Made by a program: the position numbers and the translations under genes
The notes under the pieces: generated by a model
Seen by the model: the letters and a program-made list of their open reading frames with translations, nothing else
What the model was told of the DNA's origin: nothing
Databases searched by the model: none
In this document: positions 1 to 37,084 of the stretch, in pieces
How positions within the stretch are numbered: position 1 is the stretch's first letter
How the letters are laid out: each line of letters starts with the position of its first letter
IMG/VR virus record: IMGVR_UViG_3300006752_000077
Span: 1-37,084 of that record
Direction: 5' to 3' (one strand)
Source of the DNA: a virus
Length of the DNA: 37,084 bases

Positions 1-246
1 AGTAATTAATAAGTTTCCGTCTTCCAACTGGATATCTATTTCGGACTTTTTAAATCCTGCAATAGCCAATGTAATGGAATACAGATCATCACCGTCTTTA
101 CTGATGTTGTATGGTGGATAGCCTTGTGAATTATTAGATGAATTCATTTGAGTTTCAAACTCATTGAATAGTCTGTCAAATCCGACTGTGGCTCTATATA
201 GTGGGTTTAGTGTATCAGAAGTGATACGAAATTGTTTGCTTACCAT
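1..246 (-). CDS. Small heat shock protein Hsp20/IbpA-like, 3'-truncated by window edge
   Basis: The 82 visible codons begin with ATG at 246, behind a GGAG ribosome site about 7 nt upstream. The N-terminus has the IbpA-type stretch FDRLFNEFE (about residues 23-31). It is followed by the start of an alpha-crystallin domain: PPYNISKDGDDLYSITLAIAGF, then KSEIDIQLEDGNLLIT, where the window ends. Hsp20 proteins are ATP-independent holdases that keep unfolded proteins soluble. Hsp20 genes are common in T4-like marine phages, where a role in virion protein folding is suspected but not shown here. The C-terminal half and the usual IxI tail lie outside the window. No convincing sigma70 promoter was seen directly upstream; a late-type box lies far upstream at 732-739. 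Confidence 0.88.
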   Translation of the reverse strand, partial: MVSKQFRITSDTLNPLYRATVGFDRLFNEFETQMNSSNNSQGYPPYNISKDGDDLYSITLAIAGFKKSEIDIQLEDGNLLIT

Positions 247-283
247 GATTATCTCCTTTTAAAAAGCAAGTTAATTTATTTTA

Positions 284-454
284 CTAGTTCTTTTTAAACC
301 CTATTGGCGAATAAAAAGATCGCGGAGTGAGGTCGTTTCTGTTAGTGTGTATCTGTATCTCCTCACAACACTTGGCAAACTTCTTGGTTACTTTAAGTGT
401 TACCACTCTCAGTCCTTTGTTGGTTGCCCCAAAAAATAATGCTAATAGCATCAT
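284..454 (-). CDS. Candidate 56-aa ORF, function unknown
   Basis: The ORF runs from ATG at 454 to TAG at 284 and encodes a small basic protein beginning MMLLALFFGATNKGLR and ending YSPIGFKKN. The first eight or so residues are hydrophobic and the rest is mixed and basic, with a CC pair in the middle. No good Shine-Dalgarno sequence precedes it. It lies in a region with repeats and stop-interrupted coding-like frames, so it may be a gene fragment. No family was recognised. Confidence is low because the only support is an uninterrupted frame with plausible composition. Confidence 0.3.
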   Translation of the reverse strand: MMLLALFFGATNKGLRVVTLKVTKKFAKCCEEIQIHTNRNDLTPRSFYSPIGFKKN

Positions 455-471
455 TCTAATCTTGGATTAAA

Positions 472-528
472 AAGTCCGTGCTCTTTTGAAGACTTATATT
501 GCAAAGCCCGAGCACTTTTGAAGACTTA
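472..528. repeat. Imperfect 25-nt direct repeat, period 32 nt
   Basis: Positions 472-496 and 504-528 match at 22 of 25 positions. Both end in the 14-base run CTTTTGAAGACTTA and are separated by 7 nt. There are only two copies, so this is not a CRISPR array. The repeat may have arisen by local duplication inside a decaying gene. Confidence 0.7.
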
Positions 529-731
529 ATCTTCCTTGTGCTAAGTCTATAATACAAGTACCTAGTTCTTTAGCACGACGTATGTTTTCCTCATTCTTAC
601 CATTCGGTTCGTTTCTCTTACGATCTACTTACCTTGTGTAAGTCTGTTTCCAACTTACGGCAATTCAAATTTTACAGTAGACTTTAGTTTCTTACGATTC
701 TATTGCCCTTGCATTATTTGTTTTGCAAAGT

Positions 732-739
732 TATTTATC
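732..739 (-). promoter_or_regulatory. Possible late promoter box GATAAATA
   Basis: The minus strand reads GATAAATA here, pointing toward hsp20. Unlike the other late boxes in the window, no start codon lies 5 nt downstream. If real, it would make a long leader covering the poorly coding region. Chance occurrence in AT-rich DNA is quite possible. Confidence 0.3.
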
Positions 740-745
740 TTTTTA

Positions 746-1237
746 CTACTTTCTACCCTTATTTAATGGCGGTAAATTACCATATTCTGTAACAAAATGG
801 TCTAAATATACCATCTCTAAGTCTTTATGTATAGATCTTTCTACAATTTTCTCTTCTCCCATTACATTTACTGTAACAGTAGTAACAGGTAATTGTTTTG
901 CCCATACACTTACTTTGCCTTTCTTTACAGCAGAATAAAGTTCCTCTCTAATAACTGTATCAGTTGTACAACCATTTATGTACCTTCCCAGTCTACTAAA
1001 AGTTCCTTTTTTCCATCTAGGATTTTTACCTTTAGTTTCAAGTAGTAAAGGATTTCCTGATTCACCACACTTTACTATGTTATTATCTTTAACAATAAAG
1101 TATAGCCAACTCTTTTTATCAGGACCTACGAAATTATAATCAACATTCTCATAGTACCATTGATCATCTCTGTCAGGATGTAATATTACATCACATACCT
1201 TACTAAATCCATCTTCTATGTAGTTGTTTATTTTCAT
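746..1237 (-). CDS. Small GIY-YIG-like nuclease candidate
   Basis: This 163-aa protein has a layout that resembles a GIY-YIG fold. A first strand SWLYFIVKDNNIVKCGES (about residues 43-60) would correspond to GIY/YxG. It is followed by SRLGRYINGC (about 81-90) with a conserved-type Arg, and by a late Glu in LEMVYLDHFVTEYGNLPPLNKGRK near the C-terminus, the usual place of the metal-binding Glu. The classical GIY and YIG triplets are not literal, so the call is tentative. The gene follows the PD-(D/E)XK-like gene with a 2-nt gap. It also has its own promoter inside that gene, whose -10 hexamer lies exactly 6 nt before the ATG, which implies a leaderless transcript. It could take part in host DNA degradation, homing or exclusion of other phages. 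Confidence 0.4.
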   Translation of the reverse strand: MKINNYIEDGFSKVCDVILHPDRDDQWYYENVDYNFVGPDKKSWLYFIVKDNNIVKCGESGNPLLLETKGKNPRWKKGTFSRLGRYINGCTTDTVIREELYSAVKKGKVSVWAKQLPVTTVTVNVMGEEKIVERSIHKDLEMVYLDHFVTEYGNLPPLNKGRK

Positions 1238-1239
1238 GC

Positions 1240-2097
1240 TTATAGTATAGCAAGACTGTTGCAGAAGTCAACAGTATTTTTATGAAATTCTGCAACTTTT
1301 TCTAATGTAAATTCGTCTTTGCTAAATCTCACAAATGCACCTGAAGTATTGTTTCTCCATTCAAAGTCTATAAGACCACTGTCATTTAACATAAATGCAA
1401 GTTCTTCACAGTTTTTATCTGTTTTAGTCATCTCTGCTTTGCCTTTTACTCTTAGCAAAAATGATGCACTAGAGTCTAGTAAGTCTACATTCATTTTATA
1501 CTTTCCAACATTTTGCATACTAACATACTCTTGTGCAACTTTATTGAACTGCCCAGGGTATGCATCATGGATAGATTGGTGTGATTGGAGTTTAGAATCT
1601 TTACTTTCCATAGACTCTCTATTACTTAATACCTTAACTTTTTGTTTTGTATCATATGGTCTCATAGATGTAAACCAATTTACACTTATATCATTACCAT
1701 GCTTATATATTTCAGGGTGTACAATATAAATTTTAAAGTTAGATGTTGCATTCATATACTTTACAAAGTCTCTCATCTTTTCTGTAAGGTCCTCACAAAT
1801 AATAACACAATCTTCTGTGCCTTGATCAAAACCATACAGCATAATTTTACTTGCGTGTACATCATCAAGCCAGCCTGTAGCATCTTGACATTCTATAGCA
1901 AACAATACATTATCATCTGTATCAGTTGCAACAAGATCTATTCTTTTACTACCAGCAGTAGGAACTTCATACTGCATTTTAAACTCACCTGTGTAATCAA
2001 CTGCTTCTAATAACTTAGAGGACCATTCGTGATTTCTACAAACATCAGTAGTAAATTTTACTTCACCACCGTATTCTTTAATGTTAATTTTTTCCAT
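1240..2097 (-). CDS. PD-(D/E)XK-like nuclease candidate
   Basis: This is a 285-aa soluble protein. Residues about 52-73 show RIDLVATD, then LFAIECQDATGW. That fits the D...(D/E)xK core of restriction-type nucleases, with Gln in place of the usual Lys (ECQ). An upstream acidic strand and a following helix (DDVHASKIMLYGF) fit the fold. The C-terminal 120 residues (around SNRESMESKDSKLQSHQSIH onward) look like a separate, unrecognised domain. The start overlaps the stop of the preceding gene (TAATG) and the next gene follows after 2 nt, so it is part of an operon driven from 2992-3019. A phage role could be host DNA breakdown or interference with competing DNA; the specificity cannot be read. 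Confidence 0.45.
   Translation of the reverse strand: MEKINIKEYGGEVKFTTDVCRNHEWSSKLLEAVDYTGEFKMQYEVPTAGSKRIDLVATDTDDNVLFAIECQDATGWLDDVHASKIMLYGFDQGTEDCVIICEDLTEKMRDFVKYMNATSNFKIYIVHPEIYKHGNDISVNWFTSMRPYDTKQKVKVLSNRESMESKDSKLQSHQSIHDAYPGQFNKVAQEYVSMQNVGKYKMNVDLLDSSASFLLRVKGKAEMTKTDKNCEELAFMLNDSGLIDFEWRNNTSGAFVRFSKDEFTLEKVAEFHKNTVDFCNSLAIL
1244..1271 (-). promoter_or_regulatory. Sigma70-type promoter, leaderless geometry
   Basis: The minus strand shows TTGACT (1271-1266), a 16-bp spacer and TATACT (1249-1244). The ATG of the 746-1237 gene lies 6 nt past the -10 hexamer, so the predicted start site is the A of ATG. The promoter lies inside the 3' end of the preceding gene. Confidence 0.7.
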
Positions 2098-2444
2098 TAC
2101 GCAGACTCCTTTTTATAGTTAGCCATTTCTTCTTTAACCATTTTACGATACTCGCCCATTAACTGCCAACCATTAAGGTCGCCTACAGTTTGAATATCAA
2201 AACCATAACCTGTTTTCTCACTTCTGTTTGGTGTGTAAGAAACTTGGGTGACTGAACCAAATACTATTTTGTAATATTTTTGTTCGTAGTAGTCGCCTCT
2301 TTTGTCACCCGATATCCAAAATGCATTGTCTGTTCTTGCAACTGGACTTAGTTTGGCACCAGTACATCTTTCTATAAACCTTTTTAAAGTTTCAGTAGGC
2401 TGATAATCTTTTGAAAGAACGGTTGTGTTTCTATCTTTAATCAT
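2097..2444 (-). CDS. Hypothetical protein, 115 aa
   Basis: This soluble, charged protein has aromatic-rich middle segments (DYYEQKYYKIVFGSVTQVSY and GYGFDIQTVGDLNGWQLMGEY). No family was recognised. It is the second gene of the operon that begins at 2956, with TAATG stop/start overlaps at both ends, so translation is probably coupled to both neighbours. There are no membrane segments or signal peptide. Confidence 0.75.
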   Translation of the reverse strand: MIKDRNTTVLSKDYQPTETLKRFIERCTGAKLSPVARTDNAFWISGDKRGDYYEQKYYKIVFGSVTQVSYTPNRSEKTGYGFDIQTVGDLNGWQLMGEYRKMVKEEMANYKKESA

Positions 2445-2956
2445 TACGCCGCCTCCACTTCAGTTTGTAGTTGAGGATCTTTACGATCAAACCAACCATT
2501 AGCAGTTTTATACTGACATTTGTAGTCATTTCTAGTACCACCCTCACCAGGTACCCATTGTTCCGCTCTGCTAATAATAGCAGGGTTCCAATAAGATTCA
2601 TCACCAGGAGTGTGATGGGTACGACATTTCCACTGCTTGTCCTCATAATAGAACTGTGTAGCAATTTCCCAACTCTCACAAATTGGTCCTTTTCCGTCGC
2701 CATTTTTACCAAGATCACGTATCTCCCAGTCGATGATATACTCTTCGAAAGCCTCGTTCTTACTTTCTATTAGTTTACTTAATGTAGGTATGCCATCAGT
2801 AACAATACTATTGATATTGGCTTCAGTTAAGTCAGTAACAAAATAAGTGCTACCACCCTTAAACTTCCAATGTGCTTCATCTACACCATGTTCATAACCT
2901 TCGTTATGAGCCGCATAGTTTTCTCTGTATTGTGTGTTTATTACTAATGTTTGCAT
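2444..2956 (-). CDS. Conserved-type phage hypothetical protein, 170 aa
   Basis: The first gene of a four-gene operon, it starts MQTLVINTQYRENYAAHNEG and is rich in Trp, Tyr and acidic residues. Segments such as HWKFKGGSTYFVTDL and EQWVPGEGGTRNDYKCQYKT suggest a compact beta-rich fold. No function was recognised. The GGGAG ribosome site and the whole 60-nt promoter-leader are nearly copied upstream of the gene at 36084, which suggests shared early control. Confidence 0.75.
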   Translation of the reverse strand: MQTLVINTQYRENYAAHNEGYEHGVDEAHWKFKGGSTYFVTDLTEANINSIVTDGIPTLSKLIESKNEAFEEYIIDWEIRDLGKNGDGKGPICESWEIATQFYYEDKQWKCRTHHTPGDESYWNPAIISRAEQWVPGEGGTRNDYKCQYKTANGWFDRKDPQLQTEVEAA

Positions 2957-3019
2957 AATTTAACTCCCTTATTAATTTAAACTATACATATAGTATAGCA
3001 GGAAAACACATATTGTCAA
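2957..3019 (-). promoter_or_regulatory. Early promoter and leader (duplicated type)
   Basis: The minus strand reads TTGACA (3019-3014), 16 bp, then TATACT (2997-2992). The leader contains CTATATGTATAGTTTAAAT and ends in AAGGGAGTTAAATTATG. The same cassette, with only a few changes, stands at 36085-36146, down to the first codons ATGCAAA. Confidence 0.85.
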
Positions 3020-3025
3020 GTGTTT

Positions 3026-3286
3026 TTATGCTTTTATTTGCAATTCTTTTTGGTTCATTTTATCAAACCACTGACGCATAAAGTACTTTCTAATGATTGC
3101 AACTATTGTAAATACTGTAGTTAAAAATATAGTCATCATTAAATTATTTGCAGAGTCGTTATCATTTATTCCTAGTAACGTTGCTATCCACAATAATACA
3201 AAGTTTAAAGGGAAATTAATTATTAATGCAAATGTTGTGTCTACTACTGCTTCTCGCATTGCTTGTTTCTTTTTTATGCTATTCAT
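3026..3286 (-). CDS. Small two-helix membrane protein, 86 aa
   Basis: Two clear hydrophobic helices are visible: FALIINFPLNFVLLWIATLL (about residues 19-38) and a second around LMMTIFLTTVFTIVAIIRKYF. The end RKYFMRQWFDKM is basic and amphipathic. Small phage membrane proteins of this layout (helix, loop, helix, then R-x-Y-F-x-R) are common in T4-like marine phages, with no known role. The start overlaps the stop of the upstream gene by 8 nt. Confidence 0.8.
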   Translation of the reverse strand: MNSIKKKQAMREAVVDTTFALIINFPLNFVLLWIATLLGINDNDSANNLMMTIFLTTVFTIVAIIRKYFMRQWFDKMNQKELQIKA

Positions 3287-3572
3287 GAATAAAATATCCT
3301 TCCATATCTTTATTAATTTTTAACTTGTTTAATGGCTGATGACCAAACATAATTTTAAATAATGCATAGTCTTGCTCATCTTCAAATACAGCATCAACAA
3401 TTAATTTTAAACTGTAGTCTGAGTCTCCCCAATTCCTCTCAAAACTTATTTTTGCACCAGACTCTTCAGCCCATTTCCAATATTGTTTTAATGTATTATG
3501 TGTTGCGGAGTCATGTATGTAATCATAATCGCCATCGTCTTTTACAACTGCTTCAATTATTCTTACTTTCAT
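3279..3572 (-). CDS. Hypothetical protein, 97 aa
   Basis: The chosen start is ATG at 3572 (MKVRIIEAVVKDDG). A longer reading frame back to 3620 would overlap deeply with the upstream membrane-protein gene. The protein is soluble and acidic, with a hydrophobic N-terminal strand followed by HNTLKQYWKWAEESGAKISFE. No family was recognised. It overlaps both neighbours slightly, as expected in this operon. Confidence 0.7.
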   Translation of the reverse strand: MKVRIIEAVVKDDGDYDYIHDSATHNTLKQYWKWAEESGAKISFERNWGDSDYSLKLIVDAVFEDEQDYALFKIMFGHQPLNKLKINKDMEGYFIHE

Positions 3573-3876
3573 TCTTACTTTCTTCAAATTTAAATCCGTC
3601 TGGTCTGGCCTTATTAGCATACCAAGGTTCTTTTGTCTTAGACCTTTTATAAAACATTGCTATACCATAAGCACTAATTAAAAACCAAAAGAACTCTATA
3701 ACCATACTAGGTTTGTTTGGTGTTTCAATTAAACTTACAGTAACAAGTATTGCTACAAGTAAGTTGTTAAAACTATACCAAAAACCTTTAGGGTCTATTC
3801 TATCTAATTGAAGTAAGGCGTATGTTACTATTAATAATGCTACTCCGGTGTATCCAACAAACTCAGGTATTGTCAT
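3553..3876 (-). CDS. Three-helix membrane protein, 107 aa
   Basis: The start is set at ATG 3876 (MTIPEFVGYTGVALL) because AGGA lies about 8 nt upstream; the longer frame to 3927 would run through the preceding small gene. Three hydrophobic segments are visible: EFVGYTGVALLIVTYALLQL, then the NNLLVAILVTVSLI region, then the VIEFFWFLISAYGIAMFY region, followed by a charged C-tail. The pattern resembles bacterial CBU_0592-like small membrane proteins (YxGxxLLxxxYxLL, then FNNLLxA). The phage role is unknown. Confidence 0.75.
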   Translation of the reverse strand: MTIPEFVGYTGVALLIVTYALLQLDRIDPKGFWYSFNNLLVAILVTVSLIETPNKPSMVIEFFWFLISAYGIAMFYKRSKTKEPWYANKARPDGFKFEESKNESKNN

Positions 3877-4015
3877 CTTTTTTATCCTTTTTCTTATTTC
3901 CAAAAATCTTTTCCCAATTTTCAGCATATTTTTCTTGATCAGTAGGTTTCTGTACAGAGCCTTTGCCTCCGTGCCATTGTCCTTTACTCTTTCCTATATT
4001 TTTATCTTCGCTCAT
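3863..4015 (-). CDS. Small basic protein, 50 aa
   Basis: This short gene starts at ATG 4015, overlapping the stop of the upstream gene as ATGA. It encodes a polar protein with KGQWHGGKGS, then QKPTDQEKYAENWEKIFG and a lysine-rich tail. Similar tiny proteins with a W-H-G-G-K-G motif are familiar from marine T4-like phages, but no function is known. It overlaps the start of the next gene by 14 nt, which fits coupled translation. Confidence 0.75.
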   Translation of the reverse strand: MSEDKNIGKSKGQWHGGKGSVQKPTDQEKYAENWEKIFGNKKKDKKDDNT

Positions 4016-4389
4016 ACAAACAACTCTGCTAAGTTCATTAATACTGCTGTACCTGTAATAGCACTACCTATCATAATTGCTTTATCGTTCCATACATGCC
4101 CAACATATACCCAAGCAATTGAACTTAAGGCATAGGCTACTTTGCCTAATGTCATAAAGTCTGCACTTTGTAAGAAGACTCCTGATACTGCAAGTATTGT
4201 TGCCAGCCATTTAATATAACTGTCTATGCCACCTGTTGGTGTACTAGGAGAAAATATATCTACTTGCTCTTGTGCTTCAGCAAGTTCCTCTTTTAATCTA
4301 TTACGTTCTGCATTTAGTTCACGTGCTAATTGTCCTGCTCTACTAGTTGAGTCTATCTTCTTAACTTCTTCTTTATATGACTTTTCCAT
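4012..4389 (-). CDS. Membrane protein with N-terminal coiled coil, 125 aa
   Basis: The first 45 residues form a charged coiled coil (RELNAERNRLKEELAEAQEQ). After a linker come hydrophobic segments starting at SYIKWLATILAVSGVFLQSA, then WVYVGHVWNDKAIMIG and a last helix. The YIKW...W(V/M)xVGxxW(N/K)D(K/R)A core is shared with the next gene (4389-4712), so the two are paralogues. A cytoplasmic coiled coil on a three-helix membrane domain could be a holin-like or membrane-scaffold protein; neither is shown. Confidence 0.75.
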   Translation of the reverse strand: MEKSYKEEVKKIDSTSRAGQLARELNAERNRLKEELAEAQEQVDIFSPSTPTGGIDSYIKWLATILAVSGVFLQSADFMTLGKVAYALSSIAWVYVGHVWNDKAIMIGSAITGTAVLMNLAELFV

Positions 4390-4712
4390 TAGTTACCCAA
4401 AAAATATTTTAATAAACCTGATGCAAGTACAAACATTAACACACCATTTAATAACAACAATGCTCTATCCTTCCATAAGAGCCCAACAACCATCCAGCCT
4501 GTGACTCCTACAAAACTAAAGATATTATCTAACAAGTTAGCAATTTGACTGTCTATATCTGGTCCATTTATTCTAAACATAGCAGATAGTAAAATAAAGA
4601 AACTTGCTGTCCACTTTATATACCAACTTGCGTCTTGTTTAGGTGTAGCACTTTTATATATTCGTTTACTGTTTGCTATTTCGTCTGGATGAAACTCTTG
4701 CTTATTTGCCAT
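4389..4712 (-). CDS. Membrane protein, 107 aa, paralogue of its neighbour
   Basis: A polar N-terminus of about 30 residues is followed by WYIKWTASFFILLSAMF, the segment IFSFVGVTGWMVVGLLWKDR, and a last helix LLLLNGVLMFVLASGLLKYF. The order of motifs matches the product of 4012-4389 without the coiled coil. Stop and start overlap (TAATG) with that gene, so they are co-translated. Function unknown. Confidence 0.75.
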   Translation of the reverse strand: MANKQEFHPDEIANSKRIYKSATPKQDASWYIKWTASFFILLSAMFRINGPDIDSQIANLLDNIFSFVGVTGWMVVGLLWKDRALLLLNGVLMFVLASGLLKYFLGN

Positions 4713-4920
4713 GTACTTTACTATTCCTTTTATATTGTCTCTTGTTCATTTCTTTATCAAACTCTTTCTCAGTCCACATATAGATTTCTTTATACTTTCT
4801 AAAGTGTGGTATCCTTTCGTATGTGTCACAGTCAAAGTCACAGTTCTTACACCATTTTTCTATTGGGTGATTGCATTCAGGCCACTTCCAATCGTGTGGA
4901 ATCTGTATGTAAGAACTCAC
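4702..4920 (-). CDS. Small Cys-containing protein, 72 aa
   Basis: Four cysteines in the first half (PECNHPIEKWCKNCDFDCDT) with nearby His residues could bind one zinc ion. The C-terminal half is basic and Lys/Arg-rich (EMNKRQYKRNSKVHGK). Overall this resembles a small zinc-ribbon-type nucleic acid or protein binder, though no family was recognised. It overlaps both neighbouring genes slightly. Confidence 0.65.
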   Translation of the reverse strand: MSSYIQIPHDWKWPECNHPIEKWCKNCDFDCDTYERIPHFRKYKEIYMWTEKEFDKEMNKRQYKRNSKVHGK

Positions 4921-5150
4921 TACTGCATGTTCCTACTAAATTCTAATTCTTGTTCCCAATTTTCCTTATTACTAATGTATTGGTCTGTGCCTTTTTGTGC
5001 AATGATTAGTCGCCCACCATCCATATCTAATCTGATACTATCTGTTTTTACAATCTCACCATGCCTTCCTATAAAGGTTGCTTCTATATTTCCTTGTTTA
5101 TCTTCTGGGTGTAGATTTTCTATTAATGTTACGATTTCTTCCTTCTTCAT
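4920..5150 (-). CDS. Hypothetical protein, 76 aa
   Basis: This is a soluble protein with a beta-rich middle (GNIEATFIGRHGEIVKTDSI, then DMDGGRLIIAQKGT). It starts ATG at 5150, overlapping the end of the upstream gene as ATGA, and stops next to the following gene. No family was recognised. Confidence 0.7.
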   Translation of the reverse strand: MKKEEIVTLIENLHPEDKQGNIEATFIGRHGEIVKTDSIRLDMDGGRLIIAQKGTDQYISNKENWEQELEFSRNMQ

Positions 5151-5632
5151 CCTCTTCTCATTCTTGCTATATCTTTTGCTTGGTCTGTGCCTTTCATAAC
5201 TGGTACTGCATTACTTTTGTGCATAGTAGCAATACCCTGTATAAGGTCACCTGTGTACTTCATAGGCTCCTTCTTAGTACCATGGCTCATGCTCTCACTA
5301 TTAAATGTACCTGACTTCATTTGCTGTTCCATAAGACTAGGATACTTTTCTCTATGCTCAGCATCTTGTTTTACTCTCCAATTAGTATCAGGCTGTAACT
5401 TTGTAAAGTGCCTGTAGTCTCTTGGGTCTGGTCTTTTAGATGCTGTACCATAACAGTAGTCAATATACTCTTGTAGTGTGTCGTATCTCATATGATGCAT
5501 GTGTCTACGTTTCATAGATCTATTATGCTCACGCCATCTAAGTTCCAGCTCTTTAAGTTTACCTTTAGTAATCTTAGCCTTATACTTTTTAGTATTAATC
5601 GTAGAAAACCTGTTATCTAAATGCATTGTCAT
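5147..5632 (-). CDS. Basic hypothetical protein, 161 aa, leaderless start
   Basis: First gene of a minus-strand operon. It is rich in Arg, Lys, His and Met (RWREHNRSMKRRHMHHMRYD), then contains YDTLQEYIDYCYGTASKRP and a C-terminal part with TGDLIQGIATMHKSNAVPVM. Similar proteins occur in marine T4-like phages, without a known role. The ATG lies exactly 6 nt after the TATAAT of a near-perfect promoter and no ribosome site is available, so a leaderless mRNA is expected. Confidence 0.75.
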   Translation of the reverse strand: MTMHLDNRFSTINTKKYKAKITKGKLKELELRWREHNRSMKRRHMHHMRYDTLQEYIDYCYGTASKRPDPRDYRHFTKLQPDTNWRVKQDAEHREKYPSLMEQQMKSGTFNSESMSHGTKKEPMKYTGDLIQGIATMHKSNAVPVMKGTDQAKDIARMRRG

Positions 5633-5638
5633 ACACTT

Positions 5639-5666
5639 ATTATAACAGGTTGTATTAGTTTGTCAA
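5639..5666 (-). promoter_or_regulatory. Consensus sigma70-type promoter, leaderless geometry
   Basis: The minus strand reads TTGACA (5666-5661), 16 bp, then TATAAT (5644-5639). The start codon at 5632 follows after 6 nt, so the predicted start site coincides with the ATG. Confidence 0.85.
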
Positions 5667-5870
5667 CTATTTTGTAAGATTTTTATATACTGATTTAGTT
5701 AAGTCACCGTATATTGGTGCAAGAATTAGTATAGCAATTAGAAGCAATCCGTTACCTATTTGCTCTCCTGTAAGTCCAGCATTTGTACCTATGTATTTAA
5801 TACCAAATATTACACCAGCAATTAATGTAAATGAACCTAATCCTATTAATGTGTTTATAAATGTTTTCAT
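5667..5870 (-). CDS. Small two-helix membrane protein, 67 aa
   Basis: Two hydrophobic helices (TLIGLGSFTLIAGVIFGIKY and NGLLLIAILILAPIYG) are joined by a short polar loop and followed by a short basic tail. No family was recognised. The gene has its own promoter at 5913-5940 and a leader with an AGGAAT ribosome site. The next promoter begins right at its stop codon. Confidence 0.7.
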   Translation of the reverse strand: MKTFINTLIGLGSFTLIAGVIFGIKYIGTNAGLTGEQIGNGLLLIAILILAPIYGDLTKSVYKNLTK

Positions 5871-5912
5871 ATGTTATTCCTAATAAGTGTAAGATTAATT
5901 TCTTACTCTCTT

Positions 5913-5940
5913 ATAATAGCATATCTTGTGTCTTTGTCAA
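5913..5940 (-). promoter_or_regulatory. Sigma70-type promoter for the 67-aa membrane protein
   Basis: The minus strand shows TTGACA (5940-5935), a 16-bp spacer and TATTAT (5918-5913). A leader of about 40 nt with AGGAAT precedes the ATG at 5870. Confidence 0.75.
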
Positions 5941-5956
5941 CCTTTTTATACTATAT

Positions 5957-5975
5957 ATAGTACATTTTGTACTAT
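5957..5975 (-). terminator. Hairpin directly after the ferritin-like stop codon
   Basis: An 8-bp inverted repeat (ATAGTACA / TGTACTAT) with a 3-nt loop begins one base past the stop of the 5976-6410 gene. No uninterrupted T-run follows, so it may be a weak terminator or a 3' stabilising hairpin marking the end of the late operon. Confidence 0.5.
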
Positions 5976-6410
5976 TTAACTAAAATCTTTTAACATTTTT
6001 GTTATTTCTAATGCGTGTTGTTCTTCCATACCAATTTGACCTCTGGCATATTCTTCTAACATTATACTTGCATTTTCAACTTCTTCTAGTAATTCTTTGT
6101 ATTTGTTTACTGCTCTAACTTCATGTTCTAAACTTTCAGTTAGTATTTGAATAACACTATGATCATGTGATTCTTCTATAGGTGCTATTTGTTGACTAGG
6201 ATGTCCGTCAAAGCCTGTGATATATTCACCTGCAATCAAGGCATGTTGTAAACTTTCTGTTGCTTGTTCCTGTAGGAATGCTACAATAGGAATCCTGTTG
6301 GGTCCTGTTATCATTAACGAACTGTGAGCATAACGTACAACTCCTGCCATTTCTAATTCAACTATCTCGTTGAGTAACTCACATACTCTTTTTAAATTTA
6401 AATCTTTCAT
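5976..6410 (-). CDS. Ferritin-like (bacterioferritin/Dps-type) four-helix protein
   Basis: This 144-aa all-helical protein has ferritin-type signatures. Helix 1 has ELEMAGVVRYAHSSL (about residues 17-31), helix 2 EQATESLQHALIAGEYI, helix 3 ESLEHEVRAVNKYKELL, and helix 4 RGQIGMEEQHALEITKML. The helix 4 ExxH (EEQH) and the Glu residues of helices 1 and 3 fit a di-iron centre. In helix 2 the Glu is four rather than three residues before the His, a deviation that may matter for metal binding. Ferritin-like proteins oxidise and store iron or protect DNA from peroxide. It is the last gene of a late operon with cytochrome c, and its ATG overlaps the stop of the 23-residue peptide gene (ATGA). Confidence 0.7.
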   Translation of the reverse strand: MKDLNLKRVCELLNEIVELEMAGVVRYAHSSLMITGPNRIPIVAFLQEQATESLQHALIAGEYITGFDGHPSQQIAPIEESHDHSVIQILTESLEHEVRAVNKYKELLEEVENASIMLEEYARGQIGMEEQHALEITKMLKDFS

Positions 6411-6478
6411 TTGTTATATTTCCAAGTTATCCATATAGTTGCAGTTACCATAAATGCAATTAGTATTGTTAATTCCAT
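6407..6478 (-). CDS. Micro-protein of 23 aa, single membrane helix
   Basis: Start and stop are locked to both neighbours: ATG 6478 overlaps the cytochrome c stop as TAATG, and the TGA overlaps the ferritin-like ATG as ATGA. The peptide (MELTILIAFMVTATIWITW followed by KYNK) is one membrane helix with a basic end. This matches the style of micro-subunits of respiratory oxidases, but no sequence family was recognised. The double overlap favours a real translated gene. Its position between two redox/iron genes suggests an accessory or anchor role. Confidence 0.65.
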   Translation of the reverse strand: MELTILIAFMVTATIWITWKYNK

Positions 6479-6924
6479 TACCTAGGTAGTCCTGCTTCTA
6501 TAAAGGCACCAATTGTTTCCATATCCTTTGCGGATAACATTCCTGCCTGTGCCCACATAGTGCTACTCATTGCACCAACCTGTTCTTTATTTTTGTATTG
6601 TACAAGTCTGTTTACAATGTATGATTTGTCTCTACCTTGTAAACTTGGAAATGGTCCCATACCACCGCCATCTGCTCCGTGACATGCGGCACAACCTGCC
6701 CATAAACTTCTAATGCTACTGAACTCATCAGCACTTGCTAATGCTTGTTTGCGTTGTTCTATCTCTGCTGGTGTTCCATACAGTTTAACATACTCAACAT
6801 AACATTCGCCTGTGCAACTATGTCCACCTGTGCCACCAGTGTATTCTAACTCTGGGTATACTTTAAATCCAAAGAACACCGCTATTGCTAGTGTTCCTAA
6901 TAATGCCATTCCTAATTCTCTCAT
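6478..6924 (-). CDS. Membrane-anchored class I cytochrome c
   Basis: This 148-aa protein has an N-terminal hydrophobic helix (about residues 5-22) that can act as an uncleaved anchor or signal. The haem c motif CAACH is at 78-82, followed by GADGGGMGPFPSLQGRD. The axial Met is probably M119 or M123 in AMSSTMWAQAGMLS, and the C-terminal helix DMETIGAFIEAGLP is typical of cytochrome c553/c4-like domains. An extra CTGEC motif sits at 37-41, between anchor and haem domain. The protein would carry electrons on the periplasmic side, with haem attached by the host maturation system. Cytochrome c genes are rare in phages. It overlaps micro-protein genes at both ends, so all three are co-translated. 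Confidence 0.9.
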   Translation of the reverse strand: MRELGMALLGTLAIAVFFGFKVYPELEYTGGTGGHSCTGECYVEYVKLYGTPAEIEQRKQALASADEFSSIRSLWAGCAACHGADGGGMGPFPSLQGRDKSYIVNRLVQYKNKEQVGAMSSTMWAQAGMLSAKDMETIGAFIEAGLPR

Positions 6925-6998
6925 TTCTTATCCTCAGTTCTTCTTACTATCCAAACTACTAATAATGTAAATACCATTCCTGCAAACACATATTCCAT
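6921..6998 (-). CDS. Micro-protein of 25 aa, single membrane helix
   Basis: The gene sits between the fusion enzyme and cytochrome c. The likely start is ATG 6998, just after the upstream TAG; an in-frame ATG at 7010 would overlap it. The stop overlaps the cytochrome start as ATGA. The product MEYVFAGMVFTLLVVWIV followed by RRTEDKK is a one-helix membrane peptide with a charged cytoplasmic tail. It recalls CcoQ-like small oxidase subunits in layout only. It mirrors the 23-residue peptide on the other side of the cytochrome gene. Confidence 0.6.
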   Translation of the reverse strand: MEYVFAGMVFTLLVVWIVRRTEDKK

Positions 6999-6999
6999 A

Positions 7000-7797
7000 C
7001 TATTCTCCATCGTAATACTCAAGACGCTCAATGTCGTCTTCGTTTGTTTCTTCACCATATTGTATTTCTATAATATGGCAAGGTTCTGTAGTCTTATTTA
7101 CAATTTGATGCCAACTACCTGCTCTAACAGTAAAGGATTGGTCTGTTTTAATAACATGGTATGAGTAATGCTCAGGTAAATCAGTGTCAGCACCATACTT
7201 AACTTCACATTGCCCTTTACTTACAAACCATATTTCACTTCGTTTAAAGTGTCGCTGATAACTAATTCCTTTACCTGGTTCAATAATAAGTTCTTTTACC
7301 TTTACCGCTGAGTCTTGAAACAAATCACTAAACTCGCCCCACACTCTGCGTTCTGTTGGATACTTCCATTCTTTTAATATCCAACTACTACTGTTGGATT
7401 TATCACTTCCGCCTACACCAAATTTAAATGTGTAGCCATCTACTGACATCTCTGGAATATTGTCTTTTGTTCTATCACCTCCGTTGCAAAAGATCCTATT
7501 ATATCCTGGGTATGCTTTCTTTATATGTTTTAAAGTACTACATACAGAACCGTCATTATCACCACCACCAAATACACTATCAACGTATTCAAGTCCTTCT
7601 ATTATATTTGCACGTTCTTCAAAAGGCATAAAAGGTCTACCTTTCTTTTTAGTTAACCATTCATCAGAGTTTACTATAACACATAGTTGGTCACCATATT
7701 TTTTTGCTTCTTTAAATAATTTTAAATGTCCTGAGTGCAAAGGATCAAATCCTCCACTTACAATTACTATTGAGGGTTTTTTACTTTCCACGATCAC
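7000..7797 (-). CDS. Cytidylyltransferase-like domain fused to a C-terminal cupin
   Basis: The N-terminal half is a HIGH-type nucleotidyltransferase: GGFDPLHSGH at about residues 15-24, then a nucleotide-binding region with FCNGGDRTKDNIPE. This is the family of TagD/GlmU-like glycerol-3-phosphate and heptose-phosphate transferases. The C-terminal half (about 170-255) is a cupin with PGKGISYQRHFKRSEIWFV, a strand FTVRAGSWHQIVN and an end EDDIERLEYYDGE, as in the isomerase domain of type II mannose-6-phosphate isomerase. The fusion could couple sugar-phosphate activation to isomerisation for a nucleotide sugar. The start is uncertain: GTG 7797 or GTG 7791, both behind AAGG; a TTG at 7824 lies deeper in the bS21 gene. 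Confidence 0.8.
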   Translation of the reverse strand: MIVESKKPSIVIVSGGFDPLHSGHLKLFKEAKKYGDQLCVIVNSDEWLTKKKGRPFMPFEERANIIEGLEYVDSVFGGGDNDGSVCSTLKHIKKAYPGYNRIFCNGGDRTKDNIPEMSVDGYTFKFGVGGSDKSNSSSWILKEWKYPTERRVWGEFSDLFQDSAVKVKELIIEPGKGISYQRHFKRSEIWFVSKGQCEVKYGADTDLPEHYSYHVIKTDQSFTVRAGSWHQIVNKTTEPCHIIEIQYGEETNEDDIERLEYYDGE

Positions 7798-8170
7798 GCA
7801 ACCTTCTGATGCGTTCCTTAGCAACCCAAGCCTTTCTTTTCTCTCGTTTACCTTTTAAATATTTTTGTCCGGAAACAGGAGTAGGCATATACTCTCCTTT
7901 AGCAATCATATTATCTTGTTCTTTTCTAGAACGTTTCTTTGCTTGATCCTTCATACGTTTTCGTTTTACTGAAGGTTTTTCGTAGTGTTCTCTTTTGGAA
8001 AGTTCTTTTTGGAAATCCATTTTTTCTAAAACTTTTTTAAGACGTCTTATAGCACCGTTAACATCATCATATCTTACTTCAATATTTCGACCCTTGAATT
8101 TATCTAAGTAATGTTCTTTCTTTTTAGGTTTGCTGTCCCTTTTTGTGTATTTGTTTTTATTAAATGCCAT
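7781..8170 (-). CDS. rpsU: Ribosomal protein bS21, extended form
   Basis: The core matches bS21: GRNIEVRYDDVNGAIRRLKK, then VLEKMDFQKELSKREHYEKP and SVKRKRMKDQAKKRSRK (about residues 27-84). At 129 aa it is nearly twice the bacterial length, with about 25 basic residues added in front and a C-tail of about 45 (EYMPTPVSGQKYLKGKREKR onward) that is also basic. bS21 sits near the 3' end of 16S rRNA on the small subunit and affects initiation; phage copies are known from marine phages. The ATG overlaps the clpX stop by 11 nt, with AGAGGAATAG as ribosome site. The context (clpX, cytochrome c) suggests late remodelling of host translation. Confidence 0.9.
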   Translation of the reverse strand: MAFNKNKYTKRDSKPKKKEHYLDKFKGRNIEVRYDDVNGAIRRLKKVLEKMDFQKELSKREHYEKPSVKRKRMKDQAKKRSRKEQDNMIAKGEYMPTPVSGQKYLKGKREKRKAWVAKERIRRLRDRGK

Positions 8171-9434
8171 CTATTCCTCTGTAAAGTTTGTAGTCCTCAT
8201 CTATCTCCTCTCTATTATCGTTAAAAATTAGGATAGGTTTAATTTCCTCTGCTGGATATTTATCGTAACGAACTCCTATAACACCTTTTTTATTGAGCTC
8301 ACTTGCTCTAAACATTATAGATGTAACACTATTTTCAACAAAAGATTTTAATGATCTTGCACCCACCTTGCTTTGATCTGCAAGTCTGGCTACATTAGAT
8401 AAGTATTCGTCTTCAAAATGTATATCTAAATTATCTATTTTTAGGAGTGCTTCAGTTTGTGATAAAACATTATTCTTTATGCTACCTAATATACTTTTTA
8501 GATGTGATTCGTTTAATTTTTCTAATGTTGCAATCACTGGAAGTCTACCTACGAGTTCAGGTATAAGTCCAAACTGTATTACATCTTGTGGTGTAACTGA
8601 TTCAAGTAATTCTTCTCTTACCTTGGTGTCTATAAGTTTACTATTGAATCCCATATTACTGTTCTTTCTTAATCGTTTTTCTATTTGAGCTTCTATACCT
8701 ACAAATGCTCCGCTTAATATAAACAACACATTACTAGTATCAAATTCTACATATTCGTCTGTAAATTTTTTACCTGTACCTACTTTAATTTTTGTTTTAG
8801 TTCCTTCTATAAGTCTTAACAAAGCCTGTTGTACACCTTCTCCACTTACATCTCTTGTACTTGTATTGCTCTCAGACTTCCTAGCCTTCTTATCAACCTC
8901 ATCTATAAAAACAACACCTCTTTGGGCTACTTCTATATCGTAATCTGCTAAACTTAAAAGTCTTTCTAAAACACTTTCTACGTCCTCACCAACATAACCT
9001 GCTTCAGTTAATGTTGTGGCATCAGCAATAGCAAATGGTACGTTGAGCTTCTTAGCAAGTGTCTTAGCAAGTAGTGTTTTACCTGTTCCAGTTGAACCCA
9101 TTAATAGTATATTTGTTTTCTCTAATTCAACATCTTTTACTTGATTAGTAATTCGTTTATAATGATTGTATGCATTTACAGACAATATTTCTTTAGCATA
9201 ATCTTGTGCCATTATATATTCGTCTAAAAAGGATTTAATTTCCATTGGTTTTGGAATGGAAGAGAAGTCTAAAGTATCGAAACTTAAATTACTGTCTTCT
9301 TTTACAATGTCATAACTTAATTTTATACATTCATCACAGATATAAACATTAGGACCTGCTATGAGTTTTTCAACTTCCTCTCTATGCTTACCACAGAAGT
9401 TACAATTTAGTTTTTGTTGTGTGTCGTCTGTCAT
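8160..9434 (-). CDS. clpX: ClpX, AAA+ unfoldase of the Clp protease
   Basis: At 424 aa it has full ClpX length. An N-terminal zinc domain (C11, C14, C33, C36) is followed by Walker A GSTGTGKT (113-120), pore loop GYVGED (146-151), Walker B VVFIDE (174-179), an Arg finger in ELVGRLPV (R297) and a sensor-2 GARSLK. The ClpP-docking loop is MGF (261-263) instead of IGF/LGF, so docking to host ClpP is plausible. The RKH pore loop that bacterial ClpX uses in ssrA recognition is replaced by GKKF (221-224), which suggests changed substrate choice. No clpP is in the window. Its ATG overlaps the stop of the upstream membrane-protein gene as ATGA. Confidence 0.95.
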   Translation of the reverse strand: MTDDTQQKLNCNFCGKHREEVEKLIAGPNVYICDECIKLSYDIVKEDSNLSFDTLDFSSIPKPMEIKSFLDEYIMAQDYAKEILSVNAYNHYKRITNQVKDVELEKTNILLMGSTGTGKTLLAKTLAKKLNVPFAIADATTLTEAGYVGEDVESVLERLLSLADYDIEVAQRGVVFIDEVDKKARKSESNTSTRDVSGEGVQQALLRLIEGTKTKIKVGTGKKFTDEYVEFDTSNVLFILSGAFVGIEAQIEKRLRKNSNMGFNSKLIDTKVREELLESVTPQDVIQFGLIPELVGRLPVIATLEKLNESHLKSILGSIKNNVLSQTEALLKIDNLDIHFEDEYLSNVARLADQSKVGARSLKSFVENSVTSIMFRASELNKKGVIGVRYDKYPAEEIKPILIFNDNREEIDEDYKLYRGIDGI

Positions 9435-11362
9435 TTATTTTTAGTTATGTACGTTTTATTTATGTCTGGTTCATCATCTGACTTCGGTAAAGGCGTGGCC
9501 CAGAATCCTATTTTCTTTCTAACTTCTTCTTCAGAAGATTTTTGTAACAGTTCTAATATTTCCTTTTCTGTTAGATCTTCTTTATTAAGTTCACTGTTAG
9601 CCATCAATCTTGCGGCTTCACGTAAGTCTCCAGTTGCGGCTTTTTCTACTTCAACCGGTACTTCCTTTTCTATGACCTGTGGAGGAGTCATTTTAAGATT
9701 AGTATTCTCTTGACGTAAAGCAGATATTTCAATTAGTAATTCGTTTACCTTATCTGTGTTTTCTACTTTTACAATTCTTTGTTTGCTTGGGACTTCAACG
9801 ACTCGCTCTGGTCCTGGAACTTCAACGATTCGTTCTGGTCCTGGGACTTCCTTTTCGACAATGCGTTCAACCTCCTTGATGACCTCAATCTCCTTTGGGA
9901 CTTCAACTTCAACGATCTTTTCAACTGGCACCTCCCTTTCAACTACCACTTCTTTAATTACTTCAACCGGAACTTCTACTATCTTCTCAACTTCTTTTTC
10001 TATTATAACTTCTTTAGGCTTATCGTCAAGAGCCTTTAATGTTTTTTTGTACTTCTTTTCCAATAACGATAAGGCCTTTTCTATTTTGTCCGCTCTTTTT
10101 TTTTGGGAGGCACTTTCTGCCATTGCCTTTGCGGCATCTTCTGCCGCACTAGGAAGGTCTGGCATATTATCGCCGTATATTTCTCTGCTTTGTTCTTCAA
10201 AATCACTATCCCAATATTTGTCTGGGTCGTCTTCTGGGTCCTTTGGAGTACTAGGTCCTGTGCTTTCTAAATTAATACCGTACCTAAGTAATGTCTGGTT
10301 TGCCGCAATCAATAACATAACTGCTAATGGATCAAATACAAAAACAAAAAGTAATATGAATATTCTTATTGCTTTGTCCATTACTGATTGGTCTGATGCA
10401 CCATAAAGTAATTCAGCCACATATTTAATTGGGCCTACTTCTCGCTCTAAGTCTCTTACTTTACTTTCTGCTTCAAACTTATCGTCTTTTAATACTGCAA
10501 TGACATCATATATACCATCTATCTGATTATTAAATTCGTCTATCTTAATTAAGTTATCGTCTTGTGCTGATTGGCTATTGTTTCTTAATCTGTTTATTTC
10601 AGCATTAGCACCGTTGATTGTGTCTTGTGCTTGTAATCTATATGCATCTATATTTGCTTGTTGCTTGTCTATGTCTACTTTTATATCTGCACGTTGTTGT
10701 TCTTGTTGGTTGTACAAGTCGTTTGCCTGTGCAACATAGTCTATTTTTTCTGTAGTGTCTCCTTGGAATATACCACCTTCATCTGTGGTTACAATCTCTA
10801 CACCTTTGTTTCTTAAATCGTTTACTGCTTTATCTAATACTGCTAGTTGGTCTCTAAGTCTGTCTATTTGTCCTTGTGCATAATCTATATCGCCTTGTAC
10901 TCTTTGCCATGCACCATCTCTTATAGTTTCTTGTTGTGATATACTTTCACTTACGTCAACACTTCCGCCTATACTGAGTATTCTATCTTCTATGATATCT
11001 ATTTTATTTTCTTCTCTGGCTATCTGTCCGTCTAGTCTATCTACTTCTGCAAATGCTACAGCACCATCGCTTGAAACATCAGAAGCCGCTTTAGAAAGAT
11101 AACCGTAGATACCAGCAGATGTAATTAACATAAGAACAATTACGGCACTACTAAGGTATGTTTTTAAGGCTAAGGAAGTTTCGTTCCAATAACGATACAG
11201 CCAACTTGCTGTAAGTAGTTTACCTACTTCTAATACACCAGCCATTATGGCTACACTTAGAGGCATGCCTCCAAAGAATATCATAAGTCCAGCAATACTG
11301 AACCAAGCGGCTACGCCGGCAATTGCCAGAGCGGTGATTAATGTAAGTAGTCCGAACCACAT
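9431..11362 (-). CDS. Large membrane and coiled-coil protein with VEVP-type repeats
   Basis: This is a 643-aa protein. Three or so membrane helices lie in residues 1-90 (including MWFGLLTLITALAIAGVAAW and SSAVIVLMLITSAGIYGYL). A long coiled coil of about 230 residues follows. A further hydrophobic helix lies near 325-345 (IFILLFVFVFDPLAVMLLI). Then comes a linker, a low-complexity stretch of repeated E-(K/R)-x-V-E-V-P units (about 455-535), and a final helix region. No enzymatic motif was seen. It may be a membrane-spanning scaffold or a superinfection/host-takeover protein. It is the first gene of the clpX operon, with a GATAAATA late box only 7 nt before the ATG. Confidence 0.75.
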   Translation of the reverse strand: MWFGLLTLITALAIAGVAAWFSIAGLMIFFGGMPLSVAIMAGVLEVGKLLTASWLYRYWNETSLALKTYLSSAVIVLMLITSAGIYGYLSKAASDVSSDGAVAFAEVDRLDGQIAREENKIDIIEDRILSIGGSVDVSESISQQETIRDGAWQRVQGDIDYAQGQIDRLRDQLAVLDKAVNDLRNKGVEIVTTDEGGIFQGDTTEKIDYVAQANDLYNQQEQQRADIKVDIDKQQANIDAYRLQAQDTINGANAEINRLRNNSQSAQDDNLIKIDEFNNQIDGIYDVIAVLKDDKFEAESKVRDLEREVGPIKYVAELLYGASDQSVMDKAIRIFILLFVFVFDPLAVMLLIAANQTLLRYGINLESTGPSTPKDPEDDPDKYWDSDFEEQSREIYGDNMPDLPSAAEDAAKAMAESASQKKRADKIEKALSLLEKKYKKTLKALDDKPKEVIIEKEVEKIVEVPVEVIKEVVVEREVPVEKIVEVEVPKEIEVIKEVERIVEKEVPGPERIVEVPGPERVVEVPSKQRIVKVENTDKVNELLIEISALRQENTNLKMTPPQVIEKEVPVEVEKAATGDLREAARLMANSELNKEDLTEKEILELLQKSSEEEVRKKIGFWATPLPKSDDEPDINKTYITKNK

Positions 11363-11369
11363 AATGTAC

Positions 11370-11377
11370 TATTTATC
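11370..11377 (-). promoter_or_regulatory. Late promoter GATAAATA for the clpX operon
   Basis: The minus strand reads GATAAATA, then 7 nt, then ATG at 11362. With T4-type initiation the leader would be about 2 nt. It is the only promoter-like element placed to drive the eight overlapping genes down to 5976. Confidence 0.65.
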
Positions 11378-11420
11378 GCTTATTTGTGTTCCATTAACAA
11401 CGTTTTGGATAAAGGTGTAT

Positions 11421-11428
11421 TATAAATA
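11421..11428 (+). promoter_or_regulatory. Late promoter TATAAATA, leaderless geometry
   Basis: This exact T4 late consensus is followed by 5 nt (TAGGA) and ATG at 11434, so the expected start of transcription is the A of ATG. It is divergent to the late box at 11370-11377. Confidence 0.8.
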
Positions 11429-11433
11429 TAGGA

Positions 11434-12612
11434 ATGCATATAGAAAAAATAGATAATATACAAAGTGCAGGAGATCATATACCTGGTCTAGTTGATTTAT
11501 TTTTAGACGAACAGTCATCTGATAAGTCACTTGTATATACAGAATTTTTTCCTAATATACATAAACACTTTGCAAATGAAATACAACAATTATTTACACT
11601 AGGAACATTACACGGCTCTAAAGGTGTAAGTGTAGATTTAGTTTGTTCTCAACCTTCTGATATTTACTATGAAATATGTCCTAAAACTTTACAGAGTTTA
11701 CCTAAAAACAAAATAAAATACTTTTTACAAAATTACAATGTAATTATACATGATTACGTTGAAGGTTCTTGGTGGTTTAATATGTCTATTACTCCTGTAG
11801 AATTTATAAGAAGTCTTAATATCTTACCACGTAATGTAATTTTATCAACTACTAGTGGCGATAACGAAGAAGTTAAAGAACTTAATATAAAATCAGGATT
11901 TTTTCCTTTGTGGATGATGAGAGAATATTCAGATCTTCATTCAGAACTTCCACTAGGTATTGAATTTAATTTTAATCCAAAAAAACTTGCTCTCATACCT
12001 GCAAGAAAGGCCAGGAGTAGTCGTGTAATATTACTTGCAAAAATGCATGAAAAAAAGTTACTAGACGATTGCGACTGGAGCCTAGTAATAAATTTTAATG
12101 AGGATGGAGAAGTTGGAGATTTTTTTACTAGTCCTGCACTTAGTCATAAAAGATTTAATTTAATGGAAACAAGCGATGAACCTTATATAAAAAACTTTTT
12201 CAATAGATACAGGAAAGAATTACCTAAAGTGTTTGAGGAAATCCCTAACAACTCTGTAGCAGATTGTAGATTCATTAATGCATCTTGGTTAGGTTCTTAT
12301 AATTATTATATTGCAACAGAACCAACATTAGGAGGTTCAATTCATGCTACGGAAAAAACTTGGAGAGGAATGGGTTTAGGCCTACCTGTAATTACTCTTG
12401 CAAGTGCAGGATTTAATACTTGGTTAGAATCACTAGGGTTTAAAACAATAGGCGACTTTGATCATTTAGACTGGGACGAAAGAGTATTTGCAATAGTAGA
12501 CTTCTTACAAAAACCTATAGATTTAGAGTATAATGAAAGTGTTGCTAGGCACAATTACAACTTAGTACACGATAAAAAGTTTATACTTAGTTTAATAAAT
12601 ATTCCAGAATAA
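11434..12612 (+). CDS. Glycosyltransferase-like protein, 392 aa
   Basis: The C-terminal third carries YYIATEPTLGGSIHATEKTW, then RGMGLGLPVITLASAGFNTW and LESLGFKTIGDFDHLDWDER. This TEKTW...(G)LPVI...LxxLGFKT pattern is shared by many marine phage proteins with a GT-B-like C-terminal nucleotide-sugar binding half. The N-terminal 200 residues are less conserved and not recognised. A role in glycosylating host surface, DNA or virion protein is possible; the acceptor is unknown. It is the only plus-strand gene between 1 and 15600 and starts directly at a late promoter without a ribosome site. Confidence 0.55.
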   Translation: MHIEKIDNIQSAGDHIPGLVDLFLDEQSSDKSLVYTEFFPNIHKHFANEIQQLFTLGTLHGSKGVSVDLVCSQPSDIYYEICPKTLQSLPKNKIKYFLQNYNVIIHDYVEGSWWFNMSITPVEFIRSLNILPRNVILSTTSGDNEEVKELNIKSGFFPLWMMREYSDLHSELPLGIEFNFNPKKLALIPARKARSSRVILLAKMHEKKLLDDCDWSLVINFNEDGEVGDFFTSPALSHKRFNLMETSDEPYIKNFFNRYRKELPKVFEEIPNNSVADCRFINASWLGSYNYYIATEPTLGGSIHATEKTWRGMGLGLPVITLASAGFNTWLESLGFKTIGDFDHLDWDERVFAIVDFLQKPIDLEYNESVARHNYNLVHDKKFILSLINIPE

Positions 12613-12643
12613 AAAAAGGGCAAGTAGATATCACTCTTGCCCT
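12611..12643 (-). terminator. Rho-independent terminator after queD
   Basis: On the minus strand an 8-bp stem AGGGCAAG/CTTGCCCT with an 11-nt loop is followed by seven T. It ends the minus transcript through queD and overlaps the stop of the convergent plus-strand gene. On the plus strand no T-run follows. Confidence 0.85.
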
Positions 12644-12680
12644 CGCTCAAAACTATTCGTTCATCATTTATCTTTCTTCG

Positions 12681-13166
12681 TTATTTCTCAGAATCTACAA
12701 ATCGTATCTTCTGAGTGTCTGCAAGTTCGCATGTTGCACTATTGGCTTCATGTTCTCTTACAGTGACCTTTTGAACCCAGCATCTTCCGTTGCTGATATC
12801 ATTAACAATCCGTTCTGCTTCGTCAAAGGCCTGTTCAGCAAATCTTTCACAACCTACTGCACCAACAACTCTCAGATCAATTAGATTTTTGTCTGCTAGT
12901 TCTTGGAATGTTTCAAACTCTGGGTCATCACTTGCTAACAAGTAAGTATGGTCAAACATATGTTTTAACCATTCTTTAAGTGGCTTTAGTCCACCAAAGT
13001 CTACGGCCCAGTTGCGATCATCTAATTCATCACAACCAAAAGTAAACTCAAATTGTATAGCATAACCGTGTATTAAGTTACAGTGACTATCAGCTCTCCA
13101 TTGTCTAAATGCACAACTGTGACCAGTTGCATGTGTATATGTTTTACCGGAATAAAAACGTTTCAT
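12681..13166 (-). CDS. queD: QueD/PTPS-family 6-carboxytetrahydropterin synthase-like protein
   Basis: This 161-aa protein shows the QueD order of motifs: THATGHSC with H16, the Cys-His stretch HCNLIHGY (C29, H33), VDFGGLKPL (as in VxDFxxLK), and FDHTYLL (as in LDHxxLN). A CEREHE-like end is seen as VREHEANSATCE. QueD makes 6-carboxytetrahydropterin, the second step to queuosine and to 7-deazaguanine DNA bases. The usual zinc motif HGH reads HGY here, so one zinc ligand is replaced. No queC, queE or folE is in the window. It has its own early promoter and an AGAGG ribosome site. Confidence 0.85.
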   Translation of the reverse strand: MKRFYSGKTYTHATGHSCAFRQWRADSHCNLIHGYAIQFEFTFGCDELDDRNWAVDFGGLKPLKEWLKHMFDHTYLLASDDPEFETFQELADKNLIDLRVVGAVGCERFAEQAFDEAERIVNDISNGRCWVQKVTVREHEANSATCELADTQKIRFVDSEK

Positions 13167-13190
13167 ACTTGTACCTCTAATATATTGTAT

Positions 13191-13218
13191 ATTATATACT
13201 CTATTTAGGCAATGTCAA
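13191..13218 (-). promoter_or_regulatory. Consensus sigma70-type promoter for queD
   Basis: The minus strand reads TTGACA (13218-13213), 16 bp, TATAAT (13196-13191). A short leader with AGAGG precedes the ATG at 13166. Confidence 0.85.
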
Positions 13219-13248
13219 GTACTTTATAGTATAATCTGGTTCAATATA

Positions 13249-13728
13249 CTAATCTTCCATTATTTTTTCTGCTTTATCAAAATCTTCTTGGCTTACAACG
13301 CCTTCACGTAATAATTTATCTCTGTTTACCATGTGCTTCGCTTGTACTTCTTCTTTGCTACCGCCAAAGTATGCCACAGCATTTCCTGTTTCAATAAGTA
13401 CATCTGTCGCTGGACGCCATGCGTCTTTCTCTGCATCATAAACATCAAAGTCACCTAAGATACGACCAAACTTACCTTTCATATCTTCGCCGTCTTTATT
13501 GACTTGTGTTTTTAAAACAGGACTTTCGCCTAAAATACTTTTTAATTTTTCTTTTGCGGCTAATCCAAATAACTTTTCTACTTTGTCTGATGTTCTGCTT
13601 TCAGGTGTATCAATACCCATCATGCGAACTCTTTCGTCTCTCAACCAGACACCAAATCCTAAATCTATATCTACGTCTACTGTGTCGCCGTCCACGACTT
13701 TCACGACGTTACATTTATATTCATACAT
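13249..13728 (-). CDS. Thermonuclease (staphylococcal nuclease family)
   Basis: This 159-aa SNase-fold protein has KVVDGDTVDVDIDLG near the N-terminus, then RVRMMGIDTPESR with R35, D40, T41 and E43 (nearly the same numbers as the staphylococcal enzyme), and GKFGRILGD with R89 in the place of the second catalytic Arg. All catalytic positions are present. These calcium-dependent enzymes cut DNA and RNA. No signal peptide is visible, so it probably acts in the host cytoplasm, for example in nucleic acid turnover. The leader has AGGAG and two possible promoters (see 13751-13772). Confidence 0.9.
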   Translation of the reverse strand: MYEYKCNVVKVVDGDTVDVDIDLGFGVWLRDERVRMMGIDTPESRTSDKVEKLFGLAAKEKLKSILGESPVLKTQVNKDGEDMKGKFGRILGDFDVYDAEKDAWRPATDVLIETGNAVAYFGGSKEEVQAKHMVNRDKLLREGVVSQEDFDKAEKIMED

Positions 13729-13750
13729 ACTGTTACTCCTAATTGTGTGT

Positions 13751-13772
13751 ATTATAACAGTATATATTTATC
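13751..13772 (-). promoter_or_regulatory. Dual early/late promoter region of the thermonuclease gene
   Basis: The minus strand has a late box GATAAATA (13772-13765). Downstream is an extended -10 TGTTATAAT whose TATAAT is at 13756-13751, with no good -35. Either could drive the gene. A leader with AGGAG follows. Confidence 0.5.
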
Positions 13773-13781
13773 GTTATTAAA

Positions 13782-14633
13782 TTACTTTCTATCCCAATGT
13801 TTTCTAAAGATAACATTTATAAATGTTTTAAGCATTTGAGTTGACCGACTTTCATTCTTTTGCCTTTGATAGTTATCTAATACAGCATGTGTGATTAAGT
13901 TTGGTAAGTCTTTATTTTCAGAGAAATCTACTAAACTATAGTCCTCATTTCTATTTTCCATAATTATAGAATACATGGTATATTCTGAAGTAAGATAATC
14001 GTTTACATTGTCATTATGGTAAGAAGTTTGTAAAGCAATTTTTAATGTACTTTTATCTTTACTACTTTTTACATTCATACGAGGTAGGTCTAGATCAAAG
14101 TGCTTTTTAAAAAAGGAATCTAAGTTTGGTAGGTCTATCCAAAACGTGGTATCAACTAAACTGTGTATTGTAAATGCCTCCCATAACCAATTAGCAACGT
14201 GATAACTATTTGCTAAAGAATAGTCGTTTCCATTGTATTTGAAAAGTTGTATAATCATATGTTCAAAATACTTTTTATTCTTTTCCACAAGCAAGACTGC
14301 CGCTCTATCATCTGATATTCGTTTATGACTTACTATTTGTGCATCATTATTAAGACTTATTACTTGTCTATTGTATTTTAAACCTGATTGGTCTGGCAAC
14401 ATAAACATACTGATATCTTCTAGAAGACCACTTATGTATCTATCATGTGGGTCTCTAAAAAGTATATATGCAGTATAGTTTTTTAACTTATTATAAGGAG
14501 GTACTTGATATTTTGTATGGTCTATCTCATGCCAATTGCTATCTTTTTTCTGTAATGGATCTGCAACTGAAGTTGTACCATTTTTACCATGGCTGTATAT
14601 AAGTTGTTTAGTAACTTCGTTGATTAAAAACAT
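13782..14633 (-). CDS. Sulfotransferase-like protein, 283 aa
   Basis: Two PAPS-binding signatures can be seen: a P-loop-like YSHGKNGTTSV at about 13-23 (5'-phosphosulfate loop) and ILFRDPHDRYISG at about 57-69 (3'-phosphate site, RDPxxRxxSG). The rest is helical and not recognised. Such phage proteins may sulfate glycans or proteins, but the acceptor is unknown. The ATG lies exactly 5 nt after ACTAAATA (14646-14639), a variant late box inside the end of the upstream gene, and there is no ribosome site. This suggests a leaderless late transcript. Confidence 0.7.
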   Translation of the reverse strand: MFLINEVTKQLIYSHGKNGTTSVADPLQKKDSNWHEIDHTKYQVPPYNKLKNYTAYILFRDPHDRYISGLLEDISMFMLPDQSGLKYNRQVISLNNDAQIVSHKRISDDRAAVLLVEKNKKYFEHMIIQLFKYNGNDYSLANSYHVANWLWEAFTIHSLVDTTFWIDLPNLDSFFKKHFDLDLPRMNVKSSKDKSTLKIALQTSYHNDNVNDYLTSEYTMYSIIMENRNEDYSLVDFSENKDLPNLITHAVLDNYQRQKNESRSTQMLKTFINVIFRKHWDRK

Positions 14634-14638
14634 ACTTT

Positions 14639-14646
14639 TATTTAGT
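14639..14646 (-). promoter_or_regulatory. Variant late promoter ACTAAATA, leaderless geometry
   Basis: The minus strand reads ACTAAATA, then AAAGT, then ATG at 14633. The 5-nt gap ending in GT before ATG is the same as at three plus-strand late genes. Confidence 0.6.
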
Positions 14647-15184
14647 CTGTTCTAAATAAAAATGTATGGTTCTCGACTACTATTGTTACAGGATATACCG
14701 TACTCCAACTAGGTGTTGAAATATTATGATTATAATAATGTGTTGCACCTTTTGTAGGATCACGATACCATATGTTTCGTTCCATTAATTTAACAGCAAC
14801 TTGCATTGACGTTACCCAATCTCTCATATTGGGTTCTATAACTTTACCTCTTCTAGGTTCTGCTTTATAATATAATTGAGGGGCGTCTTTAAGACCATCG
14901 CAATACCAAGCAAATTGACACATGTCTCTAATTACTTTGCCCTTCCATAGTCTTGCTTCGTAAACAACACCACATACAGTATCAGGATACTTAGGATGTT
15001 CTACTCTATTAAGTACAACATTGCCTACTGCTTGTTTGCCTTTTAAACTTTCACCACGTGCTTCGTAGTAAATGTTTTGAGCCATACAATATGTTTCATT
15101 CAACCTATCATCAGACACAGGGCCTGTTGACATTAACATTGTCATTAACAATGCTTTTGCTGTGATAACACTTGATTCAATCAT
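14642..15184 (-). CDS. SleB-type cell wall hydrolase
   Basis: The core reads [20 protein letters not shown], with the catalytic-type Glu in YYEARGE, then [34 protein letters not shown] and a C-terminal [14 protein letters not shown]. This is the hydrolase_2/SleB family, which cleaves peptidoglycan glycan strands. A moderately hydrophobic N-terminus ([15 protein letters not shown]) could be a signal-arrest or export segment. It is a second potential lysis enzyme besides the T4-type lysozyme at 24174. It has an early-type promoter and an AGGAG ribosome site, so early release of host wall or an entry/exit function other than late lysis is possible. Confidence 0.88.
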
Positions 15185-15210
15185 AAAGATCTCCTAAAAG
15201 TTATACTATT

Positions 15211-15238
15211 ATTATAACATTTTTAGTGTTTATGTCAA
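15211..15238 (-). promoter_or_regulatory. Consensus sigma70-type promoter for the SleB-like gene
   Basis: The minus strand reads TTGACA (15238-15233), 16 bp, TATAAT (15216-15211), then a leader with TTTTAGGAGATC before the ATG at 15184. Confidence 0.85.
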
Positions 15239-15242
15239 GTGT

Positions 15243-15536
15243 CTATTTGACTATCTGAATGTCTGATGTTGCTTCTGTAAATTTATCAGCAATTTGTTCT
15301 ACTGTAGGACTCATCGCTACGACTGTTACTTTATTTATGCTGATTTTGTTTGGAATAGAGCTCATCATCCAAGGTACGAGACCTAATCCGCCTTCTGGAT
15401 TTGGTGCAACTATACTTGCTTTGGATACTTGAATAGAAGAATCATCTTCACCTTCGTATCTTGCTATAATCTCTTCGCCTGTAATTATCTTTACAGTTAC
15501 TACATCATTCTTCGCTATTGGTTTTTCCATTAACAT
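15243..15536 (-). CDS. Small beta-rich protein, 97 aa (Sm/Lsm-like possible)
   Basis: The sequence DVVTVKIITGEEIIARYEGE, then DDSSIQVSKASIVAPNPEGG and KISINKVTVVAMSPTVEQIA, is an alternating beta pattern typical of small beta barrels. The VKxxTGEEIIAxYxxEDD opening recalls Sm/Lsm-type RNA-binding folds. Related sequences occur in marine T4-like phages, without known function. The start could be ATG 15536 or ATG 15530; no strong ribosome site is visible. No clear promoter was found upstream. Confidence 0.7.
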   Translation of the reverse strand: MLMEKPIAKNDVVTVKIITGEEIIARYEGEDDSSIQVSKASIVAPNPEGGLGLVPWMMSSIPNKISINKVTVVAMSPTVEQIADKFTEATSDIQIVK

Positions 15537-15611
15537 TTGCTTAGTACCGGTTTAGTGTATATTAAAACTATATTTAACATTAAGTAATTAGTTATCTCCT
15601 GACTTTCGGCT

Positions 15612-15644
15612 CGTAAATAAACTTTGAAACAACAATTTTGTTGT
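15612..15644 (+). promoter_or_regulatory. Late-like box and inverted repeat before the holin candidate
   Basis: CGTAAATA at 15612-15619 resembles a late box. An inverted repeat ACAACAA-TT-TTGTTGT (15629-15644) lies just downstream and could fold in the leader or bind a regulator. The ribosome site GGAGG and ATG 15664 follow. Confidence 0.45.
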
Positions 15645-15663
15645 ATTCACAATGGAGGTTGAT

Positions 15664-15894
15664 ATGGATATTCTTAAGAGTGTTGGCGGATGGGCCAAAC
15701 AACTTACAGATGTCGGTATGAGTGTGATAGCACTTGGAGTAGTACTAGAAGTATTATTTAAAGGTGCTGTTCCTTTCCTAGGAGATATGACTGTAGTAGC
15801 AAATATTATGGGTATCTTGAACGGATTAAGCAACGAAGGTCTACTAGGTTTAGTAGGTATTTGGGTCTTGTACCATATCTTTAACAAGAAGTAA
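15664..15894 (+). CDS. Small two-helix membrane protein, holin candidate
   Basis: The start is set at ATG 15664 because GGAGG lies 5 nt upstream; an ATG at 15652 would include the ribosome site. The 76-aa product has a polar amphipathic start (MDILKSVGGWAKQLTDVGMS), a helix (VIALGVVLEVLFKGAVPFLG), a short linker and a second helix (LLGLVGIWVLYHIF) ending in NKK. Size, two helices and a basic end fit a class II holin, which would let endolysin through the inner membrane. It stands alone between a leader hairpin and a strong terminator, as suits tightly timed expression. The family was not recognised, so the holin role is an inference. Confidence 0.65.
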   Translation: MDILKSVGGWAKQLTDVGMSVIALGVVLEVLFKGAVPFLGDMTVVANIMGILNGLSNEGLLGLVGIWVLYHIFNKK

Positions 15895-15910
15895 ACATAA
15901 CACAAAACTA

Positions 15911-15938
15911 AAGAGCCCTGGAAACAGGGTTCTTTTTT
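15911..15938 (+). terminator. Strong rho-independent terminator after the holin candidate
   Basis: A 9-10 bp stem AGAGCCCTG/CAGGGTTCT capped by a GAAA tetraloop is followed by a run of T. This is a classic plus-strand terminator 17 nt after the stop codon. Confidence 0.93.
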
Positions 15939-16075
15939 GATCATTTTACCGCTAATTTAACTGTTTTGTTACTTTTTTGTTAAATATATTTGTTGGGCAG
16001 AATAGATTTCAGTCTAACAGTAATAAAAAATCGGCTCCCTCGTAGTAAAGCCTAGAATAGCAGGAGAAACTGCAA

Positions 16076-16129
16076 ATGACTGTTCCAACATTTGATATAT
16101 GCAAGGTGGCCACCCAGCATTACAATTAG
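16076..16129 (+). CDS. Possible 17-residue peptide ORF
   Basis: ATG 16076 follows AGGAG by 9 nt and opens a 17-codon frame (MTVPTFDICKVATQHYN) that stops one base before the stop of the convergent gene at 16130. The upstream 130 nt (15940-16075) hold no other gene and no clear promoter. It may be a leader peptide, a gene remnant or chance. Support is the ribosome site only. Confidence 0.3.
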   Translation: MTVPTFDICKVATQHYN

Positions 16130-16864
16130 TTAGGATAGTTCCTCTAATTTTTCCATTAGAGCGAACTTCCGAGGTGCATTCCTACTTCCGTGTAGGTGGA
16201 TAATTTGTGCATCTTTTAATTCACAATCGTTCCATTCGTTTGAATATAATCTTCTTTGCTCCCAATCTTCTAAAAAAAGTTGGTGCCCTTGGTATGCTAC
16301 TGTAGGTTGTAATGTATTTTTAATTGTCCTGCCTTCTTGATCCCATAACATTTTATTTAATATAAATTGTTCTGTATTCCAACTATTGAAATCCCAGTTG
16401 TTTGCCATTTCTAATCCCATGTCCCAAATGTCTTGACTCATGGTACTAGGATAGTATCTTACATCTGCATTAAAGAAATGTTTATGCTGTATGTCATAAT
16501 GATTAGGTTCAACACTACTTTTAGGATCTGTGTAGTTAAACATTCTGAAGTCATCATACTCACCAAAGAACTTAGTAGGCTTCATCATAATATTATCAGG
16601 CCCACAATATAAAATATTTGTGTCTCCCTGTTTCCATATATCATATATTTCAAAGAAATGATCTTTAAATACTTCTTGTATATTATCTACTTCTTTATTA
16701 AAAAATATAAACTCCCAATCACCCTGTAAATGTTTTTCAAAAGAACGCAAACTTATATCATGCATTTTCATATACCAGTCGTATAAATCTCCTTCTGCAC
16801 TACGATCTTCAAACCACATTGGTGACTTAATTTTATATAAACTTCTTATTAAATAATTTTTCAT
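16130..16864 (-). CDS. Glycosyltransferase-like protein, 244 aa
   Basis: The layout resembles small GT-A type transferases. It has an N-terminal part with WEFIFFNKEVDNIQEVF, then ILYCGPDNIMMKPTKFFGEY where GPDN stands near the place of a DxD-type site, then FFNADVRYYPSTM, EQFILNKMLW and a final IIHLHGSRN with a His. It is the last gene of the sugar cluster (epimerase, C-methyltransferase, this gene), its ATG adjoining the stop of the methyltransferase gene. It would transfer the modified sugar to an unknown acceptor. The GT call rests on pattern and context only. Confidence 0.5.
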   Translation of the reverse strand: MKNYLIRSLYKIKSPMWFEDRSAEGDLYDWYMKMHDISLRSFEKHLQGDWEFIFFNKEVDNIQEVFKDHFFEIYDIWKQGDTNILYCGPDNIMMKPTKFFGEYDDFRMFNYTDPKSSVEPNHYDIQHKHFFNADVRYYPSTMSQDIWDMGLEMANNWDFNSWNTEQFILNKMLWDQEGRTIKNTLQPTVAYQGHQLFLEDWEQRRLYSNEWNDCELKDAQIIHLHGSRNAPRKFALMEKLEELS

Positions 16865-18081
16865 TAAACAAATCTCACTTGAGGAAAGTATTGTATATAT
16901 TGCGTAGACTTATCTTCTCTTATATTTTGCACATTCGTTTTTATTTCGTTAAAGAAGTTCCATGCAAGAGGAATGACTACTATGTGTTCGTCTATATCTA
17001 AACTGCTTCTGTCTTTTATAGGAATGTTAGTGCCTGGTGTAAGTAAGCCTTGTTTAAGTTCGTTGTCATCAACTATCCAGTCCAACTGTATATCGTTTGC
17101 ATTCAATACAGTCATACCTTTAGCCGCCGCACCATAACCTACTACGGGTGTGCCTTCTGCTTGACACTTTGTAACTAAGTCTTTTAACTTCTCAACAATA
17201 CTTCTGGCATTATTACCAAACATTTGATAGAAGTTAGGATTGTGCCTGCCTTCTTTACCTTCTTTCCTTATAGTTTCTGTAACTGAACTTTGCACGTCAG
17301 CACCCTGATGCTTTAATACAAACACATAACTATCTCCATGTATAGGAGTTATAACTATATCTGTTAATACTAATCCTGCTCGTTCGGCTAGTGTCTTCAT
17401 ACTGTTTGCACTAAAAAAACTTATATGCTCATGGTATGTTGTATCAAATTCATTACGTTGATACATTTGGCTTTGGCTTGTTTGTATGTATGCTGTGCCA
17501 TCATCCATTAAACTATTGTATACTCCCTTAAGGAATGATAACGGATCTGGAGTGTGAGCACAAACATTTTGTGCTGTAATGACATTCATTTTAATATAAT
17601 CAATCGGCCAGTATGCATTACGCACCATGTGTCCTTTTTCTAATGCTACCTCAAATAAATTTTTTGCAGGGTCAACACCATATGTTTTCCAGCCTAACTT
17701 TCTAAAACTGTCTAACTGTGTGCCATCATTACATGCTATGTCTAATATGTTACCATGTGCAAGTTGTTCTCTGTCAGTAACAAATTTTGCAAACCAATCG
17801 CAATAGTCTCTGAGAGTTTGACTTGTACCTGTTACATACAAGTAATGATCAAACATCGCTGTTGGGTCTACACTTACCGGCAGTTGAGTATGATAGCAAT
17901 CAGTACACAGATTTAATCCTAACTTAAATGACTCACCACCACCTGTTCCGTTGTGATAGTTATTAGCAAGTGGCTGTTCAGCCAAGTCTAAGAATTGTTC
18001 TAAGTTAGAGCCGCCACATGCTACACATTTATTAAGTGTAGTGTATGACTTCTGCTCTGTGTCCTTTATTGCATTTTGCAT
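16864..18081 (-). CDS. Sugar C-methyltransferase (zinc domain, SAM domain, C-terminal domain)
   Basis: The 405-aa protein has the three-part layout of TylC3/NovU-type nucleotide-sugar C-methyltransferases. An N-terminal zinc-binding part has CVACGG and CTDCYH (C19, C22, C59, C62). A class I SAM domain has NILDIACNDGTQL (about 111-123) and YGVDPAKN, and a TYHEHISFFS stretch carries a candidate catalytic Tyr-His-Glu-His. The C-terminal Rossmann-like part has VVGYGAAAKGMTVLNA. It would methylate a carbon of a keto-sugar nucleotide. The start could also be a TTG at 18090, which has a better-placed AGGAG. It overlaps the end of the epimerase gene, so both are co-translated. Confidence 0.88.
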   Translation of the reverse strand: MQNAIKDTEQKSYTTLNKCVACGGSNLEQFLDLAEQPLANNYHNGTGGGESFKLGLNLCTDCYHTQLPVSVDPTAMFDHYLYVTGTSQTLRDYCDWFAKFVTDREQLAHGNILDIACNDGTQLDSFRKLGWKTYGVDPAKNLFEVALEKGHMVRNAYWPIDYIKMNVITAQNVCAHTPDPLSFLKGVYNSLMDDGTAYIQTSQSQMYQRNEFDTTYHEHISFFSANSMKTLAERAGLVLTDIVITPIHGDSYVFVLKHQGADVQSSVTETIRKEGKEGRHNPNFYQMFGNNARSIVEKLKDLVTKCQAEGTPVVGYGAAAKGMTVLNANDIQLDWIVDDNELKQGLLTPGTNIPIKDRSSLDIDEHIVVIPLAWNFFNEIKTNVQNIREDKSTQYIQYFPQVRFV

Positions 18082-18958
18082 AATGCTCAACCATCTCCTG
18101 TGTAATACTGTCTAGTGTATCTGTAAACTTAAAGTTAAATGTGTTTTCAAACTTAGCAGTACTGATCCCAAAATCATATGTTTTATTTTGAAGTTTTTCG
18201 TTAAAGATAACACTAGGGGGATCTTTATCTATTACAGGAACGTTTGCATGTTTGCCTACTGCTGTGGCAATCTCTCCTGCTGTATTTGTAAAACTTGCTG
18301 TATTGTATACACCTCTGTTTGATTTCTTATTATCATCTATAATTGTTTCTACTGCTCTACATAAATCGTTTATGCCTAATATACTTCTGCGAGTGTCAGC
18401 ATTGAATACATGTATTTCACCTTTTTGCATAGCCGTATTGACCATAGCATTAATCATCACATCTGTTCTTATACTAGGTGCTGGTCCATTTACTGTACCA
18501 AATCTCAAACCATAATAGTCAAGTGGACTCAAATGCATTATGTGATCTATGTGTAATTTAGTCATATCATAATAGTTAATAGGACTAAAGTTCACATTAT
18601 CCTCTGCTAAATCTGTATCAGATGTATTACCGTATACACTAGCACTACTGGCATATATAAACTTTTGTGTTGTAAGTTTATCAGTTAAGTTTACAAAGTT
18701 TCTTACATTATTATTAAAACTGCTTTGTAAGTCTGTATCACACATTTTAACACTACTGTGACCTGCTGTGAGTACAACAACATTAAACTGCTCTAAGAAC
18801 TTAGGTGTTAAATCGTTGTAGTCCATATTAATAGTATGAGCATAAGAATGATTGCCAAACCATTCTAAATCTACATTGGTAATCTCATGTTTGTCTGCTA
18901 AATGTTTACCAATTGCTGAGCCTACATAACCACAGCCACCAATTATTAATACCTTCAT
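18032..18958 (-). CDS. NAD-dependent nucleotide-sugar epimerase/dehydratase
   Basis: This 308-aa extended SDR has GGCGYVG (7-13) for NAD binding, SSASVYG (104-110) and the catalytic pair Y130/K134 in YYDMTK, plus RRSILGINDLCRAVETI typical of the C-terminal substrate domain. It acts on a sugar nucleotide (epimerisation, reduction or dehydration). Together with the C-methyltransferase it probably makes a branched or deoxy sugar. The ATG lies 5 nt after GGTAAATA (18971-18964), a variant late box. No ribosome site is visible. Confidence 0.9.
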   Translation of the reverse strand: MKVLIIGGCGYVGSAIGKHLADKHEITNVDLEWFGNHSYAHTINMDYNDLTPKFLEQFNVVVLTAGHSSVKMCDTDLQSSFNNNVRNFVNLTDKLTTQKFIYASSASVYGNTSDTDLAEDNVNFSPINYYDMTKLHIDHIMHLSPLDYYGLRFGTVNGPAPSIRTDVMINAMVNTAMQKGEIHVFNADTRRSILGINDLCRAVETIIDDNKKSNRGVYNTASFTNTAGEIATAVGKHANVPVIDKDPPSVIFNEKLQNKTYDFGISTAKFENTFNFKFTDTLDSITQEMVEHYAKCNKGHRAEVIHYT

Positions 18959-18963
18959 TATGC

Positions 18964-18971
18964 TATTTACC
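18964..18971 (-). promoter_or_regulatory. Variant late promoter GGTAAATA, leaderless geometry
   Basis: The minus strand reads GGTAAATA, GCATA, ATG at 18958. The box departs from consensus in one or two bases, but the 5-nt gap matches the other leaderless late genes. It overlaps the end of the upstream gene. Confidence 0.5.
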
Positions 18972-19584
18972 CAAAAACTTCTTTGTGTGTATTATAAACA
19001 GGTATAGAAATTTCGTTCTGCCAATTGTATAATCTTGCATACGGAACTTGAATAGGGAAGTCCTCTAAACAGTAAACACTACCTGGTCTTTGTTTAAAGG
19101 CCTGCCTCATAAATTTATAGTTACCTATAAGTTCATCTATATGCCAATTAGCAAGATCTTGTGTAACTTTAACATCGTACTGCTTCACATCACCATAATG
19201 ATGCTCATGATCTCCAGCAATATTCCATGCTATCCAACCTTTTGCCTGTGCTGTAAAGTCTCTTCTGTAAAGGTATATTACTTCATCGCATTCTTGTAGT
19301 ATTTTATCATACTTTTTTATATCAAAATCTATTTGATCAGGCATTAATTTAAATACAAACTCTTCTCTAGACTTTACTTCTTGTAATAATTTTTCAAAAC
19401 TTTTCTTTGTGTTGTTAAAATGTTCCCATTCATCCATAGGTAGAATTCTATTTGCTAAGAATGTTTCCCTAATAAAAAAAGTACTTCCAGTTCTATAATT
19501 TGTAAGTACACAAACTTTTTTACCTTTAAATTTTACATCAGGCAATAAGGAATCTCTATACTCATTCTTTACGTGGTTTGACAT
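18967..19584 (-). CDS. Stf0-like sulfotransferase, 205 aa
   Basis: The N-terminal P-loop VCVLTNYRTGSTFFIR (about 24-39) has the Stf0/trehalose sulfotransferase form RTGST. Further on are FVFKLMPDQIDF and VIYLYRRDFTAQAKGWIAW, the second binding site region (Y-R-R-D). The protein is shorter than Stf0 (usually about 260-270 aa). The acceptor may be the sugar made by the neighbouring genes. It starts inside the end of the uvsE gene (16-nt overlap). Confidence 0.75.
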   Translation of the reverse strand: MSNHVKNEYRDSLLPDVKFKGKKVCVLTNYRTGSTFFIRETFLANRILPMDEWEHFNNTKKSFEKLLQEVKSREEFVFKLMPDQIDFDIKKYDKILQECDEVIYLYRRDFTAQAKGWIAWNIAGDHEHHYGDVKQYDVKVTQDLANWHIDELIGNYKFMRQAFKQRPGSVYCLEDFPIQVPYARLYNWQNEISIPVYNTHKEVFG

Positions 19585-20639
19585 AATTTTAAATCCAATG
19601 CCTGTATGTACAGTTGCTCACTAGCCAAATTTTTAGCCTTAGCCTCACACTGAATATCAAAGTCGTTCCAAAAACTCAATGCCCATTCGTTTGCTTTGTG
19701 GTTAGGATAGAAGTCAGAATGTGCTCTTAGTTTTTGCTTCTTAGCACCTGACTCTAGTAGTAAAGGAATTTCGTGTAAACTACTATGTCTTGTACCCTCA
19801 TTAATTTGTGTAGATTGGTCTAACCATTCGTCCCTGCTGTAACTGTAATGTAGTGTAGGCCTAACACCACGCCAACTATCAATTACTCTTTTAACACGAT
19901 CATCATCTGCTTGTATGTATTCTTCGTCTCGTATCCAGTGATGGTGTATGTCTAATACTAAGGCTACATGTTTTTCTAATTCTAAAGAAGCATCTAGTCC
20001 GTGGCACATCTCATCATTTTCTATAGTAATAATGTTTCTTGCTTCAGGTGTAAGTTTAGGTAATACATCTATAATTCCTTGATAACCTTGTCTGCCTGAG
20101 ATGTGTACATTACACTTAAAGTCTTGAAACTCTTTACCATAACCCATCCAACGTGCCATACTTACATGGTATTCAAACTCTTCTATTGATCGTTCAACAA
20201 TATCAGGATTATCACTTGCAAGAACACAGAACTGTCCAGGATGGAAACTTAGTTTTACATCTAGTTGCCTAGCAAGATCACCCACTTTAATAAATTCTTT
20301 TTCACAATATGCTTGTACATCAGGCTTTTGCCAGTAATAGGACCAATCCTTTTCTGTAAATGCTGGTAGGCAATCACTACCTAGTCTTACCATTCTTCGT
20401 TGAGGTATAAGACTGCCTGTGTATTCAACTAGGTTGTAGTAACTTTGTATGTTGTGTACCATAAGGTCCCATAGCCTTTGTTCAGCAACATCTTTCTCTT
20501 GTCTATTAAGCCAAGTAATAGTTGTGGATTTAGTATTGAAAGGACGTTGTGTTTCTTCTAATACTTTTTTAGGCAGAGATTGGTCTGCTTCTAAATATTT
20601 ACAACAAAACCCAATACGTTTTACAGATTGATCAAACAT
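19569..20639 (-). CDS. uvsE: UV damage endonuclease UvsE/UvdE
   Basis: This 356-aa TIM-barrel nuclease has RIGFCCKYLEADQ at the start, LSFHPGQFCVLAS, CNVHISGRQG, IITIENDEM and VLDIHHHW, the last carrying clustered metal-binding His, Asp and Glu. It nicks DNA 5' to UV photoproducts and other lesions, which is useful in sunlit water. The start is set at ATG 20639 (MFDQSVKRIGF) because the family begins there; the frame extends to 20705 only through the upstream gene. The overlap with that gene is 8 nt. Confidence 0.95.
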   Translation of the reverse strand: MFDQSVKRIGFCCKYLEADQSLPKKVLEETQRPFNTKSTTITWLNRQEKDVAEQRLWDLMVHNIQSYYNLVEYTGSLIPQRRMVRLGSDCLPAFTEKDWSYYWQKPDVQAYCEKEFIKVGDLARQLDVKLSFHPGQFCVLASDNPDIVERSIEEFEYHVSMARWMGYGKEFQDFKCNVHISGRQGYQGIIDVLPKLTPEARNIITIENDEMCHGLDASLELEKHVALVLDIHHHWIRDEEYIQADDDRVKRVIDSWRGVRPTLHYSYSRDEWLDQSTQINEGTRHSSLHEIPLLLESGAKKQKLRAHSDFYPNHKANEWALSFWNDFDIQCEAKAKNLASEQLYIQALDLKLCQTT

Positions 20640-20895
20640 TTTTAAATATATCCATAGCCTCTTGTTGTGATTTACTGAAGTCTGTATTAAAACTTTCTTT
20701 ATCAATCACATCATTTGTTAAAGAACTTATTAATAGTATAAGTTTTTGTGTCAATGTTGTCAAGTTATTACTACTTAAATCAACAGGATTTTCGTCCATG
20801 TGAGTAATTATACCGTTGCTATCTTTAAATACTTCGTGTATAGAAAAAGATACTTCTGTATTATTAGTTCGTATTACTCTGTATTCGCTTGACAT
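20632..20895 (-). CDS. Hypothetical protein, 87 aa, leaderless early start
   Basis: The start is set at ATG 20895 (MSSEYRVIRTNNTEVSFSIH). It lies exactly 6 nt after the TATAAT of an early promoter, so the longer upstream frame to 20967 would begin before the transcript. The protein is soluble, with a beta-rich first half (HEVFKDSNGIITHMDENPVD) and a helical second half. Similar short proteins with an N-terminal YRVIR strand occur in marine myophages. Function unknown. First gene before uvsE. Confidence 0.75.
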   Translation of the reverse strand: MSSEYRVIRTNNTEVSFSIHEVFKDSNGIITHMDENPVDLSSNNLTTLTQKLILLISSLTNDVIDKESFNTDFSKSQQEAMDIFKNV

Positions 20896-20901
20896 TACAC
20901 T

Positions 20902-20930
20902 ATTATAATATATTATGAATAAAAAGTCAA
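20902..20930 (-). promoter_or_regulatory. Early promoter, leaderless geometry (uvsE operon)
   Basis: The minus strand reads TTGACT (20930-20925), a 17-bp spacer and TATAAT (20907-20902), 6 nt before the ATG at 20895. It is the only sigma70-type promoter here with 17 rather than 16 bp. Confidence 0.8.
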
Positions 20931-20935
20931 GATAA

Positions 20936-20943
20936 GATAAATA
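20936..20943 (+). promoter_or_regulatory. Late promoter GATAAATA for the structural block
   Basis: The plus strand GATAAATA lies 5 nt from the -35 of the divergent early promoter. A leader of about 33 nt with CCGGAGATATAA precedes ATG 20982, so this late gene is not leaderless. Confidence 0.75.
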
Positions 20944-20981
20944 CATGTGTAATTTACAATTTTTCATATCCGGAGATATAA

Positions 20982-21587
20982 ATGGCTACAGTTAAAAAAT
21001 ATAATTTAGCAGGTGTTAGCACTAGTTTAGAACTTGGTAAGCAAGGTTCCTACATTACTGGTAACGCAGATGCAATCGGATTCTACACTTCAGGTGATGC
21101 TTTACAAAAGATCGCAATAGCAAACGCAACAGCGGCAACAGAAGCAGTAACAAAGGCACAGTTAGATGAACTAGCAGGTGATCTTGTACAACATGTTACT
21201 TTAGATGTTGACTTTAATGATACAGGTGCAAGTAACATTGCCACAATAGCGGCAGGTAGTAGAATTCTTTCAGTAACAGTTGATGTTCCAGGTGCCTGGA
21301 CAAATGGCGGTGCTGGAGACTATGTTGAAGTAGGTGATACTGCTAATGGTTCAAGATTTATTAGAAGTGGAGATATTGATGTCACTAAAGTAGGCCAATA
21401 TCATTCACAATACCAATACGAATATTCTGCAGAAAGTGTTATGACAGTTGAAGTAACAAATGGTGCCGCAACTGCCGGTACAGCCACAGTTAGTATTGTG
21501 TTAGCAAGTGATAGTGTAAGTGTAACTGATTACGGTTCAATTAACTCAGCACAAAACAGCAATAACGACTTAGGTAACATTTCTTAA
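20982..21587 (+). CDS. Virion-type protein A, 201 aa, paralogue of the next gene
   Basis: Low-charge, Ala/Gly/Thr/Val-rich sequence of structural type. The N-terminus VKKYNLAGVSTSLELGKQG and the central AVTKAQLDE are repeated in the next gene (VKNYGIAGASTTIELGKQG, AVSKGQLDA). After these comes a beta-sandwich-like domain (VTVDVPGAWTNGGAGDYVEV, ending TAGTATVSIVLASDSVS). This suggests a head decoration, fibre or baseplate-associated protein. It is first in the plus-strand late block behind a GATAAATA promoter and a GGAG ribosome site. The exact virion position cannot be told. Confidence 0.7.
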   Translation: MATVKKYNLAGVSTSLELGKQGSYITGNADAIGFYTSGDALQKIAIANATAATEAVTKAQLDELAGDLVQHVTLDVDFNDTGASNIATIAAGSRILSVTVDVPGAWTNGGAGDYVEVGDTANGSRFIRSGDIDVTKVGQYHSQYQYEYSAESVMTVEVTNGAATAGTATVSIVLASDSVSVTDYGSINSAQNSNNDLGNIS

Positions 21588-21601
21588 TATAGGAAACTAA
21601 T

Positions 21602-22138
21602 ATGGTAGACTCAGTAAAAAACTATGGTATAGCAGGAGCAAGTACAACTATTGAGCTTGGTAAACAAGGTGCAGTAATTGATGCTTCAAGTAGCTCAGTA
21701 ATTAGTTTAAAAGACAAAGACGGTGCATTAGAAAGTGTTGCCTTAGCAAACGGTACAGCAAGTAGCCATGCTGTATCTAAAGGTCAATTAGATGCAAGTG
21801 TTTCTCAAAAATTAAGTTACATTAAAACTACAGTTGCATACAACTCAGGCACAACATCAATTGGTACAGCAAGTGCTAATACAACAATCCAATTTGTAAC
21901 AGTTGAAAAAACTGCTGGTAATTGGACTAGTGCTGATGCAAGTACGGAAATTACTGTTGGTGATTCAGGTGATGTTGATAGACTATTTGCAGGGTTTGAA
22001 CCAGCAGGTGGACAATTTAAACATGATGCAGACCATACATATAGTTCTGATACTGCTGTTAATATAATAGTTACTACAGGCGGTGCATCAGCAGGTTCGG
22101 CTGATGTCTATGTTTACTATACTGGTACTATAGAATAA
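21602..22138 (+). CDS. Virion-type protein B, 178 aa, paralogue of the previous gene
   Basis: It has the same layout as the 20982-21587 product: N-terminal IAGASTTIELGKQG, then ALANGTASSHAVSKGQLDAS, then a beta-rich domain with WTSADASTEITVGDSGDVDR and an end GGASAGSADVYVYY. The 14-nt gap holds TAGGAAAC as ribosome site. The tandem pair probably arose by duplication and may form related or mixed multimers in the virion. Confidence 0.7.
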   Translation: MVDSVKNYGIAGASTTIELGKQGAVIDASSSSVISLKDKDGALESVALANGTASSHAVSKGQLDASVSQKLSYIKTTVAYNSGTTSIGTASANTTIQFVTVEKTAGNWTSADASTEITVGDSGDVDRLFAGFEPAGGQFKHDADHTYSSDTAVNIIVTTGGASAGSADVYVYYTGTIE

Positions 22139-22139
22139 A

Positions 22140-22631
22140 ATGAAAATCACTGAGGTTACTAATAAGGTAGTCAGGACCTCTGACCCAATACCAAAACTTA
22201 GTAAGCCTGTAACAGGCAGAGAACAAAAACATCCTTATACAGGAATGTTAGTTGGTAGTAAGTATAACGTAGCAGAAGATCCAAAGGGAGGAATGTACAT
22301 TCCTAACAATACCAATCCAGCCTATGAAAAGATGAAAAAATTTTTAAAGTTTGCTCAGGAACAAGGATTTACTGATGTCAAACATTTATTAGATAATAAT
22401 ACATTTGATATGTTAGTAAGTCGATTAGCACAAACAGGTGTTGATCTAACTGAAGAAGCATTAACAGAAGAACAATTCGACGAAGCGGCAGGTGAAAAAG
22501 ATGCCTGCTATCACAAAGTAAAATCCAGATATAAAGTATGGCCTAGTGCTTATGCTTCTGGTGCCTTAGTCAAGTGCCGTAAAGTAGGTGCTAAGAATTG
22601 GGGCAACTCCTCTAAAAAGAAAAAGAAGTAA
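22140..22631 (+). CDS. Late protein with basic C-terminal module, 163 aa
   Basis: It starts MKITEVTNKVVRTSDPIPKL. The middle has HPYTGMLVGSKYNVAEDPKG and a helical region, and the end is DACYHKVKSRYKVWPSAYAS followed by GALVKCRKVGAKNW and a Lys tail. The YxKVKxRYKVWPSAYASGALVxCRKVG module is a recurrent element of marine phage late proteins, with no assigned function. Its lysines, arginines and two Cys suggest nucleic acid contact. The gene starts one base after the stop of the paralogue before it, probably co-translated. Confidence 0.65.
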   Translation: MKITEVTNKVVRTSDPIPKLSKPVTGREQKHPYTGMLVGSKYNVAEDPKGGMYIPNNTNPAYEKMKKFLKFAQEQGFTDVKHLLDNNTFDMLVSRLAQTGVDLTEEALTEEQFDEAAGEKDACYHKVKSRYKVWPSAYASGALVKCRKVGAKNWGNSSKKKKK

Positions 22632-22648
22632 AAGTAATTCCAAATCTT

Positions 22649-22656
22649 GATAAATA
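22649..22656 (+). promoter_or_regulatory. Late promoter GATAAATA, leaderless geometry
   Basis: GATAAATA, then GATGT, then ATG at 22662. With T4-like initiation the first transcribed base is the A of ATG. Confidence 0.8.
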
Positions 22657-22661
22657 GATGT

Positions 22662-23090
22662 ATGAGCATAAGAAAATACATCGCAATCATAGAAGCGGCT
22701 GAGCAATCGTGTCCTTTAGCAACTAAAGACCTAGAGCTCAATACCAAGAATCGAGACGCAACTCTTAAAAATTTCAATTACGGTCCTTTGAACGTAGATG
22801 AACCAGGTGACTATTGGAAAGATATAGGCAAATACTGGAATACTACAGAAGAAGCCGCCAAAGAAAGTAATTGTGGTGTTTGTGTAGCATTTGATATATC
22901 TCCCAGAATGGATGATTGTATGCCAGGTATTACCTCAGATGAACATGGAGTATTAGGGTACTGTTGGATGCACCATTTTAAATGTCATAGTGCTAGAAGT
23001 TGTCATACTTGGGCAAAGGGCGGTCCTATAGAAAAAGACGACGTAAGTTATGAGTGGGGCGAAAGGAATCAAACAGCAGATGAAGATTAA
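22662..23090 (+). CDS. Cys-rich late protein, 142 aa
   Basis: The start is set at ATG 22662; a TTG at 22647 lies before the promoter box and cannot be used from it. The N-terminus MSIRKYIAIIEAAEQ has an I-I-E-A site. The middle, KDLELNTKNRDATLKNFNYG, precedes EPGDYWKDIGKYW. The second half is rich in Cys and His (NCGVCVAFD, DDCMPG, YCWMHHFKCHSARSCHTW), suggesting a zinc or iron-sulphur site. The family is familiar from marine T4-like phages but has no known function. Late, leaderless gene in the structural block; an internal virion protein is possible. Confidence 0.7.
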   Translation: MSIRKYIAIIEAAEQSCPLATKDLELNTKNRDATLKNFNYGPLNVDEPGDYWKDIGKYWNTTEEAAKESNCGVCVAFDISPRMDDCMPGITSDEHGVLGYCWMHHFKCHSARSCHTWAKGGPIEKDDVSYEWGERNQTADED

Positions 23091-23751
23091 CGAAATTATA
23101 GAAGATATAACTACTCTTAATACAGAACCTAAATTGGGTAAATTACCACATGAGGAAGTAGAGTCAGTTATAAATCAATGGGTTAACCAAGAAGACCATA
23201 TAGAATTAAGTAATGGAATGCATGTACTCAGTGGTGAGAATCATGGTTACGATGACAACGTAGCACTCATAGTTGATGCTAATTATAAAATATTAGATAA
23301 CGATACTGATATAGTCGAACTAATGCAACAATTCACAGCACAAGAAATAGACCCAAGCATTGTAGAAACAATAGTTGAAAAATGTTGGAAAGGATACCAA
23401 AAGAAAGGCATGAAGACTATGTTTGGTAAACGTGTTCCTAATTGTGTTAAGAAAGAAGCAGTAGAAGAAGATTTAAGAGCATGGTTTGGCAAAGGCAAGA
23501 AAGGTGGAGCCGGAGGCGGAGGCTGGGACCGTTACAATACCAAAGGTGAACGTATTGGCAAGTGCGGTGACAGTAAGAAAGGCGAAGGTAAGCCTAAATG
23601 TTTAAGCAAAAGCAGAGCGGCAAGTTTAAGAGCCAAAGGTGGTAAGAAGGCTATTGGTAAAGCAGTATCAAAGAAAAGACGTAACGATCCAAATAAGAAC
23701 CGCAAAGGTAAAGCAAAGAACGTTAGTAATACTGTAGGCAAAAAGAAATAA
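23080..23751 (+). CDS. Late protein with basic Gly/Lys-rich C-terminal module, 223 aa
   Basis: The start is set at ATG 23080 (MKINEIIEDITTLN), overlapping the upstream stop by 11 nt. The first 110 residues are acidic. At about 114-123 comes KCWKGYQKKG, followed by MKTMFGKRVPNCVKKE. A Gly-rich stretch then leads into GGGGWDRYNTKGERIGKCGD, then KPKCLSKSRAASLRAKGGKK and a basic end. This last module (WDRYNxxGxRIGKCGD...GKPKCLSK) recurs in marine phage proteins of unknown function and could bind DNA. The acidic head and basic tail fit a packaged core protein. Confidence 0.65.
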   Translation: MKINEIIEDITTLNTEPKLGKLPHEEVESVINQWVNQEDHIELSNGMHVLSGENHGYDDNVALIVDANYKILDNDTDIVELMQQFTAQEIDPSIVETIVEKCWKGYQKKGMKTMFGKRVPNCVKKEAVEEDLRAWFGKGKKGGAGGGGWDRYNTKGERIGKCGDSKKGEGKPKCLSKSRAASLRAKGGKKAIGKAVSKKRRNDPNKNRKGKAKNVSNTVGKKK

Positions 23752-23969
23752 TGGATGTAGAACGAATAATAGCAACCCATTTAGATATAGACATCGCAAA
23801 AGTTACTGATGATGCACATCTAATCGACGACTTAGGTGCTGACAGTTTACATACAGTTGAACTTATAATAGAGTTTGAAACACAGTTTAATTTAGATATT
23901 TCTGACGATGACGCAGAAGAATTAGTAACTGTAGGAAAGATTAAAGAATATATCGATCTCTACGGTTAA
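23751..23969 (+). CDS. acpP: Acyl carrier protein
   Basis: This 72-aa acidic four-helix protein has LIDDLGADSLHTVELIIEFE, with S32 in the DSL motif as attachment site of 4'-phosphopantetheine, and an end DDDAEELVTVGKIKEYIDLY typical of ACP. It is a little shorter than the bacterial protein (about 77 aa). It would need the host holo-ACP synthase. ACP genes are known in some marine phages. Here the gene stands between late structural-type genes, its ATG overlapping the upstream stop (TAATG), so it is expressed late. It might divert host fatty acids or serve an unknown acyl transfer. Confidence 0.93.
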   Translation: MDVERIIATHLDIDIAKVTDDAHLIDDLGADSLHTVELIIEFETQFNLDISDDDAEELVTVGKIKEYIDLYG

Positions 23970-23983
23970 TAAGTATTTAAACA

Positions 23984-23991
23984 ACTAAATA
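23984..23991 (+). promoter_or_regulatory. Possible late promoter ACTAAATA
   Basis: ACTAAATA lies 21 nt before the ATG at 24013, with TAGGAG in between. This variant box is the same as the one before the gene at 14633, but here it has a normal leader. Confidence 0.45.
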
Positions 23992-24012
23992 ATGTAGTAA
24001 TAGGAGAATACA

Positions 24013-24168
24013 ATGGATTTTATTAAAGCAAGATTAAAAGAAAGGACTAGTTGGGACGGTGGTATCCTAATTGCAGGTGGTATTGTAATGATACTTGCTC
24101 CTGTTAATTTAATTGCATACGGCATGATTGCCTACGGTGCATGGACTATCTGGAAAGAAGAGGACTAA
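24013..24168 (+). CDS. Small membrane protein, 51 aa
   Basis: A TAGGAG ribosome site stands 8 nt before the ATG. The product has a basic start (MDFIKARLKERTSW), then a Gly-rich double hydrophobic stretch (GGILIAGGIVMILAPVNLIA and YGMIAYGAWTIW) and an acidic end KEED. It lies directly before the lysozyme gene, with a 5-nt gap. A holin or spanin-like partner role is possible because of this context, but the family was not recognised. Confidence 0.7.
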   Translation: MDFIKARLKERTSWDGGILIAGGIVMILAPVNLIAYGMIAYGAWTIWKEED

Positions 24169-24173
24169 TTTAA

Positions 24174-24635
24174 ATGTTTGGATTCGGAAACAAGTTAGAT
24201 AGAGAAGCAGTATTTGAACAAATGAAAATAGATGAAGGTGTTGTATATGAAGTATATCACGACCACCTAGGTCTTCCAACATTTGGTGTTGGTCATTTAG
24301 TACTGGAATCAGATCCAGAATATGGTAAACCAGTTGGCACGCCCGTTGATAAAGATAGAGTGAATGAATGTTTTGAGAAAGACTTAGATACTGCCATTTC
24401 CGAATGCTCTGTCTTATATGAAGACTTCGATGACTTTCCAGGAGAAGTTAAAGAAATATTAGTTAATATGATGTTCAACATGGGTAGAACTAGACTAAGT
24501 GGATTTAAAAACTTTAAGAAAGCATTAGAAGAAAACGATTGGAAAAAAGCCGCAGTAGAAGGCAGAGATTCAAAATGGTACAGGCAAGTGACAAACAGAG
24601 CAGAAAGACTGATGTCGAGGCTCGAGAACGTCTAG
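24174..24635 (+). CDS. T4-type lysozyme (GH24 endolysin)
   Basis: At 153 aa it is close to T4 lysozyme (164 aa). The catalytic triad fits: E21 in MKIDEGVVYEVYHDHLG, D30 nine residues later and T36 in LPTFGVGHLV. The C-terminal domain has VNMMFNMGRTRLSGFKNFKK and the WYRQVTNRAERLM signature. It cleaves the glycan strands of peptidoglycan at lysis. There is no signal peptide, so it needs a holin; candidates are the small membrane proteins at 24013 and 15664. It lies in the late block, with no ribosome site stronger than AATTTAA before the ATG, so it is probably coupled to the upstream gene. Confidence 0.95.
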   Translation: MFGFGNKLDREAVFEQMKIDEGVVYEVYHDHLGLPTFGVGHLVLESDPEYGKPVGTPVDKDRVNECFEKDLDTAISECSVLYEDFDDFPGEVKEILVNMMFNMGRTRLSGFKNFKKALEENDWKKAAVEGRDSKWYRQVTNRAERLMSRLENV

Positions 24636-24739
24636 TAGAATACGCACTTAAAAAAATCGAACACCCTATATACAGGGGAAAATTCTGGTGCAGTGAACGA
24701 AAAGATTATTTTAATTATATTGATTGGTTATACAAGTAA
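24575..24739 (+). CDS. Small protein overlapping the lysozyme end, up to 54 aa
   Basis: The reading frame after the lysozyme stop looks coding: RERLVEYALKKIEHPIYRGK, then FWCSERKDYFNYIDWLYK. A start at ATG 24575 would give 54 aa, with the first 20 residues in a second frame of the lysozyme gene. An unrecognised alternative start further down is possible. The protein is basic and aromatic-rich. Function unknown. Confidence 0.45.
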   Translation: MVQASDKQSRKTDVEARERLVEYALKKIEHPIYRGKFWCSERKDYFNYIDWLYK

Positions 24740-24752
24740 AAACATGTTTTTA

Positions 24753-24760
24753 AATAAATA
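24753..24760 (+). promoter_or_regulatory. Possible late promoter AATAAATA
   Basis: AATAAATA stands 25 nt before ATG 24786, with an AGGAG ribosome site in the leader. It fits the late box apart from the first base. Confidence 0.5.
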
Positions 24761-24785
24761 GTCACATAATAATTAGGAGACACAC

Positions 24786-24989
24786 ATGCCAACAAAATTC
24801 AAACCAAGTCAAAAGACTGTTCAACGTGGAAGTAAAACAGTTACTACACAAAATTTCTATATCAAAAATATACCACAGCAAGAACTATTTGATTATATTA
24901 ATAACGGACAAAAACCAAAAATTAAACAAAAATGCCGCAATGAATTACAAAGACGTGGTGTAAAAATAATTATGGTACCAAAGTCATAA
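24786..24989 (+). CDS. Small conserved-type late protein, 67 aa
   Basis: A basic protein, MPTKFKPSQKTVQRGSKTVT then TQNFYIKNIPQQELFDYINN and KPKIKQKCRNELQRRGVKI. The pattern MPTKFKPS...(F/Y)Y(I/M)KN...ELFDxxN...K(I/V)(K/R)xKxRNEL(Q/V)RRG is familiar from marine T4-like phages, without function. A good AGGAG lies 8 nt upstream. Confidence 0.75.
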   Translation: MPTKFKPSQKTVQRGSKTVTTQNFYIKNIPQQELFDYINNGQKPKIKQKCRNELQRRGVKIIMVPKS

Positions 24990-24993
24990 AATA

Positions 24994-25001
24994 GATAAAT
25001 A
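24994..25001 (+). promoter_or_regulatory. Late promoter GATAAATA, leaderless geometry
   Basis: GATAAATA, then GTTGT, then ATG at 25007, with the same 5-nt gap as at 22649 and 27725. No ribosome site is present. Confidence 0.85.
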
Positions 25002-25006
25002 GTTGT

Positions 25007-26500
25007 ATGAAATTATATGACTTATTTGAACAGCAAAAACCTTTAAATCAAATTCAAAATTATTCATCTCAAGGTGAATTTATTGATAAAGGTGTGAGTG
25101 CCTACAATTCTGGTGGGTTACCTATGCTGTATAGGTATATAGAAAATCAACTAGGCTTTAAAAAAAATGATGTAGAAAGAGATTTCTTACCTACTAAAGC
25201 AGAACATACTCGCGAAGAAGATGCAGTTATGGCCTTCTTGGGTGAGTTAGAAAGTATGGCAGTTGAGGGTAAGAATTCTCCTAAACAAGTAAATCCAGTT
25301 GCAAAACACTCTCGTAATAAGAGTGGTGCCGGTGCTCATAAGTCACCTAAAGACTATGACAGAAAAGATGCAAAGAAAGACATTAAGCAACAGTTAGGCG
25401 AAAAAGGCGACATGATGATTGGTGAGCCAGATGCTTATTATGATGCTGAAGAAAGACGTCAAGCATACAACGATTTACAGGATGCATTAGAACGAAGTAG
25501 TAATGTTGAAGCAATGTATGTTAAAGATGGCCATTGCCCAGAATGTCCTAATGTAGAAGATGATGAAGACTGTTATGGGTTTGGCAACTACGGTTGTGAC
25601 GATGGTATTTTAACATACAATGGTGACGATGTAAGTTGGAAAGAAATACAAGATCATGATGAACGTCAAGCACAACGACAAAGTGCTAAAGACAATTATC
25701 CAGGTGACGAAGAAGTTATAAAAGGATTAGCCAACATGATGAAAAACATGGATGATCCTAGACAAGCATATCAACAAATGCAGGCAGACTATCCGCACAT
25801 GGGTAGAGCACAAAGAAGTTCGTTAATTGCAAAAGCAAAAGAAATGGCTTTTCCAAATGAAAGTTTTGACGTAAGTGCAGAACAAAGTCGTGAAGAAGAA
25901 GCATACGATGAATTAATGGATGCCCTACATAAAGGTGGCGAAGAAGCATACGCAAAAGCATGTGGTTTATCAATGGAAGAACTAGATCAAGAAATGACTG
26001 AGATTAGCATAGACTTAAACTTGCATATGGATGATGACAGAGATGAAATTATTCAAAGACATGCTGAAGATACAGTAGACAATGCAGATTGGAAAGACCA
26101 TGGCGAAGAAGATTTAGAAGAAAATCTAGATGGATACTACCTAGCTCACCGAGCAAAGAAACTTTGGTTAAAAGATAATCCAGGCACAACAGAACGTGAC
26201 TACTGGCAAGCAGGCGTTAAAGTCCAAGATGAATATACAGAAAAAGCAGGTGGTATTAAAGGCGATTATCAAGGTAAAGGCGTAAGTAATTGGACTGTAG
26301 AAGAGGATATGGATTCAAACGAAGCAGATGTAAGCAAAATGTTAGCAAAGGCATTGGGCGATCCTAATAAATGGTCTGAAATGACGGCACCAGAATTATA
26401 TGCAGAACTAGAAAGTAGAGATACAGAATTCGCTGATGCTATAAAACAAGTTGCAAAAATTGTTTACGGTGTTAAGTTAGAAGAACATCGTGACAATTAA
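25007..26500 (+). CDS. Acidic late protein, 497 aa, unknown
   Basis: It starts MKLYDLFEQQKPLNQ, with L-F-E in the place of a T4-style capsid-targeting leader. Later parts are highly charged and helical (RKDAKKDIKQQLGEKGDMMI, NDLQDALERSSNVEAMYVKD). A Cys-rich stretch follows (GHCPECPNVEDDEDCYGFGN, then YGCDD) that looks like a zinc site, then long acidic helices and a C-terminal KMLAKALGDPNKWSEMTAPE region. No enzyme motif was recognised. It is late, leaderless and acidic, which fits a prohead core or packaged internal protein; this is an inference. The next small gene starts inside its end. Confidence 0.65.
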   Translation: MKLYDLFEQQKPLNQIQNYSSQGEFIDKGVSAYNSGGLPMLYRYIENQLGFKKNDVERDFLPTKAEHTREEDAVMAFLGELESMAVEGKNSPKQVNPVAKHSRNKSGAGAHKSPKDYDRKDAKKDIKQQLGEKGDMMIGEPDAYYDAEERRQAYNDLQDALERSSNVEAMYVKDGHCPECPNVEDDEDCYGFGNYGCDDGILTYNGDDVSWKEIQDHDERQAQRQSAKDNYPGDEEVIKGLANMMKNMDDPRQAYQQMQADYPHMGRAQRSSLIAKAKEMAFPNESFDVSAEQSREEEAYDELMDALHKGGEEAYAKACGLSMEELDQEMTEISIDLNLHMDDDRDEIIQRHAEDTVDNADWKDHGEEDLEENLDGYYLAHRAKKLWLKDNPGTTERDYWQAGVKVQDEYTEKAGGIKGDYQGKGVSNWTVEEDMDSNEADVSKMLAKALGDPNKWSEMTAPELYAELESRDTEFADAIKQVAKIVYGVKLEEHRDN

Positions 26501-26636
26501 AGAAATTACAGAATTTAAAACTCCCAAAAAAGTATACGATAAACCACAAGACTATGTGGATGCTCGTAATCATAGATTTGACAACATGTTCAGTCTCCCA
26601 CCTAAAAAGAAGAAACGTAAAAAGAAAAACAAATAA
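26490..26636 (+). CDS. Small late protein with Lys-rich tail, 48 aa (GTG start)
   Basis: GTG 26490 lies inside the last codons of the upstream gene. The product reads VTIKEITEFKTPKKVYDKPQ, then DYVDARNHRFDNMFSLPP, and ends in KKKKRKKKNK. The basic tail suggests DNA contact. The start (IKEITE) is like those of 22140 and 23080. Coding is supported by composition and by coupling to the upstream gene. Confidence 0.6.
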   Translation: MTIKEITEFKTPKKVYDKPQDYVDARNHRFDNMFSLPPKKKKRKKKNK

Positions 26637-26645
26637 GTAATACAT

Positions 26646-27215
26646 ATGGACCAATATGTAAAACTAATCAAAGAAAACTTTGACCCAAGTAATATACAAA
26701 AAGATATAGATAACTTTCTAACAGAGTTAGACTTATGGCATCATGATCAAATTAGTTTAACTTCACATACAGGAAAAGATGACTGGCAATGTAGTGTAGG
26801 GAAAATATTTGACCTAGAATATCCTGAATATATTTATAGTAAAGTTAATAAGTATTTTAAAAACACATCTATAGAAAAATTAATTTTTGAATATAAAAAT
26901 TATTATAGATGGAGATTAATGAAAATTAATCCTAGATCTATATACACTATACACAGAGATGGTACTGGTTCAGATAATATTAAAAATTTAAGAATACATA
27001 TACCCGTCATTACAAACGACCATGCCTATCTAATGTTTTACGATAAACATCCTAAAGACAATAATAGTGTAAATGTTACATATCATAATTTAAAGGCAGG
27101 AAATATTTACGAAATAAATACTACTGACTTCCATACAGCAGTTAACCACGGCTCGGAACCAAGATGGCATATAGTCGGAGTAAGATATGAAGATAGCACT
27201 AACAGGACACACTAG
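26646..27215 (+). CDS. Fe(II)/2OG dioxygenase, aspartyl/asparaginyl hydroxylase-like
   Basis: The 189-aa protein has the double-stranded beta-helix core. The HxD pair is H103/D105 in YTIHRDGTG, the strand LRIHIPVITND follows, and the distal His is H168 in FHTAVNHGSEPRWHIV with R173 as probable 2OG ligand. The form RxHxPV...H(G)S resembles the Asp/Asn beta-hydroxylase family rather than prolyl hydroxylases. The substrate is unknown. The end overlaps the next gene by 29 nt in another frame, so the two are co-translated. Confidence 0.75.
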   Translation: MDQYVKLIKENFDPSNIQKDIDNFLTELDLWHHDQISLTSHTGKDDWQCSVGKIFDLEYPEYIYSKVNKYFKNTSIEKLIFEYKNYYRWRLMKINPRSIYTIHRDGTGSDNIKNLRIHIPVITNDHAYLMFYDKHPKDNNSVNVTYHNLKAGNIYEINTTDFHTAVNHGSEPRWHIVGVRYEDSTNRTH

Positions 27216-27726
27216 CGGAATAGGTAAAGCCTTATACGACATACTATCAGTAGATAATGAAGTAGTATGTTTTAGCCGTACTAATGGTTACGATATCGGT
27301 AAAGTAAGGATAATGGAACAAGTAGTGCAAGAGTCAATTGATTGTGATGTCTTTATTAACAATGCTTATGCAGGTATATCACAGGTACATATTTTAAATA
27401 CACTATGGAATTTTTGGAAAAGAGACGAAACAAAAACTATTGTAAACGTTTCCAGTTTAAGTAAATATCCAGGCATCAGTGGAAATGAGTCAGGGTATTC
27501 AGCACATAAGGCCGCACTATCACATCAAGCACTTTTACTAATGTTTAATGGAAGTAGAAAGTGTAGGATGATAAATGTTAATCCAGGATGGGTTGACACT
27601 AAAATGACTAAAAAAGTAACCGCAAATAAACTTACTGCACCAGAATGTGCAGAACAGATTGCATACGCAATCAAACTACCACAACATATAGAAATAGGAG
27701 AACTTAGTCTCTGGCGCCCATACTGA
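27187..27726 (+). CDS. Short-chain dehydrogenase/reductase (SDR), short form
   Basis: TGHTSGIG (6-13) binds the nucleotide cofactor. FINNAYAG replaces the usual NNAG, the catalytic Ser is S89/S90 in NVSSLS, and YSAHK gives Y104 and K108. The product is 179 aa, shorter than typical SDRs (about 250 aa), with several helices trimmed. PGWVDTKMT near the end is the usual PGxVxT motif. The substrate is unknown. It is tightly coupled to the preceding oxygenase gene, suggesting two steps on one substrate. Confidence 0.88.
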   Translation: MKIALTGHTSGIGKALYDILSVDNEVVCFSRTNGYDIGKVRIMEQVVQESIDCDVFINNAYAGISQVHILNTLWNFWKRDETKTIVNVSSLSKYPGISGNESGYSAHKAALSHQALLLMFNGSRKCRMINVNPGWVDTKMTKKVTANKLTAPECAEQIAYAIKLPQHIEIGELSLWRPY

Positions 27727-27732
27727 TAAATA
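27725..27732 (+). promoter_or_regulatory. Late promoter GATAAATA, leaderless geometry
   Basis: GATAAATA overlaps the stop of the SDR gene and is followed by GTAGT and ATG at 27738. No ribosome site is present. Confidence 0.85.
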
Positions 27733-27737
27733 GTAGT

Positions 27738-29645
27738 ATGAAGCAAATAGTTATATATCCAGGACGTTTCCAGCCTATGCTGTCTCATCATGCGGAAGTA
27801 TTTGATAGACTACAGGCAAAATTTCCTAATGCGGAAGTTTATATTGGTACATCTGATAAGACTGACGAAGATAAGTCTCCTTTTAATTTTAAAGAAAAGC
27901 AGATAATAGCACAAGGACATGGCATTGATTCTAATAATGTTCTTTTTGCAAGAAGTCCTTATGTACATACTTTCTATGATATACCTGATCAGGAAAACAA
28001 AGTAGTAATATTTGCTGTAGGTGAAAAAGACAAAGAACGATTTACATTTGATAATATAGATGATAAAACCGGATTAAATATGAAGAAAAACGGTGAGCCA
28101 TATTATTATCAGATGATAAATACATATGACGCAGATAATCCTGTCCCTATGACTGAGAGAGGGTATATCTACAATGTACCTAATATTGAATCTGATGAAG
28201 AAGAGATTGCAAGTGCAAGTGCTTTTAGAAATGCAATGAAGAATGCTCCTGATGAGCAATCTGCAAAAGCAATTTTTAATAAGCAATTTAAAAATTATAA
28301 TGAATCATTATTTAATTTGGTTTATAAAAAAATAGCAGGTAATAAAATGAAAGAAAGCCTAGATACATTAAAAAAATTAGCAGGACTAGAAGTATCTGAA
28401 GACGCTCCGGTTGAGTTTGAAACTCCAATGAACTTAAAAGACATTAAGTTTACTCCCCCAAGTAAGAGCAGTTCTTATATGAGCATAGCAAACAGATTCC
28501 CAGAAGGTTCTGATGTTAATGACCCTGAGGTCAAAAAGGAAGAGTTTATAAAAGTTCTACTTAAAGCACCTTTATCTCTACTTTCTGAAATTAACGAAAG
28601 AATATCCCCAGCAGATGACAACGGTCTTGCAGTAAGTACTAAGTTAAGTCAAGTTATTGATAACTTAGGTAGAGACGGAGATCTTAAGGATCTTAAAGAC
28701 GACGACAGAGCATTTGCAATTAAAATTGTTAAACTTGCTATTGATAAAATGGAACTAGAAGCAGGCGACGATAGTCCTACTTACGATGAATTGGAAGGCA
28801 CTAAAGAAGAAAGTTTAGACTTATCAGATATCAGAGATGATTATGGTATAGAGGAAGATAAAGAGTCTGTTGAAGACTGTATTCGTAAAACATTAGAAAA
28901 AGAAGGCGGAGCGGCTGGAAAAGGTGCTCTAGTTGATGCTTGTAAGAAAGCAGGATATTCTGAAGACGAATGTGAAGATGCAATATCTAAAATGTCTAAT
29001 GTTAAAAAACATGAACATGGTGACTATATATTAGAAGACGAAGAAGCACACATAGAAGAAGGTGGCGATTGTTATCATTGTGATGGAAAAGATGAAGACT
29101 GTGATCATTGTGATGGTGATGGATATGTTAAATTTGATGACGATCCAAATGAGCCTTCACAAGAAGAAATAGATGATCATGAAGCGGCATATAAAAAATA
29201 TGTAGGTAAGAATAAGAAAGACGAAGGTGTTGAAGAAAGCAGTGAAGATTCAGGCGAAGGTTCTATAAACAATATGGATGACGATGAACTTATGGCTTAT
29301 GTGGGACAAAAAGAAGAAGACATAATTGATGATATACAAGATCATATTTCTCCAGACTTTTTACACAAAGATAACTATGAAGAAATGTTTGACAGGTACA
29401 GAGAAGAAGTATTAATACCAGCCGCACATGAGGTTAGCCAAGATGCCGCTGACGGCATGGAACCTGCAGATGCAGACTACGAAGAATCTGTTGAAGCAAC
29501 ATCTAGAAATGCTTTTGATCAAGCATTAGAAGAACTTAAAAAGTTAGCAGGACTAGAATTAAATGAAGATGAATCAGAAGATTGTCCTAAATGCGGTAAA
29601 ACAAAACATGTATTAAAAGCATGTGCATCATGTGGGTGTAGTTAA
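27738..29645 (+). CDS. Nucleotidyltransferase fused to a long acidic domain with zinc-finger-like motifs
   Basis: This is a 635-aa protein. Residues 1-190 are a HIGH-family nucleotidyltransferase (YPGRFQPMLSHHAEVF, an altered GRFQPxHxGH; FAVGEKDKERF; SASAFRNAM in place of the ISTTxIR-type motif). After this come SLDTLKKLAGLEVSED (about 211-226), a long acidic helical part, a half DnaJ-type zinc motif CYHCDGKDEDCDHCDGDGYV (about 446-465), a second LEELKKLAGLELNEDE, and a final CPKCGKTKH...CASCGC knuckle. The activity would be adenylyl or cytidylyl transfer, with unknown substrate. The late leaderless promoter and acidic tail suggest that the enzyme is packaged or attached to the prohead. Confidence 0.75.
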   Translation: MKQIVIYPGRFQPMLSHHAEVFDRLQAKFPNAEVYIGTSDKTDEDKSPFNFKEKQIIAQGHGIDSNNVLFARSPYVHTFYDIPDQENKVVIFAVGEKDKERFTFDNIDDKTGLNMKKNGEPYYYQMINTYDADNPVPMTERGYIYNVPNIESDEEEIASASAFRNAMKNAPDEQSAKAIFNKQFKNYNESLFNLVYKKIAGNKMKESLDTLKKLAGLEVSEDAPVEFETPMNLKDIKFTPPSKSSSYMSIANRFPEGSDVNDPEVKKEEFIKVLLKAPLSLLSEINERISPADDNGLAVSTKLSQVIDNLGRDGDLKDLKDDDRAFAIKIVKLAIDKMELEAGDDSPTYDELEGTKEESLDLSDIRDDYGIEEDKESVEDCIRKTLEKEGGAAGKGALVDACKKAGYSEDECEDAISKMSNVKKHEHGDYILEDEEAHIEEGGDCYHCDGKDEDCDHCDGDGYVKFDDDPNEPSQEEIDDHEAAYKKYVGKNKKDEGVEESSEDSGEGSINNMDDDELMAYVGQKEEDIIDDIQDHISPDFLHKDNYEEMFDRYREEVLIPAAHEVSQDAADGMEPADADYEESVEATSRNAFDQALEELKKLAGLELNEDESEDCPKCGKTKHVLKACASCGCS

Positions 29646-29646
29646 T

Positions 29647-30024
29647 ATGAGCGAAATAGATAGATTACAAAAATTAGCAGGTATAGTTTCAGAAGGTGAC
29701 GGTGAACCTGGAGTTGATTATAGATCAGACACAGGCGAAGGTGAGACTAAGAAAGCCGCAATTGGTCATATTGATAATGAAAGAGGAATGATATCTAAAG
29801 AGTTATACCTAATTGGTAGAAATGCTATGGATGTTCACAAGATGTTAAAAGACTTACCAGATAGTGATTTCCCTCACTGGTGGCAAGCAAAGATCGTAAA
29901 GGCACACGAATATTTAGAAGGTGCTAAAAACTATTTAGATGCTGAACTTAATGCTCCTAGAGGAGATGATGTACAAGCAAGTCCAGAAGTTATGGATAAC
30001 GAAGACCCTAGCGGCGTAAGTTAA
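29647..30024 (+). CDS. Small late protein with KLAG motif, 125 aa
   Basis: The start is set at ATG 29647, directly after the upstream TAA. MSEIDRLQKLAGIVSEGDGE repeats the L-(K/Q)-K-L-A-G-(L/I) motif found twice in the upstream protein. The rest is helical (KDLPDSDFPHWWQAKIVKAH, then EYLEGAKNYLDAELN) with an acidic end. No family function is known. Its end overlaps the convergent minus-strand gene by 17 nt. Confidence 0.7.
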   Translation: MSEIDRLQKLAGIVSEGDGEPGVDYRSDTGEGETKKAAIGHIDNERGMISKELYLIGRNAMDVHKMLKDLPDSDFPHWWQAKIVKAHEYLEGAKNYLDAELNAPRGDDVQASPEVMDNEDPSGVS

Positions 30025-30835
30025 TATCCTTTAAAAATAATCTACTGACATTCGTATAACCAACAGTTTGTTGCTTATCTATTTCCCAATGGTTTTGTTT
30101 CTTTGCAAAACTTGAATAAAAATTATCTAAACTAAACCCTGCTTCAAAATAAGTATAAGATGTATTAGAGTTTGTTTTGTAATCTAAGTCTAATAATTTA
30201 AATATATCCCCACTAAACATTTCTTTATTACTAAGTAGATCTATATTATATTCGTTGTTAAACAATAAACTATTAGGATCTATCTCTTTATTATTAATAT
30301 CAAAAAACTGCTTTAAATCGTAATCTAAATCTGATGCATCATATGTTTCTTTAGTAACTGGAACTTTATTTAAAAAATTATCCTTTAAATTACAAGATAC
30401 TAAATTTAAAAATCTAGGTTGTATATTTTCTATATTTTGTCGTTTGCAATTAAGTAAAAATAACATAATACCCTCACCTAAAGCACAATGTCCAAATAAT
30501 TCATGCAAGTATATATCGCCTTTAGGCAAGTCATCAGAAAATACATCACAATGAACTACCTCAATTTCCTCTATTGAGTTGAATCTTTCTTTAAGTTTAT
30601 TAAATAAATTAATACTTTGTTCACAACTATATACTTTTTTGGCTCCATACTTTGCTGATAACCAAGAAAAGAAACCTGTACCTGTTCCACATTCTACTAC
30701 AACTTTACCTTTTACATTTTCTTTTATATACTTTATATACGAATTTGTCCTGTTATTATCTAAAAGCATTTCCCAAATAAGCATTTCTTTATCGTACTTT
30801 TCTGTAACGTATTGTTCTAGTTGTTTAGTTGTCAT
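30008..30835 (-). CDS. PRMT-like class I methyltransferase, 275 aa
   Basis: SAM-binding motif I is VVVECGTGTGFFSWLSAKYG (about 45-64), followed by KKVYSCEQ with the acidic end of strand 2. Then comes DIYLHELFGHCALGEG, which has the two Glu residues of the double-E loop of protein arginine methyltransferases. The remaining C-terminal part is divergent and probably a small beta domain. It would methylate a protein, perhaps on Arg, but the substrate is unknown. It is the last gene of the deformylase-GH6-oxygenase operon, its ATG overlapping the upstream stop (ATGA). Confidence 0.7.
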   Translation of the reverse strand: MTTKQLEQYVTEKYDKEMLIWEMLLDNNRTNSYIKYIKENVKGKVVVECGTGTGFFSWLSAKYGAKKVYSCEQSINLFNKLKERFNSIEEIEVVHCDVFSDDLPKGDIYLHELFGHCALGEGIMLFLLNCKRQNIENIQPRFLNLVSCNLKDNFLNKVPVTKETYDASDLDYDLKQFFDINNKEIDPNSLLFNNEYNIDLLSNKEMFSGDIFKLLDLDYKTNSNTSYTYFEAGFSLDNFYSSFAKKQNHWEIDKQQTVGYTNVSRLFLKDINLRR

Positions 30836-31428
30836 GTTATATCAGTTAATTCTGCCCCAAATATAAATCTATAACTATTAATTCCGTTAGGGAATTCAGT
30901 ACCATGATAACTTTTGTTTGTTGCTTTAAATAATAATGCTGTACCTGGTATAAACTCTACTTCCTTTACAAAGTTTTTATTTTTATCTTTACCATTATAT
31001 AGTCTAGTACCCCAGCCACTATAGTCTTGTTTATTATCACCTAAATAAATTAATACCTTAAGAATGCCAGCATTTGGATTTGATTGCCTCACATATTCAT
31101 ATTCGTCTGTATGAGGTCCTAAGTATAAATCTGGATTAGTAACATTTAGTCCACCAACCCATTTCCATTCTTTATTAGAAAAACCTAGATCTGTTGATAT
31201 ATCATAAAGTTGATTAAAAATTTTATCTTCTAATTCATTTGTTACGTCAACACCAAATAGTCCTACTGATGTTTGTATATCATCTAAATCAAATAGACTT
31301 CTATCAGTATATTTTTGTTCGTTTATTTTATTACAGCAACTATTATAAAGGAATTTAGATTCTTCAGATGTTAGAAAATTAGATATAATTAAATGTTCAA
31401 AAGGTTCTTGTACATTGTTATAAATCAT
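30832..31428 (-). CDS. 2OG-Fe(II) oxygenase, prolyl-hydroxylase-like
   Basis: The 198-aa protein has the HxD pair H106/D108 in LGPHTDEY, then LKVLIYLGDN and GWGTRLYNG, the strand VEFIPGTALLFKA, the distal His H175 in SYHGTEFP and R187 in NSYRFIFG for 2OG. All five key residues are in place. Phage enzymes of this kind hydroxylate proteins or modify nucleic acids; the substrate is unknown. It is third in the operon, overlapping the GH6 gene by 11 nt, and has a variant late box at 31435-31442 of its own. Confidence 0.88.
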   Translation of the reverse strand: MIYNNVQEPFEHLIISNFLTSEESKFLYNSCCNKINEQKYTDRSLFDLDDIQTSVGLFGVDVTNELEDKIFNQLYDISTDLGFSNKEWKWVGGLNVTNPDLYLGPHTDEYEYVRQSNPNAGILKVLIYLGDNKQDYSGWGTRLYNGKDKNKNFVKEVEFIPGTALLFKATNKSYHGTEFPNGINSYRFIFGAELTDIT

Positions 31429-32272
31429 GTGAATTATTTACCAACTCTGAAGCCATATCTCCCCAAAATCTTCCTGCTCTAGGTCCACCGTTTCCTGTTC
31501 CGTCAGACTCACCTGGTATCTTAATCCATAAGAATGCATCACATTTTTGTAATCCTGTATCGCATGTAGGTGGCTCGCCTAGTGCTCTTCCAGGAGGATT
31601 ACACCAATCGTTACCATGTGGACCATTACCATTACGACTAGTGTCTATCACATATTGATCCATAGGTCTGTATTCACATATTTTATTTGCCCATTTGGCT
31701 GATTCTAATGTAGATCTATAATTACTTACATTAACACTAAACCCTCTTACTTTGTCGTTAGACACGCTCTTAATCAGTCCAGCGGCTTCTTTAGGGTCTA
31801 ACCAATTACTATGTCCAATATCTACATAAACTAATGCATCACTTTCACTTGTAAGTAGACTTAATCCTTCCTTCATTAAGTTTAATCTATATTCTGCTTG
31901 AATTGGTTCCATTTGTGTAGTATGCGGTAATGCATCAGGTTCGTATATAATTATAGGTTTATGTCCTTTTATTCCTTGACAGAATTCGTTAAGAAACAAC
32001 ATATAATCTGTACTTGATCCTGCTCCACCTTTACTGTAATGTCCTAAGTCTCTTTGAGGTAAGTTGTATATTACAAAATAGGGAAGTCCTGGTAGTGTTC
32101 TTTTTAAAAGTCTTTGTAAACTTTGTGTAAGTTTAGAATAAGCATTTTTATTTTTCTTAGCACCATACCAGAATGCTACAGGATGTTCAAATATTTTTGC
32201 TACTTCAGGATGTGTTAAACGATGGTCTTTAACCCTATCAAAGTTATTGACCCAAAAAGGATAATCAATCAT
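31418..32272 (-). CDS. GH6 family glycosidase (cellobiohydrolase/endoglucanase type)
   Basis: The GH6 signatures are clear: FVIYNLPQRDLGHYSKGGAG (with D75), IIIYEPDALPHT (D113, in the place of the catalytic acid), YVDIGHSNWLDP, VSNYRS, VIDTSRNGNGPHGNDWCNPP then GRALGEPPTCD, and LWIKIPGESDGTGNGGPRAG. Family enzymes cut beta-1,4-glucan by inversion. At 284 aa it is close to the bare catalytic domain, with no signal peptide and no binding module. In a phage this could be a tool against a beta-glucan of host or particle, or a retargeted enzyme. It overlaps deformylase (ATGA) and the oxygenase gene, so it is a late operon member. Confidence 0.92.
   Translation of the reverse strand: MIDYPFWVNNFDRVKDHRLTHPEVAKIFEHPVAFWYGAKKNKNAYSKLTQSLQRLLKRTLPGLPYFVIYNLPQRDLGHYSKGGAGSSTDYMLFLNEFCQGIKGHKPIIIYEPDALPHTTQMEPIQAEYRLNLMKEGLSLLTSESDALVYVDIGHSNWLDPKEAAGLIKSVSNDKVRGFSVNVSNYRSTLESAKWANKICEYRPMDQYVIDTSRNGNGPHGNDWCNPPGRALGEPPTCDTGLQKCDAFLWIKIPGESDGTGNGGPRAGRFWGDMASELVNNSHDL
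31435..31442 (-). promoter_or_regulatory. Possible late promoter GGTAAATA inside the GH6 gene end
   Basis: The minus strand reads GGTAAATA, then 6 nt, then ATG at 31428. The same variant box precedes the epimerase gene at 18958. It could give extra transcription of the oxygenase and methyltransferase genes. Confidence 0.4.
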
Positions 32273-32811
32273 TTGGCTTGTAGCCTACGGTCTAACTCTT
32301 TAAAAATTTTATCTCGTTTTTTTATGGCTCGATCTAATTTAAACTTACTGACTTTATTTACGAATAGTTCACCTTGTAAATGTTCGAACTCATGTTGAAA
32401 GCATCTTGCGTCCATGCCATCTAACCAACCTTCTACTTCTGTTATACCATCATATAATGTATATTTTACTTTTACTTTTGCTGGTCTTGTTACATGTATA
32501 TATAACATGGGAAAGGAAAGACACCCTTCTTCCATACTAACTTCCTCTTCACTGAACTCTAATATTTGAGGATTGTATACACCTACATCACCTGAACCTT
32601 CCATATTCATAACAAACATGTTATAACTATTTCCTATTTGTGGACTGGCTAATCCTATGCCGTGTCTATCTCGCATAAGTTTAAACATGTCAACCTCTCT
32701 TTGAGACCAATCACATTTAAAACTAAACGGGTCTATATCTGCAGGTCTATGAAGTGCTGGATGATCCGCTTGTACTAGTTGGCATAGCCATTTATCTTCT
32801 GGTTCTAACAT
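32269..32811 (-). CDS. def: Peptide deformylase
   Basis: The three deformylase motifs are present: GIGLASPQIG (51-60), EGCLS with metal ligand C97, and QHEFEHLQGELF with H140, E141 and H144. Length (180 aa) is like bacterial enzymes, with an N-terminal region of about 45 residues and a basic C-terminal helix; many marine phage forms are shorter. It removes the formyl group from nascent proteins at the ribosome. Together with phage bS21 it points to control of host translation. Its ATG lies exactly 5 nt after TATAAATA, giving a leaderless late transcript, and it leads an operon with GH6, oxygenase and methyltransferase. Confidence 0.95.
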   Translation of the reverse strand: MLEPEDKWLCQLVQADHPALHRPADIDPFSFKCDWSQREVDMFKLMRDRHGIGLASPQIGNSYNMFVMNMEGSGDVGVYNPQILEFSEEEVSMEEGCLSFPMLYIHVTRPAKVKVKYTLYDGITEVEGWLDGMDARCFQHEFEHLQGELFVNKVSKFKLDRAIKKRDKIFKELDRRLQAK

Positions 32812-32816
32812 ATTAG

Positions 32817-32824
32817 TATTTATA
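32817..32824 (-). promoter_or_regulatory. Late promoter TATAAATA, leaderless geometry (def operon)
   Basis: The minus strand reads the exact consensus TATAAATA, then CTAAT, then ATG at 32811. The predicted start of transcription is the A of ATG. Confidence 0.85.
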
Positions 32825-32830
32825 AAAGTT

Positions 32831-32853
32831 GCTCCGCAGATTTACTACGGAGC
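32831..32853 (-). terminator. Hairpin, probable terminator upstream of def
   Basis: A 6-bp stem GCTCCG/CGGAGC with an 11-nt loop is followed on the minus strand by AACTTTTATA. It probably ends the transcript of the 51-aa gene and overlaps the spacing to the def promoter. A second inverted repeat (TGATTGGG 32856-32863 / CCCAATCA 32893-32900) precedes it. Confidence 0.55.
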
Positions 32854-32907
32854 GATGATTGGGTAAATTAATTGTATTAGGAGAACAATATTCCCAATCA
32901 AGTAAAT

Positions 32908-33063
32908 TTATCTTCCTTGACCTTTGTATTTCTTATGAGAACGTTTTTTGTGTTTATTCATTGTAGACATTGCTACTTTAACACGTCTTCCACGTCCACC
33001 ACTTCCCTGAGAGGTACTCTTTCTAGTAGGTACAATTGATGTTGTTTTTTTATATATTGCCAT
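32908..33063 (-). CDS. Small very basic protein, 51 aa
   Basis: The product reads MAIYKKTTSIVPTRKSTSQG, then SGGRGRRVKVAMSTMNKHKK and RSHKKYKGQGR. The pattern with SSMNKHKKRSxKxYxGQGR at the end is known from marine T4-like phages and has no function. Such charge suggests nucleic acid or ribosome binding. It starts directly after the stop of the upstream gene (TAA then ATG), so translation is coupled. Confidence 0.8.
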   Translation of the reverse strand: MAIYKKTTSIVPTRKSTSQGSGGRGRRVKVAMSTMNKHKKRSHKKYKGQGR

Positions 33064-33450
33064 TTATTTCCAATGTTTATTTAAAAGTTTATCTTCTAAT
33101 AAGTATGCTTCCTTTTCCCAAGGTGTTTCACTATAAGGTTTTTTACTGTGATTTAAATGTAATTCACCTTTAATAAATTGCTTGGCATGAACTAATTCAT
33201 GTGCTAAGTTTAACATCATTTCCTTTAAAGTAAACAATCTATCCTTATCACCACGTGCTAGTTCTATTTCAGCACCGTCCTTATCTCCTGAACATAATCC
33301 ATAATGATCATGCTCACATCTAGTTACTATATTAATATCAACTTCTACATTTCTTCTTACACGAGGTAGTAAGTCATGTAGGATGTCTAAAGTATAAGTA
33401 GTAACTTTCTTTTTATTTTTAATTCTACCATTTATACTTATAGTAATCAT
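33064..33450 (-). CDS. Zincin-type metallopeptidase-like protein, 128 aa
   Basis: The motif MMLNLAHELVHAKQFIKGEL contains HExxH (HELVH) with a flanking helix, as in SprT-like and other small zincins. The N-terminal half is beta-rich (TISINGRIKNKKKVTTYTLD, then VEVDINIVTRCEHDHYGLCS). A third zinc ligand downstream cannot be fixed. A role in protein turnover or in DNA-protein crosslink removal is possible. The ATG lies exactly 6 nt after the TATAAT of a consensus early promoter, and no ribosome site is visible, so the mRNA is probably leaderless. Confidence 0.75.
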   Translation of the reverse strand: MITISINGRIKNKKKVTTYTLDILHDLLPRVRRNVEVDINIVTRCEHDHYGLCSGDKDGAEIELARGDKDRLFTLKEMMLNLAHELVHAKQFIKGELHLNHSKKPYSETPWEKEAYLLEDKLLNKHWK

Positions 33451-33456
33451 TAATAT

Positions 33457-33484
33457 ATTATACAGCCTTTGTTATGTTTGTCAA
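33457..33484 (-). promoter_or_regulatory. Consensus sigma70-type promoter, leaderless geometry
   Basis: The minus strand reads TTGACA (33484-33479), 16 bp, TATAAT (33462-33457), then 6 nt and ATG 33450. The -35 lies at the end of the terminator of the RNA locus. Confidence 0.9.
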
Positions 33485-33526
33485 GTAAAAAACCTCCACC
33501 CTTGTCATATCAATTTAGTGGAGGTT
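33485..33526 (-). terminator. Rho-independent terminator of the RNA locus
   Basis: The perfect 9-bp inverted repeat AACCTCCAC (33491-33499) / GTGGAGGTT (33518-33526) is followed on the minus strand by TTTTTT. It ends the transcript that contains tRNA-Glu and the structured elements. Confidence 0.88.
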
Positions 33527-33546
33527 CGCTCGTCGTCTCTCATTGG

Positions 33547-33633
33547 TTTAAGTCGCACGGCTTGACTGCAAATTTTGTTCTAAGTATTAACGTGCAGTAA
33601 ACACCCAGGCACCTGGGAAAAGTTGCACTTAAA
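33547..33633 (-). ncRNA. Candidate structured RNA with three-way junction
   Basis: No ORF covers this stretch. An outer stem pairs 33547-33553 and 33555-33557 with 33624-33633 (10 bp with one bulged base). It encloses two hairpins: ACTGCA/TGCAGT (33565-33570 with 33593-33598) and CCCAG/CTGGG (33604-33608 with 33613-33617). The element lies between tRNA-Glu and a strong terminator, so the minus strand is the likely sense. It does not match a tRNA. It could be a small regulatory RNA or a processing element. Confidence 0.5.
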
Positions 33634-33666
33634 AAACTAATCTATGATTTCTATTAGTCCTTTAAC

Positions 33667-33742
33667 TGGTACTCCGTAGGGGAGTCGAACCCCTGTTGCC
33701 GAGATGAAAACCCGGTGTCCTAGGCCTCTAGACGAACGGAGC
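33667..33742 (-). tRNA. trnE: tRNA-Glu (anticodon UUC), CCA encoded
   Basis: The minus strand folds into a full cloverleaf. The acceptor GCTCCGT pairs with ACGGAGT (one G-U at the end), the D-arm is GTCTAGAGGCCTAGGAC, the anticodon stem CCGGG/CTCGG encloses the loop TTTTCAT with anticodon TTC, and the T-arm AGGGG-TTCGACT-CCCCT is standard. Discriminator A and an encoded CCA follow. It reads GAA/GAG, and GAA is frequent in these AT-rich phage genes. Confidence 0.97.
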
Positions 33743-33748
33743 AAATTA

Positions 33749-33822
33749 GAGCAGGCGGTACACTTAGGGAGTTTACAGGACTATGTCCAACCCAATTTAC
33801 GCAATACCACTCGTGCCTGCTC
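33749..33822 (-). ncRNA. Candidate structured element upstream of tRNA-Glu
   Basis: A perfect 8-bp inverted repeat GAGCAGGC (33749-33756) / GCCTGCTC (33815-33822) closes a 74-nt element with inner pairings GGTA/TACC, GGG/CCC and GGAC/GTCC in nested order. It has tRNA-like size but no T-arm or anticodon stem, so it is not a normal tRNA. Its upper end overlaps the stop codon of the preceding gene. It could be a processing signal for the tRNA or a separate small RNA. Confidence 0.45.
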
Positions 33823-34066
33823 AAAACCTTTGCCTAAACTCTCTAGTGAGTTCTTTATCTTTAAGACTTTTAATGAACTCATCTAAATCTTCTACTTCTA
33901 AAAGTTTTTTCATAGCATCATGTGGTCTTAAATTTAAAGTCCTAGCCACATAAGCCGCAAGTTCTATTAATTGATATCTTCCAATATCTAAATTATTACA
34001 TACAGACTGAACATCTACTTGTTCTTGTTCTTCTGTAATTTCCGTCCTAAATTTTTTCTCTGACAT
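33821..34066 (-). CDS. Hypothetical protein, 81 aa
   Basis: This small acidic, helical protein begins MSEKKFRTEITEEQEQVDVQ and continues NLDIGRYQLIELAAYVARTL and KLLEVEDLDEFIKSLKDKEL. No family was recognised. It has an early promoter (34086-34113) and an AAGGAAC ribosome site. Its transcript may run on into the RNA locus, since the stop codon lies in the first structured element. Confidence 0.7.
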   Translation of the reverse strand: MSEKKFRTEITEEQEQVDVQSVCNNLDIGRYQLIELAAYVARTLNLRPHDAMKKLLEVEDLDEFIKSLKDKELTREFRQRF

Positions 34067-34085
34067 TTGTTCCTTTTTTAAAGTT

Positions 34086-34113
34086 ATTATAACACCTTTT
34101 TAATTATTGTCAA
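34086..34113 (-). promoter_or_regulatory. Consensus sigma70-type promoter
   Basis: The minus strand reads TTGACA (34113-34108), 16 bp, TATAAT (34091-34086). A leader with AAGGAAC leads to ATG 34066. It probably drives the 81-aa gene and the tRNA locus up to the terminator at 33485-33526. Confidence 0.85.
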
Positions 34114-34433
34114 TCATAATTATTAAAGTTTACTTTTCTATTAGTTATTTTTTTCCAAAACTTTCCTATTTTGTCGCCCCATGATTCCTGAGTATATCGT
34201 TCTTTAAGTGCCACATAGTCCTGATCTGTTGGAGGTAAAATTAAAGTCTCACCTTCTTTTACTTTATATTCTTCATATTGTGTGTCTTTTCGTGAGGTTA
34301 TAGTTTTGCCGCCATGGTGGTAATGTAATATAAGCATTCCATCTCTACCTTCTAGAGCACTAATTTTTTCATAGTACTCTAGTGTAGCAAAATCTTCTGC
34401 TATAGCATTAATTTTATCTGTATATTGGCCCAC
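34110..34433 (-). CDS. Hypothetical protein, 107 aa, GTG start, leaderless late
   Basis: GTG 34433 is the first codon (product begins GQYTDKINAIAEDFATLEYY after the initiator). It lies exactly 5 nt after a perfect TATAAATA, with no ribosome site. The protein has a beta-rich core (GRDGMLILHYHHGGKTITSR, then YKVKEGETLILPPTDQDYVA) and a C-terminal basic helix. Its end touches the -35 box of the next promoter. No family was recognised. Confidence 0.7.
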   Translation of the reverse strand: MGQYTDKINAIAEDFATLEYYEKISALEGRDGMLILHYHHGGKTITSRKDTQYEEYKVKEGETLILPPTDQDYVALKERYTQESWGDKIGKFWKKITNRKVNFNNYD

Positions 34434-34438
34434 TTAAT

Positions 34439-34446
34439 TATTTATA
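34439..34446 (-). promoter_or_regulatory. Late promoter TATAAATA, leaderless geometry with GTG
   Basis: The minus strand reads TATAAATA, ATTAA, GTG at 34433. The same 5-nt gap holds although the start codon is GTG. Confidence 0.8.
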
Positions 34447-34447
34447 C

Positions 34448-35713
34448 TTAGATTTTTTCGCCTAGTTCAAAACCTCTAAATGTTTTAAACCTTGGGAACC
34501 TAAGACTCCAAGTGTCGCTGTCTTGTCCTATAGTGGCCGCATCAGCTCTAACTTCAACAAGTTGTCCTATAACTTTATCTTGTGCCGCCCAAACGTCTTT
34601 ACGCATGTCGTCACTAAGACCACTACCAACATTTACATGGAAGAACTTACCATCATCTTCGCCCTCTACTACAAGAGCACCTAACATGCCTTCGTTCTTA
34701 CCTGTACCCTCTTCAAGTGATACAACTTTAAGTGTAACTTCAATAAAAGGTTTGACCTTTAACCAAGCATGTGAACGTTTACATTTGTACCCTTCACTAT
34801 CAGGCTTAATCATAAGTCCTTCATAGCCTTCTGCAAGAGCATGTTTGTTAAGTTTATCAAACTCTGCTTGGCCTTCTTCAGTATCAAAGTCTACACTAAA
34901 TGCGTCAACAACTTTAATTTTGCTATCCTCGATAACAGTATCAATCATACGTTTACGTCTATCAACTGAATTAATACTAGTACCACCTGCTTCAAACTCT
35001 TCAAGTGTTAGCATATCAAATAGTGCCAAGAATGCATCTTCAGTGTTAGCACCAGACTTCCTGTGTACTTGCTTCATTAGTGTTTGGAAATCCTCTGACA
35101 TAACTTCACCATCAAATACTAATCCATTGTATTCAGGCTTACTAAGTGCCTCTTCAATTAAGTTGAAGTTAGGAAGTATTTTACCATTACGTGAATATAA
35201 TGTAGCACTACCTTTTTGCACAATAGCAATAACTCTTACACCATCATACTTGTATTCAACTGAACAAGCACCTTTAATTTTCTTAGGGTGTTTAGCACCA
35301 TCATGTGCTAACATACAACCAAAGATTGGAACTGTGCCTTTTTGTACACCATTAACTGTACCAACACTAACACCACAACGTAGGTCTTTTAGTAGTATTC
35401 TTCTATACCAATCGTTCCATTGTTCGTTTGTTGCTAAGTCGCATAAGTCTATAATGGCATCTCTAGCCGCATGACCAGTTAATTCTCTTTCATACAAGCC
35501 TTCAGCAAGTACATAAAAGTCTGCATTAGTAATGCCTTTACCATCTGTCTCACTGACAGGAACTTGTTGTACACCAAATGTAACTAAAGGATTAAGTGCC
35601 CATTGCAAACCCTGTCTAAAGTCTGCATCAGCGATATGATCAGCAACAACACCTTCTTTAAAAAGTCTGCTGTTATCTGTTTCCAGTTTTTGTATAATAT
35701 TCCAAGGATTCAT
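34448..35713 (-). CDS. ATP-dependent DNA ligase
   Basis: This 421-aa ligase has the nucleotidyltransferase motifs in order: motif I EYKYDGVR with the adenylated K155, motif III LVFDGEVMS, motif IV EGLMIKPDSEG and motif V RSHAWLKVKPF, followed by an OB domain (VTLKVVSLEEGTGKNEGML, then GALVVEG). An N-terminal helical part of about 130 residues stands before motif I. It seals nicks in phage DNA replication and repair. The start overlaps the stop of the upstream gene (TAATG), so it is driven from the early promoter at 36119-36146. Confidence 0.95.
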   Translation of the reverse strand: MNPWNIIQKLETDNSRLFKEGVVADHIADADFRQGLQWALNPLVTFGVQQVPVSETDGKGITNADFYVLAEGLYERELTGHAARDAIIDLCDLATNEQWNDWYRRILLKDLRCGVSVGTVNGVQKGTVPIFGCMLAHDGAKHPKKIKGACSVEYKYDGVRVIAIVQKGSATLYSRNGKILPNFNLIEEALSKPEYNGLVFDGEVMSEDFQTLMKQVHRKSGANTEDAFLALFDMLTLEEFEAGGTSINSVDRRKRMIDTVIEDSKIKVVDAFSVDFDTEEGQAEFDKLNKHALAEGYEGLMIKPDSEGYKCKRSHAWLKVKPFIEVTLKVVSLEEGTGKNEGMLGALVVEGEDDGKFFHVNVGSGLSDDMRKDVWAAQDKVIGQLVEVRADAATIGQDSDTWSLRFPRFKTFRGFELGEKI

Positions 35714-36084
35714 TAAACATTCCTCACTAAATTTGAACCTGCATGGTCCATAATGTTACCATCTTTATCTCTACCTGGTGATGTTGAAGCATGTATAATA
35801 CTATCAAAATCTCTAACATTAATACCAGTTCTGTTTAACACACTATCAAAAACTCTATCTCTCATTACTTTCATATGAGGAACATTTATACTTACAGGGT
35901 ATTCACTACCTTCTGGGTGGTCTATGTTCTCTTCGTGTGTATACCACATTTCTTCAAGTGCTGTAAGTTGGATATTAGCACTAGATTCGTTGTTTGCATT
36001 ATAGCAAGTTAAAGTACCAATCCAGTATCCTAATGGTGCTGTAATTTTGTCCTTGCTTTGGTTTGTTGTGTTTAAGTTTTGCAT
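35713..36084 (-). CDS. Hypothetical protein, 123 aa
   Basis: First gene of the ligase operon. The sequence has APLGYWIGTLTCYNANNESS, then IQLTALEEMWYTHEENIDHP and a C-terminal DFDSIIHASTSPGRDKDGNI. No family was recognised. Its promoter-leader is nearly the same as that of the gene at 2956, and both open reading frames begin ATGCAAA, though the proteins differ. Confidence 0.7.
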   Translation of the reverse strand: MQNLNTTNQSKDKITAPLGYWIGTLTCYNANNESSANIQLTALEEMWYTHEENIDHPEGSEYPVSINVPHMKVMRDRVFDSVLNRTGINVRDFDSIIHASTSPGRDKDGNIMDHAGSNLVRNV

Positions 36085-36146
36085 AATTTAACTCCCTTTT
36101 TATTTAAACTATACATATATTATAGCAAGAAAGCACAATTTGTCAA
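36085..36146 (-). promoter_or_regulatory. Early promoter and leader (duplicated type)
   Basis: The minus strand reads TTGACA (36146-36141), 16 bp, TATAAT (36124-36119). The leader ATATGTATAGTTTAAAT ends in AAAGGGAGTTAAATTATG. It is a close copy of the 2957-3019 leader. Confidence 0.88.
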
Positions 36147-36346
36147 GTGTTTTCTACCACTTTTATGTCACAATATTCATAAAAAGTTGCTATATCTATG
36201 TTACTATCCTTTACTGCCATAACACATAAGGGTTCACCTTGTAAGACTCTTTTTTTAACATTATATGCTCTATCTTCCATATAATCAGACATTGTAAGAT
36301 CAGCATTAATTGTTGCTACTTCTAATAATGTAAAATCGTTCATCAT
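36143..36346 (-). CDS. Hypothetical protein, 67 aa
   Basis: The start is set at ATG 36346 (MMNDFTLLEVATINADLTMS), overlapping the upstream stop as ATGATGA; a longer frame runs back into the preceding gene. Small helical protein with DYMEDRAYNVKKRVLQGEPL. No family was recognised. It is the last gene of the operon that enters at the right edge of the window. Confidence 0.65.
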   Translation of the reverse strand: MMNDFTLLEVATINADLTMSDYMEDRAYNVKKRVLQGEPLCVMAVKDSNIDIATFYEYCDIKVVENT

Positions 36347-36552
36347 AGATCTACACGACTCCAAGGATTCTGTTCTCTATGTTCTAATAAATCCTGAATA
36401 CAATAAATTCCTAGTTCTTTATAATTGTGTAAATTACGTTTATTAGGATTTTTACCCATTGCAATATCATACGATTTCATATCTTGTATGTAGGACTTTA
36501 ACCCACTACTTGATGTAAGTGGGTAGTCACTAGCCATTGGCTTCTGTGCCAT
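36343..36552 (-). CDS. Hypothetical protein, 69 aa
   Basis: A small polar protein (MAQKPMASDYPLTSSSGLKS, then YIQDMKSYDIAMGKNPNKRN and HNYKELGIYCIQDLLEHREQ). Stop and start overlap with its neighbours at both ends. No family was recognised. Confidence 0.65.
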   Translation of the reverse strand: MAQKPMASDYPLTSSSGLKSYIQDMKSYDIAMGKNPNKRNLHNYKELGIYCIQDLLEHREQNPWSRVDL

Positions 36553-37061
36553 TATGCTGTCTCCAGTTTAACTGATGCTAAATCAATATCTTCTAATGAT
36601 TCTGTAATGTCTTTGAAACCAAAACTATCAACTATAAAGTATTTTACACTAGGTTCAATGTCTTCAATACTCATTACTTCATATCCTATTTGTGGTACTT
36701 CAGCAACAATATCTCCTACTGATAAGGAATGCATATTTCTAAATGTAACAACTTCACCGTCTTTGCGAGTAACTGTTTTCATTTCGTAACCTGAAACATG
36801 CTTTTCAAACACAATATCTTCACCAGTTTCTTCATCAAGATAACATTGATTTAGTATTGAGAATACTTCTTCTTTACTAGTTATAGTATAATCAATACCA
36901 TCTCCTTGTGTAAGTCCACAGAATCTTCCGTCTACTTCACATACTTTAGAATAAAAACCAAATAGTTCTGGATTCCAATGTTTATGTCCACTGAATAATC
37001 TTCCACCTGCATCTTCAAATGCTGTTCTATTTTGGTTTACTTGATAAATTGTATATAACAT
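36552..37061 (-). CDS. Hypothetical protein, 169 aa
   Basis: The protein begins MLYTIYQVNQNRTAFEDAGG and continues HWNPELFGFYSKVCEVDGRF with a strongly acidic beta-rich middle (GEVVTFRNMHSLSVGDIVAE) and an end KYFIVDSFGFKDITESLEDI. It has no membrane segments, and the family was not recognised. A GGGAGTTA ribosome site precedes ATG 37061, the same leader end as at 2956 and 36084, but its promoter lies past the window edge. Confidence 0.7.
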   Translation of the reverse strand: MLYTIYQVNQNRTAFEDAGGRLFSGHKHWNPELFGFYSKVCEVDGRFCGLTQGDGIDYTITSKEEVFSILNQCYLDEETGEDIVFEKHVSGYEMKTVTRKDGEVVTFRNMHSLSVGDIVAEVPQIGYEVMSIEDIEPSVKYFIVDSFGFKDITESLEDIDLASVKLETA

Positions 37062-37084
37062 ATTAACTCCCTTTTATTTAATAT

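Follow-up and report, generated by a model that had tools for sequence, protein, structure and literature searches.

A conserved overlapping pair of predicted early and late promoters in a phage group with widespread predicted leaderless starts

The DNA analyzed here, hereafter the window, is the 37,084-nt IMG/VR virus record IMGVR_UViG_3300006752_000077. It contains a site at which two predicted promoters of different classes diverge. On the minus strand a sigma70-type promoter, which matches the consensus at 11 of 12 positions, precedes a gene for an 87-aa protein and the UV-damage endonuclease gene uvdE (uvsE), while on the plus strand a T4-type late promoter box precedes a gene for a 201-aa protein. 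The features of this site and of the late genes beyond it are as follows:

20639-19569, minus strand: uvdE (uvsE), UV-damage endonuclease, second gene of the early operon (PF03851, E 6.8e-32; PHROG endonuclease)
20895-20632, minus strand: first early gene, 87 aa, with its family aligned among relatives
20895-20893, minus strand: early start codon ATG, 6 nt after the -10, with its A at the predicted +1 (predicted leaderless)
20907-20902, minus strand: -10 hexamer TATAAT of the early promoter, 17-nt spacer (mean information 1.79 bits, 25 clusters)
20930-20925, minus strand: -35 hexamer TTGACT of the early sigma70-type promoter (mean information 1.87 bits, 25 clusters)
20936-20943, plus strand: late box GATAAATA of the T4-type late promoter, identical in 29 of 29 cluster representatives
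20949, plus strand: predicted late +1, box plus 6 nt, from the spacing of the leaderless late class
20948-20958, plus strand: short inverted repeat TGTAATTTACA opening the late leader
20972-20975, plus strand: Shine-Dalgarno sequence GGAG of the late gene
20982-21587, plus strand: late gene, 201 aa, with a predicted jelly-roll core and a leader that holds the inverted repeat and GGAG
21602-22138, plus strand: tandem second copy of the 201-aa family (family profile, E 1e-26)
22649-22664, plus strand: predicted leaderless late start, GATAAATA, 5 nt, ATG at 22662
24994-25009, plus strand: predicted leaderless late start of a 497-aa gene, GATAAATA plus 5 nt, ATG at 25007
27725-27740, plus strand: predicted leaderless late start of a 635-aa gene, GATAAATA plus 5 nt, ATG at 27738

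The original prediction had placed a minus-strand sigma70 promoter and a plus-strand GATAAATA promoter back to back at this site. The two indeed diverge across a gap of 5 nt (20931-20935), the stretch from the -10 hexamer to the end of the late box measures exactly the 42 nt that had been given, and the observation of the promoter pair is confirmed. It had further been proposed that the site marks the border of the late block. One border does lie here, but late boxes are found on both strands of the window, which rules out a single strict late block of which the site could be the edge. Motif counts within the window are weak evidence, as GATAAATA occurs 9 times against 4.0 expected (4 of 100 shuffles reach 9) and the sigma70-like sites between 12000 and 31000 number 86 against the 81.8 expected from shuffles; hence it is conservation across relatives that has to decide. 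A plus-strand sigma70 look-alike (20889-20916, 11/12) overlaps the early promoter stretch, and was rejected as a promoter of the late gene, such look-alikes of at least 10/12 being present in only 3 of the 29 cluster representatives. A DNA look-up of the site in named phages gave no match. At a second divergent gene pair of the window (11362-11434) late boxes stand on both strands, GATAAATA at 11377 on the minus strand and TATAAATA at 11421 on the plus strand.

Besides the window, the 201-aa gene was recovered in 44 further loci. In each of these 44, GATAAATA lies 32-56 nt upstream of the matched 201-aa start, with one letter altered in L045 (GAAAAATA; this locus is not a cluster representative), and a divergent sigma70 promoter at a gap of 5-12 nt accompanies it in 40 of the 45 loci, window included. 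Dropping exact duplicates of the 85-nt module and then clustering at 90% identity reduced the 45 loci to 36 and then to 29. The promoter pair is present in 25 of these 29 clusters, as against 65 of 5800 shuffled sequences (1.1%). In the clusters the letters of the motifs are kept while the sequence of the spacer varies, with a mean information of 2.0 bits in the late box, 1.87 in the -35 and 1.79 in the -10 as compared to 0.53 in the first 14 spacer positions. The sigma70 site was not found in four of the 29 clusters (L015, L040, L041 and L042). On the early strand of these four and of L016 we observed TATAAGTA followed by 5 nt and an ATG (read by eye in L041); TATAAGTA represents the second-best class of one-letter late-box variants (ATAAgTA), with 7 of 176 at offset 5. 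The early promoter of these loci may have been replaced by a late-like or middle promoter variant.

A comparable picture emerged upstream of UvdE, for which the best 80 of 202 loci were taken as relatives; merging the upstream regions by identity of their last 300 nt reduced 124 of them to 70 distinct ones. The pair precedes the UvdE operon in 48 of these 70 regions, as against 5 of 1400 dinucleotide shuffles. Half of the remaining 22 have, in the same place, the variant late box TGTCAACTAAATA followed by 5 nt and an ATG, and all 11 of these carry a 12/12 sigma70 promoter on the opposite strand. In this variant form the late ATG opens at least 229 codons in 10 of the 11 regions and four codons in L076, and the early ATG lies 6 nt past the -10 in 7 of the 11. 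Neither form of the pair is seen in the last 11 of the 70. The types among them include other coding-like upstream sequence, an own sigma70 promoter or none beside a tRNA-like stretch, the TATAAGTA form and the altered box of L045 (read by eye). By eye we noticed tRNA-like sequence directly upstream of the uvdE region in L041, L109, L111 and L119, and a sigma70-like promoter with a leader before uvdE in the first three of these. Across the relatives, -35 and late box are separated by anything from -2 to 12 nt.

The early transcription unit had been described as a leaderless uvsE operon. Its ATG does lie 6 nt past the -10, but the first gene is the 87-aa ORF and UvdE comes second. A start of the early ORF at 20967 was rejected, since the N-termini of the 87-aa family in relatives align from the ATG corresponding to 20895. 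The 87-aa protein has no match in Pfam. The likely start of uvdE is the ATG at 20639, which overlaps the 3' end of the small gene, and the UvdE matches of many relatives (among the best 80 of 202 loci) start at residues 21-24 of the longer ORF; in named phages UvdE has distant relatives only, with less than 60% identity. The early ATG lies 5-6 nt past the -10, at the predicted +1, in 20 of the 25 promoter-bearing clusters. The early side is not leaderless in the other five, and in L030, L033, L035 and L037 the early ATG stands 20-25 nt past the -10. L003 and L018 do without the small gene and have the ATG of uvdE itself exactly 6 nt past the -10, and this survival of the distance through a change of gene argues for its function. 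A leaderless start on the early side thus appears to be common, not universal.

In a second set of relatives a different late gene faces UvdE, which is GDSL-like in three of the four cases tested (E of 0.01 or lower, with one exceeding the Pfam cut-off). Here two base pairs belong both to the -35, which reads TGTCAA on the late strand, and to AATAAATA, and such shared-base forms, TGTCAATAAATA or AGTCAATAAATA, occur in 14 loci with 9 distinct modules. In four of the nine (L095, L106, L112 and L125) both starts are of the predicted leaderless type, with the early ATG 6 nt past the -10 and the late ATG 5 nt past the box; 46 bp separate the two start codons in these four, and 46-47 bp in the tightest modules as a whole. 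Several of the GDSL-bearing relatives have the 201-aa homologue, with a late box of its own, about 750-850 nt further along, while L058 and L069 are without the GDSL-like gene and have the 201-aa homologue itself at the promoter pair. As judged from these arrangements, the pair outlasts the change of the neighboring gene.

A further observation concerns late boxes followed by GTAG...CTAC-like and ATAATCGATTAT-like elements, often with GGAGTAACC, before the start codon. They are seen at the pair in L058 and L069, and elsewhere in L059, L081, L082, L086, L091 and L125; in the loci outside the pair their distance from uvdE, which is on the other strand, is about 740-850 nt. The genes behind them, translated for L058, L069, L082, L086 and L125, are 201-aa homologues, and the elements following the late box look like a conserved 5' leader.

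The 201-aa late protein itself found no match in Pfam or PHROG, and none in named phages. Its structural model has a pLDDT of 67.7 overall and of about 85-90 for residues 71-170. In a Foldseek search the three best matches among solved structures were phage capsid chains, with the KHP30 capsid chain 7dn2 as the best (E 3.4e-7) and the KHP40 cement protein as the third (E 2.5e-5). As a lead from a model of middling confidence, this points to what is perhaps a capsid cement or decoration protein. Tandem copies of the family are also found in relatives. Inverted repeats with arms of at least 5 follow the late box in 16 of the 29 clusters as against 21% of shuffles. Palindromes such as TTGTAATTACAA directly after the late box were noticed in the window, L006, L010, L013 and L015, and this inverted repeat is the sole candidate site that we noticed for a regulator of the phi29 type.

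The spacing between promoter and start codon was then tabulated over whole records, namely the window and tiles of the records of nine relatives (10 records). Among 360 NATAAATA boxes, 71 (about 20%) have, at offset 5, an ATG that opens an ORF of at least 60 aa; offsets 4, 6 and 7 have 0, 11 and 6, respectively, offsets 9-16 average 1.0 each, and the other start codons at offset 5 amount to two GTG and one TTG. A Shine-Dalgarno-like sequence is seen in 2 of the 71 leaderless late starts, as against 87 of the 118 leadered ones. None of the 21 single-substitution variants of the box has an offset-5 ATG rate above 5.2%, with ORF cut-offs of 60 and 40 aa. After the -10 of sigma70 promoters of at least 11/12, the ATG falls at 6 nt in 27 cases, at 5 nt in 6 and at 7-18 nt in 6 altogether, and beyond offset 18 these promoters show a leadered class in the same records. 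The base at -1 is T or C in 68 of the 71 late and 30 of the 33 early leaderless cases. The composition of the 71 leaderless late sites revealed no conserved -35, and G is the commonest first base of their boxes (0.56). T4-type late promoters usually start about 6 nt after the octamer, which would put the +1 on the A of the offset-5 ATGs. The predicted leaderless starts of both promoter classes combine an AUG at the predicted +1 with the near-lack of a Shine-Dalgarno sequence, as expected of leaderless mRNAs. In bacterial leaderless mRNAs, AUG is the best start and 70S ribosomes are used (PMC9031893, cited in part).

An ATG at offset 5 was seen in none of 39 boxes in 99 kb of T4, none of 7 in 50 kb of Syn9 and 3 of 60 in 100 kb of PA5oct; among 268 boxes in 48 loci with a PA5oct-type sigma, offsets 4, 5 and 6 have 6, 4 and 1, respectively. 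In the Pelagibacter phage HTVC008M (KC465899) it is found in 9 of 45 boxes. All nine (ATGs at record positions 6280, 7562, 16007, 18916, 19456, 31132, 49760, 75559 and 142360) coincide with start codons annotated in GenBank, and the genes include those for baseplate, tape-measure and end-protector proteins, so that an isolate with a cultured host shows this class. If the predicted starts are right, about one-fifth of the late boxes in this marine phage group give rise to leaderless mRNA, a result that bears on phage translation in marine bacteria as well as on gene calling. In the literature searched, which covered few subscription journals, we came across no account of the promoter module, nor of leaderless late genes in phages like T4 or PA5oct.

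The labels "early" and "late" that the original prediction gave to the two motifs agree with the function of the genes behind each of them, as judged from 28 genes of known kind. Of 11 genes for structure, packaging or lysis, 7 have a late box in front of them, and one of the four without it has just 27 nt of upstream DNA; among 17 replication or nucleotide genes a single one has a late box. A sigma70 site of at least 10/12 stands before 1 of the former 11 and 8 of the latter 17, but six of the eight are nrdA, taken from different records. The 100 kb of PA5oct contain 9 leadered GATAAATA sites, of which 8 stand before annotated structural proteins with mass-spectrometry support.

With regard to affiliation, the UvdE-bearing relatives (among the best 80 of 202 loci) reach 216 kb in the largest, G015. 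At 55.7% identity, its terminase matches those of PA5oct and of Pseudomonas jumbo phages like it, and PA5oct matches were likewise obtained for the polymerase, the tail sheath and the tail tube of G015. These matches suggest a place for the phage group in the neighborhood of Arenbergviridae, among the T4-like phages in the wide sense. The proteins of the window itself have fewer and weaker matches to PA5oct than G015 (five ORFs, 26-45%).

A late sigma is annotated in PA5oct. In the incomplete fragments of the group, T4 and HTVC008M queries retrieved nothing significant as a late sigma, and no significant match was obtained in their ORFs with sigma profiles of T4, marine, rhizobial and PA5oct-type origin (T4, HTVC008M, AF3, K369, S-CAM3, DLP2, PmiM, Atu_ph07 and PA5oct-type), which did recover the known sigmas added as positive control. 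Searches of these fragments for the gp45 clamp and for gp33 were likewise without a match. A T4 gp55 match with E 0.0036 was rejected as it is actually an HNH endonuclease. PHROG 234, PHROG 12791 and PF04542 gave no late sigma match in 22 records, where the two PHROG families are uninformative, being silent in control genomes too. As the records are fragments, we do not take these negatives as absence.

Taken together with what is known of related promoters, these features suggest how the site might operate. Early in infection, the host sigma70 polymerase would use the minus-strand promoter to make a leaderless mRNA for the 87-aa protein and UvdE. Later, a phage sigma of the T4 gp55 type would direct the polymerase to GATAAATA, and thereby to the structural operon with its leader and Shine-Dalgarno sequence. 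The late complex would now cover both the early -35 and the -10, so that the early operon is locally silenced, and timing would come mainly from the change of sigma factor and not from a race at the site. The footprint of sigma70 polymerase extends from about -55 to +20. In T4 the switch to late transcription is brought about by a replacement sigma factor together with the sliding clamp, which both act everywhere, and through the clamp the late complex reaches 13 bp further upstream (PMC2988020, cited in part). With such an extension and the sigma70 footprint, the two complexes would occupy almost the same 60-70 bp, and for this reason the late complex should block the early promoter.

The mutual exclusion of binding that the original prediction had proposed is supported in so far as the sites are conserved, divergent and so close that by geometry two polymerases should find no room together; the 5-nt gap itself is not conserved. 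Simultaneous use of both promoters is improbable. In the modules with shared bases, where no base pair can be contacted by two polymerases simultaneously, geometry makes mutual exclusion close to certain. A local early/late switch, as had been envisaged, is plausible, though timing more likely comes from replacement of the sigma factor. We consider it rather probable that these are two real promoters which cannot be jointly occupied, with the late sigma setting the timing and the late complex silencing the early operon. As a more tentative proposal, which on balance we doubt, the site could be one instance of a bidirectional promoter module that selection maintains; in its tightest form, the open complex of the late sigma would activate one gene and at once repress the other in a regulator-free and leaderless manner. 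Its persistence through changes of the neighboring genes favors selection, whereas the varying gap and the general compactness of these genomes call for caution as to the usefulness of the blocking.

Several other explanations have to be weighed against this picture. Scarce intergenic room might suffice to account for the arrangement, and as early promoters are shut off globally anyway, the interplay of the two would then have no regulatory value. The unfixed gap fits such compaction, as does the fact that leaderless starts, which save space, are common throughout these genomes; moreover, back-to-back pairs with a sigma70 site of at least 10/12 are found at 18 of the 241 gene-bearing late boxes in the 10 records, and about half of these 18 are the UvdE-operon site itself. 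It fits less well with the persistence of the pair with or without the GDSL-like gene and after loss of the small early gene, and we regard compaction alone as a possibility of real weight, if not a probable one. That competition between polymerases at the site itself sets the early/late change of these genes seems improbable. Despite the overlapping or shared promoter bases and their conservation, T4-type timing stems from a new sigma and clamp that act globally (PMC2988020, cited in part), most late boxes have no adjoining early promoter, and the early site is missing from 4 of the 29 clusters.

The start points were predicted from sequence, and it is conceivable that transcripts begin elsewhere, in which case the genes would not be leaderless and the spacing between box and ATG could be, for instance, a translation signal within a longer leader. 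An in-frame upstream ATG in 10 of the 71 late and 3 of the 33 early cases would agree with this, as would L076, in which the ATG 5 nt past the variant box opens four codons only. However, a sharp peak at a single offset is seen for two unrelated promoter types, together with near-exclusive use of ATG, almost no Shine-Dalgarno sequences and a pyrimidine at -1, and the nine HTVC008M cases fall on annotated start codons; we believe that starts elsewhere are quite unlikely. As for chance matches in AT-rich DNA, the sigma70-like sites of the window are as frequent as in shuffles, but the conservation of the pair among relatives, when set against shuffled controls, refutes this explanation and leaves it a negligible probability. 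The wider finding, as far as sequence comparison can establish it, is a conserved overlapping pair of early and late promoters in a phage group with widespread predicted leaderless starts. Overlapping promoters of this kind would be a minimal example in which one sigma class keeps another out with no repressor involved.

The late promoter of the group resembles T4-type late promoters in its octamer, in the lack of a conserved -35 and in its position before structural genes. The T4-type late promoter is TATAAATA, with NATAAATA in marine cyanomyoviruses (PMC2984593, cited in part). The group differs from these in that about 20% of its boxes have an ATG at the predicted +1, as against none in T4 and Syn9, in that G is the commonest first base, and in that gp55 was not found in its incomplete fragments. 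In RB49, S-PM2 and Syn9, early and late promoters stand before the same gene (PMC2984593, cited in part). The window shares with these T4-like phages without MotA and Asi the joint presence of sigma70 and late promoters, but there the pair drives one gene, whereas the pair of the window diverges and would drive opposite genes. PA5oct, among the nearest isolates by the terminase of G015, also has GATAAATA before structural genes, and is unlike the group in that its late genes are mostly leadered.

Among leaderless phage mRNAs, that of lambda cI is an example. Others are those of phiYS40 of Thermus (PMC3594737, cited in part). The group is like both in that phage genes would be translated from mRNA starting at AUG, and unlike both in that this is predicted for early as well as late classes, under T4-type transcription and in marine phages. 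In phi29 the early promoters A2b/A2c and the late promoter A3 are neighboring and divergent. There, with p4 and p6, activation of the late promoter accompanies repression of the early ones (PMC10899789, cited in part). For this phi29 relies on p4, a DNA-binding regulator, whereas in the phages described here the late promoter appears to belong to a different sigma class.
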